Shown piece by piece: positions 1 through 64,000 of a stretch of DNA of 64,000 bases. The DNA comes from Microbacterium imperiale (lineage in GTDB: Bacteria; Actinomycetota; Actinomycetes; Actinomycetales; Microbacteriaceae). The DNA lies in contig NZ_JAGIOK010000001.1 of assembly GCF_017876655.1 (NCBI RefSeq), positions 806,001 to 870,000 on the forward strand, in the 5' to 3' direction. The notes under the pieces are model-generated. The model had not been told where the DNA came from and made no database searches. It saw only the letters and a program-made list of their open reading frames with translations. The position numbers were made by a program, and so were the translations under genes. The number at the start of each line of letters is the position of its first letter. Position 1 is the first letter of the stretch.

Positions 1-247
1 TGCGGATCTTCTCGGCGGTCGCTCCGGCGAAGGTCTCGGCGCAGTCGCCGCCCTGCAGGAGGAAGGCTTCACCGGATGCCGCGCGCGCGAGGCGTTCGCG
101 GAGGATGTCGACCTCTCCGGCGAAGACGAGGGGCGGGAGCGTCGCGATCTCAGCCGACACCGCAGCGACGGCGTCGGGGTCGTTCCACGCCGGCTGCTGC
201 TTGATGGGAAGATCGCGCCACGTGTCGAGTGAATCCAGCGTAGGCAC
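1..247 (-). CDS. aroG: 3-deoxy-7-phosphoheptulonate synthase, class II (5' part only)
   Basis: This is the first step of the shikimate pathway, condensing phosphoenolpyruvate with erythrose 4-phosphate. Only the N-terminal 82 residues lie in the window; the rest runs off the left edge. The family is recognised from the motifs QQPAW, LPPLVFAGEVD and GEAFLLQGGDCAETF, which are hallmarks of the plant-like class II enzymes found in actinobacteria. The Cys of GGDCAE is the metal-binding cysteine known for the family. A GTG start at 247 is chosen because it opens directly onto the conserved N-terminal sequence. The gene follows plsC on the same strand with a 47-bp gap. Confidence 0.9.
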   Translation of the reverse strand, partial: MPTLDSLDTWRDLPIKQQPAWNDPDAVAAVSAEIATLPPLVFAGEVDILRERLARAASGEAFLLQGGDCAETFAGATAEKIR

Positions 248-294
248 GGGGCAAGTCTAGTCGGCGACGGCCGGCCCCTCGGCCGTGTGACGGC

Positions 295-987
295 TCAGTC
301 GCGCGCGGCGGCGGCGGCGCGCTCCTTGACCGACGACGCGTAGACGTCCGCGTACTCCTGCTCGCCGAGGCGCTGAAGGGCGACCATGATCTCGTCGGTC
401 ACCGAGCGCAGCACGAACCGGTCGCTCTCCATGCCCTGGAAGCGCGAGAAGTCGAGCGGTTCGCCGATGACCATGCCGACTCGGCCGACGCGCGGGATGC
501 TGCGCCCGATGGGCATCACGGCGTCGGTGTCGACCATGACGACGGGGATCACGGGCACCCGCGCCTCGAGCGCCATGCGGGCCAGTCCGGTGCGTCCACG
601 GTAGAGCTTGCCGTCGGGGCTGCGGGTGCCTTCGGGGTAGATCCCGAGCAGGTCACCGCGACCGAGCACCTGCAGCCCGGTGTTGAGGGATGCCTCCGAG
701 GCCTTGCCGCCCGTCCGATCGATCGCGATCTGCCCCGTCGCCTTCATGAACACGCGCGTGGCCCAGCCCTTGAGGCCCGTCCCGGTGAAGTAGTCGCTCT
801 TGGCGAGGAACGACATCGGGCGGTCGATCATGAGCGGCAGGAAGATCGAGTCGCTCACCGACAGGTGATTGCTGGCGAAGATGGCCGCACCGGAGGCCGG
901 CACGTTACGCCGGCCCACGATCCAGGGTCGGAAGATCGCCTTCACGATCGGTCCGATGAAGATGTACTTCATCAGCCAGTAGAACAC
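295..987 (-). CDS. plsC: 1-acyl-sn-glycerol-3-phosphate acyltransferase (PlsC family)
   Basis: A membrane-associated acyltransferase that should convert lysophosphatidic acid to phosphatidic acid, 230 aa. The catalytic HX4D motif is NHLSVSD at about residue 40, and the substrate-binding motif is YPEGTRSPDG near residue 120. A hydrophobic N-terminus (FYWLMKYIFIGPIV) fits membrane attachment. The GTG start at 987 lies three bases after the stop of the upstream ROK kinase gene, so the two are probably co-transcribed. The acyl substrate cannot be told from sequence alone. Confidence 0.9.
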   Translation of the reverse strand: MFYWLMKYIFIGPIVKAIFRPWIVGRRNVPASGAAIFASNHLSVSDSIFLPLMIDRPMSFLAKSDYFTGTGLKGWATRVFMKATGQIAIDRTGGKASEASLNTGLQVLGRGDLLGIYPEGTRSPDGKLYRGRTGLARMALEARVPVIPVVMVDTDAVMPIGRSIPRVGRVGMVIGEPLDFSRFQGMESDRFVLRSVTDEIMVALQRLGEQEYADVYASSVKERAAAAARD

Positions 988-990
988 CGG

Positions 991-1923
991 TCACCGCCCC
1001 CCGGCGAGGTCCGCGACGCCGATGAGACCGGCGTCGTTGCCCAGCGTCGCGATGGCGAAGTCGGCCGGCGCGGCGTTCTCGCCACCGGGCAGCGCGGCCC
1101 GGTAGGCGGCGCGGACCGGCGCGAGCAGCGTCTCGCCGAGCTGCGCGACACCGCCGCCGATGACGAAGATCTCGGGGTCGAGCGTCGCCTGGAAACCGCC
1201 CGCGGATTCGCCGAGCGCGGTCGCGACGCGGCGCAGCGCCTCGACGGCGCCCGGGTCGTCGGCCAGGATGAGCCGCGAGATCGCGTCGCCCGGGATGGAG
1301 CCGCGCTCGTCGCGCACCTGCGCCAGCCCGGAGCCGAGCTCGGGGTCGTCGGCGATGGCGACCGCTTCGCGCTGCAGCGCGCGGCCCGAGGCGTACTGCT
1401 CGAGGCAGCCGTGCAGTCCGCAGCCGCAGAGCCGTCCGCCGCGCTCGAAGCGCACGTGACCGAGTTCGCCCGCCGCGCCGCGTCCGCCGATCAGCAGCTG
1501 ACCGTCGATCACGACGGCTCCCCCGACACCGGTGCCGAGGGTCAGCATGACCATGTTGGCGCTGCCGCGGCCCGCGCCGAACCGGTACTCCGCCCAGCCG
1601 GCGGCGTTCGCGTCGTTCTCGAGGACGACGGCCACACCGACGCGCGACTCCAGCTCGGCCCGCAGCGGGTGGTCGACCCAGTCGATGTTGGGCGCGTGAC
1701 GCATGATCGAGCGCGTGCGGTCGAGGAAACCGGCGGCGGCCACGCCGACCGCGGTCACGTCGTGCGAGTCGCGGAAGTGGCGGACCATGTCGGCCACGGC
1801 ATCCGCCAGGGCGTCGGTGTCGGTCGGGGTGTCGACGCGGATCCGATCGACGATCGTCCCGTCCGCGGAGACCACGCCGCCGGCGATCTTGGTTCCGCCG
1901 ATGTCGATGCCGATGTTGAGCAC
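991..1923 (-). CDS. ROK-family glucokinase
   Basis: A sugar kinase of the ROK family, most likely ATP-dependent glucokinase, 310 aa. The N-terminal phosphate-binding motif is IGIDIGGTKIAGG (about residues 4-16). The ROK zinc-binding signature CGCGLHGCLEQYASG lies in the middle and the sugar-binding ENDANAAGWAE segment precedes it. A longer open frame extends upstream, but the GTG at 1923 is chosen because the conserved domain begins two residues later. It is the first gene of a short unit with plsC. Glucose specificity is inferred from family resemblance. Confidence 0.85.
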   Translation of the reverse strand: MLNIGIDIGGTKIAGGVVSADGTIVDRIRVDTPTDTDALADAVADMVRHFRDSHDVTAVGVAAAGFLDRTRSIMRHAPNIDWVDHPLRAELESRVGVAVVLENDANAAGWAEYRFGAGRGSANMVMLTLGTGVGGAVVIDGQLLIGGRGAAGELGHVRFERGGRLCGCGLHGCLEQYASGRALQREAVAIADDPELGSGLAQVRDERGSIPGDAISRLILADDPGAVEALRRVATALGESAGGFQATLDPEIFVIGGGVAQLGETLLAPVRAAYRAALPGGENAAPADFAIATLGNDAGLIGVADLAGGR

Positions 1924-2068
1924 TCGTCGTCCCTTTCCGGCGACCGTTCGGCGGCGCCCCGCAAAGTCTAGTGGCGCGTCCCCGCAACCGCGGGGGTCGA
2001 GGGCCGGGGTCGCCGCTAGAGTGTCTGTACCCTGCCAGACGCTTCCGGTACCGAAGGAGTTGCCGCCC

Positions 2069-3904
2069 ATGAGCGCCGTCCAGTTCGAAGTCCCTGCCGT
2101 CGTACCCGCCGACCCCGACGCGAACATCACCGACCTGCTGGTCGACCGTGTGAAGGCCAGCCCGTCCCGCGCCCTCTTCGCTGTGCCCGAGAACGGCGGC
2201 TGGCGCGACATCTCCGCCGCCGAGTTCCAGCGCGAGGTCGTCGCTCTCGCGAAGGGATTCGTCGCCGCGGGTGTCGAGCCCGGCGACAAGGTCGGGTTCA
2301 TCGCCCGCACCACCTATGACTGGACCCTGGTCGACTTCGCCCTCTTCTTCGCCGGAGCGGTGATGGTCCCGATCTACGAGACGAGCTCGGCGTCGCAGAT
2401 CGCGTGGATCCTCACCGACTCGGGGGCGACGACGGTCATCGCCGAGTCGGCCGAGCATGCCGAGCGCATCGCCGAGATCCGCGCGACGGTGCCGCTCGTG
2501 CGCGAGGTATGGACCATGGGCTCGGGCGATCTCGACACCCTGCGCGCGGGCGGACGGGATGTCGCCGACGACGAGATCGAGCGCCGGCGCAACCTCGCCG
2601 TGGGCTCGGACATCGCCACCCTGATCTATACGTCCGGCTCGACCGGACGTCCCAAGGGGTGCGTCCTCACGCATAGCAACTTCGTCGAGTTGGCGCGCAA
2701 CTCGGGCAAGGCGCTGACGGAGGTCGTCAACCACCCTGGGGGCGCCTCGACGCTGTTGTTCATCACGACCGCGCACGTCTTCGCGCGCTTCATCTCGATC
2801 CTCAACGTCCACGCGGGGGTCAAGACCGGGCACCAGCCCGACACGAAGCAGCTCCTGCCGGCGCTGGGGTCCTTCCAGCCGACCTTCCTGCTCGCCGTGC
2901 CTCGTGTGTTCGAGAAGGTGTACAACTCGGCCGAGCAGAAGGCTGAGGCGGGCGGCAAGGGCAAGATCTTCCGCGCGGCCGCGCAGGTCGCGATCGACCA
3001 CTCGCGGCTGCAGCAGGAGGGGAAGAAGGTCCCCCTGCTGACGAAGGTGAAGTTCCGCCTGTTCGACCGCCTGGTCTACAGCAAGCTCCGCGCCGCGATG
3101 GGCGGACGCGTGCAGTACGCCGTCTCGGGCTCTGCGCCGCTCGGACCGCGCCTCGGACATTTCTTCCACAGCCTCGGCGTGACGATCCTCGAGGGGTACG
3201 GCCTGACCGAGACGACCGCCCCGGCGACGGTCAACCTCGCCACCAAGTCGAAGATCGGCACGGTCGGCCCGGTGCTGCCCGGTGTCGGCGTTCGGCTGGG
3301 CGAGGACGGCGAGGTGGAGGTCCGCGGCATCAACGTGTTCGCGGAGTACTGGCAGAACCCCGAGGCGACGGCCGAGGCGTTCCACGACGGCTGGTTCAAG
3401 ACCGGCGACATCGGCTCGTTCGACGCCGACGGGTTCCTCACGATCACCGGTCGCAAGAAGGAGATCATCGTCACGGCCGGCGGCAAGAACGTCGCCCCCG
3501 CCGTGCTCGAAGACCCGATCCGCGCCAACCCGATCGTGGGTCAGGTCGTCGTGGTCGGCGACCAGAAGCCGTTCATCTCCGCCCTCGTGACCCTCGATCC
3601 CGAGATGCTTCCGACGTGGCTGTCCAACAACGATCTGCCCGGCGACATGACGCTGACGGATGCCGCGAAGCACGACGTCGTCCGCGCCGAAGTTCAGCGC
3701 GCCATCGACGAGGCCAACCGCGGTGTGTCGCGCGCGGAGTCGATCCGCAAGTTCACCATCCTCGACACGGAGTGGACCGAGGCGAGCGGGCACCTCACCC
3801 CGAAGATGAGCATCAAGCGCAACGTCATCCTCACCGACTTCGCCGGCACGATCGCCGACATCTACGACGAGCCGGTCAAGACGAGCAACGTGCCTCTGGG
3901 CTGA
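2069..3904 (+). CDS. long-chain fatty-acid-CoA ligase (FadD15 type)
   Basis: An AMP-forming acyl-CoA synthetase of 611 aa that activates fatty acids to acyl-CoA. The P-loop-like AMP motif is IYTSGSTGRPKGCVLTHSN, followed by GYGLTETTAPATVN and the hinge motif TGDIGSFDADGFLTITGRKKE. The catalytic Lys region is near the C-terminus. ATG at 2069 is preceded by GAAGGAG at ideal spacing, which fixes the start. The gene is divergent from the ROK kinase, so both promoters lie in 1924-2068. A strong hairpin follows directly after the stop. Confidence 0.9.
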   Translation: MSAVQFEVPAVVPADPDANITDLLVDRVKASPSRALFAVPENGGWRDISAAEFQREVVALAKGFVAAGVEPGDKVGFIARTTYDWTLVDFALFFAGAVMVPIYETSSASQIAWILTDSGATTVIAESAEHAERIAEIRATVPLVREVWTMGSGDLDTLRAGGRDVADDEIERRRNLAVGSDIATLIYTSGSTGRPKGCVLTHSNFVELARNSGKALTEVVNHPGGASTLLFITTAHVFARFISILNVHAGVKTGHQPDTKQLLPALGSFQPTFLLAVPRVFEKVYNSAEQKAEAGGKGKIFRAAAQVAIDHSRLQQEGKKVPLLTKVKFRLFDRLVYSKLRAAMGGRVQYAVSGSAPLGPRLGHFFHSLGVTILEGYGLTETTAPATVNLATKSKIGTVGPVLPGVGVRLGEDGEVEVRGINVFAEYWQNPEATAEAFHDGWFKTGDIGSFDADGFLTITGRKKEIIVTAGGKNVAPAVLEDPIRANPIVGQVVVVGDQKPFISALVTLDPEMLPTWLSNNDLPGDMTLTDAAKHDVVRAEVQRAIDEANRGVSRAESIRKFTILDTEWTEASGHLTPKMSIKRNVILTDFAGTIADIYDEPVKTSNVPLG

Positions 3905-3915
3905 TCGGATCGACG

Positions 3916-3957
3916 AGAACGGCCCGGTGGATGATCGCTCATCCGCCGGGCCGTTCT
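3916..3957 (+). terminator. hairpin terminator after the acyl-CoA ligase gene
   Basis: Two 19-base arms (3916-3934 and 3939-3957) pair around a four-base loop with one wobble or mismatch. The hairpin starts 12 bases after the ligase stop and separates it from the convergent def gene, so it may act in both directions. There is no clear T-run, as is common in high-GC actinobacteria. Confidence 0.75.
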
Positions 3958-3991
3958 GGTTCGCGCGACACTGTGCGCGGCACCGCCGGGC

Positions 3992-4483
3992 TCAGAACCA
4001 GGACGACTCGCGCACCTCGCGCATCGCCACACGACGCTCGGCCGGTGAGAGCCGGTCGAGATACAGGATGCCGTCGAGGTGGTCGCACTCGTGCTGCAGC
4101 GCCTGCGCCATGAGCCCCTCCCCCTCGAGCGTGATCTCGTTCCCGTCGAGGTCGATGCCCACGGCGCGGGCGTACGGGTGCCGCAGCGTGTCGTGCCAGA
4201 GGTTCGGTACCGACAGGCATCCCTCGCCGATCAATGCGGGATCGCCCGAGACCTCCACCAGCTCCGGGTTGAGGATGTAGCCGATGACTCCGTCGACGTT
4301 GTAGCTGAAGGCCCGCAGGCCCACGCCGATCTGCGGGGCGGCGACGCCGGCGCGGCCGGGCAGCTCGACGGTGTCGAGCAGATCGCGCACGAGCGAGCGC
4401 ACACCGTCGTCGATCGTTTCGATACGGGCGGCGGGCGACTTCAGGACCGGGTCGCCGAAGAAGCGGATCGCGCGGACCGCCAT
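3992..4483 (-). CDS. def: peptide deformylase
   Basis: Removes the formyl group from the N-terminal methionine of new proteins, 163 aa. All three family motifs are present: GVAAPQIGV (motif 1), EGCLSVP (motif 2, metal-binding Cys) and QHECDHLDG (motif 3, HExxH-type with two metal-binding His and the catalytic Glu). The length is typical for a bacterial deformylase. It follows the MinD-like gene with a single intervening base, so the two are probably in one transcript. Confidence 0.95.
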
Positions 4484-4484
4484 G

Positions 4485-6272
4485 TCACGCCACCGACGCG
4501 TTCAGTCGAAGTCCCTCGACGACGCTCGCGGCGAGCTTCCGGGCGGCTTCGCGGGTGGCCGGGTCGAGGTCGCGGAACGTCACGGCGCTGCCCGCGGCGA
4601 GGTGCGGGTCGTACGGCAGGCGCACGACCGACCGCACGCGCGAGCTGAAGTGCGTCTCGAGCTCGTCCGCGCGGACCATCGGCGTCCCCGGACGCGACGT
4701 GTTGAGCACGACGACGGCGCCCTTGACCGCCTCGCCGAATCCGTTCGATTCGAGCCAGGTCAGCGTCTCGGACGCCAGGCGCGCTTCGTCGACCGACATG
4801 CCGGCCACCACGACGATCTGATCGGACAGGCCGAGCGTCGCCCCCATGACCGAGTGCACGATGCCGGTTCCGGTGTCGGTGAGCACGATGGAGTAGTAGT
4901 GGGCGGCGATCGCGGCGACGTTCTCGTAGTCGTGGTCGCTGAAGGCCTCGGACACGTGCGGATCGGTGTCGGAGGCCAGCACGTCCAGACGGGTCTCGTC
5001 GCGGGCGACGATCGACGACAGGTCGTTGAAGCCGACGACGTCGCCGCTCGTGCGCACGAGGTCGCGGACGGTCTTACCGCTGGTGCGGCCGATCCGGTCG
5101 GCGAGCGTCCCGCGGTCGGGGTTCGCATCGATCGCGATCACACGGTCGTCGCGGGCGTCCGCGAGCGCCATTCCCAGCAACGTGGTGACCGTCGTCTTGC
5201 CGACGCCGCCCTTGCGCGAGAGCACCGGCACGAACTTCGCACCGCCGGCCAGCGGAGCCGAGATGCGGCGGTCGAGCTCCTTGCGCGCGCGAGCGCGTTT
5301 GCTGTCGCCGAGGTTGATGCGGTGGCCGGATGCCGCGTACACCAGGCGCTGCCAGCGTCCTTCCGGCTCGCCGCGGACGACCTGCGCCGGGTCGAGCAGA
5401 CGCTCGGGGGTGAGGAGGTCGGACGACTCGCGTCCCGGTTCGAGGTCGCCGATGCGCCGCGACTGCAGCACGGGCTCGGTCGGGCGGACGACCTGGACGC
5501 GCTCGGTCGCATGGCGGACCTGCTCTGCGGCCTGGTGGGCCTCGCGGCGCGTGGTCGGCACCGTACCGGTGATGACCGTCGCCGTCGGCACGACCGTCGC
5601 GACGACGGTCTCGGCCGCGGCCGCGGCCGTCGGCGCCGCGGTGGGACCGGTGGCGGCCCGAGCGGCGGACTCATCGCCGCGCGGGGCGGCGGCAGCCGAC
5701 GAGGCGGTCGCGACCCCGCCGGCCGCGGCCGCGTCTTCGGCAGCCTCGTCGTCGGCGGCGGCCCCGGCGTTCTCCTCGCGAGACTCGGCGGCATCCTCGG
5801 GGAAGTCGTCGTCGACGGTCGCGGTGATGACGTCGTCGTCCGTCCCGCGGTCGTCGTGCGTCTCCCCCGCGCCGCCGACGTCCTCGTCCGAGTCGGTCGA
5901 CGGGACGTCGTCGGACGCGTCACCGTCCTGGTGCGGATGTTCCTCGGACGCGTCACCGGCTTCGGGCAGGTCCGAGCCGTCGGGGTCGTCGGACGCATCG
6001 ATGTCGGCAGCCGCCTCATGCGCGGCATCCTGTTCGGCTCCGGCGCCGCTCAGAGCGCCCAGCGGGATGTCGCCGGTGCTGAGCTGGTCGTCGAACACTT
6101 CGCCGTCGACCACGTCGGCATCGTCGTCGTCGTCGTCATCGGTGGGCGGAAGGGTCACGTCGACCTGGGCCGTGCCGCCGATGATTCCGATGGCGGTCGT
6201 ATGAATGCTCTCGCTGTCGATGAGGACTGCGGGGTCGTTCTCATCGGGCTGATTCTCGTTGCGCTCAGGCAT
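4485..6272 (-). CDS. MinD/ParA-family ATPase with long acidic N-terminal region
   Basis: A 595-aa protein. The first roughly 300 residues are low-complexity, rich in Asp, Glu, Ala and Thr, and probably disordered. A MinD-type deviant Walker A motif, [13 protein letters not shown], begins near residue 350, followed by [16 protein letters not shown]. The pattern of a disordered acidic arm before this ATPase resembles the EspI-type proteins associated with type VII secretion, but no ESX genes are visible here, so that link is only inference. It lies between pyc and def on the same strand. A role in positioning or regulating a membrane complex is possible. Confidence 0.75.
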
Positions 6273-6321
6273 ATTCTGCTGCGTCCACTCCAGGTCTCGA
6301 GCTCGCGCCCGACCCCTTAGG

Positions 6322-9300
6322 CTACTCGCCGGGCCGGATGACGACCAAAAGGTCTCCGGCTTCGACCTGTGCGGTGCCGCTCACGACGAGCCTCTCGACC
6401 CGCCCGGCGACCGGCGCGGTGATCGCGGCCTCCATCTTCATCGCCTCGATCGACGCGACCGGCTGGCCGGCCGTGACGGCCTCGCCGACGTCGGTCTTGA
6501 GCGTGACGACGCCCGAGAAGGGCGCCGCCACCTGACCCGGCACCGAGGTGTCGGCCCTCTCTGCCGCGCGGGCCTCGACGCTGATGGCGCGGTCGCGCAC
6601 GAAGACCGGTCGCAGCTGACCGTTCAGTGTCGCCATGACGGTGCGCATCCCCTTGTCGTCGGCCTCGCCGATCGCCTCGAGCCCGACGTACAGCTGCACA
6701 CCCCGCTCGATCTCGACGACATGCTCGGCGCCGGGCACGAGCCCGTAGAGGTAGTCGGCCGTGTCGAGCACGCTGAGGTCGCCATAGGTCTCGCGGACGC
6801 GGTCGAACTCGCGGGTCGGCGCCGGGAACAGCAGCGCGTTGAGCGTCCGCCGCCGGGTCGCCGCGTCCGCCCCGAGCGCCGCGGTGTCGGCGTCCGAGAG
6901 CTCCGTGACGCTCGGGCGGACGGCCCGGCCGGCGAGCACCTTCGAGCGGAACGGCTCGGGCCATCCGCCGGGCAGGTCGCCGAGCTCACCCGCCATGAAG
7001 CCGACGACCGAGTCCGGGATGTCGTACGCGCCGGGGTCAGCGGCGAAAGCAGCGGGATCGGCCTTGACCGCGGCCAGGTGCAGAGCAAGGTCTCCCACCA
7101 CCTTCGACGACGGCGTCACCTTGGGAACACGTCCGAGGATGTCGTTCGCCGCGGCGTACATGTCCTCGATCAGCTCGAAGTCGTCGGCGAGACCGAGCGC
7201 GATGGCCTGCTGCCGCAGGTTCGACAGCTGCCCGCCGGGGATCTCGTGCCGGTACACGCGGCCCGTGGGCCCGGGCAGACCCGACTCGAACGGACGGTAC
7301 AGGTGGCGCACGGCCTCCCAGTACGGCTCGAGGTCCGACACCGCCCCCAGATCGAGCCCCGTGTCGCGCTCGGTGTGGGCGAGCGCCGCGACGAGTGCGG
7401 AGAGCGATGGCTGGCTCGTCGTGCCGGCCATGGGCGCGGCCGCGGCGTCGACGGCATCCGCTCCCGCGGCGCTCGCGGCCAGCAGCGTCGCGAGCTGTCC
7501 CCCCGCGGTGTCGTGGGTGTGCACGTGGACGGGAACGTCGAACCGCTCGCGCAGCGCGCCGACCAGACGGGACGCCGCGGCCGGTCGCAGCAGCCCGGCC
7601 ATGTCCTTGATCGCCAGCACGTGGGCGCCGGCGTCGACGATCTGGTCGGCCAGGCGCAGGTAGTAGTCGAGGGTGTACAGGTCCTCGGCCGGGTCGAGCA
7701 GGTCGCCTGTGTAGCAGAGCGCGACTTCGGCGACCGTGGTGCCGGTCGCCAGCACCGCGTCGATCGCCGGCCGCATCTGCGAGACGTCGTTCAGCGCGTC
7801 GAAGATGCGGAAGATGTCGACGCCCGAGTCGGCTGCCTCGCGCACGAAGGCCTCGGTCACCGCGGCCGGGTACGGCGTGTAGCCCACCGTGTTGCGGCCA
7901 CGCAGCAGCATCTGGATCGCGATGTTCGGCAGGGCCGCCCGCAGCTTGTCGAGACGCTCCCACGGGTCCTCGCCGAGGAAGCGCAGCGCCACGTCGTAGG
8001 TCGCCCCACCCCACGCCTCGACCGAGAGCAGCTGCGGCGTGAGGCGCGATACCGCGGGCGCCACCGCCACGAGGTCCTTCGTCCTCACCCGCGTCGCGAG
8101 CAGCGACTGGTGGGCGTCGCGGAACGTGGTCTCGGTCACCGCGAGCGCGGTCTGCTCGCGCAGGGCGCGGGCGAAGCCGGCGGGACCGAGCTCGAGCAGG
8201 CGCTGCCGGGACCCCGCGGGCGGCGCGGCCGAGACGTCGATCCGCGGCAGCTTGGCACGAGGCTCGACGGTCGTCGGCGCGGTGCCGTGCGGCCGGTTGA
8301 CGGTCGTGTCGGCGAGCCAGCCCAGGATCTTCGACCCGCGGTCCTTCGACGGGCGGCCCTCGAGGAGTTCCGGGCGCTCATCGATGAACGCGGTGCTGAG
8401 GTCGCCGCGCTCGAACGCGGGGTCGTCGAGCACCCGCTGCAGGAAGGGGATGTTCGTCGAGACACCGCGGATGCGGAACTCCGCGAGAGCGCGCCGCGAG
8501 CGCACGACGGCAGCGGCGAAATCGCGGCCGCGACACGTCAGCTTCGCGAGCATCGAGTCGAAGTGGGGGCTCACCTGCGAACCGGCGGCGGTCGTGCCGC
8601 CGTCCAGACGGATGCCGGCTCCGCCGGGCGACCGGTACGTCGTGATCTTTCCGGTGTCGGGGCGGAAGCCCTGCGCCGGGTCCTCCGTCGTGATGCGGCA
8701 CTGCAGCGCGGCCCCGCGCAGGCGGATGTCGTCCTGCGCGAGTCCGAGCCCGGCGAGCGTCTCGCCGGCCGCGATCCGCATCTGCGACTGCACCAGGTCG
8801 ACGTCCGTCACCTCCTCGGTGACGGTGTGCTCGACCTGGATGCGCGGGTTCATCTCGATGAACACCGCCTCGCCGGCGCGCGGGCCCGCCGTCTCGAGCA
8901 GGAACTCGACCGTCCCGGCGTTGACGTAGCCGATCGATCGCGCGAAGGCGATCGCGTGCCGGTGCAGAGCCGAGCGCGTGGCGTCGTCGAGATTCGGCGC
9001 GGGTGCGATCTCGATCACCTTCTGATGGCGACGCTGCACGGAGCAGTCGCGCTCGAAGAGGTGGACGGTCTCGCCGGTCGCGTCGGCGAGGATCTGCACC
9101 TCGACGTGACGCGGCCGCTGCACGGCCTGCTCGAGGAACACCCGCGGGTCGCCGAAAGCGCTGCCCGCCTCGCGCATCGCCTCGGACAGCGCGGGGGCGA
9201 GCTCCTGCTCGGAGCCGACGCGTCGCATGCCGCGGCCCCCACCGCCGGCCACCGCTTTGACGAAGACCGGGAACCCGATGTCGCCGGCCTGGGCGACCAG

Positions 9301-9729
9301 CTCGTCGATGTCGTCGGACGCCTCGGTCGAGCGCAGCACCGGCACTCCCGCCTCGGCGGCGTGACGTTTGGCCGTCACCTTGTTGCCGGCCATCTCGAGC
9401 ACCTGAGCAGACGGCCCGATGAACGCGATGCCCGCGGCTGCAGCGCGGGCGGCGAGCTCGGGATTCTCCGACAGGAACCCGTACCCGGGATAGATCGCGT
9501 CGGCCTCGCTCTCGACGGCGACGCGGATGATCTCGTCGACGTCGAGGTAGGCCCGCACCGGGTGCCCCTTCGTCCCGATCTCGTAGGCTTCGTCAGCCTT
9601 CAACCGGTGGAGCGAGTATCGGTCTTCGTGCGGATAGACCGCCACCGTTCGCGCTCCCAGCTCGAATGCCGCTCGAAAGGCTCGGATGGCGATCTCGCCG
9701 CGATTGGCGACAAGGATCTTTCGGAACAT
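6322..9729 (-). CDS. pyc: pyruvate carboxylase
   Basis: Anaplerotic enzyme making oxaloacetate from pyruvate and bicarbonate with ATP, 1135 aa, the usual length for the single-chain form. In order it has a biotin carboxylase domain (start FRKILVANRGEIA, the glycine-rich GGGGRGMRRV, and EMNPRIQVEHTVTEEV), a carboxyltransferase domain (TTFRDAHQSLLATRVRT, with metal-binding HVHTHDTAGGQ) and a C-terminal biotinyl domain with EAMKMEA, the biotin lysine being near residue 1098. ATG at 9729 is preferred over GTG at 9735 because GAGGTG upstream is at proper spacing for it. The gene is divergent from the ParA-like gene. Confidence 0.95.
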   Translation of the reverse strand: MFRKILVANRGEIAIRAFRAAFELGARTVAVYPHEDRYSLHRLKADEAYEIGTKGHPVRAYLDVDEIIRVAVESEADAIYPGYGFLSENPELAARAAAAGIAFIGPSAQVLEMAGNKVTAKRHAAEAGVPVLRSTEASDDIDELVAQAGDIGFPVFVKAVAGGGGRGMRRVGSEQELAPALSEAMREAGSAFGDPRVFLEQAVQRPRHVEVQILADATGETVHLFERDCSVQRRHQKVIEIAPAPNLDDATRSALHRHAIAFARSIGYVNAGTVEFLLETAGPRAGEAVFIEMNPRIQVEHTVTEEVTDVDLVQSQMRIAAGETLAGLGLAQDDIRLRGAALQCRITTEDPAQGFRPDTGKITTYRSPGGAGIRLDGGTTAAGSQVSPHFDSMLAKLTCRGRDFAAAVVRSRRALAEFRIRGVSTNIPFLQRVLDDPAFERGDLSTAFIDERPELLEGRPSKDRGSKILGWLADTTVNRPHGTAPTTVEPRAKLPRIDVSAAPPAGSRQRLLELGPAGFARALREQTALAVTETTFRDAHQSLLATRVRTKDLVAVAPAVSRLTPQLLSVEAWGGATYDVALRFLGEDPWERLDKLRAALPNIAIQMLLRGRNTVGYTPYPAAVTEAFVREAADSGVDIFRIFDALNDVSQMRPAIDAVLATGTTVAEVALCYTGDLLDPAEDLYTLDYYLRLADQIVDAGAHVLAIKDMAGLLRPAAASRLVGALRERFDVPVHVHTHDTAGGQLATLLAASAAGADAVDAAAAPMAGTTSQPSLSALVAALAHTERDTGLDLGAVSDLEPYWEAVRHLYRPFESGLPGPTGRVYRHEIPGGQLSNLRQQAIALGLADDFELIEDMYAAANDILGRVPKVTPSSKVVGDLALHLAAVKADPAAFAADPGAYDIPDSVVGFMAGELGDLPGGWPEPFRSKVLAGRAVRPSVTELSDADTAALGADAATRRRTLNALLFPAPTREFDRVRETYGDLSVLDTADYLYGLVPGAEHVVEIERGVQLYVGLEAIGEADDKGMRTVMATLNGQLRPVFVRDRAISVEARAAERADTSVPGQVAAPFSGVVTLKTDVGEAVTAGQPVASIEAMKMEAAITAPVAGRVERLVVSGTAQVEAGDLLVVIRPGE

Positions 9730-9819
9730 GCTCACCTCGCAGGAGTGAGACGCGTGGCGACGGTGCCGCGCGAGGGCTCGAATACCTTCTCAGCCTAGGG
9801 GACGGTAACGTAGGGTCTC

Positions 9820-10635
9820 GTGCACGTACTCTCCGTCAGCTCGCTCAAAGGCGGGGTCGGCAAGACGACGGTCACTTTGGGGCTCGCATCCGCCGCGTTC
9901 GCCCGCGGTGTCCGGACGTTGGTCGTCGACCTCGATCCGCAGTCCGACGTGTCGACGGGGATGGACATCCAGGTCGCCGGTCGCCTCAACGTCGCCGACG
10001 TCCTCGCCAATCCCAAGGAGAAGGTGGTCCGTCAGGCCATCACCTCCAGCGGGTGGGCCAAGGTGCATCCCGGCACGATCGACGTCCTCATCGGCAGCCC
10101 GTCGGCCATCAACTTCGACGGCCCCCATCCCAGCGTCCGCGACGTATGGAAGCTCGAGGAGGCCCTCGCGACGATCGAGGCCGACTACGACCTGGTGCTG
10201 ATCGACTGCGCCCCCTCGCTCAACGCGCTCACCCGCACCGCGTGGGCCGCGAGCGACCGCGTCGTCGTCGTCACCGAGCCCGGCCTGTTCTCCGTCGCCG
10301 CAGCAGACCGCGCCCTCCGCGCGATCGAGGAGATCCGCCGCGGCCTCTCCCCCCGACTCCAGCCCCTCGGCATCGTCGTCAACCGCGTGCGTCCGCAGTC
10401 GATCGAGCACCAGTTCCGCATCAAGGAGCTGCGCGACATGTTCGGTCCGCTCGTCCTGTCACCCCAGCTGCCCGAGCGCACGTCGCTGCAGCAGGCCCAG
10501 GGCGCGGCGAAGCCGCTGCACATCTGGCCCGGCGACTCCGCGCAGGAGCTCGCCTCCGACTTCGATGCCCTGCTCGATCGCGTGCTGCGCACCGGGCGCA
10601 TCGCCGTCGCCGGGGAAACTCCCGCCGCCACGTAG
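9820..10635 (+). CDS. ParA-family ATPase
   Basis: A 271-aa P-loop ATPase of the ParA/Soj class. The deviant Walker A motif [17 protein letters not shown] is at residues 7-23, Walker A' LVVDLDPQSDVSTG follows, and Walker B is LVLIDCAPSLNALT. There is no neighbouring ParB gene or obvious parS site, and it sits beside the MerR/FtsR/FHA cluster, the conserved actinobacterial context for this orphan ParA. GTG at 9820 opens directly onto the conserved N-terminus. The role in chromosome or cell-pole organisation is inferred. Confidence 0.85.
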   Translation: MHVLSVSSLKGGVGKTTVTLGLASAAFARGVRTLVVDLDPQSDVSTGMDIQVAGRLNVADVLANPKEKVVRQAITSSGWAKVHPGTIDVLIGSPSAINFDGPHPSVRDVWKLEEALATIEADYDLVLIDCAPSLNALTRTAWAASDRVVVVTEPGLFSVAAADRALRAIEEIRRGLSPRLQPLGIVVNRVRPQSIEHQFRIKELRDMFGPLVLSPQLPERTSLQQAQGAAKPLHIWPGDSAQELASDFDALLDRVLRTGRIAVAGETPAAT

Positions 10636-10657
10636 GAATCCACCCGCAGATGTGACG

Positions 10658-10686
10658 GAACCCCGGAAGCGACAGCTCCGGGGTTC
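10658..10686. terminator. bidirectional hairpin between parA-like and merR genes
   Basis: Perfect 10-bp stem, GAACCCCGGA with TCCGGGGTTC, around a nine-base loop, placed between two convergent genes. No strong T-run is seen. Confidence 0.7.
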
Positions 10687-10736
10687 TCTGCGTGAGGGGT
10701 CCTCCGCGCGCGGCCCTGCCGAGACGGGTGCTCGAC

Positions 10737-11282
10737 TCAGGCGCTGCGCACCGAGCGTCGCGCCGCGAGTTCGTCGACCGGGTCGGGTGCCTGCGGGTCG
10801 AATTCCACGAGGGTCGACTCGACCTCGCGCAGCACCTTGCCGACCGCGATGCCGAAAACGCCCTGGCCGCGGCTGACGAGGTCGATGACCTCGTCGTTCG
10901 ACGTGCAGAGATAGACCGACGCACCGTCGCTCATGAGAGTCGTGCCCGCCAGATCACGGATCCCGGCGGCACGCAGCTGATCGACGGCGACGCGGATCTG
11001 CTGCAGCGAGATGCCCGTGTCGAGCAGTCGCTTGACGAGCTTGAGGACGAGGATGTCGCGGAAGCCGTAGAGACGCTGCGAGCCGGAGCCGCTCGCGCCG
11101 CGCACCGTGGGCTCGACGAGCTCCGTGCGGGCCCAGTAGTCGAGCTGACGGTAGGTGATGCCGGCCGCGCGCGCGGCCTGCGCGCCGCGGTAGCCGACCT
11201 CGTCGTCCATCTGCGGCAAACCGTCGGTGAACAGCAGGTCGGTCGTGAACCGCATCTCGCCGAGCGAATCATGCGCGGTCAT
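10737..11282 (-). CDS. MerR-family transcriptional regulator (Rv1830-like)
   Basis: A 181-aa regulator with an N-terminal MerR winged helix (YRGAQAARAAGITYRQLDYW, then RLYGFRDILVLKLVKRLLDTG). Its position downstream of the FtsR-type MerR gene and the FHA gene matches the order known in mycobacteria (Rv1827-Rv1828-Rv1830), so it is likely the Rv1830 counterpart. An AGGAGG ribosome binding site precedes ATG at 11282. Its targets are not known from the sequence. Confidence 0.8.
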   Translation of the reverse strand: MTAHDSLGEMRFTTDLLFTDGLPQMDDEVGYRGAQAARAAGITYRQLDYWARTELVEPTVRGASGSGSQRLYGFRDILVLKLVKRLLDTGISLQQIRVAVDQLRAAGIRDLAGTTLMSDGASVYLCTSNDEVIDLVSRGQGVFGIAVGKVLREVESTLVEFDPQAPDPVDELAARRSVRSA

Positions 11283-11382
11283 CTGGTCCTCCTGCCGGAC
11301 GGTCGGGTTGCTTCCACGCTAGATGAGGGATGCCGGTGCGGCAACGACATCCGGTCCGGCGGTGCGGCGTGTCGCGCTGAGC

Positions 11383-12063
11383 TCATCGCGCGAGTCGGTC
11401 GATCGCCGTCTGGACGAACGCCGATCGCACCTCGTCGAGGCGTCGCACGAGCTCGGGCGCGAGGTCGTGAGCACGACCGCGGGATGTCGAGTCGGTGCGC
11501 CGCAGGAGCGGCGCGAGCGCCGTCTCGACCAGGGCGACATCGCGCTCGGCCGCCTGACGGACGGTACGCAGGTGGCGGGGACCGATGCCGTGACGGTCGA
11601 GGGCGACGAGGGTCCGCAGCAGCGCCAGAGCCCGTTCGTCGTAGGTGTCGGCCGCGGGCAGAAGACCCGCCGAGACGGCGTCGCCGAGCAGAGGCGCGGT
11701 GGCCTCGGCCTGCTCGAGCAGCTCGTCGCGACGGTAGCGGCGCTGGGTCACGATCGACGAGGGCAACGCCGGTGGCATCGGCTCGGCGCCGGGATTGTCG
11801 AGGTACTCGCGAATGCGGGCGAGCGGCATGTAGTGATCGCGCTGCAGCGTGAGGGCGGTGCGCAGCCGCTCGACGTCGGATGCCGAGAACTTGCGGTACC
11901 CCGACCCGGTGCGCGTCGGGGTGACGATGCCCTGATCTTCGAGGTAGCGGAGCTTGCTCGAGCTGAGCGCGGGGAACTCGGGATTCAGTCGCGCGAGCAC
12001 CTGACCGATGCTCAGATGACCCGCCGCCGCGGAACGGCTGCGGGCTGCGGAAGCGGGGCTCAC
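11383..12063 (-). CDS. ftsR: FtsR-type MerR regulator
   Basis: A 226-aa MerR-family regulator with the N-terminal DNA-binding part GHLSIGQVLARLNPEFPALS and SKLRYLEDQGIVTPTRTGSG, highly characteristic of the FtsR family. In Corynebacterium FtsR activates ftsZ and so links to cell division. It overlaps the upstream FHA gene by four bases (GTGA), showing translational coupling. The specific symbol rests on the motif and the conserved neighbourhood rather than a database match. Confidence 0.75.
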   Translation of the reverse strand: MSPASAARSRSAAAGHLSIGQVLARLNPEFPALSSSKLRYLEDQGIVTPTRTGSGYRKFSASDVERLRTALTLQRDHYMPLARIREYLDNPGAEPMPPALPSSIVTQRRYRRDELLEQAEATAPLLGDAVSAGLLPAADTYDERALALLRTLVALDRHGIGPRHLRTVRQAAERDVALVETALAPLLRRTDSTSRGRAHDLAPELVRRLDEVRSAFVQTAIDRLAR

Positions 12064-12554
12064 GCTCCGGACGCCGAGGCGCGGTCGAGCGGCGAGACGA
12101 AGAAGTTGAGGCGGAACTTGCCGACGCGCAGCTCCGCACCGTCCGACAGCACGGCGCGATCGACACGCTCGCCATTGACGTAGGTTCCGTTCAGCGAGCG
12201 CTGGTCGACGATCTCGAACACCGAGCCGGTGCGGGTGATCTCGGCGTGACGGCGCGACACGGTGACGTCGTCGAAGAAGATGTCGGCCTCGGGGTGCCGG
12301 CCCACCGTCGTCACGTCGGTGTCGAGCAGGTAGCGTGCGCCCGCGGTCGGGCCGGAACGCACCAGCAGCAGAGCCGCGCGCTCGGGCAGCGACTGGATGG
12401 CGTCACGCTCGACGGCCGTCAGATCCGCCCCGAACGGCACGAACGACAGGTCGAGGTCATGCCCGAACGTCTGCGTCGTGTCCGAGGACCCGCTGTGCGG
12501 CGTGCGGTCGGGTCCGCGTCGGATGTCGTCGACGTCTCGATCCTTTTCGTCCAC
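12060..12554 (-). CDS. FHA-domain regulator, GarA/OdhI-like
   Basis: A 164-aa protein with a C-terminal FHA domain (TVGRHPEADIFFDDVTVSRR, then RSLNGTYVNGERV), the phosphothreonine-binding fold. Near residue 28 the N-terminal arm carries DTTQTF, resembling the phosphorylated threonine motif of GarA and OdhI. In those proteins, phosphorylation by PknB/PknG-type kinases relieves inhibition of 2-oxoglutarate dehydrogenase and controls glutamate metabolism. It is the first gene of a unit with ftsR. The function is inferred from family and context. Confidence 0.85.
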   Translation of the reverse strand: MDEKDRDVDDIRRGPDRTPHSGSSDTTQTFGHDLDLSFVPFGADLTAVERDAIQSLPERAALLLVRSGPTAGARYLLDTDVTTVGRHPEADIFFDDVTVSRRHAEITRTGSVFEIVDQRSLNGTYVNGERVDRAVLSDGAELRVGKFRLNFFVSPLDRASASGA

Positions 12555-12660
12555 AGTGTCCTCCTCTTCCGGCCCAGCCTAACGGATCGAGGGCGCCACG
12601 CGAACGCCGGTCCCCCGCTTTCCCACCCACGTCATATGCGGCGTCGATAGGGTCGGACCG

Positions 12661-13215
12661 ATGTCCACGCGCACCCGTTCCCGCCGCCCCCGCCTGCTCG
12701 TGATCCTGGGACTCGTCCTGGGCCTCGCGGGCACGGCCGTCGCCGTTCCCGCCGTCGCCCACGACGAGCTCCTCGCCTCCGATCCCGCCGCCGACAGTGA
12801 GGTCGCCCAGCTGCCCGACGCAGTCACGCTGACCTACAGCGGCGTGCTCATCGACGAGCCCGGCGTCAACGCCATCTCCGTGACCGACGCGGCGGGCACC
12901 GAGCTGGCCGACGGCTCGCCGGTGCTCGACGGCACGACGGTGACGCAGGCTCTCACCGGTGACAGCCAGGGCCCGATCACCGTGCGCTGGCGCGTGGTCT
13001 CGAGCGATGGACACCCCGTGTCCGGGGAGTTCTCGTTCACCGCGGGCGACCCTGCCGCCGCTCCCACCGCGCCGTCGGAGACGACGAGTGCCGAGACCGC
13101 CGACGAGGGGCTCCCGCCGGTCTTCTGGATCGTCGTCGCGGTCGTCGTCGTCGCCGGCGTGGCGGCGCTGATCGTCGCCCTCGTCGCGGCTTCCCGCCGC
13201 CGCACCGAGGACTAG
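12661..13215 (+). CDS. CopC-domain copper-resistance protein
   Basis: A 184-aa exported membrane-anchored protein. It has an N-terminal signal peptide (hydrophobic LLVILGLVLGLAGTAVAVPA), a CopC domain starting at AHDELLASDPAADS, where the mature N-terminal His usually binds Cu(II), and a C-terminal membrane segment (FWIVVAVVVVAGVAALIVAL) with an RRRTED tail. The domain ends with WRVVSSDGHPVSGEFSF, typical of CopC. No CopD or YcnI partner is adjacent. It lies 9 bases before lpdA. Confidence 0.85.
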   Translation: MSTRTRSRRPRLLVILGLVLGLAGTAVAVPAVAHDELLASDPAADSEVAQLPDAVTLTYSGVLIDEPGVNAISVTDAAGTELADGSPVLDGTTVTQALTGDSQGPITVRWRVVSSDGHPVSGEFSFTAGDPAAAPTAPSETTSAETADEGLPPVFWIVVAVVVVAGVAALIVALVAASRRRTED

Positions 13216-13224
13216 GCTGGAGGC

Positions 13225-14625
13225 ATGCCTCACTACAACGTCGTCATCCTCGGCGCGGGCCCCGGCGGGTATGTCGCAGCTGTCCGCGCTGCGCAGCTCG
13301 GACAGTCCGTCGCGATCATCGAAGAGAAGTACTGGGGAGGCGTCTGCCTGAACGTCGGCTGCATCCCCTCGAAGGCCCTGCTGAAGAACGCCGACCTGGC
13401 GCACACCTTCAAGCACAAGGCCGACATGTTCGGCATCAGCGGCGACGTGCACTTCGACTTCGGCACCGCCTTCGACCGCAGCCGGAAGGTGGCCGAGACG
13501 CACGTCAAGGGCATCCACTTCCTGATGAAGAAGAACAAGGTCACCGAGTACGAGGGTCGCGGCTCGTTCATCGACGCCAAGTCGATCCAGGTGACCAAGG
13601 CCGACGGCTCGCAGGAGACGGTGACGTTCGACAACGTCATCATCGCGACCGGCTCGTTCGTCCGCCTCCTCCCCGGCGTGCAGCTGAGCGACAACGTCGT
13701 GACCTACGAGGAGCAGATCCTCACGCGCGACCTGCCGAACTCGATCGTCATCGTCGGCGCCGGCGCCATCGGCATGGAGTTCGCCTTCGTCATGTCGAAC
13801 TACGGCGTCAAGGTCACGATCATCGAGTTCCTCGACCGCGCCCTCCCCAACGAGGACGTCGAGGTCTCGAAGGAGATCCAGCGCCAGTACAAGAAGTACG
13901 GCATCGACATCCTCACCTCGACCAAGGTCGAGCAGATCGAGGACTCGGGCGACAAGGTGACCGTCTCGTACTCGGCGAACGCCGACGGCGCGAAGGGCCA
14001 GATCGAGGCCGACAAGGTGCTCATGTCGATCGGCTTCGCACCCCGCGTCGAGGGCTTCGGCCTCGAGAACACCGGTGTGAAGCTGACCGAGCGCGGCGCC
14101 ATCGACATCGACGACCACATGCGGACGAACGTCGAGGGCATCTACGCCATCGGTGACGTCACGGCCAAGCTGCAGCTCGCGCACGTCGCCGAGGCGCAGG
14201 GCGTCGTCGCCGCTGAGACCATCGGCGGCGCCGAGACCCAGACGCTCGGCGACTACCGCAACATGCCGCGCGCGACGTTCTGCTCGCCGCAGGTGGCGTC
14301 GTTCGGCCTCACCGAGCAGCAGGCGCGCGACGCCGGCTACGACGTCAAGGTCGCGAAGTTCCCGTTCTCGGCCAACGGCAAGGCGAACGGCCTGGGCGAG
14401 CCCGTCGGCTTCGTCAAGCTCATCGCCGACGCCGAGCACCTCGAGCTGCTTGGCGGTCACCTCATCGGCCCCGATGTGTCGGAGCTGCTGCCCGAGCTGA
14501 CCCTGGCGCAGAAGTGGGACCTCACCGCCCTCGAGGCCGCCCGCAACGTGCACACCCACCCGACGCTGTCGGAGGGTCTGCAGGAGGCGTTCCACGGCCT
14601 CGCAGGTCACATGATCAACCTCTGA
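13225..14625 (+). CDS. lpdA: dihydrolipoyl dehydrogenase
   Basis: FAD flavoprotein reoxidising dihydrolipoamide in the pyruvate, 2-oxoglutarate and branched-chain dehydrogenase complexes, 466 aa. It has the FAD motif [12 protein letters not shown] (residues 8-19), the redox disulfide [13 protein letters not shown] (Cys41 and Cys46), the NAD motif [11 protein letters not shown] and the C-terminal catalytic dyad in [12 protein letters not shown]. Its presence near the GarA-like gene, a regulator of 2-oxoglutarate dehydrogenase, is suggestive but may be coincidence. A strong terminator follows. Confidence 0.95.
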
Positions 14626-14634
14626 CGCTCACGT

Positions 14635-14686
14635 CACGAAGACGAACGCACCGCTCGGCTCAGCCGGCGGTGCGTTCGTCTTCGTG
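14635..14686. terminator. long perfect hairpin terminator after lpdA
   Basis: Two 19-base arms (14635-14653 and 14668-14686) pair perfectly around a 14-base loop, ten bases after the lpdA stop and between convergent genes. Confidence 0.8.
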
Positions 14687-14717
14687 GGCTCGGGGATGTT
14701 CCCGAAGGGCGTCCCGG

Positions 14718-15350
14718 TCAGAGACCGAGGGCGCGTGCGAGCTTGGACTCGGATGCCGCCGGGCGGCCTCCCGCCGACTGGACGAGCTCGTCGGCGGTCG
14801 CGAAGAGCTCGGCGATGTCGGTCGCGCGCGGAGGGGCGGCCGGACCGAGTTCGATCTCCCATTCGCGCCACGAGCTCGAGCGGCCCGTGCGCTCGTCCAC
14901 GGCCGTCACCCGGTCGTCGACGAATTCGGCGATGAGCCCGCCGTCGGCGTCGCGCAGGGCGTATGCCGTCCGCGAGTTGCGGATGCGCGCGACGACCTCG
15001 AACGGCGGATCCGAGATCTCGGCGAGGGCCTCGAGCACCGGACCCGGCACCTCGAGGGCGTCGTCGGACCCGCCGTCGTCGAGGGGCCACTGCGTCTCGA
15101 GCTTGCCCTCGGGCGTCGAGCGCTTGATGTGCCACCCCTCGTCGGGACCGCCCGTGCGCCGCCGCAGCGCGGTCAGCGCCTCGGCGAGGCGGCCGTCGGG
15201 AGTGTCGAGGTAACGCGCGTCGAGTTCGCGCGGCTCGGGCTCACCGACCGTGGCCACGCCGGGAAGCGCGGCCCAGTCGGGAACCGGAGTGTCGGCGTCG
15301 ACGTCGTACTTGCGCTCGACCTCGAGCGAGCTGCGGGGCTCAGTCGTCAC
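14718..15350 (-). CDS. CYTH-domain protein
   Basis: A 210-aa protein with the CYTH (triphosphate tunnel metalloenzyme) signature SLEVERKYDVD at the N-terminus, where the ExExK glutamates and lysine bind metal and triphosphate. Further family features are ARYLDTPDGRLAEALTALRRR and EWEIELG. Such proteins hydrolyse inorganic triphosphate or thiamine triphosphate; no CHAD domain is fused. The GTG start at 15350 lies inside the 3' end of the 81-aa gene upstream (11-bp overlap), implying coupling. Confidence 0.85.
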   Translation of the reverse strand: MTTEPRSSLEVERKYDVDADTPVPDWAALPGVATVGEPEPRELDARYLDTPDGRLAEALTALRRRTGGPDEGWHIKRSTPEGKLETQWPLDDGGSDDALEVPGPVLEALAEISDPPFEVVARIRNSRTAYALRDADGGLIAEFVDDRVTAVDERTGRSSSWREWEIELGPAAPPRATDIAELFATADELVQSAGGRPAASESKLARALGL

Positions 15351-15585
15351 TGGTCACGCGGTCGTCTCGTTCGTCGGTCGAGGGGTCGATGTCGCCCTCG
15401 GCCTCGACGAAGTGGAACTCCGACGACGTGGGGCCGTCGCCCTCGCCGGTGTTCTCGGCGGCTCCCGCGCGCTCGTAGACGACCTGCGTCTCGCTGTAGG
15501 GCAGGATGAGCCGGTCCGACGTCTCGTCGTCCAGCGGAAGGGTCTGCCCGTCGAGCGGGCCACCGTGCAGTCGTGCAATAGCCAT
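15340..15585 (-). CDS. conserved small protein of unknown function, 81 aa
   Basis: I do not recognise a characterised family. The sequence starts MAIARLHGGPLDGQTLPLDD, a beginning seen in small actinobacterial proteins, and ends in a very acidic tail. A perfect AGGAGG seven bases before ATG at 15585 marks a real start within a longer open frame. It overlaps the CYTH gene by 11 bp, so the two are probably co-expressed. No membrane segment or Cys motif is present. Confidence 0.7.
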   Translation of the reverse strand: MAIARLHGGPLDGQTLPLDDETSDRLILPYSETQVVYERAGAAENTGEGDGPTSSEFHFVEAEGDIDPSTDERDDRVTSDD

Positions 15586-15681
15586 GTTCTGACCTCCTGT
15601 TCCCGACCCTACCCGCGCCGCGCGAGCGGCCCGATACGCTTGCGCCATGGGTCCGAGAGCACTACGGAGCGGAGGATCGGC

Positions 15682-16413
15682 GTGAAGCCATTCGTCCTCT
15701 TGGCGACCCGCGCCGAGGATGTCCCGGCCGATGAGGAGTACGAGCTGTTCGTGCGTCACGCGGGGCTCGAACCCGCCTCGCTGCGACGCGTCCGCCTCGA
15801 AGCCGGCCCCATGCCGGCGATCGATCTCGACGAGATCTCCGGCATCTTCGTCGGGGGCGGACCGTTCAACGCCTCGGACCCGTGGGAACGCAAGACGGCG
15901 GTGCAGCGACGCGTCGAGGCGGAGTTCGCGGCGCTGCTCCAGCGCGTCGTCGCCGCTGACACCCCGTTCCTCGGAGCCTGCTACGGAATCGGCACCGTCG
16001 GAGCCTTCCTCGGCGCGAGCATCGACCGACGCTTCGGCGAACCGATCAGCGTGGTCGATGTCGAGCTGACGGCCGCGGGGCGCGCCGATCCCCTCCTGGA
16101 GGGGCTGCCGACGACCTTCCCCGCATTCGTCGGCCACAAGGAAGCGATCTCGGCCCTGCCGTCGCGGGCGACGCTCCTGGCCTCCTCCGCGGGGTGCCCC
16201 GTGCAGATGTTCCGCGTGGGCGCCAACGTCTATGCGACGCAGTTCCACCCCGAGCTCGACCTCGAGGGCATCACGACGCGCATCCACGCCTACGCCGACC
16301 ACGGCTACTTCGCCCCCGACGAGCTCGACCTCACGCTGAGCGCCGTGCGGCGCGCAACCGTCACCCATACGGGATCGATCCTGCGCACGTTCGTCGAGCG
16401 CTACGCACGCTGA
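15682..16413 (+). CDS. class I glutamine amidotransferase domain protein
   Basis: A 243-aa stand-alone class I glutamine amidotransferase (GuaA N-domain-like). The nucleophile elbow is LGACYGIG, giving the catalytic Cys near residue 97, and the His in TQFHPELDLEG matches the family's His-Glu pair. GTG at 15682 has GGAGGA upstream and opens onto MKPFVLLATRAED. Free-standing members may act on small metabolites or with an unknown synthetase; no partner lies nearby. Confidence 0.8.
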   Translation: MKPFVLLATRAEDVPADEEYELFVRHAGLEPASLRRVRLEAGPMPAIDLDEISGIFVGGGPFNASDPWERKTAVQRRVEAEFAALLQRVVAADTPFLGACYGIGTVGAFLGASIDRRFGEPISVVDVELTAAGRADPLLEGLPTTFPAFVGHKEAISALPSRATLLASSAGCPVQMFRVGANVYATQFHPELDLEGITTRIHAYADHGYFAPDELDLTLSAVRRATVTHTGSILRTFVERYAR

Positions 16414-16453
16414 CGCGTAGGCGCGGGTCAGCGTGCGGCGGGCGGGCGGCGCG

Positions 16454-17467
16454 TCAGGCCTTCGAGCCGGCGCGCTCCTCGGCCTCGAGTTCGCGAGCCT
16501 TCTCGAGCTCGCGGGCGGCCGCCGAGACGGCATCCTCTGCGCGCTGGACGCGGCGCTGCAGGAAGGTGCGGGCACCGAACCGAGCCCGCACGCGGTCTTC
16601 CTGTTCGCGCGCACCCGTGACGATGTAGGCCGTCGCGATGAGGATGACCTGCGACGACAGGTTCAGCCACAGCAGCAGCGCGATGAGCGAGGCGAACGAC
16701 GCCAGCAGCGGATTGGATGTCGCTCCGCCGACGAACAGGCCCGACAGCTGCTGCAGCACCGTCAGCCCCGCGCCGCCGAGAAGAGCGCCGCTCCACAGCG
16801 CGCGCTTGCGGGCCTTCACGCCCGAGAGCACGCGGAACAGCACCGCCACGGCGACCGTGTCGAGCGCGAACACCACGACGAGCGACACCGCCCAGCCGGC
16901 GAACTGCACCAACGGGTTCGAGTCGGCGAAGCCGAGCAGGTCGGCGAGCAGGCCGACGCCGGCGGTCCCGAGGAACGTCACGCCCGCCGCGGCGACCAGC
17001 GCCCCGCCGATGCCGATCGCGAGAGCGAGGTTTCGCAGCAGCACCCAGACGAACAGCAGGTCGTCGGTCAGCTCGTCGGCGATCGCGCGCATCGCCGTGC
17101 GCAGCGATCCGATCGCGCCGATCGCCGCGCCGAGCAGACCGACGGTGGCGATGACGCCCGCGATCGTGAGCCCCGCGGGGGCGGTGATGTCGTCGAGCTT
17201 GATCAGCCCGTCCTCGCCGACGAGGCCGGGGATCACGCGGTTGACGGCGTCGATGAGCGCCTGCCAGGCGACCGGGTCGCCCGCGAGCCACAGCGCGGCG
17301 ACGGAGAAACCCAGCAGCACACCGGCGAAGACGCTGAAGAGCGTGCGGTACGTGACACTGTCGGCGAGGACCGGGCCCCGGTGCTCGCTGTAGAGCAGGA
17401 AGGCCCGGACGGGCTTGCGCTCCAGGGCCCAGGCGATCGAGCGCGAGACGAACGTGGAGTCGGCCAT
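16454..17467 (-). CDS. YihY/BrkB-family inner-membrane protein
   Basis: A 337-aa membrane protein with about six transmembrane segments and the family signature near the N-terminus (VLADSVTYRTLFSVFAGVLL). A charged cytoplasmic tail rich in Glu, Arg and Lys is predicted to form a helix. The biochemical role of this family is unsettled; it was once misnamed ribonuclease BN. It is transcribed alone on the minus strand. Confidence 0.85.
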   Translation of the reverse strand: MADSTFVSRSIAWALERKPVRAFLLYSEHRGPVLADSVTYRTLFSVFAGVLLGFSVAALWLAGDPVAWQALIDAVNRVIPGLVGEDGLIKLDDITAPAGLTIAGVIATVGLLGAAIGAIGSLRTAMRAIADELTDDLLFVWVLLRNLALAIGIGGALVAAAGVTFLGTAGVGLLADLLGFADSNPLVQFAGWAVSLVVVFALDTVAVAVLFRVLSGVKARKRALWSGALLGGAGLTVLQQLSGLFVGGATSNPLLASFASLIALLLWLNLSSQVILIATAYIVTGAREQEDRVRARFGARTFLQRRVQRAEDAVSAAARELEKARELEAEERAGSKA

Positions 17468-17518
17468 GCCGCCACGATAGCGGCGGCCTTCCGCCTGCCG
17501 CGGGCACTTGACACCGCC

Positions 17519-18001
17519 TCACCCGCCCAGCAGGGCCGATCCGACGGCGACCACGGCGCCGCCCACCAGGAATGGACCGAACGGGATGCGGGTGCGCCGG
17601 TCCGCCCGCCGCAGCGCGATGAGCGTGAGCGCGAACAGGCCGCCGCTGAGCACGGCGACGACGGTCGCGATGACCGGCACCTCCCAGCCGTGCGCGCCCG
17701 TGACCAGCCCGAGGGCGCCGGCGAGCTTCACGTCTCCCCCGCCGAGGCCGCCGCCGCCCCGGTACAGCAGGTACGACGCCCCGAACACGACCGCCCCCGA
17801 AGCGGCGGCGCCGAGAAGCGGTGACACCGAGCCGTGCGCCATCGCGACGGCAGCGGCATAGGCGATACCGAGCGGATACAGCGGAAGGACGAGACGGTTC
17901 GGCAACCGATGATCCCGCAGGTCGATGACGACGAGCGCGACGCCGATCACGGCCATCGGCGCGAGCAGGAGCAGCGCCGCGGCGAGCCCCGGGCCGGTCA
18001 C
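17519..18001 (-). CDS. prepilin peptidase, A24 family, short form
   Basis: A 160-aa polytopic membrane aspartic protease. The two catalytic Asp regions are VVIDLRDHRLPNRL and the GxGD motif GLGGGDVKLAGALG. The N-terminal methylase and zinc domain of PilD is missing, as in CpaA/TadV-type enzymes that process Flp pilins. The start GTG at 18001 overlaps the stop of the upstream 97-aa gene by four bases. No Flp/Tad pilus genes are visible in the window, so its substrate is unknown. Confidence 0.8.
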   Translation of the reverse strand: MTGPGLAAALLLLAPMAVIGVALVVIDLRDHRLPNRLVLPLYPLGIAYAAAVAMAHGSVSPLLGAAASGAVVFGASYLLYRGGGGLGGGDVKLAGALGLVTGAHGWEVPVIATVVAVLSGGLFALTLIALRRADRRTRIPFGPFLVGGAVVAVGSALLGG

Positions 18002-18291
18002 GCGTCGAGCACCTCGAGCCGCACGGCCACGATGCCGTCCGCGCCGATCCCCTCCGCCCGCCGCACCGCTTGCTTGAGCGGCAGCACGTAGACGCCGCGG
18101 CCGGCGTCCGGGAAGATCGAGGTGGTCCAGGTGGTCGCACCGATCGTCGCTGTGACGCGCACGGCCCCGAAGCCGCGCGGCATCCGGGGGATCTCGCGGA
18201 TGTCGGCGCTGACCTCGTCGGGGACGGCGGCGAAGTACCAGTCCTGGGTCCGGGCCTCCCAGCGGAACACCTCGGCGTCGAATGCGAGCAT
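17998..18291 (-). CDS. DUF1905-domain protein, 97 aa
   Basis: A small soluble protein matching the DUF1905 pattern: FDAEVFRWEARTQDWYFAAV, followed by RGFGAVRVTATIGATTWTTS and LPLKQAVRRAEGIGADG. The family's function is not established. ATG at 18291 (or GTG three bases earlier) is chosen because the conserved domain starts there. It is translationally coupled to the prepilin peptidase through a four-base overlap. Confidence 0.75.
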   Translation of the reverse strand: MLAFDAEVFRWEARTQDWYFAAVPDEVSADIREIPRMPRGFGAVRVTATIGATTWTTSIFPDAGRGVYVLPLKQAVRRAEGIGADGIVAVRLEVLDA

Positions 18292-18353
18292 CACCCGCTC
18301 AGCGTAGAGCGCGCCAGGCCGCCACGGCGCGGGGTCTCCACAGCGCAGCGACC

Positions 18354-19265
18354 CTAGGGCAGGATCATCACCGGCGTGCCCTCGGGCAGCTGGGCGAGGC
18401 GGTCGGTCGCCGGCCCGTCGAGGTAGATGCAGCCGAACGAGGTCGCACCCTCGCGCATCCGGTAGTAGTGGAACGCGGTGACGGCGACGTCTCCCCCGTC
18501 GAAGCCCGCCATGACCGGCGACTGGACGCCGAGGTAGACCATCGGGTGGCCGTCGGTGTAGCGGAACTCGGGCACGATGGTCGTCCACATGACGAAGGTG
18601 CGCCCGGTCGGCGTCGGCGTCGACTCCTTGCCCCAGGCGAACTGCTCCGACACGCGCTCGCGCCCGGCCGCGCTGACGATGTCGATGGTGTTGGCCGCGA
18701 GGTGGACCTCGACGAACTCCGCGGTGATCGAGAGCTCGACGTCGGCCGCGCGCAGCCAGCCGACGGTCTGCCCGCCGTTGCCCTCGGGCGGCACGCCCTG
18801 TCGGCCCGGAAGAAGCACCTTCACCCAGTCGGTCTCGGCCACCACGACCGGAACGGTCGTGCCGCCGTAGTGATGCTCGCGCGGCAGATAACCGACCGGC
18901 TCCCCCGCCGGGTCGGCGAACACCGGGGCACCCGCTCCGAGCGGTCGCGCCTGCGACGATGTCAGGGTCCCGGTGGGGTCGTCGTCCACCGGGATCGCCG
19001 GATTGACCGACCGCACGTCGATGAGCGGCAACGTCGAGATGTCGTACACGGTGTCGTTGCGCGGATGCGGCGCGGGAGCGGCATCCGTCGACGGGTCGGC
19101 CGTCGAGGCGGCAGCGGGTTCGACGTCCGCGACGGAGGCGACCGGCGCGGCCTCGCGCACCGACGCGAGGTCACGCAGCGGAGCGAGCGCCCAGAACCCG
19201 GCGGCCGCCATCGCCCCCACCGCGAGAACGGCGACGACCGCGGCGGGGTGCAGACGACGGCTCAT
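18354..19265 (-). CDS. L,D-transpeptidase (YkuD domain), membrane-anchored
   Basis: A 303-aa cell-wall cross-linking enzyme with an uncleaved N-terminal anchor (AAVVAVLAVGAMAAAGFWAL) and a periplasmic Ala/Asp/Pro-rich linker. The C-terminal YkuD-type domain holds the presumed nucleophile in SFGCIYL near residue 284 and the preceding His in TAFHYYRM. The usual HGC-type motif with a following Arg is altered (FGC, then Tyr). The amino acids around the catalytic Cys therefore depart from the usual family motif, though Cys, His and fold context remain. Confidence 0.75.
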   Translation of the reverse strand: MSRRLHPAAVVAVLAVGAMAAAGFWALAPLRDLASVREAAPVASVADVEPAAASTADPSTDAAPAPHPRNDTVYDISTLPLIDVRSVNPAIPVDDDPTGTLTSSQARPLGAGAPVFADPAGEPVGYLPREHHYGGTTVPVVVAETDWVKVLLPGRQGVPPEGNGGQTVGWLRAADVELSITAEFVEVHLAANTIDIVSAAGRERVSEQFAWGKESTPTPTGRTFVMWTTIVPEFRYTDGHPMVYLGVQSPVMAGFDGGDVAVTAFHYYRMREGATSFGCIYLDGPATDRLAQLPEGTPVMILP

Positions 19266-19314
19266 ACGCCCATGGTGGGTCGGTCGGCGCGGTGACGCAA
19301 GGGACGGCGGCGCG

Positions 19315-20307
19315 TCACCAGTGCGGGTGGATGTCGGCGCGCAGCAGCTCGTCGTAGACGGCGACGACGGCGTCGGCGAACGGCGTCAGGTCGGTGCCGT
19401 CCTCGAGCAGCGCGGCCGCCGCGGCGTTCGCGCGGGCCTGGTCGGGCGTGCGGGCGCCGGGGATGACGCTCGTGACACCGGGGCGCGACGCGATCCACGC
19501 GAGGGTCGCCGCCGGCAGCGAGACGCCGTCGGGCAGCGTGTCGGCCAGGCGCCGCGCGGCTGCGACACCGGTCTCGAAGTCGACGCCCGAGAAGGTCTCG
19601 CCGCGGTCGAACGCCTCGCCGTGGCGGTTGTACGAGCGGTGGTCGTCGGCGGCGAAGGTCGTCTGCGCGGTGTAGCGACCGCTCAAGAGCCCGGACGCCA
19701 GCGGCACGCGCGCGAAGATCGCGACCTCAGCGTTCGCGGCGGCGGGCAGCACCTCGTCGAGCGGCTTGAGCCGGAACGGGTTGACGATGATCTGCACGTT
19801 GGTCACGTGCGGGCGCGCGATCGCGGCGAGCGCCTGCGCCGTCGTCTCGACCGAGACGCCGTAGGCGGCGATGGCGCCGGCGGCGACCAGCTCGTCGAGG
19901 GCGTCATAGGTGGCGTCGGCCTCGATGACCGCCGTCGGCGGGCAGTGCAGCTGCACGAGGTCGAGGGTGTCGACGCCGAGGTTGCGCCGTGACCGCTCGG
20001 TCCACTGACGGAAGTTCTCGGGGGTGTAGTTCTCGGGCTCTTGGGCGAGGCGCCGGCCCATCTTCGTCGCCACAGTGATGCCGTGCCCGGGTCGCTCGGC
20101 GAGGAAGCGGCCGATGATGCTCTCGCTGCGGCCGTCGCCGTAGACGTCGGCGGTGTCGAAGAGGGTGACTCCGGCGTCGGCGGAGGCCGCGAGGACCGCG
20201 CGGGCCTGGGCCTCGTCGACATCCCCCCAGTCCGCACCGAGCTGCCAGGTGCCCAGGCCGATGGCCGAGACGGAACGGGACGTGGACGCGAGGCGGCGCT
20301 GCTGCAT
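19315..20307 (-). CDS. aldo/keto reductase
   Basis: A 330-aa NADPH-dependent oxidoreductase of the aldo/keto reductase superfamily. The motif GVTLFDTADVYGDGRSESI contains the catalytic Asp and Tyr, followed by the Lys in ITVATKMGRR and the substrate His in LVQLHCPP. The C-terminal NADPH-binding part reads VTSVIPGARTPDQARANAAA. ATG at 20307 is chosen over a longer upstream frame because it opens onto QQRRLASTSRSVSAIGLG. Substrate unknown. Confidence 0.88.
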   Translation of the reverse strand: MQQRRLASTSRSVSAIGLGTWQLGADWGDVDEAQARAVLAASADAGVTLFDTADVYGDGRSESIIGRFLAERPGHGITVATKMGRRLAQEPENYTPENFRQWTERSRRNLGVDTLDLVQLHCPPTAVIEADATYDALDELVAAGAIAAYGVSVETTAQALAAIARPHVTNVQIIVNPFRLKPLDEVLPAAANAEVAIFARVPLASGLLSGRYTAQTTFAADDHRSYNRHGEAFDRGETFSGVDFETGVAAARRLADTLPDGVSLPAATLAWIASRPGVTSVIPGARTPDQARANAAAAALLEDGTDLTPFADAVVAVYDELLRADIHPHW

Positions 20308-20322
20308 GGCTCCAGCGTAGGC

Positions 20323-20352
20323 GGAGGGCCGGACCCGCGGGCCCGGCCCTCC
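20323..20352. terminator. hairpin between adhE and the aldo/keto reductase gene
   Basis: Arms GGAGGGCCGG and CCGGCCCTCC (20323-20332 and 20343-20352) around a ten-base loop, 14 bases past the adhE stop on the minus strand. Confidence 0.65.
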
Positions 20353-20365
20353 GGAATTCACGGGG

Positions 20366-23083
20366 TCATGCCCCGCGGGTGGCCTTCGCCTTGCCCGTCG
20401 TCTTCGTGACGGGCGCGGGGCCGGCGACCGCGTCGGCCGCCGCCACGGCTCCCGCGCGCGTCGCCCGCACCTCGGCGAAGGAGGTGCCGTAGTACGCCGC
20501 CTCCATGAGGGTCTTCATGTCCTCGATCATCGGCATGCGCGGGTTGGCCGGCGCGCACTGGTCTTCGTACGCGGCCATGGCCAGGTTGTGCAGGTTGTCG
20601 AGGAAGCGGGCCTCGTCCACGCCCTGAGCCTGGAACGAGCGCTCGATGCCGACGCGGTCGCGCAGCTCCTCCACCGCCCGGGCATAGCTCTCGACGCCCT
20701 CCTCCGGGGTGGATGCCGGCAGGCCCAGGTGCTGCGCGATCTGCTGGAAGCGCTCGGGGGCGATGTAGCGCTCGTACTTCGGCCAGCTGGTCAGCTTGGT
20801 CGGCACCGTGCCGTTGTACCGGATGACGTGGGGCAGGTAGACCGCGTTGGTCCGTCCGTGCACCAGCTTGTAGGTCGCGCCCGTCACGTGCGCCATCGCG
20901 TGGACGATGCCGAGGAACGCATTGCCGAAGGCCATGCCGGCGATGGATGCGGCGTTGTGCATCTTCTCGCGGGCCCGCCGGTCAGCGGCATCCGTCGATC
21001 CCGGCTGCGCCTTCGTGCTGCGCTCGATGTTCTCGAAGATGAGCTTGATCGCGTGCAGGCACAGGCCGTCGGTGTAGTCGTTGGCGTAGACCGACACGTA
21101 GGCCTCGGTGGCGTGCGTCAGGGCGTCGAAGCCGGCGTCGGCGACGAGGAACCCGGGCAGCACGCGCGTGAGCTCGGGATCGATGATCGCGACCGACGGC
21201 GTCAGCGCGTAGTCGGCGAGCGGGTACTTCATGCCGGTGGCGTCGTCGGTGATGACCGCGAAGGGCGTCATCTCGGAGCCCGTGCCCGAGGTCGTCGGCA
21301 CGCACACGAGCTTGGCCTTCTTACCCATCTCGGGGAAGGTGAACGCGCGCTTGCGGACGTCGAAGAACTTCTCGCGCATGTCCGAGAACTCGATCTCGGG
21401 GTTCTCGTACAGCAGCCACATGACCTTGGCGGCATCCATCGGCGATCCCCCGCCGAGCGCGATGATCGTGTCGGGCTGGAACTGCCGCAGCTGCTCGGCA
21501 CCGGCCATCACCTCGGACACCTTCGGCTCGGGCCGCACGCTGTTGATCAGCTGCACCTGCACGCGGTTCTCACGCCGGTTCAGCACATCGGTGATGCGAT
21601 CGACATACCCGAGCGAGGTCATCGTCTCGTCGGTGATGATCGTCACCCGCTCGACACCGCGCATGTCGGCGAGGTAGCGGATGGCGTGCGGCTCGAAGTA
21701 GGTCTTGGCCGGGATCTTGAACCACTGCAGGTTGTTGTTGCGCCGTCCGACGCGCTTGACGTTCACGAGGTTCACCGCCGAGACGTTGTTCGAGACCGAG
21801 TTGTGTCCATAGGAGCCGCAGCCGAGCGTCAGCGACGGCAGGAACGCGTTGTAGATGTCGCCGATGCCGCCGAGGGCGCTGGGCGAGTTCTCGATGATGC
21901 GCACCGCCTTGACCACCTCGGCAAAGCGCGCGATGACGTCCGCGTCGTTCGAGTGGATGGCGCCGGAGTGTCCGAGTCCGTCGAAGGCGACCATCTGACG
22001 CGAGAGCTCGATGCCCTCCTCGGGGCTGGCTGCACGCAGGACGGCCAGGACGGGAGCGAGCTTCTCGCGAGTGAGCGGCTCGTGCGGGCCCACGCCGCTG
22101 ACCTCGGCCAGCAGGATCGACGTGTCGGCGGGAACGGTGAAGCCCGCCTGCTCCGCGATCCACACCGGCGACTGCCCGACGACGCGGGCGTTCAGCTTCG
22201 CATCGGCGCAGTTCGCACTGTCGGCCCTCACCCCGAAGATGAAGTCCTCGAGCATGGCCTTCTCGGCGGCCGAGACCCGGTAGGCGTGCAGCCGGTCGAA
22301 CTCGGCCAGCGCCTCGTCCGCGATCGGGGCGTCGAGGATGACCGCCTGCTCGCTCGCGCAGACCATGCCCATGTCGAAGGACTTCGACAGCACGATGTCG
22401 TTGACGGCGCGGCCCACGTCGGCGGTGCGCTCGACGAAGGCGGGGACGTTGCCGGCGCCGACACCGAGAGCGGGCTTGCCGCACGAGTACGCGGCGCGGA
22501 CCATGGCGTTGCCCCCGGTGGCGAGGATCAGCGCCACACCCGGGTGGTGCATGAGCTCACCCGAGGCCTCCATCGACGGCTCCTCGATCCACTGGATGCA
22601 GTGCTCGGGCGCCCCCGCGGCCACCGCCGCGTCGCGGACGATGCGAGCCGCCTCGGACGAACAGCGCTGCGCCGACGGGTGGAACCCGAACACGATCGGG
22701 TTGCGGGTCTTCAGCGCGATGAGCGACTTGAAGATGGCGGTCGAGGTCGGGTTGGTGACCGGCGTGAGCGCGCACACGACGCCGACGGGGTCGGCGATCT
22801 CGGTGATGCCCGTGAGCTCGTCGTGGGAGATGACCCCCACGGTCTTCTGGTCGATGATCGAGTGCGTCACGTGTTCGCACGCGAACATGTTCTTCACTGC
22901 CTTGTCTTCGAAGAGGCCGCGCCCGGTCTCCTCGACGGCCATCACGGCGAGTTCGCCGTGATGGTGCAGCGCGGCCACCGACGCCTTGCGGACGATGTGG
23001 TCGATCTGTTCCTGGGTGAAGTGCGCGTACTCGTCGAGGGCGCGCTGGGCCCGAGCGACGAGGGCGTCGATGGCGATGGACAT
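20366..23083 (-). CDS. adhE: bifunctional acetaldehyde-CoA/alcohol dehydrogenase
   Basis: A 905-aa fermentative enzyme that reduces acetyl-CoA to acetaldehyde and then ethanol, typically forming spirosomes. The N-terminal aldehyde dehydrogenase half has FDMGMVCASEQAVI with the catalytic Cys near residue 243. The C-terminal iron-dependent alcohol dehydrogenase half has GGGSPMDAAKVMW, TTSGTGSEMTPFAVI and metal-binding His in HAMAHVTGATYKLVHGRTN. A C-terminal Ala/Lys-rich tail extends past the usual end. It is preceded by a 187-bp spacer shared with nrdI, which is divergent. Confidence 0.95.
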   Translation of the reverse strand: MSIAIDALVARAQRALDEYAHFTQEQIDHIVRKASVAALHHHGELAVMAVEETGRGLFEDKAVKNMFACEHVTHSIIDQKTVGVISHDELTGITEIADPVGVVCALTPVTNPTSTAIFKSLIALKTRNPIVFGFHPSAQRCSSEAARIVRDAAVAAGAPEHCIQWIEEPSMEASGELMHHPGVALILATGGNAMVRAAYSCGKPALGVGAGNVPAFVERTADVGRAVNDIVLSKSFDMGMVCASEQAVILDAPIADEALAEFDRLHAYRVSAAEKAMLEDFIFGVRADSANCADAKLNARVVGQSPVWIAEQAGFTVPADTSILLAEVSGVGPHEPLTREKLAPVLAVLRAASPEEGIELSRQMVAFDGLGHSGAIHSNDADVIARFAEVVKAVRIIENSPSALGGIGDIYNAFLPSLTLGCGSYGHNSVSNNVSAVNLVNVKRVGRRNNNLQWFKIPAKTYFEPHAIRYLADMRGVERVTIITDETMTSLGYVDRITDVLNRRENRVQVQLINSVRPEPKVSEVMAGAEQLRQFQPDTIIALGGGSPMDAAKVMWLLYENPEIEFSDMREKFFDVRKRAFTFPEMGKKAKLVCVPTTSGTGSEMTPFAVITDDATGMKYPLADYALTPSVAIIDPELTRVLPGFLVADAGFDALTHATEAYVSVYANDYTDGLCLHAIKLIFENIERSTKAQPGSTDAADRRAREKMHNAASIAGMAFGNAFLGIVHAMAHVTGATYKLVHGRTNAVYLPHVIRYNGTVPTKLTSWPKYERYIAPERFQQIAQHLGLPASTPEEGVESYARAVEELRDRVGIERSFQAQGVDEARFLDNLHNLAMAAYEDQCAPANPRMPMIEDMKTLMEAAYYGTSFAEVRATRAGAVAAADAVAGPAPVTKTTGKAKATRGA

Positions 23084-23270
23084 CGTGAGCCTTCCCGGCG
23101 CGGAGATGGTCCGCGTCTGTGTCCGAAACCGGGATAGAGGGACCTCGACCCCGTGCCTTCAGTCTGCACCCTGTGGTCTGACCACACCAGAGGGCGGGCC
23201 GGAACTATTCGCGCCTTTTCTCCACCGGACGACGGTGGCCGACGCGGGGCCACCGCGCGAGACTGAGGAC

Positions 23271-23720
23271 GTGGTGCAGCTGCCCGTCTACTACTACTCG
23301 TCGGTCTCGAACCTGATCCGCCGCTTCGCCACCCACCTCACGGCGGCGGATGGCCGCCCCGTGCTCGACCTCTCGCAGCGCGAGGTCCGGGCGAGTGAGC
23401 CCGACGGGCCCTGGGTGCTGCTGACGCCGTCGTACAAAGCGGGCAACGACGCGCACGCCACATTGCCCGCGCCCGTGCGGGGCTTCCTGCGCTCCCCCAC
23501 GACCAGGCGGCGGCTAGTCGGCATCATCGGATCCGGCAACCGGAACTTCGGCGAGCACTACCAGGCGGCGGCGCGGGAACTGTCGCGCGTGTCGGGCCGC
23601 CCGGTGATCTTCGAGTTCGAGCTCGCCGGCACCCCCGAGGACGTCACCGAATGCGCCCGGCGACTCGCCGCCTTCGACGCCAGGTTCGCCGAGAAGCGAC
23701 CGGACGACCCGTCCGATTGA
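23271..23720 (+). CDS. nrdI: NrdI flavodoxin-like protein
   Basis: A 149-aa flavodoxin-like protein that in class Ib ribonucleotide reductase supplies superoxide for assembly of the manganese-tyrosyl cofactor of NrdF. The motif YYYSSVSNLIRRF at the N-terminus binds FMN phosphate, and GSGNRNFGEHYQAAARELS matches the second conserved block. Two adjacent GTG codons (23271, 23274) are possible starts. nrdH, nrdE and nrdF are not beside it, which is unusual since these genes normally form one operon. Confidence 0.85.
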   Translation: MVQLPVYYYSSVSNLIRRFATHLTAADGRPVLDLSQREVRASEPDGPWVLLTPSYKAGNDAHATLPAPVRGFLRSPTTRRRLVGIIGSGNRNFGEHYQAAARELSRVSGRPVIFEFELAGTPEDVTECARRLAAFDARFAEKRPDDPSD

Positions 23721-24029
23721 GAAGATTCGCGTCGATTCCGGTCCGACTGTGACACTTTCGGCCCACGGAACCGCCGCTTTCGCGTAGCATTCGAGAGTCG
23801 GTGTGTCTCGGCGCACCCCTCCGTCGGCTTCACGTCGATGTGCTTGTCCTCAGTTCCGCCGTCGATCTCACGCATTCGGGCCCTGCTCTCGGCCCCTGAA
23901 CCGACCATCTAGCGTCGGTCACCTCTCTGCGAACACGGTTCGCACCCATAGACTCCGCGGCGGTTCGACCGCTGCGGTACCCCGGATCATCACAGCGGTG
24001 GTCCCAGAACACAGAAGGAAAATGACGAC
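23721..24029 (+). other. 309-bp intergenic region, long leader of the cold-shock gene
   Basis: No convincing gene is found here. Cold-shock mRNAs commonly have long structured leaders, and this stretch before the csp ATG is of that length. GAAGGA about ten bases before the start codon is the ribosome binding site. I could not assign a promoter box with confidence. Confidence 0.4.
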
Positions 24030-24233
24030 ATGGCCACTGGCACCGTCAAATGGTTCAACTCGGAGAAGGGGTTCGGCTTCATCGCTCCGGACGACGGCAC
24101 CGCGGACGTGTTCGCGCACTTCAGCGCCATTGCCGGCACTGGACACCGCAACCTGTTCGAGAACCAGAAGGTCGAGTTCGACGTGGAGCAGGGCCAGAAG
24201 GGCCTGCAGGCGACGAACATCCGCGCTCTCTGA
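24030..24233 (+). CDS. cold-shock protein, CspA family
   Basis: A 67-aa single cold-shock domain RNA chaperone. Both RNA-binding motifs are intact: [10 protein letters not shown] (RNP1) and DVFAHFSAI (RNP2). The length and start [12 protein letters not shown] are typical. It binds single-stranded RNA and DNA and melts secondary structures. It is a monocistronic gene with a hairpin terminator 17 bases after the stop. Confidence 0.95.
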
Positions 24234-24249
24234 GCGTTCGACGCACAGG

Positions 24250-24276
24250 AGGGGTCGGCCCATCGGGCCGGCCCCT
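24250..24276 (+). terminator. hairpin terminator after the cold-shock gene
   Basis: GGGGTCGGCCC pairs with GGGCCGGCCCC around a three-base loop (one wobble), then CTTCGT. Confidence 0.7.
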
Positions 24277-24391
24277 TCGTCGTATCCGGTTCCGGTCGAT
24301 TCACCGGGGCGCTCCAGCCAGATCCGGCGGGGTCTGACGAATGAACGGATGCCGCAGCCGCAACCTTCGCTAGCGTGTGCCGCAGCGCTCG

Positions 24392-24405
24392 TGGGAGCGC
24401 TCTCG
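24392..24405. promoter_or_regulatory. CebR/CelR-like operator before the GH9 cellulase gene
   Basis: TGGGAGCGCTCTCG at 17 to 30 bases before the ATG differs at two positions from the known actinobacterial CebR site TGGGAGCGCTCCCA, which is bound by the cellobiose-responsive LacI-family repressor. Its place just before the ribosome binding site of a secreted cellulase gene fits repression relieved by cellobiose. A partially overlapping inverted repeat (AGCGCTC and GAGCGCT) lies with it at 24384-24401. Confidence 0.75.
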
Positions 24406-24421
24406 AAGCGAAGGAGCTTGC

Positions 24422-27232
24422 ATGCACGCAACGACGCGTCATCGGAGACGCATCATCACCACCGCGGCGGTCGGAGTCTTGGCCTGCGCCATCATCGCGT
24501 CCGCCCCGATCGGGGCGGACGCGGCTGCCCCGGCCGAGATCGGCGATGATCAGCTGCTACCCAACCCGGCCTTCGACGTCGACGCGAGCCCGTGGTGGAC
24601 GAGCGGCCCCGTGGCGCTGTCGAACCCGGACGGGCGCATGTGCGCGACGGTCACGGAGCAGACGGCCAATCCGTGGGACGTGCTTCTCGGACACAACGAC
24701 ATCACGCTCCCCGGCGAGACCGGCTTCGAGCTGCGCTTCACGGCGACGGCATCCGCTCCCCTGACCGCGGGCACGAAGGCCGGCACCTATGCCGGCGCCT
24801 CGACGGAAGACTGGATGGAGCAGAGCTTCGCCCTCGACGCGCGGCCCCGGGAGTTCGCGTACCGCTTCGAGACGTCTCCGACCGAGAGCTACCATCTCGC
24901 GCAGCTGCAGTTCCGGCTGGGCGGGGCGAGTGCCGGAACCGTCGTCTGCTTCGACGACGTGTCGCTCACCGGTACCGCCTACACCTACACTCCCGATGCG
25001 GGCCCCGCGATCAAGGTCAATCAGGTGGGCTACCTGACGCAGGGACCGAAGCGAGCGACCATCGTCTCCGGCGCAGATCAAGCGCTGGCGTGGACGCTCG
25101 AGGCCGCGGACGGCGCGGCCCTCGCCACCGGAACGACGGAGCCGGCCGGTTTCGATCCGAGCGCCGGCGTCGAAGTGCATCGCATCGACTTCTCGTCCGT
25201 GACCACACCCGGCGACGATCTTCGGCTACGGGTCGGCGATGAGCGCAGCCATCCCTTCAGGATCTCAGACGACGTCTTCCAGTCGCTGCGCACGGATTCG
25301 ATGCGGTTCTTCTACACCAACCGCTCGGGCATCGAGATCGACGGTGCCATCGCTGGGGCGGCGTACGCGCGTCCGGCCGGTCACGTCGGCGCCGGGGCGA
25401 ACCAAGGCGACGACGACGTCGCCTGCCTGGAACCGCAGCCCTGGGCCGATGACTGGACGTGCACGGGCCGCCACGATGTGAGTGGCGGGTGGTATGACGC
25501 CGGGGATCACGGCAAGTACGTCGTCAACGGCGGAATCGCGGTCGCGCAGCTGCTCTCGACATACGAGCGCGCCCTGGCGGCGGGAACGAGCGATGCCCTC
25601 GGCGACTCGACCCTGGCCCTGCCCGAGCGCGGCAATGGTGTGCCCGACATCCTCGATGAGGCGCGCTGGCAGATGGACTTCCTGCTGCGGATGCAGGTGC
25701 CCGCCGGCGACCCGCTCGCCGGTATGGCCTGGCACAAGGTCCACGATCGAGCGTGGACCGGGCTGCCGCTGCTTCCGCACGAGGACCCACAGGAACGCCT
25801 GCTGCACCGCCCGTCGACCGCAGCGACCCTCAACCTGGCCGCCACCGCGGCACAGGCCTCGCGCCTGTTCGAGCCGTACGACGCCGCGTTCTCCGAACGC
25901 TTGCTCGCGGCTGCAGAACGGGCGTACGACGCGGCGCTCGCCCACCCCGACCTGCTCGCCCCCGAGGAGGACGGCGAGGGCGGCGGCACCTACGCCGACG
26001 AGACCGTGACCGACGAGTTCTACTGGGCGGCGGCGGAGCTCTATCTCACGACCGGCAGCGACCGCTACCGCGCAGAAGTGGAGGACAACCCGCTGCACCA
26101 GCAGGAGGTCTTCGACGCCGACGGCTTCTACTGGGGTGAGGTCGGACCGATCGCACGGATGCAGTTGGCGCGGTTCGCCACCGATCTGCCCGACATCGAC
26201 CGCATCCGTTCTTCCGTCGTGGATGCCGCCGACCGGCTGATCGCCGATCAGCGCGCGCAGCCGTTCGGACAGCCGTATGCGCCGCCGCAGGGACTCTACG
26301 ACTGGGGCTCGAACTCGTCGGTGCTGAACAATCAGGTCGTGCTGGCCACGGCATTCGACCTCACACAACGGCCTCGCTACGCCGACGCCGTCGTCGAGGG
26401 GTACGACTATCTGCTGGGACGCAACGTGATCGGTCAGTCGTACGTGACCGGATACGGCGAGAACGACGCACGCAACCAGCACAGTCGGTGGTACGCCAAC
26501 GCCCTCGACCCGCAGCTGCCGCATCCACCGGTCGGCACCGTGTCGGGCGGACCGAACTCGTCGCTGCAGGATCCGGTCGCCTCGGACTGGCTGCAGGGGC
26601 GCGCACCGCAGGCCTGCTACGTCGACAACATCGGGGCATGGTCGGTGAACGAGATCACCATCAACTGGAACTCCGCGCTCGCCTGGGTCGCGTCGTTCGT
26701 GGCGGATCTGGGCGACGGCTTCGTCGCCGTGACTCCGACGGCGGTGGATGACGTGGCGTCGGGCCCCGCGGGGTCGCGTATCGCGGTCGCTCCGCTCGAG
26801 AACGACACCGCCGGCGACCCGGACTTCCCGTTGGATGCCGCGTCGCTGACGCTGCTCGACGCGGACGGAAAGGCCGCCACGGTAATCGAGGTCGAGGGCG
26901 GACGCTACGAGCTCGACGGCGAGCGCATCGCGTTCGTGCCGGACGCGGGCTTCACGGGGACTGCACCGCCGGTCGCCTACCGCGTGAACGACACGCGCGG
27001 GACGACGGCCACGGCGACGTTCACGCCGACGGTGACGGCTGCGGTGATCGTTCCCCCGTCCGCCGACGAGACACCCTCGCCCGCCCCAGCCGCCGTGTCG
27101 ACGCGACCCGATCGCGGCGCGCTGGCGAGCACCGGCATGGCCGGGGCACCGCTGTGGCTGGTCGTCGGCGCGGCGCTCGCCCTCATCGTGAGCGGCACCG
27201 CGTTGGCTCGACGCCGCCAGCGCGACCGCTGA
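24422..27232 (+). CDS. secreted, cell-wall-anchored GH9 endoglucanase
   Basis: A 936-aa modular cellulase. In order: signal peptide (about 1-36), a CBM4/9-like carbohydrate-binding module (about 40-190), the Ig-like cellulase N-domain (IKVNQVGYLTQGPKRATI), a GH9 catalytic domain (about 295-775) with GGWYDAGDHGKYVVNGG, HSRWYAN and NEITINWNSALAWVASFV (general acid Glu near 742), and a CshA-like or Ig-like domain starting with VDDVASGPAGSRIAVAPLEND. Next come a Pro/Ala linker, a LASTG sortase signal near residue 900, a membrane helix and RRRQRDR. ATG at 24422 follows AAGGAG. Expected to be sorted by a class E sortase; regulated by the CebR-like operator. Confidence 0.9.
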   Translation: MHATTRHRRRIITTAAVGVLACAIIASAPIGADAAAPAEIGDDQLLPNPAFDVDASPWWTSGPVALSNPDGRMCATVTEQTANPWDVLLGHNDITLPGETGFELRFTATASAPLTAGTKAGTYAGASTEDWMEQSFALDARPREFAYRFETSPTESYHLAQLQFRLGGASAGTVVCFDDVSLTGTAYTYTPDAGPAIKVNQVGYLTQGPKRATIVSGADQALAWTLEAADGAALATGTTEPAGFDPSAGVEVHRIDFSSVTTPGDDLRLRVGDERSHPFRISDDVFQSLRTDSMRFFYTNRSGIEIDGAIAGAAYARPAGHVGAGANQGDDDVACLEPQPWADDWTCTGRHDVSGGWYDAGDHGKYVVNGGIAVAQLLSTYERALAAGTSDALGDSTLALPERGNGVPDILDEARWQMDFLLRMQVPAGDPLAGMAWHKVHDRAWTGLPLLPHEDPQERLLHRPSTAATLNLAATAAQASRLFEPYDAAFSERLLAAAERAYDAALAHPDLLAPEEDGEGGGTYADETVTDEFYWAAAELYLTTGSDRYRAEVEDNPLHQQEVFDADGFYWGEVGPIARMQLARFATDLPDIDRIRSSVVDAADRLIADQRAQPFGQPYAPPQGLYDWGSNSSVLNNQVVLATAFDLTQRPRYADAVVEGYDYLLGRNVIGQSYVTGYGENDARNQHSRWYANALDPQLPHPPVGTVSGGPNSSLQDPVASDWLQGRAPQACYVDNIGAWSVNEITINWNSALAWVASFVADLGDGFVAVTPTAVDDVASGPAGSRIAVAPLENDTAGDPDFPLDAASLTLLDADGKAATVIEVEGGRYELDGERIAFVPDAGFTGTAPPVAYRVNDTRGTTATATFTPTVTAAVIVPPSADETPSPAPAAVSTRPDRGALASTGMAGAPLWLVVGAALALIVSGTALARRRQRDR

Positions 27233-27314
27233 GCGAGTCGAGGAGCGTCGGCTTCCGGTGCAGGCGGACAGCGCGGCACCGGGAGCCGGCCGGCCTTCGC
27301 GCGCGGTCGTCGCG

Positions 27315-27986
27315 TCAGTCCTGCGGGGTGACGACCTTGTTCTGATACGCCCAGACGACCGCTTGCAGGCGGGACCGCACCCCGAGCTTCGGCAGGATGC
27401 GCACGATGTGCGACTTCACCGTGCTGACCTCGACGGTGAGCGCGGCGGCGATGTCGTCGTTCGACATGCCCTGCGCCAGCAGCTCGAGGATCTCCCGCTC
27501 GCGCGGGGTCAGGTGCCCCGCCGCCTCGGCTGACGTCGACACCCGCTGCAGCGCACGACGACGCGAGAACTCGCGCAGCACGCGGCGAGTGACGGTCTGA
27601 TCGAGCGTGCCGTTGCCCGCGGCCACGTTGCGGACCGCGCGCACGATGTCTTCGGGTTCGGCGTCCTTGAGCAGGAAGCCCGAGGCCCCCGCCTCGAGCG
27701 CCTCGAACACGTACTCGTCGAGGTCGAAGGTGGTCAGGATCAGCACCGGAATGCTCGGGCCGCCGTCTTCCCGGTCACCGAGGGCGCGGGTCACCTCGAT
27801 GCCGGTGAGGCCCGGCATCCGGATGTCGAGACAGGCCACATCCGGCCGCAGGGATGCCGCGAGCTCGAGGGCCTGCACGCCGTCGGGCGCCGTCGCCACC
27901 ACCTCGACGTCGGGTTCGGCGGCAAGCAGGGCGGCGAGGCCCGCGCGCGCGAGCGGCTGATCGTCGGCGACGAGCACACGGATCAT
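27315..27986 (-). CDS. NarL/LuxR-family response regulator
   Basis: A 223-aa response regulator. The receiver domain has acidic pocket ADDQ, phospho-Asp in VACLDIRMPGLTG near residue 54 and the conserved Lys in FLLKDAEPEDI. The C-terminal LuxR-type helix-turn-helix reads LTPREREILELLAQGMSNDDIAAA. It overlaps the kinase gene by four bases (ATGA). Probably the DNA-binding output of the CPBP-kinase-regulator operon. Confidence 0.93.
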   Translation of the reverse strand: MIRVLVADDQPLARAGLAALLAAEPDVEVVATAPDGVQALELAASLRPDVACLDIRMPGLTGIEVTRALGDREDGGPSIPVLILTTFDLDEYVFEALEAGASGFLLKDAEPEDIVRAVRNVAAGNGTLDQTVTRRVLREFSRRRALQRVSTSAEAAGHLTPREREILELLAQGMSNDDIAAALTVEVSTVKSHIVRILPKLGVRSRLQAVVWAYQNKVVTPQD

Positions 27987-29215
27987 GTCGGCCCTCCCGG
28001 GGCGTTCGTCGGCTCGGCCGGCACGGTGAGGCGGACAGTCCAGCCGCCGGGGGCATCCGGTCCCGCCTCCAGCGTGCCACCCACGAGACCGGCGCGCTCG
28101 CGCATCCCGAGCAGACCGAAGCCCTCACGCGCCGGTTCGGCGTCGGAGGACGGGATGCCCGATGCCGCGGGCACGTTGCTCACGGTCGCGATGAAGACGT
28201 CGGGTCGGGTGCCATCGAGGTGCACCTCGCACGACGCTCCGGGGGCGTGCCGGGCGGCGTTGGCCAGCGCCTCTTGCACCATGCGATAGATCACGAGCTG
28301 TCCGAGCGGTCCGACCTGCCCACCGCCGGATGCCGTCGTCAGCTCGACGACGCGGCCCGTGGCGCGCGCCGACTCGACGAGAGAGGTGACGGTCTCGAGC
28401 GTCTCGACGGCATCGCGATCATCTCCGTCGCGGCGCAGCAGTCCGACGAGCTGGCGGAGGTCGTCGAGCAGCACCCGGCTCTGCTCGCGCACCTGGCGGA
28501 CGGCGACCCGAGCGGCCTCGGGGTCGGTCGCGATCTGGCGCTCGATGACGCCGGCCATGAGCGCGATGCTCGACACGTGGTGGGCGGCGATGTCGTGCAG
28601 TTCACGGGCCATCGCGGCGCGCTCGCGCGCGACGGCGGCCTCGACGACGGCGGCGCGCTCTCGGCGCATCGCCTCGGTCTCGCCGGTCCGGGCCCGATGC
28701 GCGTCGCGCCGCGCGGTGACGGCCAATACCCCCGCCGCCGGCAGGGCGACGATCGCCACCGCCTGCAGCAGGGCGGCACCGAGTGCGCCCGGCACCGAAA
28801 CGGCGCTCGAGCCGAGGATGTCGGCCGTCTGGCCGCCGGCGACGAGCACCCCGGCGACCGGCAGCAGTACCCGCAGCCGGCGCGGCGGAACGAGCAGCGT
28901 GGTGCGGAGCACGGCGACCAGCACCGCGGCATCCGCAAGACTCCCGAGCCCCGTCGGCGCGAGGATGCCGACCAGCAGGGCCCCGGTGGCGGTGCCGAGC
29001 AGGACCGAGACCGGCGCGACGCGCGCGAAGCACAGGGCGATCGCTTGGGCTGCCAGGACGGCGCCCGATATCCACCAGGCTGCGGTGTCGATCCGCACGG
29101 TCGCTTCGCCGGCGAACAGGTGCGGGGCCGCCAGCAGCGCCAGAAGGGTCGCCGCGCCGGTGCCGAGCGCCACGACGACATCCGTGACGCCCGGCATCCG
29201 CCGTGAGGACCTCAT
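27983..29215 (-). CDS. sensor histidine kinase (HisKA_3 type)
   Basis: A 410-aa sensor kinase with about five N-terminal membrane segments and no large extracytoplasmic domain, suggesting it senses the membrane. The phosphoacceptor motif is ARELHDIAAHHVSSIALM, and the ATP-binding region has EALANAARHAPGASCEV and GFGLLGMRERAGLVGG. ATG at 29215 is chosen because it overlaps the upstream CPBP gene stop by four bases and gives the expected architecture; a longer frame upstream has shadow composition. Confidence 0.9.
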   Translation of the reverse strand: MRSSRRMPGVTDVVVALGTGAATLLALLAAPHLFAGEATVRIDTAAWWISGAVLAAQAIALCFARVAPVSVLLGTATGALLVGILAPTGLGSLADAAVLVAVLRTTLLVPPRRLRVLLPVAGVLVAGGQTADILGSSAVSVPGALGAALLQAVAIVALPAAGVLAVTARRDAHRARTGETEAMRRERAAVVEAAVARERAAMARELHDIAAHHVSSIALMAGVIERQIATDPEAARVAVRQVREQSRVLLDDLRQLVGLLRRDGDDRDAVETLETVTSLVESARATGRVVELTTASGGGQVGPLGQLVIYRMVQEALANAARHAPGASCEVHLDGTRPDVFIATVSNVPAASGIPSSDAEPAREGFGLLGMRERAGLVGGTLEAGPDAPGGWTVRLTVPAEPTNAPGGPT

Positions 29216-30141
29216 GCCGCTATCTTCGCGGCTTCCGGAGCGGGGCGTCCCACCAGGGGGGTCGTACGGGGCAGGCCGAGGCGTCCGCGGGTGAGTGCGA
29301 TGGTGATCGCCGCCGCCACCGTCGCGCCGATCAGCAGCACGTGCTGCAGTTGGTCCGCGCCGACGGTGGGGAACATCTCGGCCCAGAAGACGGTGACGGT
29401 GTTGTTCAGGCTCACGTGGAACAGCATCACGATCGGCAGGCTCTGGCCCGACCGGTTGAACAGCCACATGATGACGACGTTGAACAGCGCGCTGAAGGCG
29501 ACGAACTCGACGACGTTCAGCCACGTGAGGTCGGGCCACGATCCCCACTCGGTGAGGAAGAGAGGCAGGTGCCAGATTCCCCACAGCGGTCCGAGGATCG
29601 CGGCGGCGCCGAGCGGTCCGAAGCGTTCCTGCAGCGGCGGCAGCGCGAAGTCGCGCCAGCCGGGCTCTTCGGCGAGCCCCGTCGTCAGCATCTGCAGCAG
29701 CAGCGCGGGGACATACAGCGCGAGGGCGACGAGGCTCGGCGCCTGCACCTGTCCCCCGGAGGCGATCGTGCCGAGCACCAGCACCGCGATCGGCACCGCG
29801 AGCAGCGCCACCGCGTACCACCGGGGCGCGACCCGCCAGCGCAGCAGCCGGCTCACCCAGACGCGCAGGCCCGCGCGGCCGCCCGTCAACGCCGTGACGA
29901 TGAACGCCGCCCCGAGCGGCCCGACGTAAGCGCCGAAGAGCATGCCGGTGAACTGCGAGGTGCCGAAGATCCGCGGGAACGCGTAGTCCCAGACGCCCAG
30001 TCCGTCGCGGGAGAGGATCCAGGGCGTCCACGCCACCCAGCTGAGGCCGAGCGCCAGCACGAAGAACGACACGAGCGGTCTGCGGCGTATCACTCCGGCG
30101 ATCCCGGCGGTCGAGCTGTTGCCTTCACGAATGGCAGACAT
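29212..30141 (-). CDS. CPBP-family intramembrane metalloprotease
   Basis: A 309-aa polytopic membrane protein with the three Abi/CAAX-protease motifs: EEPGWRDFALPPL (motif 1), LWGIWHLPLFL (motif 2) and MLFHVSLNNTV (motif 3), supplying the catalytic Glu and His residues. Bacterial members are tied to prenylated-protein processing, bacteriocin immunity or regulated proteolysis. Being the first gene of an operon with a membrane-sensing kinase suggests it takes part in that signalling, which is inferred. Confidence 0.85.
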   Translation of the reverse strand: MSAIREGNSSTAGIAGVIRRRPLVSFFVLALGLSWVAWTPWILSRDGLGVWDYAFPRIFGTSQFTGMLFGAYVGPLGAAFIVTALTGGRAGLRVWVSRLLRWRVAPRWYAVALLAVPIAVLVLGTIASGGQVQAPSLVALALYVPALLLQMLTTGLAEEPGWRDFALPPLQERFGPLGAAAILGPLWGIWHLPLFLTEWGSWPDLTWLNVVEFVAFSALFNVVIMWLFNRSGQSLPIVMLFHVSLNNTVTVFWAEMFPTVGADQLQHVLLIGATVAAAITIALTRGRLGLPRTTPLVGRPAPEAAKIAA

Positions 30142-30264
30142 GCGTGGTTCCTTCCGTTGCCGTCACGCCCCGAGGAACGGGGTCGTCGTCGACTGTAGGA
30201 ATCCGGCAGCATCCGGCTCGACGTCCGAACGAGGGCACTTCGCGATGTCCACCCAAAGGTGCAA

Positions 30265-30296
30265 GTGGTCAGGCGGCAGCGTGGTCAGGCGGCAGC
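30265..30296. repeat. 16-bp tandem duplication across the MFS stop codon
   Basis: GTGGTCAGGCGGCAGC occurs twice in direct tandem (30265-30280, 30281-30296). The second copy contains the stop codon of the MFS gene, and the first lies just beyond it, so the gene's last codons and stop are duplicated. Confidence 0.8.
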
Positions 30297-31544
30297 GGCA
30301 TCCTCGTCGTCGACGGGTTTCGCGGCGGCGATGTGCGTGATCGGACGCCACACGAGCAGCAGCGTGATCGCCGCCCCGACGAAGGCGAACCACCAGGGGC
30401 CGGTCGGTCCCCACACCTGCGCGATCACGCCGCCGAGCGCCTGGCCGATGACCAGACCGCCGAAGACACCCACCATGTTCACCGAGGCGATCCGGCCCTG
30501 CAGCTCGTGCGGCACGAGGCGCTGGCGCACGGTCGTCGAGATGGTCGCCCACACGAAGGCGTAGGCGCCGAACGCGATCATGATGATGAACGCGACCGTG
30601 CCCGATGTCGTCAGGGCGAACGCGAGATGCATGAGCACTTCGGCCGACAGGCACACGCGCATGAGCGTTGCGAACGAGAAGCGCCGCTCGAGCCGTCCGA
30701 ACAGCAGGGTCGCCGCCAGCCCCCCGATCGCGGACGCCGTGGTGAGGGCGCCGTACCCGACCGGCCCCATCTGCAGGTAGTCGGTCGCGTACAGCACGAG
30801 CACGCCCCACGGCGCCGCCCACGTCACGTTGAACGTCAGGATGATGATCACCAGCGTCCGCACCGGCGGGTTGCGCCACAGCCACCGGATGCCGCTGAGG
30901 ATGTCGGTGTGCACCGGCGTCCGCTCGCGCGGGGCACCCGCCGGCTCGACGCGACGCGTGGCCGTGATGCGCGAGATCAGGACGATCGCCAGCGCGACGC
31001 ACGACCCTTGCACCGCGAACGGCCAGAACGAGCCGAGTGCGAACAGGAAGGCGCCCAGCGGCGGCCCGCCCAGCTGATTCGCGACCAGGAACCCGGCCTG
31101 CAGGCGGGCGTTGCCGATGCCGAGGTCGGACTTGCGCACCATCATCGGCAGCAGCGTGCTGCTGGTGGTGTCGACGAACACCTCGGCGGTGCCGTAGAGG
31201 AACGCCACGATCAGCACCATCCAGATGCTCGCGATGCCCGTGACGAGGAAGACGCAGAGCGCGACCAGCACGAGAGCGCGGATGCCGTTGGCCACCATGA
31301 TGAGCAGGCGGCGGTCGACCCGGTCGGCGATGGCACCGGCGTGCAGTCCGAACAGCAGCCACGGCAGGTACTGCATGACGGCGCCGGAGGCGACGAGGAT
31401 CGGCGAGTCCGTCATCGATGCGATCAGCAGCGGGGCCGCGGCGAGCGCGATGCCATCGCCGATGTTGCTCGTCACCGACGATGCGAACAGCCACCGGAAG
31501 TCGCGCCCCAACCGGCGCGGCGCAACCCATTCTGCGATACCCAC
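30285..31544 (-). CDS. MFS transporter (MFS_3-like)
   Basis: A 419-aa major facilitator with about 12 membrane segments. Its architecture resembles the enterobactin-exporter-like MFS_3 group, shown by FRWLFASSVTSNIGDGIALAA at the N-terminus and RQRLVPHELQGRIASVNMVG between helices. It starts with GTG at 31544 and is divergent from the uvrA-like gene. Substrate unknown; it could be a drug or siderophore exporter. Confidence 0.85.
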   Translation of the reverse strand: MGIAEWVAPRRLGRDFRWLFASSVTSNIGDGIALAAAPLLIASMTDSPILVASGAVMQYLPWLLFGLHAGAIADRVDRRLLIMVANGIRALVLVALCVFLVTGIASIWMVLIVAFLYGTAEVFVDTTSSTLLPMMVRKSDLGIGNARLQAGFLVANQLGGPPLGAFLFALGSFWPFAVQGSCVALAIVLISRITATRRVEPAGAPRERTPVHTDILSGIRWLWRNPPVRTLVIIILTFNVTWAAPWGVLVLYATDYLQMGPVGYGALTTASAIGGLAATLLFGRLERRFSFATLMRVCLSAEVLMHLAFALTTSGTVAFIIMIAFGAYAFVWATISTTVRQRLVPHELQGRIASVNMVGVFGGLVIGQALGGVIAQVWGPTGPWWFAFVGAAITLLLVWRPITHIAAAKPVDDEDAAAA

Positions 31545-31586
31545 CGCACGAGCCTAGGGGGCGGCTCCGACACGTAGGCTTGCCCG

Positions 31587-34136
31587 ATGTCCGGAACCCG
31601 CCGCACGACCCCCGATGCCTTCGTCCGTGTGCGCGGCGCGAACGAGAACAACCTCCGGAACGTCGATGTCGACGTTCCGCGCGACGTGATCGTCGCCTTC
31701 ACGGGGGTGTCGGGGTCGGGCAAGTCGTCACTCGCCTTCGGCACGATCTTCACCGAGGCGCAGCGACGGTATCTCGAGTCGGTCGCGCCCTACGCGCGGC
31801 GCCTCATCCAGCAGGGCCACAACCCGCACGTCGAGTCGATCACGGGACTGCCGCCCGCCGTCGCGCTGCAGCAGCGCCGCGGTGCGCCCAGCTCGCGCTC
31901 GAGCGTCGGCACCGTCACGACGCTGTCGAACTCGCTGCGGATGCTGTTCTCGCGCGCGGGCACCTTTCCCGACGGATTCACCACCCGGCTCGACTCCGAC
32001 GCTTTCTCTCCCAACACCGCCGCCGGAGCATGCCCCGAGTGTCACGGCATCGGCGTCGCCCACACCGTCACGGAAGAGACACTCGTCCCCGACCCGTCGC
32101 TCAGCATTCGCGACGGCGCGATCGCGGCGTGGCCGGGTGCCTGGCAGGCGAAGAACCTGCGCGACATCACCATCGCCCTGGGATACGACGTCGACCGCCC
32201 CTGGCGCGACCTCGACCCCGCCGACCGCGAGTGGATCCTCTTCACCGACGAGCAGCCCGTCGTGGAGATCACGCCGCAGCGCGACCGCGTCGCCAAGCCC
32301 TACAAGGGCATGTTCTGGAGCGCGAAGAAGTACGTCTTCCACACCCTCGCCGACTCGAACAGCGCGAAGATGCGCGAGCGCGTGCTGCAGTTCGTCCGCA
32401 CCGGTGTCTGCCCGCTGTGCGGCGGGTCGGGGCTGCGCCGCGAGGCGCTCGCCGTCACCTTCGCCGGCCGCACCATCGCCGAGCTGAACGCCCTGCCGAT
32501 GAGCGAGCTCGCCGACATCCTGCGTCCCACCACGAAGCTGACGGATGCCGCGCCCGCGCTGCCCACGTCGTCGTCGGGCGAGCGCACGGATGTCGCCGTC
32601 GCGATCACCACCGACCTCGTCGCCCGCATCGAGGTGCTCATCGACCTGGGGCTCGGCTACCTCGGCCTCGGTCGTGTGACCACGACCCTCTCCCCCGGCG
32701 AGATGCAGCGCCTGCGCCTGGCGACGCAGCTGCGCTCGGGCCTGTTCGGCGTGGTGTACGTGCTCGACGAGCCGTCGGCGGGGCTGCATCCCGCCGACGC
32801 CGAGCCGCTGCTCGATGTGCTCGAGCAGCTGACCGCGGCGGGCAACTCGGTGTTCGTCGTCGAGCACAACATGGACGTCGTGCGCGGCGCGGACTGGATC
32901 GTCGACGTCGGTCCGGGAGCGGGCGAGGGCGGCGGTGCGGTGCTGTACAGCGGAACCGTCGACGGGCTCGCCGACGTCGCCGAGTCGGTGACGCGACCCT
33001 TCCTGTTCCCCGATGCCGACGCCGGGGCCGCAGAGCCTCGCGCCGTGCGCACCCCCGCCGGTTGGCTGATGCTGGAGGGCGCCTCACTGCACAACCTCGC
33101 CCATGTCGACGCGGCGTTCCCGCTCGGAACGTTCGTCGCGGTGACGGGAGTGTCGGGGTCGGGCAAGTCGTCGCTCGTCGGCGGTGTGCTGCGCGACGTC
33201 GTGCGCGGCTACCTGCGCGGAGACGACACGGCGGACGAGTCGGCCGACGAGACGACGGATGCCGCGGGGCTGGCCGAAGCGACGATCCCCGACGCGCGAG
33301 CCGATGCCCTCACGGTGCGAACCGTCGCGGGCCTCGAGCACATCGACCGGCTCGTGCGCGTCGACCAGAAGCCGATCGGACGCACGCCCCGCTCGAACCT
33401 CGCGACCTACACCGGCCTGTTCGACGCCGTGCGTGCGGTGTTCGCCGGCACCGACCTCGCCCGCGAGCGCGGCTACACCGCCGGCCGCTTCTCGTTCAAC
33501 GTCGCGGGAGGCCGCTGCGAGACGTGCCTCGGCGAGGGCTACGTCTCGGTCGAGCTGCTCTTCCTGCCCGGAAGCTACGGCAAGTGCCCGACGTGCCACG
33601 GCGCGCGGTACAACGACGAGACGCTCGAGGTGACCTACCGCGGCAAGAACATCGCCGACGTGCTCGCCCTCACCGTTGCAGAGGCCGCCGACTTCCTCGA
33701 GCCGGTGCCCGCGGCATCCCGCAGCCTGCGCACCCTGCGCGAGGTCGGCCTTGGGTATCTGCGACTCGGTCAGCCGGCGACGGAGCTCTCGGGAGGCGAG
33801 GCGCAGCGCATCAAGCTCGCGACCGAGCTGCAGCGAGCCCGACGCGGCCACACGCTGTACCTGCTCGACGAGCCCACCACCGGGCTGCATCCGGCCGACG
33901 TGCGCCTGCTGCTCACGCAGCTGCATGCGCTCGTCGACGCCGGCAACACGGTGGTCGTCGTCGAACATGACATGGATGTCGTCGCCTCGGCCGACTGGGT
34001 CATCGACCTCGGCCCGTCCGGCGGGAACGCGGGCGGGCGCGTGGTGGCGGCAGGGACGCCGGGGGATGTGGCGCGGGAGACGGAGAGCCGGACGGCGCCG
34101 TACCTCGCGCGGCGGCTGGCCACCTCGGCGACGTGA
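31587..34136 (+). CDS. UvrA-like ABC ATPase (UvrA2 type)
   Basis: An 849-aa UvrA-family protein, about 100 residues shorter than canonical UvrA. Two Walker A motifs of the form GVSGSGKSSL are seen (near residues 48 and 522). Zinc-finger pairs are ACPECHGIG, CPLCGGSG, CETCLGEG and CPTCHGAR. The ABC signatures are TTLSPGEMQRLRLA and ATELSGGEAQRIKLA. The short length suggests loss of the UvrB-binding domain, as in UvrA2/DrrC-like proteins linked to damage tolerance or drug resistance. The 3' 217 bases lie in a direct repeat copied 8.7 kb downstream. Confidence 0.88.
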   Translation: MSGTRRTTPDAFVRVRGANENNLRNVDVDVPRDVIVAFTGVSGSGKSSLAFGTIFTEAQRRYLESVAPYARRLIQQGHNPHVESITGLPPAVALQQRRGAPSSRSSVGTVTTLSNSLRMLFSRAGTFPDGFTTRLDSDAFSPNTAAGACPECHGIGVAHTVTEETLVPDPSLSIRDGAIAAWPGAWQAKNLRDITIALGYDVDRPWRDLDPADREWILFTDEQPVVEITPQRDRVAKPYKGMFWSAKKYVFHTLADSNSAKMRERVLQFVRTGVCPLCGGSGLRREALAVTFAGRTIAELNALPMSELADILRPTTKLTDAAPALPTSSSGERTDVAVAITTDLVARIEVLIDLGLGYLGLGRVTTTLSPGEMQRLRLATQLRSGLFGVVYVLDEPSAGLHPADAEPLLDVLEQLTAAGNSVFVVEHNMDVVRGADWIVDVGPGAGEGGGAVLYSGTVDGLADVAESVTRPFLFPDADAGAAEPRAVRTPAGWLMLEGASLHNLAHVDAAFPLGTFVAVTGVSGSGKSSLVGGVLRDVVRGYLRGDDTADESADETTDAAGLAEATIPDARADALTVRTVAGLEHIDRLVRVDQKPIGRTPRSNLATYTGLFDAVRAVFAGTDLARERGYTAGRFSFNVAGGRCETCLGEGYVSVELLFLPGSYGKCPTCHGARYNDETLEVTYRGKNIADVLALTVAEAADFLEPVPAASRSLRTLREVGLGYLRLGQPATELSGGEAQRIKLATELQRARRGHTLYLLDEPTTGLHPADVRLLLTQLHALVDAGNTVVVVEHDMDVVASADWVIDLGPSGGNAGGRVVAAGTPGDVARETESRTAPYLARRLATSAT
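33903..34119 (+). repeat. direct repeat, copy 1 (3' end of the uvrA-like gene)
   Basis: 217 bases match 42639-42855 with nine substitutions counted by eye and no gaps. This copy is part of the intact gene and forms the left boundary of the island. Confidence 0.9.
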
Positions 34137-34283
34137 AGAACCCGGTGAGCGACGTCGATGTCTCCACATATCGATCGGTGCCGGTGAACGCGAGTGCTGG
34201 GCAGGCCGTCGCGGAGCGTTCGGGAGAACCGGCCGTGTATGCTTTGCGACCGACCGTACCCGCAACCTGAACGGGGATACCCA

Positions 34284-34910
34284 GTGGCCCGTCAAGAGCG
34301 AGCGATCCAGACGCGAGAGCGACTGCTCAGTGCTGCCGCCGAGGAGTTTGATGCAAACGGGTTCCTCGCTACACGGCTGATCGACATCGCCGAACGCGCG
34401 CACGTCACACGCGGCTCTCTCTACTTCCACTTCGAGTCGAAGGCGGATCTCGCGTCAGCGCTCGCGGCGCAACAGTACGAGTCATGGGCTCAGTACGTTC
34501 CCGCCCGTCGAAAGCAGGGTTATCACGGCATCGAGCTGCTGATGCTGTTCGCCCACGACCTCGCCATCGGATTTCGGGACGACGTCGCCAGCCGTGCGGC
34601 GATGCGTCTGATCAAGGAAGCGGCACACGTCGAGGCCACGTTGCCGACCCCGTTCGAAGGGTGGATCACCGACGTCAAGGCGCTCCTTGGGGAGGCCCGC
34701 GACCTCGGCGAGATCGGTGACACGATCGATCTCGGTCAGGTGTCGTGGGTGATCGTGGCCAGTATCTTCGGCGTGCAGGAGATGGGTGATCAACTTGAAC
34801 AACGACAGGGCATCTGCGAACGCCTCGACGCCATGTGGCTTTATCTCCTGCCGGGCCTGGGAATCACCCACGCGGAGGCTTACGTGGATCGGATGATCGC
34901 TGCCGCGTGA
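34284..34910 (+). CDS. TetR-family regulator, gamma-butyrolactone receptor-like
   Basis: A 208-aa regulator. The N-terminus ARQERAIQTRERLLSAAAEE and the HTH region VTRGSLYFHFESKADLASAL closely follow the ArpA/ScbR signal-receptor group of Streptomyces, and the C-terminal MWLYLLPGLGI fits too. Those proteins repress antibiotic genes until a butyrolactone binds. GTG at 34284 opens the conserved domain. It converges on the biosynthetic operon (31-bp overlap of 3' ends with the last gene). No AfsA-type butyrolactone synthase is present, so the ligand is unknown. Confidence 0.8.
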   Translation: MARQERAIQTRERLLSAAAEEFDANGFLATRLIDIAERAHVTRGSLYFHFESKADLASALAAQQYESWAQYVPARRKQGYHGIELLMLFAHDLAIGFRDDVASRAAMRLIKEAAHVEATLPTPFEGWITDVKALLGEARDLGEIGDTIDLGQVSWVIVASIFGVQEMGDQLEQRQGICERLDAMWLYLLPGLGITHAEAYVDRMIAAA

Positions 34911-35638
34911 GCAGCCGCCGAATGGAGCGCGTTGACGAGCGCGCCATTCGCGGAAATGGTCTCGAGCCCGTAACGGGTTGCCAGTAGCTGATGTGCCCCG
35001 AGACTGTGCATCCCTCCGCCGGGGATGACAAGCACATCGTGTTTGTCAGGCTGCTGTAAAGCCACCTGGGCGATGAGGGAGTCGGCGTTCACTGCATGCC
35101 TGGCGCCGGCGTCGAACAGATCAGGCCGCTCGTATGTCGTCCACCCGGCGGGCAGCTCGTACCGAAAGGTCGTATCAACACCCGGGCGCAGGGAGAGGTA
35201 TTTTTTGAGCGCGTCGATGGTCTCGTCTGAGAACCATGGAGGGATGACCACGAGCTTGCGTTGCGAGGAGCGCTCCGCCACCGCTTCCCGCAGCGCCCGC
35301 CCCGACGTCACGACGGGGATGCCTCCGGCAATCTCTGTCGCAACGTCCTGGAATTCTGCGTCGAACTGTGCGCCGCCGAACAGACTGCTGCTGGCGAAGC
35401 AGTACCCGATCGAGTGGACGCCCAGATCTGCGAGATGTCTGATGGAGCGCCGCAGCCCCGACGCATTCAGGAGGTAGTCGAGGGACTTTCCTCGGAACTC
35501 CTCTCCGGGGGCTCGAGGGGTGTCGAAGCGGGCGGTGTGCACGGTCGTCCAGACCGGGCGCGACAACCAGGCTTCCGCTTCGGGAACCGGATCATTGTGG
35601 ATGACCAGTAGACCGAGTCGGTAGTCGCCCGGTGACAT
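34880..35638 (-). CDS. Asp/Glu racemase-superfamily enzyme (maleate isomerase/AMDase-like)
   Basis: A 252-aa protein resembling maleate isomerase and arylmalonate decarboxylase. Cys80 sits in HSIGYCFASSSLFGG, the position of the first catalytic Cys. The place of the second Cys (near residue 208, in VIPGGGMHSLG) is occupied by Gly. One-Cys members such as arylmalonate decarboxylase have a different single Cys, so the reaction here may be unusual. It is the last gene of the operon, and its start shares one base with the stop of the exporter gene. An isomerase or decarboxylase acting on the cluster product is inferred. Confidence 0.7.
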   Translation of the reverse strand: MSPGDYRLGLLVIHNDPVPEAEAWLSRPVWTTVHTARFDTPRAPGEEFRGKSLDYLLNASGLRRSIRHLADLGVHSIGYCFASSSLFGGAQFDAEFQDVATEIAGGIPVVTSGRALREAVAERSSQRKLVVIPPWFSDETIDALKKYLSLRPGVDTTFRYELPAGWTTYERPDLFDAGARHAVNADSLIAQVALQQPDKHDVLVIPGGGMHSLGAHQLLATRYGLETISANGALVNALHSAAAHAAAIIRST

Positions 35639-37020
35639 CAGTGCGTCACTTCCGTCTTCACGTCTCGGCGGGCGACGATGGCAACCCCCATACCTGCGAG
35701 CGCGAACGCGGTGGTCACAGCGAAAGCGCTCAGGAATCTCAACTCTGCAGGTGCTGCGGCGAGAACGATGGTCAGGATGGCGACCGACACCGCTGAGGAC
35801 AGGTACTGAGAAGTGGTGAGCACAGCACCGGCCCCACCTTCGAGCCCTGACGGTATCCGAGACGTTCCGAGACTGAACATCGACGTGTAGACGACGCCGT
35901 GGCCGAATCCGCTCAGGAGTAGTCCGGGCAGCACTCCGGCCGCGTAGGAGCTGACCGTTCCGGTCAGCGCGAGTAGCGCGAGACCTGCCGCGCTGATTGC
36001 GAACCCGGCGAACAGTACGCGCGGTGACGTGAACCGTGGAATGAGGCGGCCGGCGACCATGTTCCCGATCGTGACGAGTGCCGCCAGGGGAAGGAAGCCG
36101 AGTCCCGCCATGAGCGGGGCATAGCCGTGTACTTGCTGCAACAGGAGAGTCACGAGGTAGAACTCTGCACCGACGCTGGCCATGTAGAACGCGGTCGCGA
36201 CGGAGCCCAGGCGGATTGTCCGGACCTTGCGGATAGCGCGGTCGATCAAAGGGCGTGCGCCGGTGCGCTCATGGATGAGGAAGGCCGTTCCGCTCACGAG
36301 CGCGACGACAAGGGCGGTGGTGAGTAGGGCGGGATCGGGACGCGCCTCGGCCACGATCGTGAGGAGAAACACCGACGACAGCAACGCGACCGTGCCGGCT
36401 GCGGCTCCCAACAACGGGATCGGGGCACGACCTTGCACTTTCCCGGTCTTCGCGAATCCCAGGATCGCGCCGACGATCGCGACAGCCGCGATCGGCACGT
36501 TGATCAGCAGCGTCCAACGCCAGTCGACCGCGGTCAGGACACCGCCGAGCACGACCCCGACCGCCAGCCCGGAGGCGCCGACCGCACCCCAGACTGCGAC
36601 TGCCCGCGCGCGCGCGATGCCGTCGAAGGTCGCGCTGAGAAGCCCCAGCACCGCCGGCTGCAAGAGTGCGGCGGAGATCCCCTGTCCGCCTCGGGCGATC
36701 AGAAGCAGAGCATCGTTCTGAGCGAAGCCACCGAGCAGGCTGAACACGCCGAAAAGCACGCTGGCTAAGACGAAGGCTCTCCTCGTGCCGAAGCGGTCAG
36801 CCAGTCGGCCGCCCACGAGCAGGAATCCTGCGAAGAAGATTGCATAGGCGCTAGCGATCCACTGCGCGCTCGCCTCGGTCATGCTCAGCTCGGTCGCAAT
36901 CGTTGGCAAGGCGACGTAGATGATCGAGTAATCCAAGGCGATCATGAACTGCGCGGCGCACAATGCGGGCAGCGCGATCACGCTGACCCCGCTGGCCCTT
37001 ACTTGGTTCCTTGTCGTCAT
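35638..37020 (-). CDS. DHA2-type MFS exporter
   Basis: A 460-aa drug:proton antiporter-like transporter, about 14 membrane segments, with the motif A region GGRLADRFGTRRAFVLASV and motif C-like GAVGASGLAVGVVLGGVLT. ATG at 37020 overlaps the HAD gene stop by four bases. Its place in the operon makes it the likely exporter and self-protection pump for the cluster product. Confidence 0.85.
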   Translation of the reverse strand: MTTRNQVRASGVSVIALPALCAAQFMIALDYSIIYVALPTIATELSMTEASAQWIASAYAIFFAGFLLVGGRLADRFGTRRAFVLASVLFGVFSLLGGFAQNDALLLIARGGQGISAALLQPAVLGLLSATFDGIARARAVAVWGAVGASGLAVGVVLGGVLTAVDWRWTLLINVPIAAVAIVGAILGFAKTGKVQGRAPIPLLGAAAGTVALLSSVFLLTIVAEARPDPALLTTALVVALVSGTAFLIHERTGARPLIDRAIRKVRTIRLGSVATAFYMASVGAEFYLVTLLLQQVHGYAPLMAGLGFLPLAALVTIGNMVAGRLIPRFTSPRVLFAGFAISAAGLALLALTGTVSSYAAGVLPGLLLSGFGHGVVYTSMFSLGTSRIPSGLEGGAGAVLTTSQYLSSAVSVAILTIVLAAAPAELRFLSAFAVTTAFALAGMGVAIVARRDVKTEVTH

Positions 37021-37694
37021 GCGGACGTTCCCGTCTTCAGCAGCATGCGGTCGAGTTCCGCCGTCAGGGAGTTGAGGTCCGCTGCGACGAGGTTGGCGCC
37101 AGCGTCCGTGAGGGCGGCGGCTTCGCTGACGCCCCACGCGACGCCGACGGTGGGCATTCCAGCGACGATGCCCATTCGGATGTCATCGGTGGAGTCGCCG
37201 ATGACGACGCAGAACGCCGGAGCGACATCGAGCCTGGCCGCAGCCAGAAGAGCCAGATCCGGATGTGGCTTGCCGTACTGCACTTGGTCATGGCCGACTA
37301 TGGTGTCGAAGGCTTCCCGGATTCCCGCTGCCAGGAGCAGTTCGATTGCGCTCGGAGTGATCTTGCTGGTGACGATCGCGATGGCGACACCGTTGCCCCG
37401 GAGGTGCTCGAGCAGTTCTGACACTCCCGGATGGATTAGGTGTCGGGCGTCGGGCAGCGTCTGCGCGCTGAACGAAACGCGGAATCGCTGCTTCGCTTCG
37501 TCGCGGTCCACGACCGTCGCCTCGGGCAGCAGGGTGTCCACGATGCTGTCCAGTGGGCGTCCGATCTGCGCGCGGAGCACCGGCTCCGGGTGAGCGACCC
37601 CGTAGGGGGTGATCATCTCGGTGAGGCTCGCGACGATTGCCGCTGGGGTGTCCATGACCGTGCCGTCCAGGTCGAAGAGTGCTGCGCTGTTCAT
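37017..37694 (-). CDS. HAD-superfamily phosphatase
   Basis: A 225-aa phosphatase with nucleophile motif ALFDLDGTVMDTP (Asp8 and Asp10), motif II VTSKI, motif III Lys in YGKPHPDLALL and motif IV GDSTDD. It overlaps the PsuG-like gene by four bases (ATGA). In alnumycin biosynthesis a PsuG homologue (AlnA) joins ribose 5-phosphate to the aglycone and a HAD phosphatase (AlnB) removes the phosphate. The same pairing suggests this enzyme dephosphorylates a C-ribosyl intermediate. Phosphoglycolate phosphatase is the alternative by similarity. Confidence 0.8.
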   Translation of the reverse strand: MNSAALFDLDGTVMDTPAAIVASLTEMITPYGVAHPEPVLRAQIGRPLDSIVDTLLPEATVVDRDEAKQRFRVSFSAQTLPDARHLIHPGVSELLEHLRGNGVAIAIVTSKITPSAIELLLAAGIREAFDTIVGHDQVQYGKPHPDLALLAAARLDVAPAFCVVIGDSTDDIRMGIVAGMPTVGVAWGVSEAAALTDAGANLVAADLNSLTAELDRMLLKTGTSA

Positions 37695-38617
37695 GCGTTG
37701 AGCCGCGACCGGTCGAAAACGTCGGCCTCAGTGACGGCGTAGTCCGCTGCCAGTGCCACGGTGGAAAGGAGTACAGCGCGGTTCACTTCGGTCGAGCGTC
37801 CTTCCGTGGCTTCGGCGACAGCTCCAAGTACGAACGGGGTCAGGTCTGCACCGGTGGCGCCCTGCGCCTGTGCTGTGTCGAGCGCTTCGCGGATGAGGTC
37901 GTCCAGAAGTGCCGAGTCCAGTGCTGCTTCGGTCGGTATCGGTGTGGTGATGAGCACGGAGGTTCGCGCAACGTCCGCCCAATGGCGGTGAACGATCTCG
38001 GCGATCTCGCGCAGGTCGTCGCTCCGATGGGGCACGGGTTCTCCGCTCGATACCGTGAGGTAGCCGGGGAAGTCGTCGCTCTTGTAGCCGATCACCGGAA
38101 CTCCCCGAGTCTCGAGGTATTCCAGCGTCAGCCGCGGGTCGAGCAGGGACTTCGCGCCCGCGCAGACGACGGCGATCGGTGTCTCGGCGAACTGCGTGAG
38201 ATCGGTGGAGATGTCAAACGACGTCTCCGCGCCTCGATGCACACCTCCGATGCCAGCAACGGCAAAGACGCGGAGTCCGGCCGCCGCGGCCCCGATGAGG
38301 CTGGCTGACACCGTGGTGCCGGCCGCCTGCATGCGCTGAAGCGCAACGGCCAATCCTCTGTTGCTGACCTTCGCGCCGCTCGGATCTCGTGCGAGCCGGT
38401 CCAGCAGTGCCTTGTCGAGGCCGACGTGGACCTGCCCATCCAGGGCGGCAACCCGCGCGGGGATGGCGCCGTGGTCGCGGATCGTCGCGTCGAGTTCCTC
38501 GGCCAGCAACACATTCGCGGGATACGAGCCGCCCACGATGTTCGACGACTCGAGACCGACAACGGGCCTGCCCCCTCCAATGGCTTCACCGACCTCCGGG
38601 CTGATGACGAGATTCAC
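37691..38617 (-). CDS. PsuG-family C-glycosynthase / pseudouridine-5'-phosphate glycosidase homologue
   Basis: A 308-aa member of the pseudouridine-phosphate glycosidase family, which makes or breaks a C-C bond between ribose 5-phosphate and a ring. Conserved: VGLESSNIV (Glu23), AGIGGVHRGAETSFDISTDL (His127, Asp139), CAGAKSLLD (Lys156, the Schiff-base Lys of the family), GVPVIGYKSDDFPGYL and TEVNRAVL. The usual STIISHGMPYPQN nucleobase loop is changed to SSNIVGGSYPANV, so uracil is probably not the ring partner. Start GTG 38617 overlaps the upstream stop by four bases. Absence of a PsuK kinase argues against plain pseudouridine catabolism. Confidence 0.85.
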   Translation of the reverse strand: MNLVISPEVGEAIGGGRPVVGLESSNIVGGSYPANVLLAEELDATIRDHGAIPARVAALDGQVHVGLDKALLDRLARDPSGAKVSNRGLAVALQRMQAAGTTVSASLIGAAAAGLRVFAVAGIGGVHRGAETSFDISTDLTQFAETPIAVVCAGAKSLLDPRLTLEYLETRGVPVIGYKSDDFPGYLTVSSGEPVPHRSDDLREIAEIVHRHWADVARTSVLITTPIPTEAALDSALLDDLIREALDTAQAQGATGADLTPFVLGAVAEATEGRSTEVNRAVLLSTVALAADYAVTEADVFDRSRLNA

Positions 38618-39288
38618 GCGTTGACTCCTGCTTCTTCGAGAAGGGATCCGGCGGTGGTGCGGCGACCCGCTTCCACCAGGCGCGGATGGTTCTCCGCGAT
38701 CCCTACGGTGACGGTCTGCCAGGGGAAGTCGTCGTACTCCCCACGCCACTGGATGAACTCCATGTGCCGGCGACCCCGCAGGTCGTACGGGTGGTAATAG
38801 CTGTCGTTGATGCCGTCGAACTCCAGCGGCTGGATGCCATAAAGCTTGCACAGCAGCTTGTTGAAGACAGGAGTTACCCGAATCCACCGTCCATCCAAGT
38901 TCACGGCGACCAGTGCGTGGTAAGTGAACACATCGCCGCCCATGATGTCGAGCAGCCGAGCTGATGCGAGGTGGTTGCGGACATCGCCATAAACCAGACG
39001 GGTCGGGATACCCACTGCGCGGCAGGCGGCGGCATAGACGATCGACTTGTGCACGCAGAAGCCTTGCCCCCGATTGAGGATCGCGGATGCCCTCGTGCCC
39101 TCCTTGCTGAGGTCTGCGTCGTACACCTCGTACCGGATCCGGTCACGGACCGCGTCGTGCAGCTGGATCGCCAGATCCCGAGGGGACGCACCCCGGTCGG
39201 TGACGTTCTCGTCCACGAAGTGCTGGACTCGGTCGCTGTCGGCATCGAGGTGGTAAGTCGCTGCCGTTGTGCTGCTGAACTTTGTCAT
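38614..39288 (-). CDS. transglutaminase-like protein
   Basis: A 224-aa protein of the transglutaminase/papain-like fold. The Cys region is GQGFCVHKSIVYAAACRAVG and the His region TYHALVAVNLDGRWIRV. The Asp expected in the following VDP-type motif is replaced (RVTPVFN). Related enzymes in natural-product pathways (AdmF of andrimid) form amide bonds from carrier-protein thioesters, so acyl transfer or release from the carrier protein is possible. The altered triad makes this uncertain. It lies between the flavoenzyme and PsuG-like genes. Confidence 0.7.
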   Translation of the reverse strand: MTKFSSTTAATYHLDADSDRVQHFVDENVTDRGASPRDLAIQLHDAVRDRIRYEVYDADLSKEGTRASAILNRGQGFCVHKSIVYAAACRAVGIPTRLVYGDVRNHLASARLLDIMGGDVFTYHALVAVNLDGRWIRVTPVFNKLLCKLYGIQPLEFDGINDSYYHPYDLRGRRHMEFIQWRGEYDDFPWQTVTVGIAENHPRLVEAGRRTTAGSLLEEAGVNA

Positions 39289-39312
39289 CTGGGCCTCTCC
39301 TAGGTGGTCTGG

Positions 39313-40461
39313 TCAGAGCCCGAGGCTTCGGGCAATCTTCTGCCGTTGGATGGCGTTGCTGCCCGAGTAGATCGGACCGCCGATTGCGTCGCGCAACCCG
39401 GACTCGATGCCGGTACTCGTCAGCACGCCAGCTCCGCCGTGCAGTTCAATCGCCTGCTGCGCAGTGGAGAGATTCGCGCGGCTGGCGATGATCTTGGCGG
39501 TTGCGACTGCCGCGGTCGCACGTCGACCCTTTTCAATCTCAGCGGCCGCTGCCTGCAGCGCAAAGCGGGCTGTCTCGATGCTCAGGTGCATCTCGACGAT
39601 CGCGTCCTGGACTCCCTGGAAGCTGCTAAGCGGCTGGCCGAATTGCTGCCGTTGGCGGACATGGTCAACCGTGCTCCGCAACCGGCGCTGCATCTCGCCT
39701 ACGTTCATGGTGAAGGCCAACAGGATCTCCCGGCTCATGACGTAATCGAGGATGAGGAAGCCCATACCTCGGCCTCCAAGCAGATGAGTCCTCGGCACGC
39801 GGCAGTCGTGCAATGTGAGCGTTCCGATTGGTGATGTGCGCAGCGTGTTCTTCTCCAGCGGCGCGCTGAACGATGCACCCGGAGTTTCTCGTGGCACGAG
39901 CACGGCCGAGAGGCTCAGAGGCCCCGCCTCCGCCTCTGTGCGCACGTAGACGACCGTGAGGTCCGCGACAGGACCGTTGGTGATGAACGTCTTTTGGCCG
40001 GTCAGCACGATCTCATCGCCCTCGAATCTCCCGGTACTGGTCATCGAGAGTGCGTCTGAGCCAGCACCCACTTCGGTGACCGCATGGCTGCCGATCAGAA
40101 CCCCGTCAGCTGCCGAGGGGAGATACCTCTCCTGCACCTCGGGGTGACCAAACCGCACGAGGGGAACGGTTGTGCTGGCCAGATGGGTCGCAGCACTGAA
40201 GTTCAGCCCCGCATCATGGCTGATTCGTCCCAGATGCTCCGCGATGTCCAACGTGTCCACGAGTGAGAATCCGAAACCGCCGTACTCCGTCGGCACTGGC
40301 ATGGCGAAGAAACCAGTTCCGGCCAACGCACCCCATGCTTCCCGGGAAAAGACCCCCGATTGATCGCGCTCGAGATATCCATCGTTGAGTGCCGCCGTCG
40401 CGCAGATCCGTTCGCGCAGACCCGACGGCGATGCGGCTGATCCTGCGGTTGTTTGGCTCAT
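39313..40461 (-). CDS. acyl-CoA dehydrogenase-type flavoenzyme (aminoacyl-carrier oxidation?)
   Basis: A 382-aa FAD enzyme with the acyl-CoA dehydrogenase domains: FAMPVPTEYGGFGFS, AVTEVGAGSDALSM, QKTFITNGPVADLTVVYV and a C-terminal helical part ending YSGSNAIQRQKIARSLGL. The usual catalytic Glu of YEGT is Ser here. A Glu in the SREILLAF helix aligns by eye with the alternative base of isovaleryl-CoA dehydrogenase. Together with a ligase and carrier protein this resembles enzymes that oxidise prolyl-S-carrier protein (PltE type), so the substrate may be carrier-bound. Confidence 0.8.
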   Translation of the reverse strand: MSQTTAGSAASPSGLRERICATAALNDGYLERDQSGVFSREAWGALAGTGFFAMPVPTEYGGFGFSLVDTLDIAEHLGRISHDAGLNFSAATHLASTTVPLVRFGHPEVQERYLPSAADGVLIGSHAVTEVGAGSDALSMTSTGRFEGDEIVLTGQKTFITNGPVADLTVVYVRTEAEAGPLSLSAVLVPRETPGASFSAPLEKNTLRTSPIGTLTLHDCRVPRTHLLGGRGMGFLILDYVMSREILLAFTMNVGEMQRRLRSTVDHVRQRQQFGQPLSSFQGVQDAIVEMHLSIETARFALQAAAAEIEKGRRATAAVATAKIIASRANLSTAQQAIELHGGAGVLTSTGIESGLRDAIGGPIYSGSNAIQRQKIARSLGL

Positions 40462-40838
40462 CAGTAGCTCGAAAACCCCGCGGCGTCGAGCACGTGGCGC
40501 TCGTGCCCGCTCAGCGGAGGGTTGAAGATGCTCACGAGTTCCAGGTCCGCCTCGTCGCTGGCGATCAGGAAATGCCGGTCGTGCTCATCAAGCGCGTAGA
40601 GCGTCCCGGGGATGATCTCGAATCGTCGTGTCCCGTCCTCCGACTCGACCACCCCACGACCTGCGATGCAGTAGCAAGCTTCAAGGTGGTTCCGGTACTG
40701 CAAGGCGGACCGCGTGCCTGCTCGAACGATGGTGTGCGCGACGGTGAAGCCCAGCGAGTCCGACAGCGTCAGCAAGCGTTCGCTGGTTCCATTGCCCCAG
40801 TTGACGGCCTCGACGTCGGAACGGGATCGAGTGAACAT
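40461..40838 (-). CDS. EctC-like cupin (ectoine synthase family)
   Basis: A 125-aa protein aligned by eye over its full length with ectoine synthase: YRNHLEACYCIAGRGVVES, GTLYALDEHDRHFLIAS and IFNPPLSGHERH. The Glu, Tyr and His positions that hold the iron in EctC appear kept. EctC closes a ring by removing water from N-acetyl-diaminobutyrate. No ectA, ectB or ectD is present, so ectoine is not the product. A cyclodehydration step in the cluster is a reasonable inference. AAAGGAG stands before ATG at 40838. Confidence 0.8.
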   Translation of the reverse strand: MFTRSRSDVEAVNWGNGTSERLLTLSDSLGFTVAHTIVRAGTRSALQYRNHLEACYCIAGRGVVESEDGTRRFEIIPGTLYALDEHDRHFLIASDEADLELVSIFNPPLSGHERHVLDAAGFSSY

Positions 40839-40849
40839 TTGTGCTCCTT

Positions 40850-41116
40850 TCAGCTCGGGTTTGCCGGTGCCCCGGCACGTGCGATGAAGTCCGCGATGGC
40901 GCCGATCGTTCGGAAGTCCGCCTGCGAGATCTCGCTGTCGAGGATTGATATCGCCCATCTCTGCTGCACCCACTCAACGACCTCGAGCATCGCGAGGCTG
41001 TCGATCACCCCGTTGGTGATCAGGTCATAGTCGGTGGGGATGCCCTCGCCGGCCAGATCCGGGGCGTGGAACCCGACGATGTACCTGGTGATTTCCTGGA
41101 TAGTCGAGGTCGTCAA
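40850..41116 (-). CDS. acyl/peptidyl carrier protein
   Basis: An 88-aa carrier protein with the phosphopantetheine Ser in NGVIDSLAMLEVVEWV (near residue 42). The start is TTG at 41116, overlapping the ligase stop by four bases (TTGA), with AAGGAAG upstream. The helical four-bundle pattern and DFIARA end are typical. It should hold the substrate activated by the adjacent adenylating ligase. No phosphopantetheinyl transferase is visible in the island. Confidence 0.85.
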   Translation of the reverse strand: MTTSTIQEITRYIVGFHAPDLAGEGIPTDYDLITNGVIDSLAMLEVVEWVQQRWAISILDSEISQADFRTIGAIADFIARAGAPANPS

Positions 41117-42447
41117 CGTGCTTCCTTTTCGGTCAGCGACTGGTGCGTAGCGCGCCGGTCGGTCTTGCCTGTGGGGGTCTGCTGGAAAGGGGAAGCTGTC
41201 AGCCAGATGCGGGAGGGGATCGCCGCAGTGGGGAGTCGCTCTCCAAGCCACGAGCGGAGCGCGAGGGAGGTGGTCGTGTGGCCAGGCAGCGTTCGAACGA
41301 TCGCCTCTACCCGCGTCTCGACGTCTCCAGCGTCGATCGCGAGCGCGTCTGTCACATCGGGATGGGATCGGAGCGATGCTTCGATGTCATCGAGACTGAC
41401 TCGGTGTCCCCGGACCTTCCGCACCCTGTCGATGCGCCCGCGCAGCCGCACACCACCGTCGTCCGTCAGTTCCGCGCCGTCACCGGTGCGAAACCATCGC
41501 CGGCCTGACCGCTTGACCCATACCGCGGCAGTCATGTTGACGTACCCGAGAGCTTGATACGGCGAGTGGACGACGAGCTCACCGCCCTCCAACGAATACT
41601 CGACGCCGGGAAGCGCACTGCCTAGTTCGCCGTTAGCCGCGCGTGAGAGATCGCAGACGAATGTGTCGTTGGTTTCGGTCGAGCCGTAGACGCTGAGGCG
41701 CTCGGCATCGGGAAAGGCCGTCTCGAGTTGTCGCAGGTTCGGCACCGGGAAGAAGTCGCCTGTGGACACGACAACGTTCACGCCGTGGTGAACCGCCCCG
41801 GTTCCGGCGATGAGGGTCAGCAGCGCAGGCACGGACTGCACCATCGTCACTCCTTCACGATCGATGATGCGCCCGAGCGCTTGCCCATCCGTCAGGTGCC
41901 TAGAGCTGGCGAAATGCACGCGACCGCCCGCAGAAAGCACGGCCCAGACATCCAGCAATGCGACATCGAAGTTCACCGGGCTCAGGCTCAGCGTGACTGT
42001 CTCGCTGCCGATCCCAAGACGCTCCCGCGCCCACTCGATGAACCGATCGATGCCCGCGGGGTCGTGAACGACGACCTTTGGCGCACCCGTCGAGCCGGAA
42101 GTAGTCGTGAGAATGCCGCCCCGCAGCGACGCAAGAAGCGGGTCGTCCCCGCCCGCAGCGCGGATCGCGTCTAGAGCGCCCCGCCGGTACTCCTCAGCGG
42201 CGGCTTCCGGGAGGATCAGCGCAGCCCGGAAGCGCTGCTGCGCTGCCAGGACATCGATCACTGCCTGACCGAGTCGGTCTGCCGTTACCACCGACAACCC
42301 GTGCAGCCAGAGACCGTCCTGCTGCGAGGTAGCGCGTGCACTCAACTCGCCATAACTGATTTGCCAGCCCTCACCGCTGAGAGCGACTCGAGTCGGTTCG
42401 TCGTTCCCATGGCGCCGAATATCGGCCCACGTGCGTTGCGTGACCAC
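41113..42447 (-). CDS. AMP-forming ligase (amino-acid adenylation domain)
   Basis: A 444-aa stand-alone adenylating enzyme. Core motifs: TTTSGSTGAPKVVVHD (A3), SPVNFDVALLDVW (A4, where the Asp usually holds the substrate amino group), VYGSTETND (A5), YVNMTAAVW then WFRTGDGAEL (A7), GRIDRVRKVRGHRVSLDDIE (A8) and the catalytic Lys in TPTGKTDRR (A10). The kept Asp suggests an amino acid rather than a fatty acid substrate; which one is not predicted. GTG at 42447, seven bases after GGAGGG, is preferred over ATG at 42477. It is the first gene of the operon. Confidence 0.82.
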   Translation of the reverse strand: MVTQRTWADIRRHGNDEPTRVALSGEGWQISYGELSARATSQQDGLWLHGLSVVTADRLGQAVIDVLAAQQRFRAALILPEAAAEEYRRGALDAIRAAGGDDPLLASLRGGILTTTSGSTGAPKVVVHDPAGIDRFIEWARERLGIGSETVTLSLSPVNFDVALLDVWAVLSAGGRVHFASSRHLTDGQALGRIIDREGVTMVQSVPALLTLIAGTGAVHHGVNVVVSTGDFFPVPNLRQLETAFPDAERLSVYGSTETNDTFVCDLSRAANGELGSALPGVEYSLEGGELVVHSPYQALGYVNMTAAVWVKRSGRRWFRTGDGAELTDDGGVRLRGRIDRVRKVRGHRVSLDDIEASLRSHPDVTDALAIDAGDVETRVEAIVRTLPGHTTTSLALRSWLGERLPTAAIPSRIWLTASPFQQTPTGKTDRRATHQSLTEKEAR

Positions 42448-42473
42448 TCGTCCCTCCAGAATCGAGTTTTTTA

Positions 42474-42487
42474 ACATGCATGCACGT
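42474..42487. promoter_or_regulatory. candidate operator upstream of the biosynthetic operon
   Basis: ACATGCATGCACGT is a 14-base near-perfect palindrome (one non-complementary base pair) around TGCATGCA, 27 to 40 bases before the ligase start, in an A/T-rich stretch. It could be bound by the cluster's TetR-family regulator. It does not closely match published ScbR/ArpA sites, so the link is only a suggestion. The rest of 42488-42638 holds no recognised gene. Confidence 0.4.
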
Positions 42488-42638
42488 AGGTTTTACCACG
42501 AGGCCCCACCATGCGCCATCGCTCAGAGCGAAAACCGTAATCGACAGTCATGGAGGCAGCGCGCATACCCGGCCGCAGGCCGCTTGGCACCGCCGAATAG
42601 TGCGCATATCGCGCACAAACATGTTCAGGGCACGAGAT

Positions 42639-42855
42639 CGCCTGCTGCTCACGCAGCTGCATGCGCTCGTCGACGCCGGCAACACGGTGGTCGTCGTCGA
42701 ACATGACATGGATGCCGTCGCCTCGGCCGACTGGGTCATCGCCCTCGGCCCGTCCGGCGGGAACGCGGGCGGGCGCGTTGTGGCGGCAGGGACTCCGGAG
42801 GACGTGGCGCGGCAGGCGGAGAGCCGGACGGCGCCCTACCTCGCGCGGCGGCTGG
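42639..42855 (+). repeat. direct repeat, copy 2
   Basis: Matches 33903-34119 over 217 bases without gaps, nine substitutions by eye, several at third codon positions. It forms the right boundary of the island. Confidence 0.9.
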
Positions 42856-42887
42856 GTGAACGAGCGGAGCCGAACGCTACGCGGTAA
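42639..42887 (+). pseudogene. displaced 3' fragment of the uvrA-like gene
   Basis: The reading frame LLLTQLHALVDAGNTVVVVE through YLARRL matches the last 72 codons of the UvrA-like protein, then ends in a different tail (GERAEPNATR, stop at 42885-42887). It lacks the rest of the gene and any start. It is the original or a second 3' end separated by the 8.5-kb island, and it converges on the NUDIX gene. Confidence 0.88.
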
Positions 42888-43383
42888 CCGAGGCAGGGTC
42901 GGCGAGCAGGGAACGACTGATCGCCCGTACCGAGGGGAAGGTGTCGAGCGCCATGACGTCCGCGAGCGAGAACCACCCGGCACCGTGGACCTCGTCGGCC
43001 GCGAAGTTCACGGTCTCGTCCCCCGTCACGTCGAGCACGAACGCCATGTCGAGGTGGATGTGCGCCGGCTCGCCCGGGCGTTCGGGGATGAGCTGGTAGC
43101 TCATGCTCGTGGGGAGGTCGAGCTGTGCCTCTTTCGTGTCGTCGACCTCGAGGTCGATGCCCGGGTGCGGCCGGACCGCCGCATGGATGCCCGTCTCTTC
43201 GAACACCTCGCGGACGACGGCAGCTTGCGGCGTCTCGTCCGGGTCGACATGACCACCCGGAGGCAGCCATTTGGCAAGCTTCCGGTGATGCACGAGCAGC
43301 ACCCGGTCCCCCGCCACGCTGAGGACGTAGCCACTCACGGTGAACTGTTTCTCGAAGTGCGACGTGTGCTCAATGAGCGCCAT
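42877..43383 (-). CDS. NUDIX hydrolase
   Basis: A 168-aa hydrolase with a full Nudix box: GGHVDPDETPQAAVVREVFE with ETGI following, which matches the GX5EX7REUXEEXGU pattern, near residues 45-68. It should cleave a nucleoside diphosphate-linked substrate, not identifiable from sequence. Its 3' end overlaps the pseudogene by 11 bases on the opposite strand. Confidence 0.9.
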   Translation of the reverse strand: MALIEHTSHFEKQFTVSGYVLSVAGDRVLLVHHRKLAKWLPPGGHVDPDETPQAAVVREVFEETGIHAAVRPHPGIDLEVDDTKEAQLDLPTSMSYQLIPERPGEPAHIHLDMAFVLDVTGDETVNFAADEVHGAGWFSLADVMALDTFPSVRAISRSLLADPASVTA

Positions 43384-43582
43384 ACGGGGTCCCTCGGTTT
43401 CTTACGGCCGGGGCCGGGCTAGCGCACGTGCCTCCGCCATGCGCTCGGCCATAGTCCGGTCGAGAGCTATCACCAGTCTCCATCGGAGCTGCGCGGCGCG
43501 AGTCAGCGCGGAAAGCGCGAATCGGGTCTGCACGACCGATGTCTCGTCAGCGAAGCGTAGCGTGACGAGCGCCTCGACGGCG

Positions 43583-43631
43583 TCAGAGGACCAGTGATGC
43601 GGTGGACAGCACCGCATCACTGGTCCTCTGA
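43583..43631. repeat. perfect 22-bp inverted repeat with five-base loop
   Basis: Arms 43583-43604 (begins TCAGAGGACCAG) and 43610-43631 (ends TGGTCCTCTGA) are exact reverse complements around GACAG. No T-run follows and it does not sit directly behind a gene, so it is not a clear terminator. It may be a remnant of a mobile or REP-like element. Confidence 0.85.
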
Positions 43632-43762
43632 TATCGCTCCATTACGATCGCATAGAAAGAGCACATACCGGAGGGATCGCTCCAGCGCGTTCGTATCCGC
43701 GAGGTACCGGCAGCGGGGCCGGCGTCGCGTCTGTCGTGCATGCTCGACGCATCAGCGCGGTG

Positions 43763-43902
43763 AACTGGCGTTATGCACTCCTCTTCCCGGACTGGCTTCG
43801 TGCCAATGATGACGAGCGAGACGAGTATGCCCGGCTGAAGGTACGCCTCGCAGCCCGTCACAGCAGTGATGGCGATTTCGACGACTACGAAGCTCCTGTC
43901 GG
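43763..43902 (+). pseudogene. decayed GrpB-like (UPF0157) fragment
   Basis: The frame reads NWRYALLFPDWLRANDDERD, then EYARLKVRLAARHSS and DGDFDDYEAP. This resembles the C-terminal part of GrpB-family proteins, also fused to CoaE in actinobacteria, whose pattern is FRDWLRAxPxDRxxYxxLKxxLA. The upstream two thirds of the domain is missing and the frame continues into unrelated sequence. Confidence 0.55.
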
Positions 43903-43950
43903 TGGCGCGGCGGCCCGGGCCCGACTACGGCCGGGCAGCAGCTATGGTCG

Positions 43951-44652
43951 TCACGCGGCCAGCGCCTCGATGAGTGCCTGAGCGAGGGCATCGCTGGATT
44001 GCGGGTTCTGGCCGCTGATGAGGTTCCCGTCGCGGACGACGTGCTCCGACCACGGGTCGGCGTCCTCAACGATCACGCCGCCGTCGCGGAGGGTGCTGGC
44101 GACCAGCCAGGGCGCGTTCTTCCCCAGCCCTCCGGTCAGCTCTTCCTCGTCACTGAAGACGGTGAGCCGGCGGCCCGAGAACACGAGACCTCCGTTCTCG
44201 TTGACGGCGCTGAGCAGACCAGCGGGACCGTGGCAGAAAGGCGCGATCAGCAGACCTGCGCTGTTCGCCTGGGTGAGGATCGCGCCTAGGTTCGCGTCGA
44301 ACGCGAGGTCTGCCATCGGGCCGTGGCCGCCGGGCATCACAATCGCGTCATAGTCCGTGGTCGTGACGGTGTCCAGCGCAAGCGGACGCTCGAGTTCGAC
44401 GGCGATCGAGCTGATGTAGGCACGGAAGCTGTCGACCTTGCCCTGATCTCCGACGATCTCGAGCGACAGCGAACCGGGGTCGACTGTGGGCACGCGGCCT
44501 CCGGGCGTGGCGATGGTGACGGTGTGACCGGCCCGCACGAGGTCGCGGTGAGCGATGACGAGCTCCTCCGCCCAATACCCGGTCGAGTGGGCAGAGCCGT
44601 CAGCGAGGGTCAGGGTGGTGGCCGCGGTCACGACCATCAAAATGTTCGACAT
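43951..44652 (-). CDS. DJ-1/PfpI-family protein (Hsp31-like)
   Basis: A 233-aa protein of the type 1 glutamine-amidotransferase-like fold. The nucleophile elbow is LIAPFCHGPAGLL (Cys near residue 127), and STGYWAEELV contains the family's conserved Glu. Members are glyoxalase III or deglycase-like chaperones active in carbonyl stress. ATG at 44652 follows AAGGATCC. A LysR-type gene lies 96 bases upstream on the same strand and may regulate it. Confidence 0.88.
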   Translation of the reverse strand: MSNILMVVTAATTLTLADGSAHSTGYWAEELVIAHRDLVRAGHTVTIATPGGRVPTVDPGSLSLEIVGDQGKVDSFRAYISSIAVELERPLALDTVTTTDYDAIVMPGGHGPMADLAFDANLGAILTQANSAGLLIAPFCHGPAGLLSAVNENGGLVFSGRRLTVFSDEEELTGGLGKNAPWLVASTLRDGGVIVEDADPWSEHVVRDGNLISGQNPQSSDALAQALIEALAA

Positions 44653-44748
44653 TGTGGGATCCTTTCGACCAACCGATCCTCGCTGGTGACGCGTCGGCGC
44701 CCCCATCGGTTCGTCGAATTCGCGTATCGGCGAACCGATGGCGATCGA

Positions 44749-45618
44749 TCAGTGGATCAGTCGGCGAAGGTGAGAAGCTATGGCGCCGAGTGCAGCGTTG
44801 CTTTCCATTTCACGACCGCGGGTAGCGAGGAACACGGTGTTCAGTGGAAGCACGGTCGGAGCGTCGAGAGTGATCAAGGAGCCGGCGTCGAGATCGTCGG
44901 CGACCAGGTAAGCGGGCAGTACCGACATCCCAGCACCGGTGAGGACCAGTGTGCGGATGCCGCGCAAATCGGGGATGACCGCGACGAGCCGTAATCCCTC
45001 GGGGGGACGGTTGAAAACGGAGCGCCAGTACCGTCGCACGATCGGAAGGTTGTCTGCGTAGGCGATCACCGGCACCGTTTCGGGATCCGCGCCCAGCCAG
45101 CTCGGCGCCGCGACCAGCAGGAACTCCTCGTCGTAGATGGGCACGGCTGAGATCCCGCGACGGCGGGGGGCCACCGCGCTCACCACGATGTCTAGGGACC
45201 GGTCTGCGAGGCGATCGAGCAAGTCCTCGGCGAGTCCGAACTCCAGCAGCATCGGCGCCGCGACCGCATCGATGAGCTCGGATAGGTGTGGGATCACCAT
45301 GACGGAGAGCATCTCCGCCGCACCACCGACGCGGATCGCCCGCGTAGAACTGTCCGCGGGCCCGGATAACAGTGCGGCGTCCTCGATGGCGTCGACGTGG
45401 CCGGCGACCTCGCGAGCGAGCTCGATGCCCCGCCCCGTAGGCCTTACTCCATCACGATCGCGATGAAAGAGCGCGTAGCCGAGGGACCGCTCAAGCGCCT
45501 GAACGTGCGTCGAGGCAGTCGCCTGGGAGATCCCCAACAGTCGCGCTGCGTGGGTGACCGAACCAGCCCGATACACCGTGACGAATGTACGCAGATGATC
45601 CAAGCTTGGGCGACTCAC
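44749..45618 (-). CDS. LysR-family transcriptional regulator
   Basis: A 289-aa regulator with the N-terminal winged helix SLDHLRTFVTVYRAGSVTHA and ARLLGISQATASTHVQALER, followed by a periplasmic-binding-like effector domain. GTG at 45618 is chosen over a longer frame since the conserved domain begins two residues later. It precedes the DJ-1 gene on the same strand and is divergent from the PadR gene. Ligand unknown. Confidence 0.9.
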   Translation of the reverse strand: MSRPSLDHLRTFVTVYRAGSVTHAARLLGISQATASTHVQALERSLGYALFHRDRDGVRPTGRGIELAREVAGHVDAIEDAALLSGPADSSTRAIRVGGAAEMLSVMVIPHLSELIDAVAAPMLLEFGLAEDLLDRLADRSLDIVVSAVAPRRRGISAVPIYDEEFLLVAAPSWLGADPETVPVIAYADNLPIVRRYWRSVFNRPPEGLRLVAVIPDLRGIRTLVLTGAGMSVLPAYLVADDLDAGSLITLDAPTVLPLNTVFLATRGREMESNAALGAIASHLRRLIH

Positions 45619-45795
45619 CGCTCTCCCCGGCGTCTTGCGCGGACATGTATCACACCCCATTGTCGTCCAGCCCGAGCCCATCGTGCGTACCGGAGAAAGC
45701 GATCTGGCGACGACCGCTGGCTCTATGCGGGCTGCTCACGGGACGCTGCACAGGATTCGGTCGACCCGAACACCTATTTGTGTTTCACTATTAGT

Positions 45796-46137
45796 GTGTC
45801 ACGCATACAGGCTCGGCAGGATGCACAACTCACACGAGCTGCGCTTCCGCTGCTCTCATTGCAGCTGATCCACCAGCGAGAGTCGTACGGTTACGAGCTT
45901 GTCGAGCGCCTGTCGGAGCTCGGTCTCGAGGTCAGCACGGGACTGGTCTATCCCGTGCTGAATCGCCTGGAACGGGATGCTCTCGTGGCCACGACCCCCC
46001 GGCCATCTCCGAGCGGCCCACCTCGCAAGTACTTCTCGCTGACCGACGCAGGGGTGACGGCACTCGCGGCCGCCCGGTCGCAATGGGAGGAGACGGCCAC
46101 GGCCGTCGCTACAGCCCTCAATTCCGGAGAGGAATGA
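45796..46137 (+). CDS. PadR-family transcriptional regulator
   Basis: A 113-aa regulator with the PadR winged helix: ALPLLSLQLIHQRESYGYEL and LEVSTGLVYPVLNRLERDAL, then the wing GPPRKYFSLTDAG. GTG at 45796 is the likely start. Its stop overlaps the start of the next gene (ATGA). PadR genes commonly pair with an HAAS-domain membrane protein, as here, and probably repress their own operon. Confidence 0.88.
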   Translation: MSRIQARQDAQLTRAALPLLSLQLIHQRESYGYELVERLSELGLEVSTGLVYPVLNRLERDALVATTPRPSPSGPPRKYFSLTDAGVTALAAARSQWEETATAVATALNSGEE

Positions 46138-46661
46138 CCATGTCAGCTTCAACGCCCACGACCCGTTCGACCGGATTGCGCACCTCGATGTACCTGCTTC
46201 ACCTCGACTGGCACCTCGAGGGAGCCGTGCCCGCGGCCGAACGCAGGCACATCCTTCGAGCCCTGCGGCAAGAGATCGATGCGGACCCCAGGCCCTTGGG
46301 AGTTGCGCTCGCGGACCTCGGCTCGCCCCGGGCACTTGCCCTACGCTACGGCGAGGGCGGGCAGCCGCGGCCGCTCTGGTCGATCGGCGTGGTGGTTGCG
46401 GGAGCGATCCTCGTCGCCTACTGGCTCTTGTTCGGCACCTTCGCGGGAGGGATGCTGGCCGTGGTCGACAACGCGGCGCCGATGAGCGCTGAGGCGACAT
46501 TCCTTTTTGTGACCGTCGTCGCGTTCTCCGACGACCAGGGCGTCGGAATCGGCTGGGCCAGCGGCCCGGAGTGGTTCGTCGTTCCGGGCGTGATGGTGGC
46601 CCTCGCGCTGTTGCTGGGCGCTCGGGCCTGGCGACTCGTCCCTCGTCGCGCCAGGGCTTAG
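46134..46661 (+). CDS. HAAS-domain membrane protein, PadR partner
   Basis: A 175-aa protein with an N-terminal HAAS-like helical part (YLLHLDWHLEGAVPAAERRH, then ILRALRQEIDADPRPLG and LGSPRALALRYGEGG) and about three membrane segments after it. A second ATG at 46140 has better ribosome-binding-site spacing and could be the real start. Function unknown; the family is co-transcribed with PadR regulators. Confidence 0.75.
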   Translation: MTMSASTPTTRSTGLRTSMYLLHLDWHLEGAVPAAERRHILRALRQEIDADPRPLGVALADLGSPRALALRYGEGGQPRPLWSIGVVVAGAILVAYWLLFGTFAGGMLAVVDNAAPMSAEATFLFVTVVAFSDDQGVGIGWASGPEWFVVPGVMVALALLLGARAWRLVPRRARA

Positions 46662-46821
46662 CATCGCCGACGCCGCCGTCCGGTCAGCGCCGACCTACGC
46701 CGAGAACGCGCGAGGTCCGAGGTGGCAACGTGCGCGAGCGCGAGCTGGACGTGGCGGGTATGGAGGGTCGACGCCGGCGTCATCCTCACGATGTCGCAGT
46801 CAGTCCGGCTGCAACGACGAC

Positions 46822-46855
46822 GAAGCCCTGACAAGCTCTCGCTCATCAGGGCTTC
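46822..46855 (-). terminator. hairpin downstream of the tRNA-Pro 3' end
   Basis: A perfect 10-bp stem, GAAGCCCTGA and TCAGGGCTTC, with a 14-base loop, just past the tRNA 3' end on the minus strand. It is likely the original terminator of the tRNA gene, kept on the host side of the attachment site. Confidence 0.6.
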
Positions 46856-46861
46856 AGACCG

Positions 46862-46896
46862 TCGGGATGACAGGATTTGAACCTGCGACCCCTTGA
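46862..46896 (-). other. attachment site: 3' fragment of tRNA-Pro (GGG)
   Basis: Read on the minus strand: the 3' side of the anticodon stem (TCAAGGGG), the T arm GCAGGTTCAAATCCTGT, the acceptor strand CATCCCG and discriminator A, typical of actinobacterial tRNA-Pro. The sequence upstream does not continue into the 5' half of the tRNA, so this is a fragment created by integration. The complete tRNA should stand at the other prophage end. Confidence 0.85.
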
Positions 46897-47059
46897 TGAC
46901 CTCGCCCGCTTCGACGCTGACAGACAGAGGGGGACACTCGCCCGCATATCTACCCGCTGATCAGCGCTATTGTGCCGCTGATGGACAGACATCGACGGAC
47001 ACTGAAATACGCCGACGTACTCCGACATGTGAGACGTATGTGAGACGTGCGGCTTTCGG
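46897..47059. promoter_or_regulatory. prophage end next to the attachment site
   Basis: No gene seen. Short repeated words occur here (GGACACT twice, GACAGAC twice, TGTGAGACGT twice) as in the arm-type integrase sites that flank attachment cores. This is only suggestive. Confidence 0.35.
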
Positions 47060-47290
47060 TCAAGCTGCGCGAAGGCGGCGCTCACGCGCGCGGCGTTCGA
47101 TCCGGTCCAGCACGCGGTGCGTCGTCACTGGGTCATGCTCGAGCGCCTCGCGCGTCTCGACCGCACGGTGCAACAGCACGTAGTACCGGGCCGGCCGCAG
47201 CCCGAGCTCGGACACGCAGAGCTCGTCCTTCTCGCCGGTCCACGTCGGATGAGCAGCCTCGAAGTCGAGCAATTCAGCAGTGGTAGGCAT
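47060..47290 (-). CDS. DUF3263-domain phage protein
   Basis: A 76-aa protein matching the DUF3263 pattern: ELLDFEAAHPTWTGEKDELC, ELGLRPARYYVLLHRAVETR and EALEHDPVTTHRVLDRIERR. It is a short helix-turn-helix-like family common in actinophages and actinobacteria, with no known role. It lies 33 bases beyond the 58-aa zinc-ribbon gene on the same strand, probably in one unit. Confidence 0.75.
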   Translation of the reverse strand: MPTTAELLDFEAAHPTWTGEKDELCVSELGLRPARYYVLLHRAVETREALEHDPVTTHRVLDRIERRARERRLRAA

Positions 47291-47323
47291 GGGCCGATTC
47301 TCCGCCTGGCCACCGACACCCGG

Positions 47324-47500
47324 TCAGCCGCCCCAGATACCTGGGAGGTCGTCGCCGGCTGCAGGCCGCTCGATCCACGGAATGTCGATCTCCCACCCGC
47401 AGCCGCCGCAGCGGTAGCCGCCGTCGACGGTGCGCATGACGGTGCCGCATACCTCGCAGCGCGGCTCCGAGCCGATGTCGAAGTCGTCGTCCTCGTCCAT
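47324..47500 (-). CDS. small zinc-ribbon protein, 58 aa
   Basis: Starts at ATG 47500 (MDEDDDFDIGSEPRCEVCGT), with two CxxC pairs, CEVC and CGGC, 15 residues apart, that would bind one zinc, followed by WEIDIPWIERP. The acidic N-terminus and Cys spacing are clear signs of a real small gene rather than a shadow frame. Its partner is unknown; zinc ribbons of this type commonly bind nucleic acid or proteins. Confidence 0.7.
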   Translation of the reverse strand: MDEDDDFDIGSEPRCEVCGTVMRTVDGGYRCGGCGWEIDIPWIERPAAGDDLPGIWGG

Positions 47501-47563
47501 GCGGCACAGCCTATGTCGGCGTACGATGGCATCCTCTCGGCCGGAGGAAAGGACTCCTCGGCC

Positions 47564-47860
47564 ATGCGATCACCACTCGACCCGGACGCACTGCTCGACG
47601 TGACCCTGTCCGCGATCTGCGCCCGCAACCAGTACACCCGCGACGCCGCGCCCGTCATCACGGAGCTCATCGCTGCAGCGGGCGGGCGAGACGACATCCT
47701 CGCGCGGGCGGCCGGGATCTGGGCGGGCTACTTCGACGCCGCCGAGACCCGGGCGCTCGCGACCGCGCTGCGCGCGCTCCCCGGCGCCGAGCGATGGGTC
47801 ACGGAAGGACGACGCCGGCGCGGCATCCCCCGACACGGAGCGCCCATACCTCGACCGTGA
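47564..47860 (+). CDS. hypothetical phage protein, 98 aa
   Basis: I do not recognise the family. It reads MRSPLDPDALLDVTLSAICA with helix-forming regions and a basic C-terminus (RRRRGIPRHG). An AAAGGA lies about ten bases before ATG at 47564; an in-frame ATG at 47513 is an alternative. A strong hairpin follows the stop. Confidence 0.5.
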   Translation: MRSPLDPDALLDVTLSAICARNQYTRDAAPVITELIAAAGGRDDILARAAGIWAGYFDAAETRALATALRALPGAERWVTEGRRRRGIPRHGAPIPRP

Positions 47861-47881
47861 CCCCGGGATAGGAACGACGAA

Positions 47882-47918
47882 AGCCCCCGGCCGCCTCGAG
47901 GAGAGGCAGCCGGGGGCT
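47882..47918. terminator. bidirectional hairpin terminator
   Basis: AGCCCCCGGC pairs with GCCGGGGGCT, extended by an inner GCCTC/GAGGC stem, between convergent phage genes. Confidence 0.8.
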
Positions 47919-47951
47919 GAACTATCTGTGCGCGATAGGACGAGCATCCCG

Positions 47952-48161
47952 TCAGGGCGCTGCGCAGTCCTGTGCGGCGGGGTCCCAGATGAGTTCGATC
48001 TGCTCGCAGACCACGCGGAGGATCGCGTGCTGGCCCTCGATCACGCCCAGGCGATACGTGACAGTGGCGATGGCTCCCGCGATCATGCACACCATCACCG
48101 CGCTCTCGAGCCAGCGCCTCAGCTCGTTCTTGTTGTGGTCGGCGCGGGAATGGGTGCGCAT
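47952..48161 (-). CDS. single-pass membrane phage protein, 69 aa
   Basis: Starts MRTHSRADHNKNELRRWLES, then a membrane helix (AVMVCMIAGAIATVTYRLGV) and a short outer domain with two Cys. GAGGAG eight bases before ATG at 48161 marks the start within a longer frame. No family is recognised. Confidence 0.6.
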   Translation of the reverse strand: MRTHSRADHNKNELRRWLESAVMVCMIAGAIATVTYRLGVIEGQHAILRVVCEQIELIWDPAAQDCAAP

Positions 48162-48208
48162 GTGGAAAGCTCCTCGCGGTGTGGGTGGGAGTGGGTAGCA
48201 TTTGCCGC

Positions 48209-48406
48209 ATGGACTCTGACGAGAGCTGGGCATCGCGTGCACGCGGCGTGTCGCCCGTCTGGTTCCCGATTGGGATCATGGTCGGCCTGGGCGGGATCAT
48301 CTGGTCCCTGCTCGACTTCTCACTGTTTTCGGTCCTGACGATCGGGGCCGGCGCCATGTGGATGACGTGGGCGGCTATCGGATCCCGGCTCCGCGGCGAC
48401 ACGTGA
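48209..48406 (+). CDS. small two-helix membrane protein, 65 aa
   Basis: ATG at 48209. Two hydrophobic helices (PVWFPIGIMVGLGGIIWSLL and LFSVLTIGAGAMWMTWAAIG) with short charged ends. It is divergent from the 69-aa membrane gene and lies upstream of the polymerase-like gene, so it may share its promoter. No known function. Confidence 0.6.
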   Translation: MDSDESWASRARGVSPVWFPIGIMVGLGGIIWSLLDFSLFSVLTIGAGAMWMTWAAIGSRLRGDT

Positions 48407-48471
48407 GCGCCGCGGCGCTTGCCGGATAGTGCGGTCGGAGCAGGCCGGACGGTGTGCGTTACCCTGATCGC

Positions 48472-49932
48472 GTGAGCACGCGGACGCTATCCATCAACCC
48501 GTGGGCTCCGCCCCTCGCCCTCGTCGCGATCGCGATCGTGGTGGTCCTCACCGCCGGCATCCCCGACGCATTCGCTCTGCTGCTCGCATCCGTGTCCGCG
48601 ATCATCGCGCTCATCGGCGCGATCAGCTCCGCGTCGCACGGACTCCGGCCTGCCTCGGTAGCGTTCTACGTCTTCTGGTTCTCATGGCTCGGCGTCGGAC
48701 CAATCGTGCAGCTCACCCTGCAGCGAGTCTCATGGGGCGACACCGTAGCGCTCACCGACCGCCCCGCCGTGCATGGTGCGCTTCTGCTCACCGTCCTCGG
48801 CGTGGCCGCGTTCTGGGTGGGAAGCAAGTTCGCCGACCAGCGACACGCACCTTCCGTCTTCGCGACGGAGGCATCGAGTGACGTGCGCCCGAAGGCTGCC
48901 GTGCGCGGCCGAGTGGTGGTACTTCTGGCGGTAGCCCTGCTCGCGCTGTCCCCGTTCGCTATCCGGGTGTTCGGGTTCGCAACGTACTTCAGCTCCCGCA
49001 ACGAGCGCGCCCTCGCGCTCCGTGAGTCGGGCAACACGCTCGACGCACTCGGTGGCGCGCAGTTCGCGATGTTCACCGCCCTGCCGATCGCCCTCGCCGT
49101 GTCGACCATGCTGCTCAGCCTCTACCAGATCCAGTCGTCGTGGAACGGGATCAGCCAGGCGCGCATGCAACACCTCATCACCTTCACGATCGGTCTCGCG
49201 GGGTGCATCGTCTTCGCCAACCCGCTCTCCCAGACACGATTCATCGCCCTCACCGCGTTCGGCACTCTCGCCGTGGCCCTGTTCCGGCCGCGCTCGCGAG
49301 GCGCCGCCGTGATCTTCGTCGCCGCGGCGTTCTTCGCAGCACTCATCGTCTACCCGCTGGCGACGTTCTTCCGCGGCGGGACGGCGCAGTCCGCCGCCGA
49401 CCTCACCGCGGCGACGTTCACCGGCAACGACTTCGACGGCTTCCAGCAGGTCATCAACACCATCCACTATGTCGACGCAAACGGCTTCACGTTCGGCATC
49501 CAGCTGCTCTCCGCGGCACTGTTCTTCATCCCCCGATCGATGTGGGCGGCGAAGGCCGATCCCGCGTCGATCGACGTCGCCACCCACGCGGGTTACGCGT
49601 TCACGAACCTGTCGATGCCGATCCACGCAGAGCTCTACATGCAGTTCGGCGTTGTGGGCGTGGCCGCCGGGATGCTCGCGCTCGGGTACTTCACCTCACG
49701 CGTTGACGCCGCCTGGATGAGCGGCTCGGGGGCGAAGCTCGGCTACTTCGCCCCCTACCTCGCGATGGTGATGTTCGGTCTCCTGCGTGGCCCGCTCGGG
49801 TCCCTCGTGCCCATCTACATGCCGACGTTCATCGTCCTCGCGATCGGCATTGCTGCGCGACCGCGAGGACGATCCGTCGACTCAGGCATTCGGCCAGGTG
49901 CCGCCCGTCACGAGGTTCTTCCACGCCGCTGA
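48472..49932 (+). CDS. O-antigen/polysaccharide polymerase-like membrane protein (prophage cargo)
   Basis: A 486-aa protein with about 11-12 membrane helices and a large central loop (RGGTAQSAADLTAATFTGND), an architecture like Wzy/EpsG-type oligosaccharide polymerases. GTG at 48472 is the likely start. It is on the plus strand against the tail genes, beside the attachment site, the usual place for lysogenic-conversion genes. Changing host surface polysaccharide to exclude other phages is inferred. It overlaps the beta-helix gene by 51 bases at the 3' ends. Confidence 0.7.
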   Translation: MSTRTLSINPWAPPLALVAIAIVVVLTAGIPDAFALLLASVSAIIALIGAISSASHGLRPASVAFYVFWFSWLGVGPIVQLTLQRVSWGDTVALTDRPAVHGALLLTVLGVAAFWVGSKFADQRHAPSVFATEASSDVRPKAAVRGRVVVLLAVALLALSPFAIRVFGFATYFSSRNERALALRESGNTLDALGGAQFAMFTALPIALAVSTMLLSLYQIQSSWNGISQARMQHLITFTIGLAGCIVFANPLSQTRFIALTAFGTLAVALFRPRSRGAAVIFVAAAFFAALIVYPLATFFRGGTAQSAADLTAATFTGNDFDGFQQVINTIHYVDANGFTFGIQLLSAALFFIPRSMWAAKADPASIDVATHAGYAFTNLSMPIHAELYMQFGVVGVAAGMLALGYFTSRVDAAWMSGSGAKLGYFAPYLAMVMFGLLRGPLGSLVPIYMPTFIVLAIGIAARPRGRSVDSGIRPGAARHEVLPRR

Positions 49933-52206
49933 GCCGTCGTACACGCACAGCCCCTTGCCGCCTGACAACGCCGGGTTGGCGTTGTAGAGCATGTCACCCG
50001 CGCGGGGAGACAGCGTCGCGAGCCCGAACTGCCAGCACACATCCGGGCCTGACGCCCGGATAGACCCGATGCCCGCCTCCGGGAACACGAACAGGCGGTC
50101 GACCGGGAGCACGTTGCCGCCGCTTGAGATGACCGTCAGTTTCGCGCCCGCCCTTCCGCGCACGGGCGCGTTCGGGATGTTGGGGAGGTTCATGTCGCGC
50201 GTGTGCACGACGCAAGGATCGGTCGTGGCGATGCGTACGATCTCCCCCGCCGTCTTGGATGCCACTCCGTCGACGAACACCTCGTCCACGTGCGTCCCGG
50301 CGTAGATGTCGGCCACCCGGTACGTGTTGAAGTCCGTGATATCGCGCAGGGACAGGCGGTTCACCGTGGCGCCAGTTGCGACCTCCACGAACGCGCCGCT
50401 GTTCGCCAACCCAACGACCGACGGCCGCGACACCTCAAGCACACGGACGCGGGACGTAGCGTCGAACACCTTGACGAGCTGCGACGTGGCGTCGGGGCTG
50501 TCCACCCGAGCCTGATCGATGGGCAGCATCCGAATATCGTTCCGGCCGCGGACGCTGACCACCCCGAACGGCGCGGCAATCGGGCCCGCGTCGAGCTGCT
50601 CGAGGATCGCCTGCTGAATCACCTGCGTAGTGTCCGAATTGCCCGTGCCGAACTGGACGAGACCTCGCAGCTTGTTGGCCGTCTTCGACCGCCCCTTGAT
50701 CTTCGACAGCCGCACCATGCCGAGCTCGCGCCCGCTGAGCACCACCGGCGGATGCTGACCCTCTCCATTGAACGGGAACGGCGCCGTCGGCGCATCGGTC
50801 ATCACGACATCGACGTTCTGGATGTCGATGATGCCGATATCCGTACCGTTCGGCCACGACCCGACCGCCAGGTTGTCCCACACGTAGATGCCGCCGCGGA
50901 ACTGCCCCGAGTATTCACCCTTGACGCCGTCGACCTTGAACTTGCCGATGGTGTAGTCGGCCGCGCCGAGGACGCGGATGAAGCTGTGGCCGTTGACCGA
51001 CCACAGATCGTTGAACTCGACGGACTCGATCGAGCCACGCGATACGGCGTACGTCGGCCATTCCGCCAGGGAAAGCCCGTACACGTCGTCGCCGGAGCGG
51101 TGACCGCGGACGTGCGACGACGTCCACGTCTTCCCCGGGCCGAGCACGTGAATGCCATCACTGTCGGTGTCGAAGACGAGGTTGTCGGTGCGGATGTTGC
51201 CGAAGTCAGCGATCGCGATCGCCCATTTCGTGGCGTTCATCACCTTGATGCCGTCGATAACGAGGTCGTCGACATGCTGGAAGTCGATCCCGTGGCCGGC
51301 GTACTTTCCCGACTCGGGCCAGTTGAAATCGCAGGGACGGTTCGGCCCGTTCACGTCGAGCACGCCGCCGAACATCTCGATTCCGGCGGTGCGAGTAAAG
51401 CTGCTGTTGACCGCCGGGAAGAGTTCTGCGGAGGGCTCGGCGCCCGTGTCGGTGTACGACGTCTCGGTGGTTGTCGCGATGAGCTGCAGGCGCCCCGTAT
51501 GGCCGCGCCAGACGCGGTACCCAGTGACTGCGCCGGCTCCGTCCGGGACGATAGGCGCCGCCCAAGACACTCCCACTGAGCTCGCTGAACCGGTGAGCGT
51601 GACGTTCTTAACCGGCGCACCGATCGTTTCGCCGGTCTCGGTGACAGCGGTCACGGAGTAGAAGTAGGTGCCCGCCGCGAGCGCGCCCCCGGTTGCGGAC
51701 GCGTTGAGCGACATCGACCGAGGCGACATGACAGCGAGCCGCTGGCATTCCGCCTGAAACGGGTATCCGCTCCACCCGGCCGCTGCTTTGAAGGTGGCGC
51801 GAGAGAGATCCCACCGCCCCTTCGGCCAGAAGACCGTGCCCGCCAGGGTGAAGTCCCCGAGTAGCGTGCCGCCGCGGCCCTCGTTGAGCTTCAGGAACGC
51901 GTTCAAGAGCGGGGCGTGGTTGATCGAAGGGCCAGGTGCTCGTAGCTGCGCTAGTGCGGCCTCAGCTCCTCGCCGAGATTCGCTGTCCGTCGCCAGCAGG
52001 GCCGCGATAGCAGCATCCTCGGTGTCCAGCGTCTCCGGAATGGAATCGACCGCCGCGATTGCTGCTGCCGCAGCGGCTTGCGCATCCTCGACAGATGTTC
52101 CGAGTTGCTGCGCAATCGTGGTCGATAGTTCATCCGAGTCGGCGATCGCGCGGAGGACGCGGGGGGCGAGCTTGTTGTCGTCGGTGATCCCGATCGGCTT
52201 CGTCAT
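49882..52206 (-). CDS. phage beta-helix tail-fibre or depolymerase-like protein
   Basis: A 774-aa protein. The N-terminal helical part has many Ala (AAAAAIAAVDSIPETLDTED), then a fibronectin III-like domain (GTYFYSVTAVTETGETIGAP to VWRGHTGRLQLIATTTETSY, about residues 172-265). A long right-handed beta-helix-like region follows, with repeated VDGIKV and FGNIRTDNLVFDTDSDGIHV-type turns. Such proteins bind or cleave surface polysaccharide. The start overlaps the upstream gene by four bases. No enzyme active site was identified. Confidence 0.75.
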   Translation of the reverse strand: MTKPIGITDDNKLAPRVLRAIADSDELSTTIAQQLGTSVEDAQAAAAAAIAAVDSIPETLDTEDAAIAALLATDSESRRGAEAALAQLRAPGPSINHAPLLNAFLKLNEGRGGTLLGDFTLAGTVFWPKGRWDLSRATFKAAAGWSGYPFQAECQRLAVMSPRSMSLNASATGGALAAGTYFYSVTAVTETGETIGAPVKNVTLTGSASSVGVSWAAPIVPDGAGAVTGYRVWRGHTGRLQLIATTTETSYTDTGAEPSAELFPAVNSSFTRTAGIEMFGGVLDVNGPNRPCDFNWPESGKYAGHGIDFQHVDDLVIDGIKVMNATKWAIAIADFGNIRTDNLVFDTDSDGIHVLGPGKTWTSSHVRGHRSGDDVYGLSLAEWPTYAVSRGSIESVEFNDLWSVNGHSFIRVLGAADYTIGKFKVDGVKGEYSGQFRGGIYVWDNLAVGSWPNGTDIGIIDIQNVDVVMTDAPTAPFPFNGEGQHPPVVLSGRELGMVRLSKIKGRSKTANKLRGLVQFGTGNSDTTQVIQQAILEQLDAGPIAAPFGVVSVRGRNDIRMLPIDQARVDSPDATSQLVKVFDATSRVRVLEVSRPSVVGLANSGAFVEVATGATVNRLSLRDITDFNTYRVADIYAGTHVDEVFVDGVASKTAGEIVRIATTDPCVVHTRDMNLPNIPNAPVRGRAGAKLTVISSGGNVLPVDRLFVFPEAGIGSIRASGPDVCWQFGLATLSPRAGDMLYNANPALSGGKGLCVYDGSAAWKNLVTGGTWPNA

Positions 52207-52736
52207 TCGGGGGCTCCCATCAGGAACGTGCCCGGCTCGGCCGGGTCTTCGCGGATAGCGGCGGTGTTGAGGATGGTGAAAGTGCCCGGCTCGGTCGGGT
52301 CCTCGATCAGGGGGGCGCCCTGGTGCTCGGCGAGCTCTCGGAGAACGTCAGCTGCGGCGATCGCTCGCTCGCTCGCTTCCGACGCGCGGATGCGGTCCTG
52401 CTGCGCGGCCGCCGCTGCCTCGGAGGCGTCGGCGGCCGCGTCCACAGACGCCTCCGCGTAAAGGCTGATATCGGTCACCGGGGTGACGGCGGCGCCCGCG
52501 CGGATTAGGACCTGTACCGTCCCGACCGGGGGCCGGAACTCGGGGAGCACTCCGTCGCTGTTCGACGTGAGCACTCCCCCGGTGAACGGGACACCCTGCA
52601 TGTCGGTGATCGGCAGCGGGGACGAGAACTGCGTGTCCGTCATCGCGAACACCTGCGCCTCGGTGTTGATCAGCCGGCGGCCGCTGTCGGTGTCGACGAG
52701 CAGCAGCGGCGGGATGTATCCGACGATGTCGGCCAT
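52203..52736 (-). CDS. phage minor tail or fibre-associated protein
   Basis: A 177-aa protein with an N-terminal beta-rich part (MADIVGYIPPLLLVDTDSGR), an Ala-rich helical stretch (AEASVDAAADASEAAAAAQQ) likely to form a coiled coil, and a short repeated tail motif (EDPTEPGTFTI and EDPAEPGTFLM). It lies directly before the beta-helix gene with a four-base overlap, suggesting the two assemble together. Confidence 0.6.
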   Translation of the reverse strand: MADIVGYIPPLLLVDTDSGRRLINTEAQVFAMTDTQFSSPLPITDMQGVPFTGGVLTSNSDGVLPEFRPPVGTVQVLIRAGAAVTPVTDISLYAEASVDAAADASEAAAAAQQDRIRASEASERAIAAADVLRELAEHQGAPLIEDPTEPGTFTILNTAAIREDPAEPGTFLMGAPE

Positions 52737-52755
52737 GAAAGGGTGTCCCTCCGGG

Positions 52756-53145
52756 TCAGTGGATGTTGTGGCCGCCGCGTGACTCGGGCGGGAGCGACGA
52801 GATGTCAGGGGTGCCGGAGTCGGTGCGCGCCGTGGTCGGTTCGGTGGCGTGCTCGAGCTGCTTCGCGCCGAGGTCGCGAGTGAGCAGCGCGTAGGACGCG
52901 TTCACGACGACGACCGCGAGGAGAGTGAACAGCCACCAGTCGGTGACCGGCTCACGGGTGATGGCGAAGTAGAACACCATCACCAGGCCCGCCAGGACGA
53001 CCGCCACGGCGACGGAAACGACCTTGCGGTGCACGGGCTTGGTGACGAACGGCAGCAGGCCGTTGAGCGCGCCCACGGCGTACGGGGCGAAGAAGCCGAG
53101 CAGGGTGATGATGCCCAGCGGCGCGACGGGGATTGCGATGTCCAT
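52756..53145 (-). CDS. small phage membrane protein, holin candidate
   Basis: A 129-aa protein with about three membrane helices (LGIITLLGFFAPYAVGAL, VVSVAVAVVLAGLVMVFYFA, WWLFTLLAVVVVNASYALL) and a hydrophilic C-terminus. ATG at 53145 follows GAGGAGGT. Holins of actinophages have this size and layout and stand near the endolysin gene, which lies 1 kb upstream. Three other small membrane proteins are equally placed, so which is the holin is uncertain. Confidence 0.55.
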   Translation of the reverse strand: MDIAIPVAPLGIITLLGFFAPYAVGALNGLLPFVTKPVHRKVVSVAVAVVLAGLVMVFYFAITREPVTDWWLFTLLAVVVVNASYALLTRDLGAKQLEHATEPTTARTDSGTPDISSLPPESRGGHNIH

Positions 53146-53158
53146 GCGGGTGACCTCC

Positions 53159-53503
53159 TCAGGTCTTGGTGATCTCGGTGGTTTCGTCGATGTCGGGCCA
53201 GGGGTCCGGTGTCCCGCCGGCGAGGATGAGCTTCCGCTCCAGCCGCGCAGCGAGCCCCTCAACCAGGCGACGGTTCTCCCGCTCCCGGTCGGTGCGTGCT
53301 TCGGCGGCCGCGGCGCGCTGGTTGGCGGCGTCGCGCTCGGCGATCGCGGCGTCGCGCTGCGCGATGATGTCGTTCTTCCGGCGGGACTCCCGTGCGGCTA
53401 CTCCGTTGCGGAGCAGCTTCACGATGGCGACGATCTCTCGGAAGAACAGGGCGATCGCGCCGAGCCCGCCGAGAGCGGTGATGATTCCGATCCAGTTCTC
53501 CAC
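53159..53503 (-). CDS. single-pass membrane protein with coiled coil, 114 aa
   Basis: The GTG start at 53503 opens onto an N-terminal membrane helix (WIGIITALGGLGAIALFFRE), then a long charged helix (RDAAIAERDAANQRAAAAEA) likely to be coiled coil. Such small proteins in lysis regions resemble spanin-like or holin partner proteins. No specific match is recognised. Confidence 0.55.
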   Translation of the reverse strand: MENWIGIITALGGLGAIALFFREIVAIVKLLRNGVAARESRRKNDIIAQRDAAIAERDAANQRAAAAEARTDRERENRRLVEGLAARLERKLILAGGTPDPWPDIDETTEITKT

Positions 53504-53511
53504 TCGGCCCC

Positions 53512-54000
53512 CTACGTGTCGCGGCGCACGACGTCGCGTGTGCGACGACGGAGCATCGCGGCGACGCGGGCACGGATGTGCTGGTCGTCGGGTTCGGAGG
53601 CGAAGATATGCAGCTCGAGATACCGGCGCAGCATGTTCAGCATCGCCGCGAGGATGATCATCGCCGCGACCGTGGTGAACGGCGTCACGGTGGCCGTGGT
53701 GCCGAGCACGAGGAAGTACACCCCGATACCGATGCCAGCGAATGGCAGCGCCGGCACTTCGATGATCCAGAACCGACTGAGCCGGCCCGCGAAGCCGCCG
53801 GCGCCGCCGAGCACGAGCATCGCTCCCCAGACGGGGATGAGCCACTCCCACCCGGCGAGCTCGGTCTGCACCGACGGGGGCGGTGCGATGAACGCGAACA
53901 CGCCGCCGACGGCGACCGCCGCGTAGATCACGAGATCGATGACGCGGATGAGGCCTTCGAGGACGCGGCGTTTCTCCGGGGCAACGGGCGAGCGGTCCAT
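53512..54000 (-). CDS. phage membrane protein, 162 aa
   Basis: Four predicted membrane helices (VIDLVIYAAVAVGGVFAFIA, LIPVWGAMLVLGGAGGFAG, IGIGVYFLVLGTTATVTPF, TTVAAMIILAAMLNMLRRYL) and a charged C-terminus with RRRTRDVVRRDT. ATG at 54000 shares one base with the stop of the upstream 47-aa gene. Unknown role, probably part of the lysis set. Confidence 0.6.
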   Translation of the reverse strand: MDRSPVAPEKRRVLEGLIRVIDLVIYAAVAVGGVFAFIAPPPSVQTELAGWEWLIPVWGAMLVLGGAGGFAGRLSRFWIIEVPALPFAGIGIGVYFLVLGTTATVTPFTTVAAMIILAAMLNMLRRYLELHIFASEPDDQHIRARVAAMLRRRTRDVVRRDT

Positions 54001-54143
54001 CACAGCACCCCTCCCCCGAAGACGGCGAACGCGGCGATGCCGGCGCGCACGAGGTCGGCGAGCCACGTCAGCCCGGCGACCAACACCGCGCCCGCCACCG
54101 CCGCGACCGAGATCGCGACGGCGGCGATGGTGCGATCGCTCAT
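54000..54143 (-). CDS. tiny membrane protein, 47 aa
   Basis: MSDRTIAAVAISVAAVAGAV then LVAGLTWLADLVRAGIAAFA: one or two hydrophobic helices with little else. It overlaps the endolysin stop by four bases (54140-54143) and the next gene by one base, so it is embedded in the translation-coupled lysis operon. It could be a holin or antiholin. Confidence 0.6.
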   Translation of the reverse strand: MSDRTIAAVAISVAAVAGAVLVAGLTWLADLVRAGIAAFAVFGGGVL

Positions 54144-55036
54144 GCCCAGTACGTCCGTGCCGGGTTGCGGCGGGTGCCTACCCAGATCAGCGAGCCATCG
54201 TTCGCGCGGATGCGGACCGGGCCGGTGCCCGGGTCCTCGACGACCTCGCGGGTGCCGCCGTGCATGATCTGGTCCGGGGCGTAGTCCCCGGTGAAGGCGT
54301 TCTCGTACTTGCTGTACCAGTACTGACCCTCGGCGGGCACGTCGAACAGGTGCCGCTTCGCCACCGGTGCGGGCGCGGCACCGGAGCGGACGCGGGCCGG
54401 GTTCTTCCGGGTGCCGACCCACACGAGGTCGCCGTCGGCTGCTCGGACCCGGACGGGGCCGGTGCCGGGGTTCTCGACGACGGCGAGGGTCTGGCCGCCG
54501 CGAAGGTACTGGTTCGAGGCGTAGTTCCCGATGAGGGCGTTGCCGTAGTGCCAGTAGTAGAACTGGCTTTCGGCGGGAACGTCGAAGTAGCCGAGCGGGT
54601 TCCCTCCGGCTGCGGGTGCCGGTGCGGGCGCTTCCCCGCGGTTCGGGATCCACTGCTCGGGGTCCACGAAGGTGCCGTCGGGGAGGATGATCTCCTGGTG
54701 GTTGTGGACGCCCGTCGACATGCCGGTCGTGCCCTGCACGAGCAGAGCCTGCCCGTCCTCGACGACCTGGCCGGGGCTGACGAGGAAGCCGCCCGCGGCG
54801 CCGTGCGCGGTGCGGGAGAGCACACCGTCGTGGTGACGGACGAGGACCGTGTTCCCGTACGAGCCGTCGTAGTAGCAGCGCTCGACGACGCCGCGCTCCG
54901 GGACGTGGTTCCGCGGGTAGCCGGAGGTATCGGTGCCGGTGTGCCAGCCGCGCTTGTAGATCGAGCTGCGGTAGCCGAACTCGCGGGTCCGGCGGGGCTT
55001 GTTGGTCTTGGAGCCGTTGGGCCAGAACGCGCCCAT
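54140..55036 (-). CDS. phage endolysin, M23 peptidase with tandem C-terminal repeats
   Basis: A 298-aa lysin. The M23/LytM domain has GWHTGTD (HxxxD metal site), NTVLVRHHDGVL and GVHNHQE (HxH). Two tandem repeats of about 70 residues follow, starting FDVPAESQFYYWHYGNAL and FDVPAEGQYWYSKYENAF and both ending in WVGTRxNPAR. These are probably wall-binding modules. ATG at 55036 lies inside the upstream stop (one-base overlap). It should cut peptide cross-bridges of the host wall. Confidence 0.82.
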   Translation of the reverse strand: MGAFWPNGSKTNKPRRTREFGYRSSIYKRGWHTGTDTSGYPRNHVPERGVVERCYYDGSYGNTVLVRHHDGVLSRTAHGAAGGFLVSPGQVVEDGQALLVQGTTGMSTGVHNHQEIILPDGTFVDPEQWIPNRGEAPAPAPAAGGNPLGYFDVPAESQFYYWHYGNALIGNYASNQYLRGGQTLAVVENPGTGPVRVRAADGDLVWVGTRKNPARVRSGAAPAPVAKRHLFDVPAEGQYWYSKYENAFTGDYAPDQIMHGGTREVVEDPGTGPVRIRANDGSLIWVGTRRNPARTYWA

Positions 55037-55302
55037 CACTTCACCTGCTCTTCCGTCGGGTTGCCGAGGAGCTCGTACGGCGGGAGCGTGTGGATCTCGC
55101 CGTCGATGACCTCGACCGCGTCGAACGTCTCGGCGTCCTTCGCGGCGAACTCCTCGTCCGACATGCCGTCGGGCTTCGGGTAGTGAACCTCGAACCAGGC
55201 GCGCTCGCCTTTCGCCTCGAGGTCGGCAGCGAACTGGAGGATCTCCTCGTTCGCGTTGGCGGGCTCGACGACGTCGAGCCGCGCGGTGGGTACTGCGGAC
55301 AT
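55036..55302 (-). CDS. phage hypothetical protein, 88 aa
   Basis: Starts MSAVPTARLDVVEPANANEE with later AWFEVHYPKPDGMSDEEFAA. An acidic small protein without membrane segments. AGAGGAG at seven bases before ATG 55302 supports the start. It stands between the baseplate gene and the endolysin; no family known to me. Confidence 0.65.
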   Translation of the reverse strand: MSAVPTARLDVVEPANANEEILQFAADLEAKGERAWFEVHYPKPDGMSDEEFAAKDAETFDAVEVIDGEIHTLPPYELLGNPTEEQVK

Positions 55303-55327
55303 CACGAAACTCCTCTGGGTATGACGA

Positions 55328-55351
55328 AGCCCCCGGCGGATGCCGAGGGCT
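55328..55351 (-). terminator. hairpin after the baseplate gene
   Basis: AGCCCCCGGC and GCCGAGGGCT around GGAT, with one mismatch, 18 bases past the tail gene stop on the minus strand. Confidence 0.6.
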
Positions 55352-55368
55352 GGTGGTGGTGGGGTGGT

Positions 55369-56379
55369 TCAGGCGGAGAACACCGAAGCGACGACGATGC
55401 TCTGCGACGGTTGAACCGCACCCCACGCGGGCCCGTAGATGCGGCGCGCGCGGAAGCCGAGCTTCTGCGCCCCCGTGAAGACCTGCTGTGAGGGCCAGGG
55501 GGACCACGACCGCCAGTTCGAGAACATGAACTCGTCGCCGGCGGGAAGCTTCGTGGCGATCGCTGTGCCTCCGACCATTGCGTCGAAGTCATACCGCGCC
55601 CCAGTCGGCTCGAGTTCACGTCCCCAGAACCCCTGTGCCATCATCTGCACCCGGTAGGGCACGCCGGGATCGGGGAGGTCGAATTCGGCGATGATCCGAG
55701 ACTGCTCGTTCCAGACGACGATGCCCTGATCCCGCACGGACCCTGATGGGGGGAGGTCAGCCCATTTCAGCGGGTACACGCCGAGGAGGCGGCCCGAGTC
55801 AATCGCGGTCCATGTCTTCTGCCCGAGGGCATCGAGAGTCCGGGCCCAGGTACCGGCACCAATTCGGATGACCGTGCCGAGCCGGTCGAGGTATTGCCGG
55901 ACGAGGAGGTCGTTCGCGAACGAGCCGCCGTCGCTGCCCCACACGCGGAGGTCGACGAGCTCCTGCACCTGCGACTTGCCGGCATCGACGCGAGCGAGCC
56001 ACAGGGGCTGATCGTCGGCGGTTCCGGGTGTGGTGGCGCGGTCCGGGATCGCTTTGGTCGCGCCGGCGGGGATCGAATCGAACGAAGAGAGATTGTTCTG
56101 CCAGTCGCGGTGCACGGTGACCAGGTGCCACACCGAGCCTGTTGCGGCAGCGGGCAGGATGATGGATGCCTCGTCCTCCGTCCGGTCGACGACACCCCAC
56201 CCGAATCCACCGCCAGGCGCAATCCGAACCTCGCGGTCCACACCGCCGACGCGGGCGCGCCAGGAGGTCTCCGAGAGCACCCCGTACTTACGTCCGCCAG
56301 CCTCGGCGATCAGCTTCGTCCACTGCTCCTCATTGACCGAGCCTTCGTATCCGACACTGTCGGCGATAGGAACGGGCAT
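55369..56379 (-). CDS. phage baseplate/minor tail protein
   Basis: A 336-aa structural protein: MPVPIADSVGYEGSVNEEQW at the start, a middle TPGTADDQPLWLARVDAGKS-type segment common in actinophage tail-tip proteins, and a beta-rich C-terminus (AGDEFMFSNWRSWSPWPSQQ). It comes after the Gp37-like gene with a two-base gap. ATG at 56379 is chosen as the first codon of the conserved part. Confidence 0.65.
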   Translation of the reverse strand: MPVPIADSVGYEGSVNEEQWTKLIAEAGGRKYGVLSETSWRARVGGVDREVRIAPGGGFGWGVVDRTEDEASIILPAAATGSVWHLVTVHRDWQNNLSSFDSIPAGATKAIPDRATTPGTADDQPLWLARVDAGKSQVQELVDLRVWGSDGGSFANDLLVRQYLDRLGTVIRIGAGTWARTLDALGQKTWTAIDSGRLLGVYPLKWADLPPSGSVRDQGIVVWNEQSRIIAEFDLPDPGVPYRVQMMAQGFWGRELEPTGARYDFDAMVGGTAIATKLPAGDEFMFSNWRSWSPWPSQQVFTGAQKLGFRARRIYGPAWGAVQPSQSIVVASVFSA

Positions 56380-56381
56380 GG

Positions 56382-57476
56382 CTACCTTCTTCCTGTGTCG
56401 CGGATGCCGCGCGCGAGACGCGCGACGTCCGCAGCGAGCTTGTCGTTCGTGTCGCCCTCGACCTCGCCGATGCGGGGCCTGACGAGCACCCCGTCGGATG
56501 CAGACTCGGTGATGGCGACGCTGACGGGTTGGACGCGGTCGATCGGACCCACCTGAATGTGCACTCGGTCGCCGTAGTCGTAGGTGCTTCCGAAACGGAA
56601 GCGCGGGGTCTCGTTGAGGGTGGTGTTCACGCCGGCCGTGGGGCGCCCCTCCGCGAGCGCTTCGCGCCCGTCGAGAGTGATGTCTGCGCCTTCGTCCGTG
56701 TTGCGCGCGTCGCGGAAACCCTCGATGATGTCGCCCCACTGCGCTTCGAGGTCAGCGTCACGGACCTCGGCGAACTCCCGCTCGACGCCCTCACCGCGCC
56801 CACCGACGATCACGCGCGTGACGGTCGGGCCAGTGCGCGCGAAGGTGTACTCCTCGGGGATCCCGGACGCGACGGTGAGAACACCGGGGACGAGCAGGGA
56901 CTCACGTACGTCCACGACCACCTGGGTGCCGATGTACGCGAGGGTCACGATGAGACCGTCGGCTGTGAGGGCCGGGATCAGCTTCTCGGCGAGCGGGTGG
57001 AATCGGAAGCTGACCTCGATCTGCGAACCGCGCCCCTGTGATGGCGCGACCGTCCATGGCACGCCGAGACGGTCGAAATTCTCCTGCAGCGCGGTCTTGA
57101 AGACCGTCTCAGACGGTCCCCGATATGTCGCGTACTCGCGGTCTTGCGCCGAGACTTCGGCGCCCGGCTTCGGTCTCCCTTGCCAGTGCCACAGCTTGCG
57201 CAGGTCACCGCGCACCTGAGCGGTGACCTGCCCGAAGGGCCCCTCGCCCGGAGTCTCCTGGATGATGCCGCGGAAGCGCTCCTCGCCCCGGAACCACACC
57301 GCGCAGCGAGCACCGTCCTCGGTCGCCGCCGGCACGGCTTCATGGTCGTCATCGAGGGCGAAGGACGCCGTCGGTACCACGTTGGGGGTGAGGTCCGCGG
57401 TCGCGTCGACACCCTCGAACTGCCTCTGAAACGCCCCAGTCTTGTCGTAGATGACGAACTTCAGGCCGTCGCCCAT
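56382..57476 (-). CDS. tail protein, ReqiPepy6 Gp37-like
   Basis: A 364-aa tail-tip protein that resembles the Gp37-like family found after Dit in actinobacterial siphophages (GFRDARNTDEGADITLDG, then GREALAEGRPTAGVNTTLNE and STYDYGDRVHIQV). It probably forms the baseplate hub (Tal-like role). It follows the Dit gene with nine bases between. Confidence 0.7.
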   Translation of the reverse strand: MGDGLKFVIYDKTGAFQRQFEGVDATADLTPNVVPTASFALDDDHEAVPAATEDGARCAVWFRGEERFRGIIQETPGEGPFGQVTAQVRGDLRKLWHWQGRPKPGAEVSAQDREYATYRGPSETVFKTALQENFDRLGVPWTVAPSQGRGSQIEVSFRFHPLAEKLIPALTADGLIVTLAYIGTQVVVDVRESLLVPGVLTVASGIPEEYTFARTGPTVTRVIVGGRGEGVEREFAEVRDADLEAQWGDIIEGFRDARNTDEGADITLDGREALAEGRPTAGVNTTLNETPRFRFGSTYDYGDRVHIQVGPIDRVQPVSVAITESASDGVLVRPRIGEVEGDTNDKLAADVARLARGIRDTGRR

Positions 57477-57485
57477 GCGCCCTCC

Positions 57486-58400
57486 TCAGATGGCTCGGAA
57501 GTACAGCGGCACGACGTCGAACATGATGCTCCCAGCGCCAGTGGCTTCGACGTGCAGCTCCACGCTCTTGCCCGGCGGAACGGGCGCGTAGTCCTGCAGC
57601 CCGAGCGCCTGAGTCGCATCGTGCCCGTTCAGCGTCGCGGACGGGTTGCGAGGGTCGGTGTCGATGACGAGCACGTCGCCGACCTGCAGCTCGAACGGCA
57701 CGGTGATGAGCGCTCCCCCGACGCCGAGAACGACGTCGGTGAGGGGACCTGCCGCGGACCAGACGCCCCACGCTTCGACATCCCCGGTGTTGGGGACACT
57801 CGCGCTGGCGAAGTTCGACGCCGAAGAGATGTGCATCGGCGGGCCTGGTGGCAGGAACGGCACCGGGGCCGGCGCTGACCACGGCCCTCGCCGCACCCGA
57901 GCGCCCTGCCAGTACGGCTGAGCGGCTTCGAGCTCGACGGCGTACTCGCCCCACCCCTCGGCCATCGGATCGAAGGCGTCGGCGTGCGGGCTGCCGAACA
58001 CAGGTGAGACGGTCAGCTCGCGAGTTTCTCCTCCGGCGGTCACCCGCCAGATGCCTTCCTGATCGGGGTGCAAGGTGGCGAAGAACGCCCGATACCGAGC
58101 GCGCCACTCCGCCGACGAGTCTGCGAAGACGAACACGGGCCAGAACACCTCGCGCGTCTTGGTCTTCCAACCGCGCTTGCGGTGCCCGGGCGTCCCGCGG
58201 GACTCGGAACGGTAGACCGTGACCTCGGGGTTATGCAGACCCTCGACCCCGCGCGTGTCCAGGAACACGCCACTGGTCCAGTCGTTCAGGTCCCACACGG
58301 AACCGTCAGCGGCCACCCATTCCAGGGAGACACCCTCCCAGGCCGCCACCGGGATCGGTGGGGCACTGGGAGGGTTACCCAGGGCGATCGGGTAGCTCAT
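57486..58400 (-). CDS. distal tail protein (Dit-like)
   Basis: A 304-aa protein. Position directly after the tape measure and features such as VSLEWVAADGSVWDLND, HKRGWKTKTREVFW-like segments and FLPPGPPMHISSASNFASAS fit the Dit/phage tail-domain family of actinophages. It overlaps the tape measure gene by four bases. It should form the hexameric ring between tail tube and tip. Confidence 0.75.
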   Translation of the reverse strand: MSYPIALGNPPSAPPIPVAAWEGVSLEWVAADGSVWDLNDWTSGVFLDTRGVEGLHNPEVTVYRSESRGTPGHRKRGWKTKTREVFWPVFVFADSSAEWRARYRAFFATLHPDQEGIWRVTAGGETRELTVSPVFGSPHADAFDPMAEGWGEYAVELEAAQPYWQGARVRRGPWSAPAPVPFLPPGPPMHISSASNFASASVPNTGDVEAWGVWSAAGPLTDVVLGVGGALITVPFELQVGDVLVIDTDPRNPSATLNGHDATQALGLQDYAPVPPGKSVELHVEATGAGSIMFDVVPLYFRAI

Positions 58401-61400
58401 GTGATCTCCCTCTCCGTCGCCGACCGTGCGAGCCGGCGCCGACGTTCCTTCTCCGCTGCACGGAAGAACTCCGGCACGTCCTGGGTGACAACGTCACCGT
58501 GGATGACGACCGCCGGGCCCTGACCGCCGCTCGCACGGAGGGTGTCCCACTGCTCGCCGGTGAAGACCGGCTCCGGCCGCCCCGAGAGGTTGAGCGCCAT
58601 CCCGCCGTGGGGAAGCCACCCGCCCTCGTCGTACAGCTTCGGGATCACGCCGCCGTTGGCCATCGCCCAGTGGACGTGGTTGTAGTGCATCGAGCGTTCC
58701 GGCTCGCCCCACAGGTGGTTCTTGCCCTCGAGCAGCTGGCGGCCGTTCGCGGGCGAGTAGATCAGCGCCTGCGAGTTGGGGAAGTTCTCCCGGAGCCAGT
58801 TGAACACCTGCATGCTCGGCGTCAGGTCGATCGCCCGCCCGAGGGAGTGCATCCGCGAGTAGGGGTCGTTCGGCCGGTAGTTGGAGTACATCTGGGTGCC
58901 CGGCAGGGCGCCCTGGACGATCTTCCACATCGCCTCCCAGCCCATCCCGCGCCCGGCCGGCGACCCCGGCTGGGGCGCCGCGGCGCTGAACAGGCTGGCC
59001 ATGCTCTTGACGGTGTTGATGGCGAGGCCCCCGACGGTCTGCCCGAAGATGTTCTGCCCCTCGAGCATCGGCCGGAGAATCCCGTCGATGACGTGCTTCT
59101 GGATCGCAGCGCCCGGGTTGGAGAGGAACTCCCACCCGAGGGTCGCCGCACCGCGGACGTGCTCCCACACGTCGCTGAGCAGGCCGCCGCTTTCGCCGCC
59201 GACGATGCCCCCGTTCGCGAACTGCGTGAGCCCGAAACCGAACCGCTGTGCCACGTCCGCGAGGATCGCGGTCGAGCGGGCTCGCTTCGCCGGCGCGAGC
59301 GGGATGTACGCCTCTCCCCCGGTCTCAGGTTCAGCCCAGAGCCGCATGGCGCCACCGCGCGCGATCTGCGCGACGTGGTTCTCGACGCCACCGTCCGCGA
59401 ACTTCACGAGGTCGGCCTTCGGCAGCTTCATGTCGTTCAGGCCGAGCGTGCCCACGAGGTCGTTCCAGAAGGAGCGGAGCCCGTTGTTCCACACCGTGTC
59501 CAGCACGAAGTTGATCGGCGACGCGGCGGCGGCCTTGATGCCGTCCCACGCCGTGCCGATCGCGCCGGCGACGCCCTCGAACGCCTTGCCGAGCAGGTCG
59601 ATGCCGACCTTGAACGGCGAGAACACGTGCTGATCGATCCACGACCAGGCCGCGCCGATGACGGACGAGATCCCGTCGAACACCGGCTTGACGATGTTGT
59701 TGTAGAGCCACTCGAAGATCAGGCCCCAGCCCTTGATGGCCCCGACGATGAACCCGACGATCGGCTCGATGACGTTCGACCAGATCCAGGAGAACACCTG
59801 ACCGATGCCCGCGAACACGGGCGACAGGACGTTCTCCCACAGCCAGACGGCGATCGCACCCCAGAACCGGAAGTAGTTCACGATCAGCGTCCCGATGGGG
59901 CTGATGACGTTCTCCCAGATCCACGAGAACACCGCACCGATGCCGGCGAACACCGGCTGCAGGACGGTCTCCCACAGCCACGTGGCCGCGGCGCCGATCG
60001 CGGCCATGACCGTCGACCAGATCTGCTGCCCGAGCTCGGTCTGCGTGAAGAACCACACCAGGCCCGCGACGAGCGCCGCGATTCCAGCCACGACGAGTCC
60101 GATCGGGTTCGCCGACAGGGCCGCGTTGAACAGCCACTGCGCTGCCGCTGCGACGCGCGAAGCAGCCGCGGACGCGAGCGTCGCGGTGCGCTGAGCGATC
60201 GTGGCGATCACGCCGCGGCCGCGCGCGGCGGTCTGCGTGTTCTCGGCCGTGGTGGACGCGACGGTGCTCGTGAGCGCTGCCCGGTTGGATGCAGCAAGGG
60301 CACGGTTCGCGCCGGCGAGCATGAAGGTCGAGGTAACCTGCAGGCCCATGCCGATCGCCGAGTCGCGGCCGATGACGTTGTTGAGCGCCTGCGCGCTCTT
60401 CCACGCCAGGATCAGACCGATGATGACCGGCATCGCCGAGGCGAGCAGGCCGGCGTTGTCGGCCAGGAACCCGAAGGCGCCCTCGGCGACGTGGACGACG
60501 TCGGTCAGGCCCGGCAGCTGGCTGGTCGCGTCGGTGACGACGGGCAGGATGGTCGCCAGCGAGTCACCGATCGACGCGAACGCGCCGCCGAGGTCACCAG
60601 AGGTCAGGTCGGTCCACAGCGCGCCGACGCTGTCTCGGAGGTCGAGGATGAACCCGACCATCGGGGAGTCTTCCTCCCACCCGAACGCGGTGCGCAGCTT
60701 GCCGGTGAAGTCGCCGCCGACGATGAGGTCCCACAGGCCCTGGATGCCGTCGCGGACGTCGAGGATGAAGTCGACGGGGGCGGAGTCCTCGCTCCACCCG
60801 AAGGCTTCGCGCAGCTTGCCGGAGAAGTCGCCGTGGACGACGAGGGCGTACAGGCCCTGCGCGCCGGTCCACACGGTCGAGAAGAACGACCCGATGCGGG
60901 GTGCGGCGTCGACGAGCCACTGCACGCCGCCCTGGACGTAGGGCAGCGCCTGGCCGACGAAGGTGATCGCGCCGGCGAGGCCCTCCTTCAGCAGCGGGAT
61001 GGCGGGCTGGATCGCCTCGGCCATCCCGACCGAGAAGGTGTCCTTGAGCGTGGACCACAGGCCCGACAGCGACGCGGACTGCTTCTCCATCATGCCGTTG
61101 AACCGCTCGAGGCCCTTGCCGGTCTCGAGCGCGCTCATGAGCTGCTCGAGCTCTTCGCGGCCGAGCTTGCCCTTGCTCGCCATGTCGGCGATCTCGGCGG
61201 TGGCCTTTCCGGTCGCGGCGGTGAGCAGGTCGAAGACGGGGATGCCGGCGTCGCGCAGCTGGTTGAGGTCCTCGGCGCTGATGCGGCCGGCGGCGTTCAT
61301 CTGCTGGATGGCGACGGTGGCGCGCTGGATGCCCTCGGCGCCGGTGCCCATGCCGGAGGTGACGTTGCCGAGGGTGGTCATGATCGGGATGACCTTGTCG

Positions 61401-61828
61401 GCGTCGATCCCGATCGAGATCAGCGACTGCGCGGACCGCTGTAGACCCGGCAGGTCGAACGGCGTCTTGGCCGCGAACGACGACAGCTCGCCGAGGAAGC
61501 TCTTCGCCTTGTCGCCGGACTGCAGCATGGTGGTGAAGGCGATCTCCGCAGTCTCCATGCCCGCCGCGGTCTGCACGCCGACGCCGCCGGCGGCGATGCC
61601 CACGGCGGTGAGGGTAGCGAGACCGGTCTTCGCGATGCGGCCGAAGAACGACCCGAGCCGGCTCGAGGACCGCTCGACACCGTCGGCGTACTTCTCCCCC
61701 GCCTCTACGCCGGCGGCGGCCACCTGCGGGTTTGCCTTTCGCAGTTCGGTGGCGACGTCCTTCTGGACGCCGGGCATCTTCACCCCGAGGGCGACATAGG
61801 CGTTGGCGATTTCGACCGCAGTTGCCAC
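58397..61828 (-). CDS. tail tape measure protein with peptidase domain
   Basis: A 1143-aa protein that sets tail length. The N-terminus (ATAVEIANAYVALGVKMPGV) is coiled, followed by the TMP core (ETAEIAFTTMLQSGDKAKSF), several hydrophobic segments and repeated Trp-rich units such as VFSWIWENVISPIGTLI. Near the C-terminus a peptidase-like domain has SRMHSLGRAIDLTP (His near 993) and MHYNHVHWAM (HxH near 1049), as in M15-type metallopeptidases. It would cut the wall during DNA entry. GTG at 61828 is the likely start. Confidence 0.9.
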   Translation of the reverse strand: MATAVEIANAYVALGVKMPGVQKDVATELRKANPQVAAAGVEAGEKYADGVERSSSRLGSFFGRIAKTGLATLTAVGIAAGGVGVQTAAGMETAEIAFTTMLQSGDKAKSFLGELSSFAAKTPFDLPGLQRSAQSLISIGIDADKVIPIMTTLGNVTSGMGTGAEGIQRATVAIQQMNAAGRISAEDLNQLRDAGIPVFDLLTAATGKATAEIADMASKGKLGREELEQLMSALETGKGLERFNGMMEKQSASLSGLWSTLKDTFSVGMAEAIQPAIPLLKEGLAGAITFVGQALPYVQGGVQWLVDAAPRIGSFFSTVWTGAQGLYALVVHGDFSGKLREAFGWSEDSAPVDFILDVRDGIQGLWDLIVGGDFTGKLRTAFGWEEDSPMVGFILDLRDSVGALWTDLTSGDLGGAFASIGDSLATILPVVTDATSQLPGLTDVVHVAEGAFGFLADNAGLLASAMPVIIGLILAWKSAQALNNVIGRDSAIGMGLQVTSTFMLAGANRALAASNRAALTSTVASTTAENTQTAARGRGVIATIAQRTATLASAAASRVAAAAQWLFNAALSANPIGLVVAGIAALVAGLVWFFTQTELGQQIWSTVMAAIGAAATWLWETVLQPVFAGIGAVFSWIWENVISPIGTLIVNYFRFWGAIAVWLWENVLSPVFAGIGQVFSWIWSNVIEPIVGFIVGAIKGWGLIFEWLYNNIVKPVFDGISSVIGAAWSWIDQHVFSPFKVGIDLLGKAFEGVAGAIGTAWDGIKAAAASPINFVLDTVWNNGLRSFWNDLVGTLGLNDMKLPKADLVKFADGGVENHVAQIARGGAMRLWAEPETGGEAYIPLAPAKRARSTAILADVAQRFGFGLTQFANGGIVGGESGGLLSDVWEHVRGAATLGWEFLSNPGAAIQKHVIDGILRPMLEGQNIFGQTVGGLAINTVKSMASLFSAAAPQPGSPAGRGMGWEAMWKIVQGALPGTQMYSNYRPNDPYSRMHSLGRAIDLTPSMQVFNWLRENFPNSQALIYSPANGRQLLEGKNHLWGEPERSMHYNHVHWAMANGGVIPKLYDEGGWLPHGGMALNLSGRPEPVFTGEQWDTLRASGGQGPAVVIHGDVVTQDVPEFFRAAEKERRRRLARSATEREIT

Positions 61829-61842
61829 AGGTCACCCCCGGT

Positions 61843-62232
61843 CTATTTCTGCGAGGCGCGCCTCGCATCGCGCGCGGCGTGCCGCTGCGCCTTCGTGGCC
61901 GTCTTCGCCTCGGCCGCACGCACCTCGTGCGCTGGCTTGGGTAGCTCGATGCGCTTGGGCGCGGCACCCTTCGATCCGGCGTTGTGCCAGTCGATGAGCT
62001 CGAGGCGGAAGATCGCCTCGCGGAGCAGGTGGGCTTCGTCGGTCAGCGCGATCGGCCCGCCCGCCTCGCGCCATAGCGCGCACCCGTGCGGCAGGCCAGC
62101 GACGAGGTCGCCGAGCTCGAACGGTGTGCGCTCGGGTTCGGTGCGACCGTTGCGCAGCAGCCGGATGCCGTATTCGGCTTGAAGCGATGCCCGCAGGGCG
62201 CCCTCGTGGTTGTCGAGGGCGCCCGCGAGCAC
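61843..62232 (-). CDS. tail assembly chaperone, downstream (-1 frame) part
   Basis: A 129-aa frame (LAGALDNHEGALRASLQAEY, then GGPIALTDEAHLLREAIFRL) resembling tail-chaperone second parts. It can begin at GTG 62232 but is probably made mostly as a C-terminal extension of the upstream chaperone by -1 frameshifting at 62238-62244. The basic C-terminus (TKAQRHAARDARRASQK) is typical. The tape measure gene follows 14 bases later. Confidence 0.78.
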   Translation of the reverse strand: MLAGALDNHEGALRASLQAEYGIRLLRNGRTEPERTPFELGDLVAGLPHGCALWREAGGPIALTDEAHLLREAIFRLELIDWHNAGSKGAAPKRIELPKPAHEVRAAEAKTATKAQRHAARDARRASQK

Positions 62233-62234
62233 GA

Positions 62235-62624
62235 TCAGTTTGGGTTGAGCGCCTGGAACAGGTCGAGGACGAACTGCGCGCCGTCCGACGTCGACACGCG
62301 ACCGTTGGGGCCGCGCAGCTGGTCGAGGACGGTCCGGTACTGCTCGCCGACGAGGCGGCGCAGCAGCGACGGCAGCCGTGAGGCGTCGTTCTGGTCCTGG
62401 ACGGCGCGGATGTCATCGAGCACTTCGAAGTCGTCGAGGGCTTCGTCGGCGACGACGACGGTGATGCTCTTGTCGGGCGCGACCGGCATCGTCACCTGGC
62501 GGGCCGGGACGGTGCGCGCGTCGTCGCCCTCGCCGAGAACGGTTTCGACCTTCTCGACCTTGGGCTTGATGGTCTTGGGCTGGTGATCCTGGGGCGCCTT
62601 GGCGGCGGTGGGCCGAGTGGCCAT
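62235..62624 (-). CDS. tail assembly chaperone, upstream part
   Basis: A 129-aa protein (MPVAPDKSITVVVADEALDD, RAVQDQNDASRLPSLLRRLV, GEQYRTVLDQL) in the position of gpG-like chaperones between major tail protein and tape measure. The gene ends LFQALNPN with a slippery CCCAAAC overlapping its last two codons. Confidence 0.82.
   Translation of the reverse strand: MATRPTAAKAPQDHQPKTIKPKVEKVETVLGEGDDARTVPARQVTMPVAPDKSITVVVADEALDDFEVLDDIRAVQDQNDASRLPSLLRRLVGEQYRTVLDQLRGPNGRVSTSDGAQFVLDLFQALNPN
62238..62244 (-). promoter_or_regulatory. -1 ribosomal frameshift slippery heptamer
   Basis: C CCA AAC in the reading frame (C, CCA, AAC), immediately followed by the stop codon TGA at 62235-62237. It fits the X XXY YYZ pattern: after slipping, translation goes on CTG ATC GTG CTC into the downstream frame. 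This is the standard arrangement in siphovirus chaperone pairs. Confidence 0.85.
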
Positions 62625-62717
62625 GTTTTGTCTCCTCCGACTGGTGTCTCCGACTGGTGGATGGGGGCGGTGGGCGGAGCCGTCGGAGGAGCTCCGCCCA
62701 CCGGTCTGTGGGCGCGG

Positions 62718-62864
62718 TCAGTTCGCCGGCGGCAGCGCGGGCTGTGCGGCCGGCTGCTGCTCGGCGGCGGCGGCCGCGTCGTCGATGCGGTGCTTGTTGC
62801 CGTACCGGTCCTGCCGGTAGATCTCGCCGGACTTCGGCTTGGCGCCCCGCTTCCGCGCGGCCAT
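62718..62864 (-). CDS. small phage protein, 48 aa
   Basis: MAARKRGAKPKSGEIYRQDR then YGNKHRIDDAAAAAEQQPAA. A basic N-terminus and Ala/Pro/Gln-rich end. Its start shares one base with the stop of the major tail gene (62864), showing translational coupling. Small proteins of this kind are common after the tail tube gene; role unknown. Confidence 0.7.
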   Translation of the reverse strand: MAARKRGAKPKSGEIYRQDRYGNKHRIDDAAAAAEQQPAAQPALPPAN

Positions 62865-63424
62865 CAGGCGCCCGCCTCTTCGAGGTCGGTGCTGATGTGG
62901 TCGTAGTCGCCGATGATCTCCCCGAGGAACGGGTAGGCGGCGATGTCGGACCCGACGAAGGTGCGGTCGCCGTTGGGGGCGATCTCGAAGCGCGGGATGA
63001 TGAAGCGCTCCTTGACGTCGTCGTCGTCGGCGTCGAACAGGTCGATGACGGCGGAGCGGACCTGGATGCGCTGTCCGGAGCCGCGCTTGACCTTACGGAC
63101 GCCGGCGGTCGTGGTGTCGACCTGCTTCTCGTAGTAGCGCAGCGAGTTGGTCTGCGCCTTGGACTCGAGGCCGACGAACGCGATCTGCGTGCCGGACTCG
63201 CCCATGAAGGTGCGGACCACGCCGCGGCCCTGAAGCCCGCGGCGACGCTCGACGGAGCCCGTGAGCGTCTCAGTCAGGCCGTCCTCGGACAGCCAGCCGA
63301 CGTCCTCGAAGGCGGGGTCGAGGGCGCCGTCGATGGTCGTCGGCAGCGTGGTGCCGTACGGCGCGAGGTGGATCGCGTCGGAGTCCGACCCGAAGATGCG
63401 GGCGAGCTCAGCATTCACGGTCAT
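62864..63424 (-). CDS. major tail protein
   Basis: A 186-aa protein predicted to be the tail tube subunit: MTVNAELARIFGSDSDAIHL, GWLSEDGLTETLTGSVERRR, ESGTQIAFVGLESKAQTNSL and a beta-rich centre. Position between tail terminator and chaperones agrees. ATG at 63424 follows AAAGAGAGA and the conserved part starts right there. Confidence 0.8.
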   Translation of the reverse strand: MTVNAELARIFGSDSDAIHLAPYGTTLPTTIDGALDPAFEDVGWLSEDGLTETLTGSVERRRGLQGRGVVRTFMGESGTQIAFVGLESKAQTNSLRYYEKQVDTTTAGVRKVKRGSGQRIQVRSAVIDLFDADDDDVKERFIIPRFEIAPNGDRTFVGSDIAAYPFLGEIIGDYDHISTDLEEAGA

Positions 63425-63489
63425 GGTGTCTCTCTTTCGTGTGAGCCGGGGCATGACCGGCGTTGTTGACTCCCCTGGACCGGGGAGGG

Positions 63490-63855
63490 TCAGCGGGCCG
63501 CGCGGACGCGCAGCTGGACGGTGAAGCGGTAGACGGGTGTCTCCGTGTCTTCGTCCGGGGTGAAGTAGGGGCCGGTGACGTCCTGGACGCGGCGGACCAA
63601 CGGCATCGCCGTGTACTGCTGCAGGAGCGCGTCGCGGGCCTCGTTGGCGATGCGCGCGGCGGTCTCGTCGTCGCTGGCCCAGGCTTCGACGGTGATCTGT
63701 GGCTGGTCGACAACGCGGTTCGCTGCGGCGCCGCCGTTGCGCCAGGCACGGAGGAATGCTGAGGGCCGGGGCGACGGTACGCGCAAGGACACGGGCACGT
63801 CGACGCGCTCCTCGAGGAAGGCGATCACGGTCGACTCGATGTCAGTGAATCTCAC
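63490..63855 (-). CDS. tail terminator/completion protein
   Basis: A 121-aa protein (MRFTDIESTVIAFLEERVDV, VDQPQITVEAWASDDETAAR, ETPVYRFTVQLRVRAAR) like the HK97 gp10/lambda gpU class in size and place, directly upstream of the major tail gene. GTG at 63855 overlaps the previous gene by four bases. It should cap the tail tube. Confidence 0.75.
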   Translation of the reverse strand: MRFTDIESTVIAFLEERVDVPVSLRVPSPRPSAFLRAWRNGGAAANRVVDQPQITVEAWASDDETAARIANEARDALLQQYTAMPLVRRVQDVTGPYFTPDEDTETPVYRFTVQLRVRAAR

Positions 63856-64000
63856 TTCCGGACCGCCCCGATCGCGCGCTCGAGGACGGCGTCGCGGGCC
63901 TGCCGTCGTCGGGCGCGGGCAGTGGTCGTCTGCACATAGCCGCGTGCCATCCAGCGATGCGGGCGGGGGACGTACTTGAAGCCCTCGCCCGCGACGGCGG
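63852..64000 (-). CDS. HK97 gp10-like head-tail connector protein (3' part only)
   Basis: Only the last 48 residues lie in the window; the start is past the right edge. The visible end reads GEGFKYVPRPHRWMARGYVQ and RRRQARDAVLERAIGAVRK. The order before the tail terminator and the basic helical end suit a gp10-like connector, but the identification is weak on so little sequence. Confidence 0.55.
   Translation of the reverse strand, partial: AVAGEGFKYVPRPHRWMARGYVQTTTARARRRQARDAVLERAIGAVRK

Follow-up and report, generated by a model that had tools for sequence, protein, structure and literature searches.

Organization and boundaries of the gene island

The window, a stretch of 64,000 nucleotides from the Microbacterium imperiale genome, contains nine minus-strand genes at 34880-42477, which form an operon. 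An ScbR-type TetR gene runs convergent to this operon. The features are listed below, the Sdm and Aln names referring to the showdomycin and alnumycin pathways.

33903..34119, no strand: left direct repeat, inside the 3' end of the uvrA-like gene 31587-34136
34194..34910, plus: ScbR-type TetR regulator (TetR_N), overlapping the last operon gene by 31 nt
34880..35638, minus: maleate-isomerase/arylmalonate-decarboxylase-fold protein (Amdase, 30.6 bits, cut-off 25.9)
35638..37020, minus: MFS exporter, LmrA/EmrB-like (PF07690, MFS_1, 156 bits)
37017..37694, minus: HAD phosphatase, candidate for the SdmB/AlnB role (PF13419, 109 bits)
37691..38617, minus: PsuG/AlnA-type C-glycosynthase, candidate for the SdmA role, GTG start (PF04227, Indigoidine_A, 320 bits)
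38614..39288, minus: transglutaminase-like protein, predicted thioesterase freeing the aminopyrrole acid (PF01841, Transglut_core, 69 bits)
39313..40461, minus: acyl-CoA-dehydrogenase-type enzyme, predicted carrier-bound ring dehydrogenase (Acyl-CoA_dh)
40461..40838, minus: EctC-like cupin, predicted glutamine cyclase, candidate for the SdmE role (PF06339, Ectoine_synth, 112 bits)
40850..41116, minus: peptidyl carrier protein, candidate for the SdmD role, starting with TTG and overlapping the adenylation gene by 4 nt
41113..42477, minus: stand-alone adenylation enzyme, candidate for the SdmC role (PF00501, AMP-binding, 88 bits)
42639..42855, no strand: right direct repeat, a detached copy of the uvrA-like 3' end

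An earlier note on this DNA had described nine minus-strand genes with a butyrolactone-receptor-like neighbour, and all ten ORFs were found where it placed them. Its gene families agree with the Pfam and NCBIfam assignments, the matches of the carrier and Amdase being weak. The genes were said to overlap nearly all by 1-4 bases; this holds for six of the eight junctions, which overlap by 1 or 4 nt, but the other two have gaps of 11 nt (carrier/cupin) and 24 nt (dehydrogenase/transglutaminase-like gene). The true start of the adenylation gene is probably GTG 42444, because a purine-rich stretch precedes this codon. Similarly, we infer that the TetR gene starts downstream of 34194, as its family match begins at residue 34.

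The island is flanked by 217-nt direct repeats, each derived from the 3' end of a uvrA-like gene, and the two copies differ at 9 positions. The GC content of the island is 64.2%, versus 70.5% at 10001-33900 and 68.0% at 43601-64000. A search for the EctC-like gene at E <= 1e-20 revealed it in only one of 366 genomes of the genus, namely its own. These three observations bear out the description of the cluster as island-borne, and we propose that a small gene island in a high-GC actinobacterium was apparently acquired horizontally.

Enzymes of the front end

The PDB matches of the adenylation enzyme include NRPS adenylation domains, DltA and L-prolyl-carrier ligases, and the A/T family is present in 78 of 80 related loci (80 listed of 208). 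The carrier gave a PP-binding match of 16.9 bits, below the Pfam cut-off of 20.8, and none of the carrier models matched in NCBIfam was above its cut-off. The carrier sequence contains DSL, which we take to be the carrier-protein motif. The cupin scores 134 bits with the NCBIfam ectoine synthase subfamily (cut-off 128), and L-ectoine synthase accounts for all of its PDB matches. It is the single match to PF06339 in the whole genome.

The top PDB match of the dehydrogenase is the prolyl-ACP dehydrogenase 4irn (229 bits), and the Glu in its SREILL stretch aligns with a Glu of 4irn. PigA (310 bits, cut-off 500) and RedW (296 bits, cut-off 650) are its top NCBIfam models, both below cut-off. In the transglutaminase-like protein the residues C78, H124, T139 and P140 are invariant in an alignment of 24 sequences. 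Its structural model most resembles structures of cysteine proteases and arylamine N-acetyltransferases, with a TM-score of about 0.5 or less, and a 42% identical homologue sits amid acyl-CoA genes.

The PsuG homologue and its partners

The PsuG homologue is the single PF04227 match in the whole genome. The residues E31, K93, H137, D149, K166 and N289 of E. coli PsuG are kept as E23, K83, H127, D139, K156 and N279, in which K156 aligns with the iminium-forming lysine K166, replaced by Ala in PDB 4gim. Beside these conserved residues, T130 and G131 of the E. coli enzyme are V and A in the island protein. Thr131, Gly132 and Thr139 of the E. coli enzyme are likewise mentioned in the accessible text of PMC7722734; they were left out of the residue check, since the numbering used here puts other residues at these positions.

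Phylogenetic analysis separated the island PsuG, with support of 100/100, from the clade that holds E. coli PsuG together with ten PsuGs from relatives, five of them from the genus of the island. The island protein groups with the PsuGs from other nine-gene loci, and AlnA and the Dickeya PsuG-like proteins P0351 and P0358 also fall on this side of the tree. The support for the cluster-linked set is 93/95, below the starred threshold, and the branch of AlnA is long. In the second tree L047 (19% of columns filled) was omitted and P0259 put in its place, and P0307, which is 92% identical to the island PsuG, was included only in the first tree. L015, with genes split over reading frames, is in neither.

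The top PDB match of the HAD protein is AlnB with 115 bits, the second scoring 74, in line with the PsuG-HAD pair of AlnA/AlnB to which the earlier note had likened these genes. For the exporter, LmrA and EmrB are the best NCBIfam models, below cut-off. The regulator matched NF041196 of NCBIfam (ScbR-type autoregulator receptor) with 175 bits, the cut-off being 150. No inverted repeat of at least 10 nt was found upstream of the operon (42440-42660), and the inverted-repeat search found one 11-nt palindrome (82%) in 34120-34300. The AfsA search yielded no match in the genome itself and likewise none in the control genomes.

The gene set in other genomes

The survey covered 80 loci with a transglutaminase-like gene, listed of 208 genome loci, and 19 of the 80 contain PsuG. 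Looking for the same gene set elsewhere, as the earlier note had proposed, revealed all nine genes, including those of the exporter and the maleate-isomerase-like protein, in each of these 19 loci; the co-occurrence exceeds chance. They belong to Curtobacterium, Nocardiopsis, Streptomyces, Micromonospora, Actinosynnema and others. The loci of Curtobacterium sp. ISL-83 (L012) and Nocardiopsis (L013, L016) have a nine-gene order identical to that of the island. The L012 proteins are 47-77% identical to those of the island, and L012 also carries an ScbR-type gene (66% identical). Unlike the island, L012 has no uvrA-like match, and therefore its insertion site is probably different. Compared with the Streptomyces locus L082, the island PsuG is 55% and the adenylation enzyme 39% identical; judged by its sequences, the subclade of the island with Curtobacterium and Nocardiopsis is divergent. 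In the transglutaminase tree the PsuG-linked loci are not monophyletic and at least three changes are forced, and therefore the products may differ between subclades. The name Streptomyces showdoensis was absent from the matches listed (120 of 597 transglutaminase-like, 120 of 542 cupin and 120 of 7983 PsuG matches) and from the 80 loci listed out of 208.

The locus of Lentzea nigeriaca DSM 45680 (L061) has the genes for A, T, EctC, the dehydrogenase and the transglutaminase-like protein but lacks PsuG. In other genomes, the putative aminopyrrole cassette adjoins TrpB2-like or TrpD/F/C/A-like genes, an arrangement of which we recognised no description in the titles and abstract openings of the mostly open-access literature. 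Judging by the survey, several different pathways may share a single aminopyrrole cassette.

Proposed pathway and alternative readings

Showdomycin is a nucleoside antibiotic in which ribose is joined to the ring by a C-C bond. In the published sdm route (PMC8724604), glutamine is cyclised by SdmE, then adenylated by SdmC and loaded on SdmD; oxidation and hydrolysis follow, and then the PsuG-type C-glycosynthase SdmA and the HAD phosphatase SdmB act. The late steps are said to be non-enzymatic (PMC8724604). Likened to sdm by the described functions, the operon is very probably a showdomycin-type C-nucleoside cluster. The gene families, the conserved residues, the conserved gene set and the place of PsuG in the tree were observed, and the route is drawn from the literature; from these we infer the substrates, step order and product in Microbacterium imperiale. 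The EctC-like cupin would convert L-glutamine to 2-amino-1-pyrroline-5-carboxylate, which the adenylation enzyme would put onto the carrier. The prolyl-carrier-dehydrogenase-like flavoenzyme would then aromatise the carrier-bound ring to a 2-aminopyrrole-5-carboxyl thioester, and hydrolysis by the transglutaminase-like protein would give the free aminopyrrole acid. The conserved lysine of the PsuG homologue would form an iminium with ribose 5-phosphate, whose C1 would be attacked by a ring carbon of the aminopyrrole. The HAD enzyme would remove the phosphate from the C-riboside, and the MFS protein would export the C-nucleoside. Oxidation, decarboxylation and ammonia loss would finally lead to showdomycin, which is a maleimide riboside, or to a compound closely analogous to it.

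The maleate-isomerase-like protein has a single invariant Cys, C80. In maleate isomerase, a cysteine adds to the C=C bond of maleate. We tentatively suggest that the island protein might be a dedicated enzyme of the aminopyrrole/maleimide chemistry, its Cys adding to the ring C=C either to protect the producer or to promote decarboxylation, deamination or re-aromatisation. In that case an enzyme would control maturation, and the actual product might be an aminopyrrole C-riboside that stays unoxidised. This conserved protein offers a handle on whether the last showdomycin steps are enzymatic.

The alternative that survives best keeps the same front end and differs in the product: an aminopyrrole C-nucleoside would either escape oxidation to the maleimide or undergo further change by the maleate-isomerase-like protein, and would be released in this form. 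We regard it as rather unlikely; it shares its pathway type with the preferred reading and the two probabilities overlap. The presence of the maleate-isomerase-like gene in all 19 PsuG loci (80 listed of 208), outside the route of the review (PMC8724604), and the divergence of the island's subclade speak for it. However, the Pfam search of the island turned up no additional tailoring gene, and with non-enzymatic late steps (PMC8724604) showdomycin should still be what aerobic isolation yields.

Pseudouridine salvage, with PsuG cleaving pseudouridine 5'-phosphate and no relation to the other genes, is very improbable. The family membership and the checked E. coli residues are consistent with it, but no PfkB domain was found by Pfam among the ten island proteins, and the eight PfkB matches of the genome (seven above cut-off) all lie outside the window. 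The position outside the E. coli PsuG clade and the conservation of nine genes together also argue against salvage. Even less probable is a minimycin/indigoidine-type pathway with PsuG ribosylating an indigoidine-type monomer. This pathway and the showdomycin route each begin with glutamine and involve a PsuG homologue (PMC8724604), and the Dickeya proteins lie on the island's side of the tree; however, the A-Ox-T-TE synthetase is absent from the island proteins (Pfam, island only), in which A and T are instead stand-alone and accompanied by an EctC-like cupin and a dehydrogenase of the prolyl-carrier type. An ectoine cluster (no EctA or EctB acetyltransferase or aminotransferase family among the other nine island proteins) and the alnumycin pathway (no polyketide gene in the island) were likewise rejected, in all four cases because other defining genes are absent from the island.

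Comparison with known systems

The prolyl-carrier route to pyrrole-2-carboxyl (RedW/PigA) uses a stand-alone adenylation enzyme, a carrier and a flavin dehydrogenase. The island shares these three and adds an EctC-like cyclase. The PsuG-HAD pair is shared with alnumycin, whereas the AlnA substrate is a naphthoquinone according to the accessible text of PMC7722734 and the island route is predicted to act on an aminopyrrole. Minimycin/indigoidine biosynthesis resembles the predicted route in its glutamine-derived ring and PsuG-type C-ribosylation (PMC8724604), but its synthetase is replaced in the island by dissociated proteins.

The earlier note was not aware of any cluster described with this gene combination; however, showdomycin, which it cites solely as a PsuG example, has a described cluster with the same logic (PMC8724604). 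The loading, oxidation, cyclisation, C-ribosylation, dephosphorylation and export of an amino acid that the note had proposed fit the gene families, but its order does not, as sdm cyclises glutamine before loading. Compared by described functions, those of SdmA, SdmB, SdmC, SdmD and SdmE as well as the oxidation and hydrolysis all have candidates in the island. As in SdmC/SdmD, the adenylation enzyme and the carrier, with its match under the Pfam cut-off, are separate. For the glutamine cyclase, the EctC-like cupin is tentatively linked to SdmE by the 'ectoine' label of partially similar clusters, as given in the accessible parts of the following reports. Thus labelled, an 'ectoine,butyrolactone' region matches 47% of the genes of BGC0001778 (showdomycin) (PMC8782336), an 'ectoine'-type region of Lentzea nigeriaca DSM 45680 has a showdomycin similarity under 60% (PMC9120177). 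Two Streptomyces are reported to show 52% similarity to showdomycin (PMC8303363, PMC11985029). In one paper that mentions both showdomycin and Microbacterium, the passage deals with Streptomyces lavendulae. The description of sdm in PMC8724604 mentions no maleate-isomerase-like gene, and none of the steps of the published route falls to one. The sdm cluster of Streptomyces showdoensis ATCC 15227 has 16 genes in 12.2 kb and the island nine plus TetR, and therefore at least six sdm genes are without an island counterpart. With ten genes versus 16 in the type cluster, the island is a compact gene set and looks like a new relative of the known showdomycin-type pathway, not an unknown pathway. It would extend showdomycin-type C-nucleoside biosynthesis to a small-genome actinobacterium (3.2 Mb), apparently via horizontal transfer.

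Organization and conservation of the operon

The open reading frames of the window revealed the nine minus-strand genes and the accompanying TetR gene as the earlier note had described them. In gene order, the adenylation and carrier genes share 4 nt, 11 nt separate the carrier gene from the cupin gene, the cupin and dehydrogenase genes share 1 nt, and 24 nt lie between the dehydrogenase and transglutaminase-like genes. The four remaining junctions, after the transglutaminase-like gene, are overlaps of 4, 4, 4 and 1 nt.

Scanning genome contigs for relatives of the transglutaminase-like gene gave 208, the best 80 of which were analysed by family matches on six-frame ORFs. These 80 loci are not 80 genomes, as L070 and L082 come from one genome/MAG and L065 and L077 from another. 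All nine genes are present in 19/19 loci with PsuG; in one of these, L015 of Nocardiopsis eucommiae, several genes are broken across reading frames. Of five loci checked by tblastn, L012 (Curtobacterium), L013 and L016 (both Nocardiopsis) and L082 (Streptomyces) share the gene order of the window (adenylation, carrier, cupin, dehydrogenase, transglutaminase-like, PsuG, HAD, MFS exporter, maleate-isomerase-fold); in L026 the order is carrier, cupin, PsuG, HAD, MFS exporter, maleate-isomerase-fold, adenylation, dehydrogenase and transglutaminase-like genes. The maleate-isomerase-fold protein is conserved without an assigned step, and is worth attention.

The PsuG homologue and its HAD partner

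The PsuG homologue matches PF04227 with 320 bits and is the only match in the genome. Alignment showed that E31, K93, H137, D149, K166 and N289 of E. coli PsuG are retained; K93, H137 and D149 are among the residues with functional roles in that enzyme. Near conserved residues, T130 and G131 of the E. coli enzyme are replaced by V and A. Lys166 of E. coli PsuG is described as forming an iminium with the help of Glu31, and Asn289 as contacting uracil (PMC7722734).

In a tree of 44 PsuG sequences, the protein of the window and that of Curtobacterium form a sister pair (support 100/97), joined next by three Nocardiopsis sequences (100/100). They sit in a set of 21 sequences (93/95) to which every one of the 19 cluster-linked PsuGs belongs, along with two ungrouped sequences. 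E. coli PsuG and the PsuGs of ten relatives, five of them from the genus, split from the window's at 100/100; these relatives' proteins are presumed catabolic because they group with E. coli PsuG. The window's side of this split also takes in two Dickeya proteins and AlnA, the latter on a long branch. The top PDB match of the HAD protein is AlnB, with 115 bits against 74 for the second.

The dehydrogenase, cupin and transglutaminase-like protein

The dehydrogenase has prolyl-ACP dehydrogenase (4irn) as its top PDB match (229 bits). The Glu of its SREILL stretch aligns to a Glu in that enzyme, while the other Glu position, within SGTSEIQ of 4irn, is Ala. All four PDB matches of the EctC-like cupin are L-ectoine synthase, and it is the sole PF06339 match of the genome.

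The transglutaminase-like protein (38614-39288, minus strand) has no PDB sequence match at E ≤ 0.01. Its model is confident (pLDDT 92.9), and the closest folds are those of cysteine proteases and arylamine N-acetyltransferases, with TM-scores of about 0.5 or less. Cys78, His124 and Thr139-Pro140 are invariant in 24/24 aligned members, Thr139 occupying the position that is ordinarily the catalytic Asp in proteins of this type. On a Pseudosulfitobacter plasmid, a 42%-identical homologue has acyl-CoA genes for neighbours, a setting that fits thioester cleavage by the predicted hydrolase.

The cassette in other genomic settings

Of the 80 loci, 78-80 carry each of the five cassette families, with adenylation and carrier taken as one. 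Since the locus stretches extend at most 10 kb on each side, some being shorter, the label "without PsuG", given to 61 loci, holds within the stretch only. The transglutaminase tree of 81 rows requires at least three changes of PsuG label. This implies more than one gain or loss of PsuG, and the products may differ between subclades.

A TrpB2-like PLP enzyme lies beside the cassette in 30/61 PsuG-less loci versus 0/19 PsuG loci. Loci of interest for this setting are L018 (10359-12008), L069 (11907-13322) and L024 (10096-12948), with further PsuG-less loci among L012-L091.

An ATP-grasp ligase (12/61 PsuG-less loci) or an EamA exporter (12/61, three weak) is often present in this setting, where an aminopyrrolyl amino acid is perhaps built with serine and then made into a dipeptide. 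Seven of the 61 PsuG-less loci (L045, L046, L051, L063, L065, L080 and L088) combine the cassette with TrpA, TrpF, TrpC and TrpD-like genes, as does a Streptomyces xanthii plasmid (L111, 4739-12077). Their TrpD-like proteins were identified by eye through a sequence motif, and are presumed to be such. The combination looks like a parallel tryptophan pathway starting from an aminopyrrole. Two ketosynthase-type genes accompany an alphaproteobacterial cassette on an Aliiroseovarius crassostreae plasmid (L112, 7917-16533), together with one gene that is annotated as trpD. On a Streptomyces globosus plasmid (L113, 6462-11729), a minimal cassette precedes one gene whose annotation reads maleate cis-trans isomerase and another with DUF6253; ScbR and ScbA genes are close by.

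Rarity among relatives and island borders

The EctC-like gene was found at E ≤ 1e-20 in 1/366 genomes of the genus, that of the window itself. The transglutaminase-like protein has a match at E ≤ 0.001 in 10/58 relatives. Outside its own genome a single match is strong, that in G003, which belongs to the same genus (E 7e-42, 39% identity); the E-value of the runner-up is 9e-8. Matches at E ≤ 1e-40 occur in 6/396 genomes sampled from the phylum, its own included. The closest proteins in a large protein search, among the matches listed, show 92-96% identity (P0001, P0002, P0122 and P0123).

The 3' end of a uvrA-like gene borders the island on both sides, as 217-nt copies that differ by 9 mismatches; on the left it forms part of the complete gene (31587-34136), and on the right it stands as a detached copy. 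The island has a GC content of 64.2%, its left flank 70.5% and its right flank 68.0%. No tRNA was found within the window, nor did any of the ten island proteins match a recombinase family. The island was apparently acquired. The TetR gene and the last gene of the operon are convergent, with 31 nt in common.

A palindrome seen by eye upstream of the operon (42600-42616; 6-nt arms, 5-nt spacer), too short for the minimum length set in the repeat search, is a possible operator. The interval from the NUDIX gene to the following gene holds a 22-nt inverted repeat without mismatches around a 5-nt loop (43583-43631). The PADLOC model mad3 matches the second half of the uvrA-like ABC protein that adjoins the island (253 bits), perhaps only because ABC/UvrA domains are shared.

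Comparison with the showdomycin pathway

Cyclised glutamine can be made by ectoine synthase, and the free intermediate of the pathway is reportedly 2-aminopyrrole-5-carboxylate (Ren et al. 2021, whose title names a "pyrrole intermediate"). In the showdomycin route as outlined in a review, SdmE cyclises L-glutamine into 2-amino-1-pyrroline-5-carboxylate, SdmC activates the cyclised glutamine and loads it onto SdmD, an oxidation and a hydrolysis come next, SdmA attaches the ribose and SdmB takes off the phosphate (PMC8724604). The same outline treats the decarboxylation, deamination and redox steps as non-enzymatic and the route as incompletely understood (PMC8724604). Each enzymatic step of this route has a candidate protein in the window that would fit it.

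"Ectoine" regions have been scored as 47% (PMC8782336) and under 60% (PMC9120177) similar to the showdomycin cluster, and trpF is reported as recruited near that cluster (PMC13055916), which hints at a link between the cassette and the showdomycin cluster. A trp-type gene occurs in 0/19 PsuG loci among the best 80 of 208 relatives. The sdm cluster, known here by its published description, and the operon are alike in pathway logic and gene families, a likeness stated short of orthology. The operon is probably a further case of an already known kind of pathway, on an apparently acquired island.
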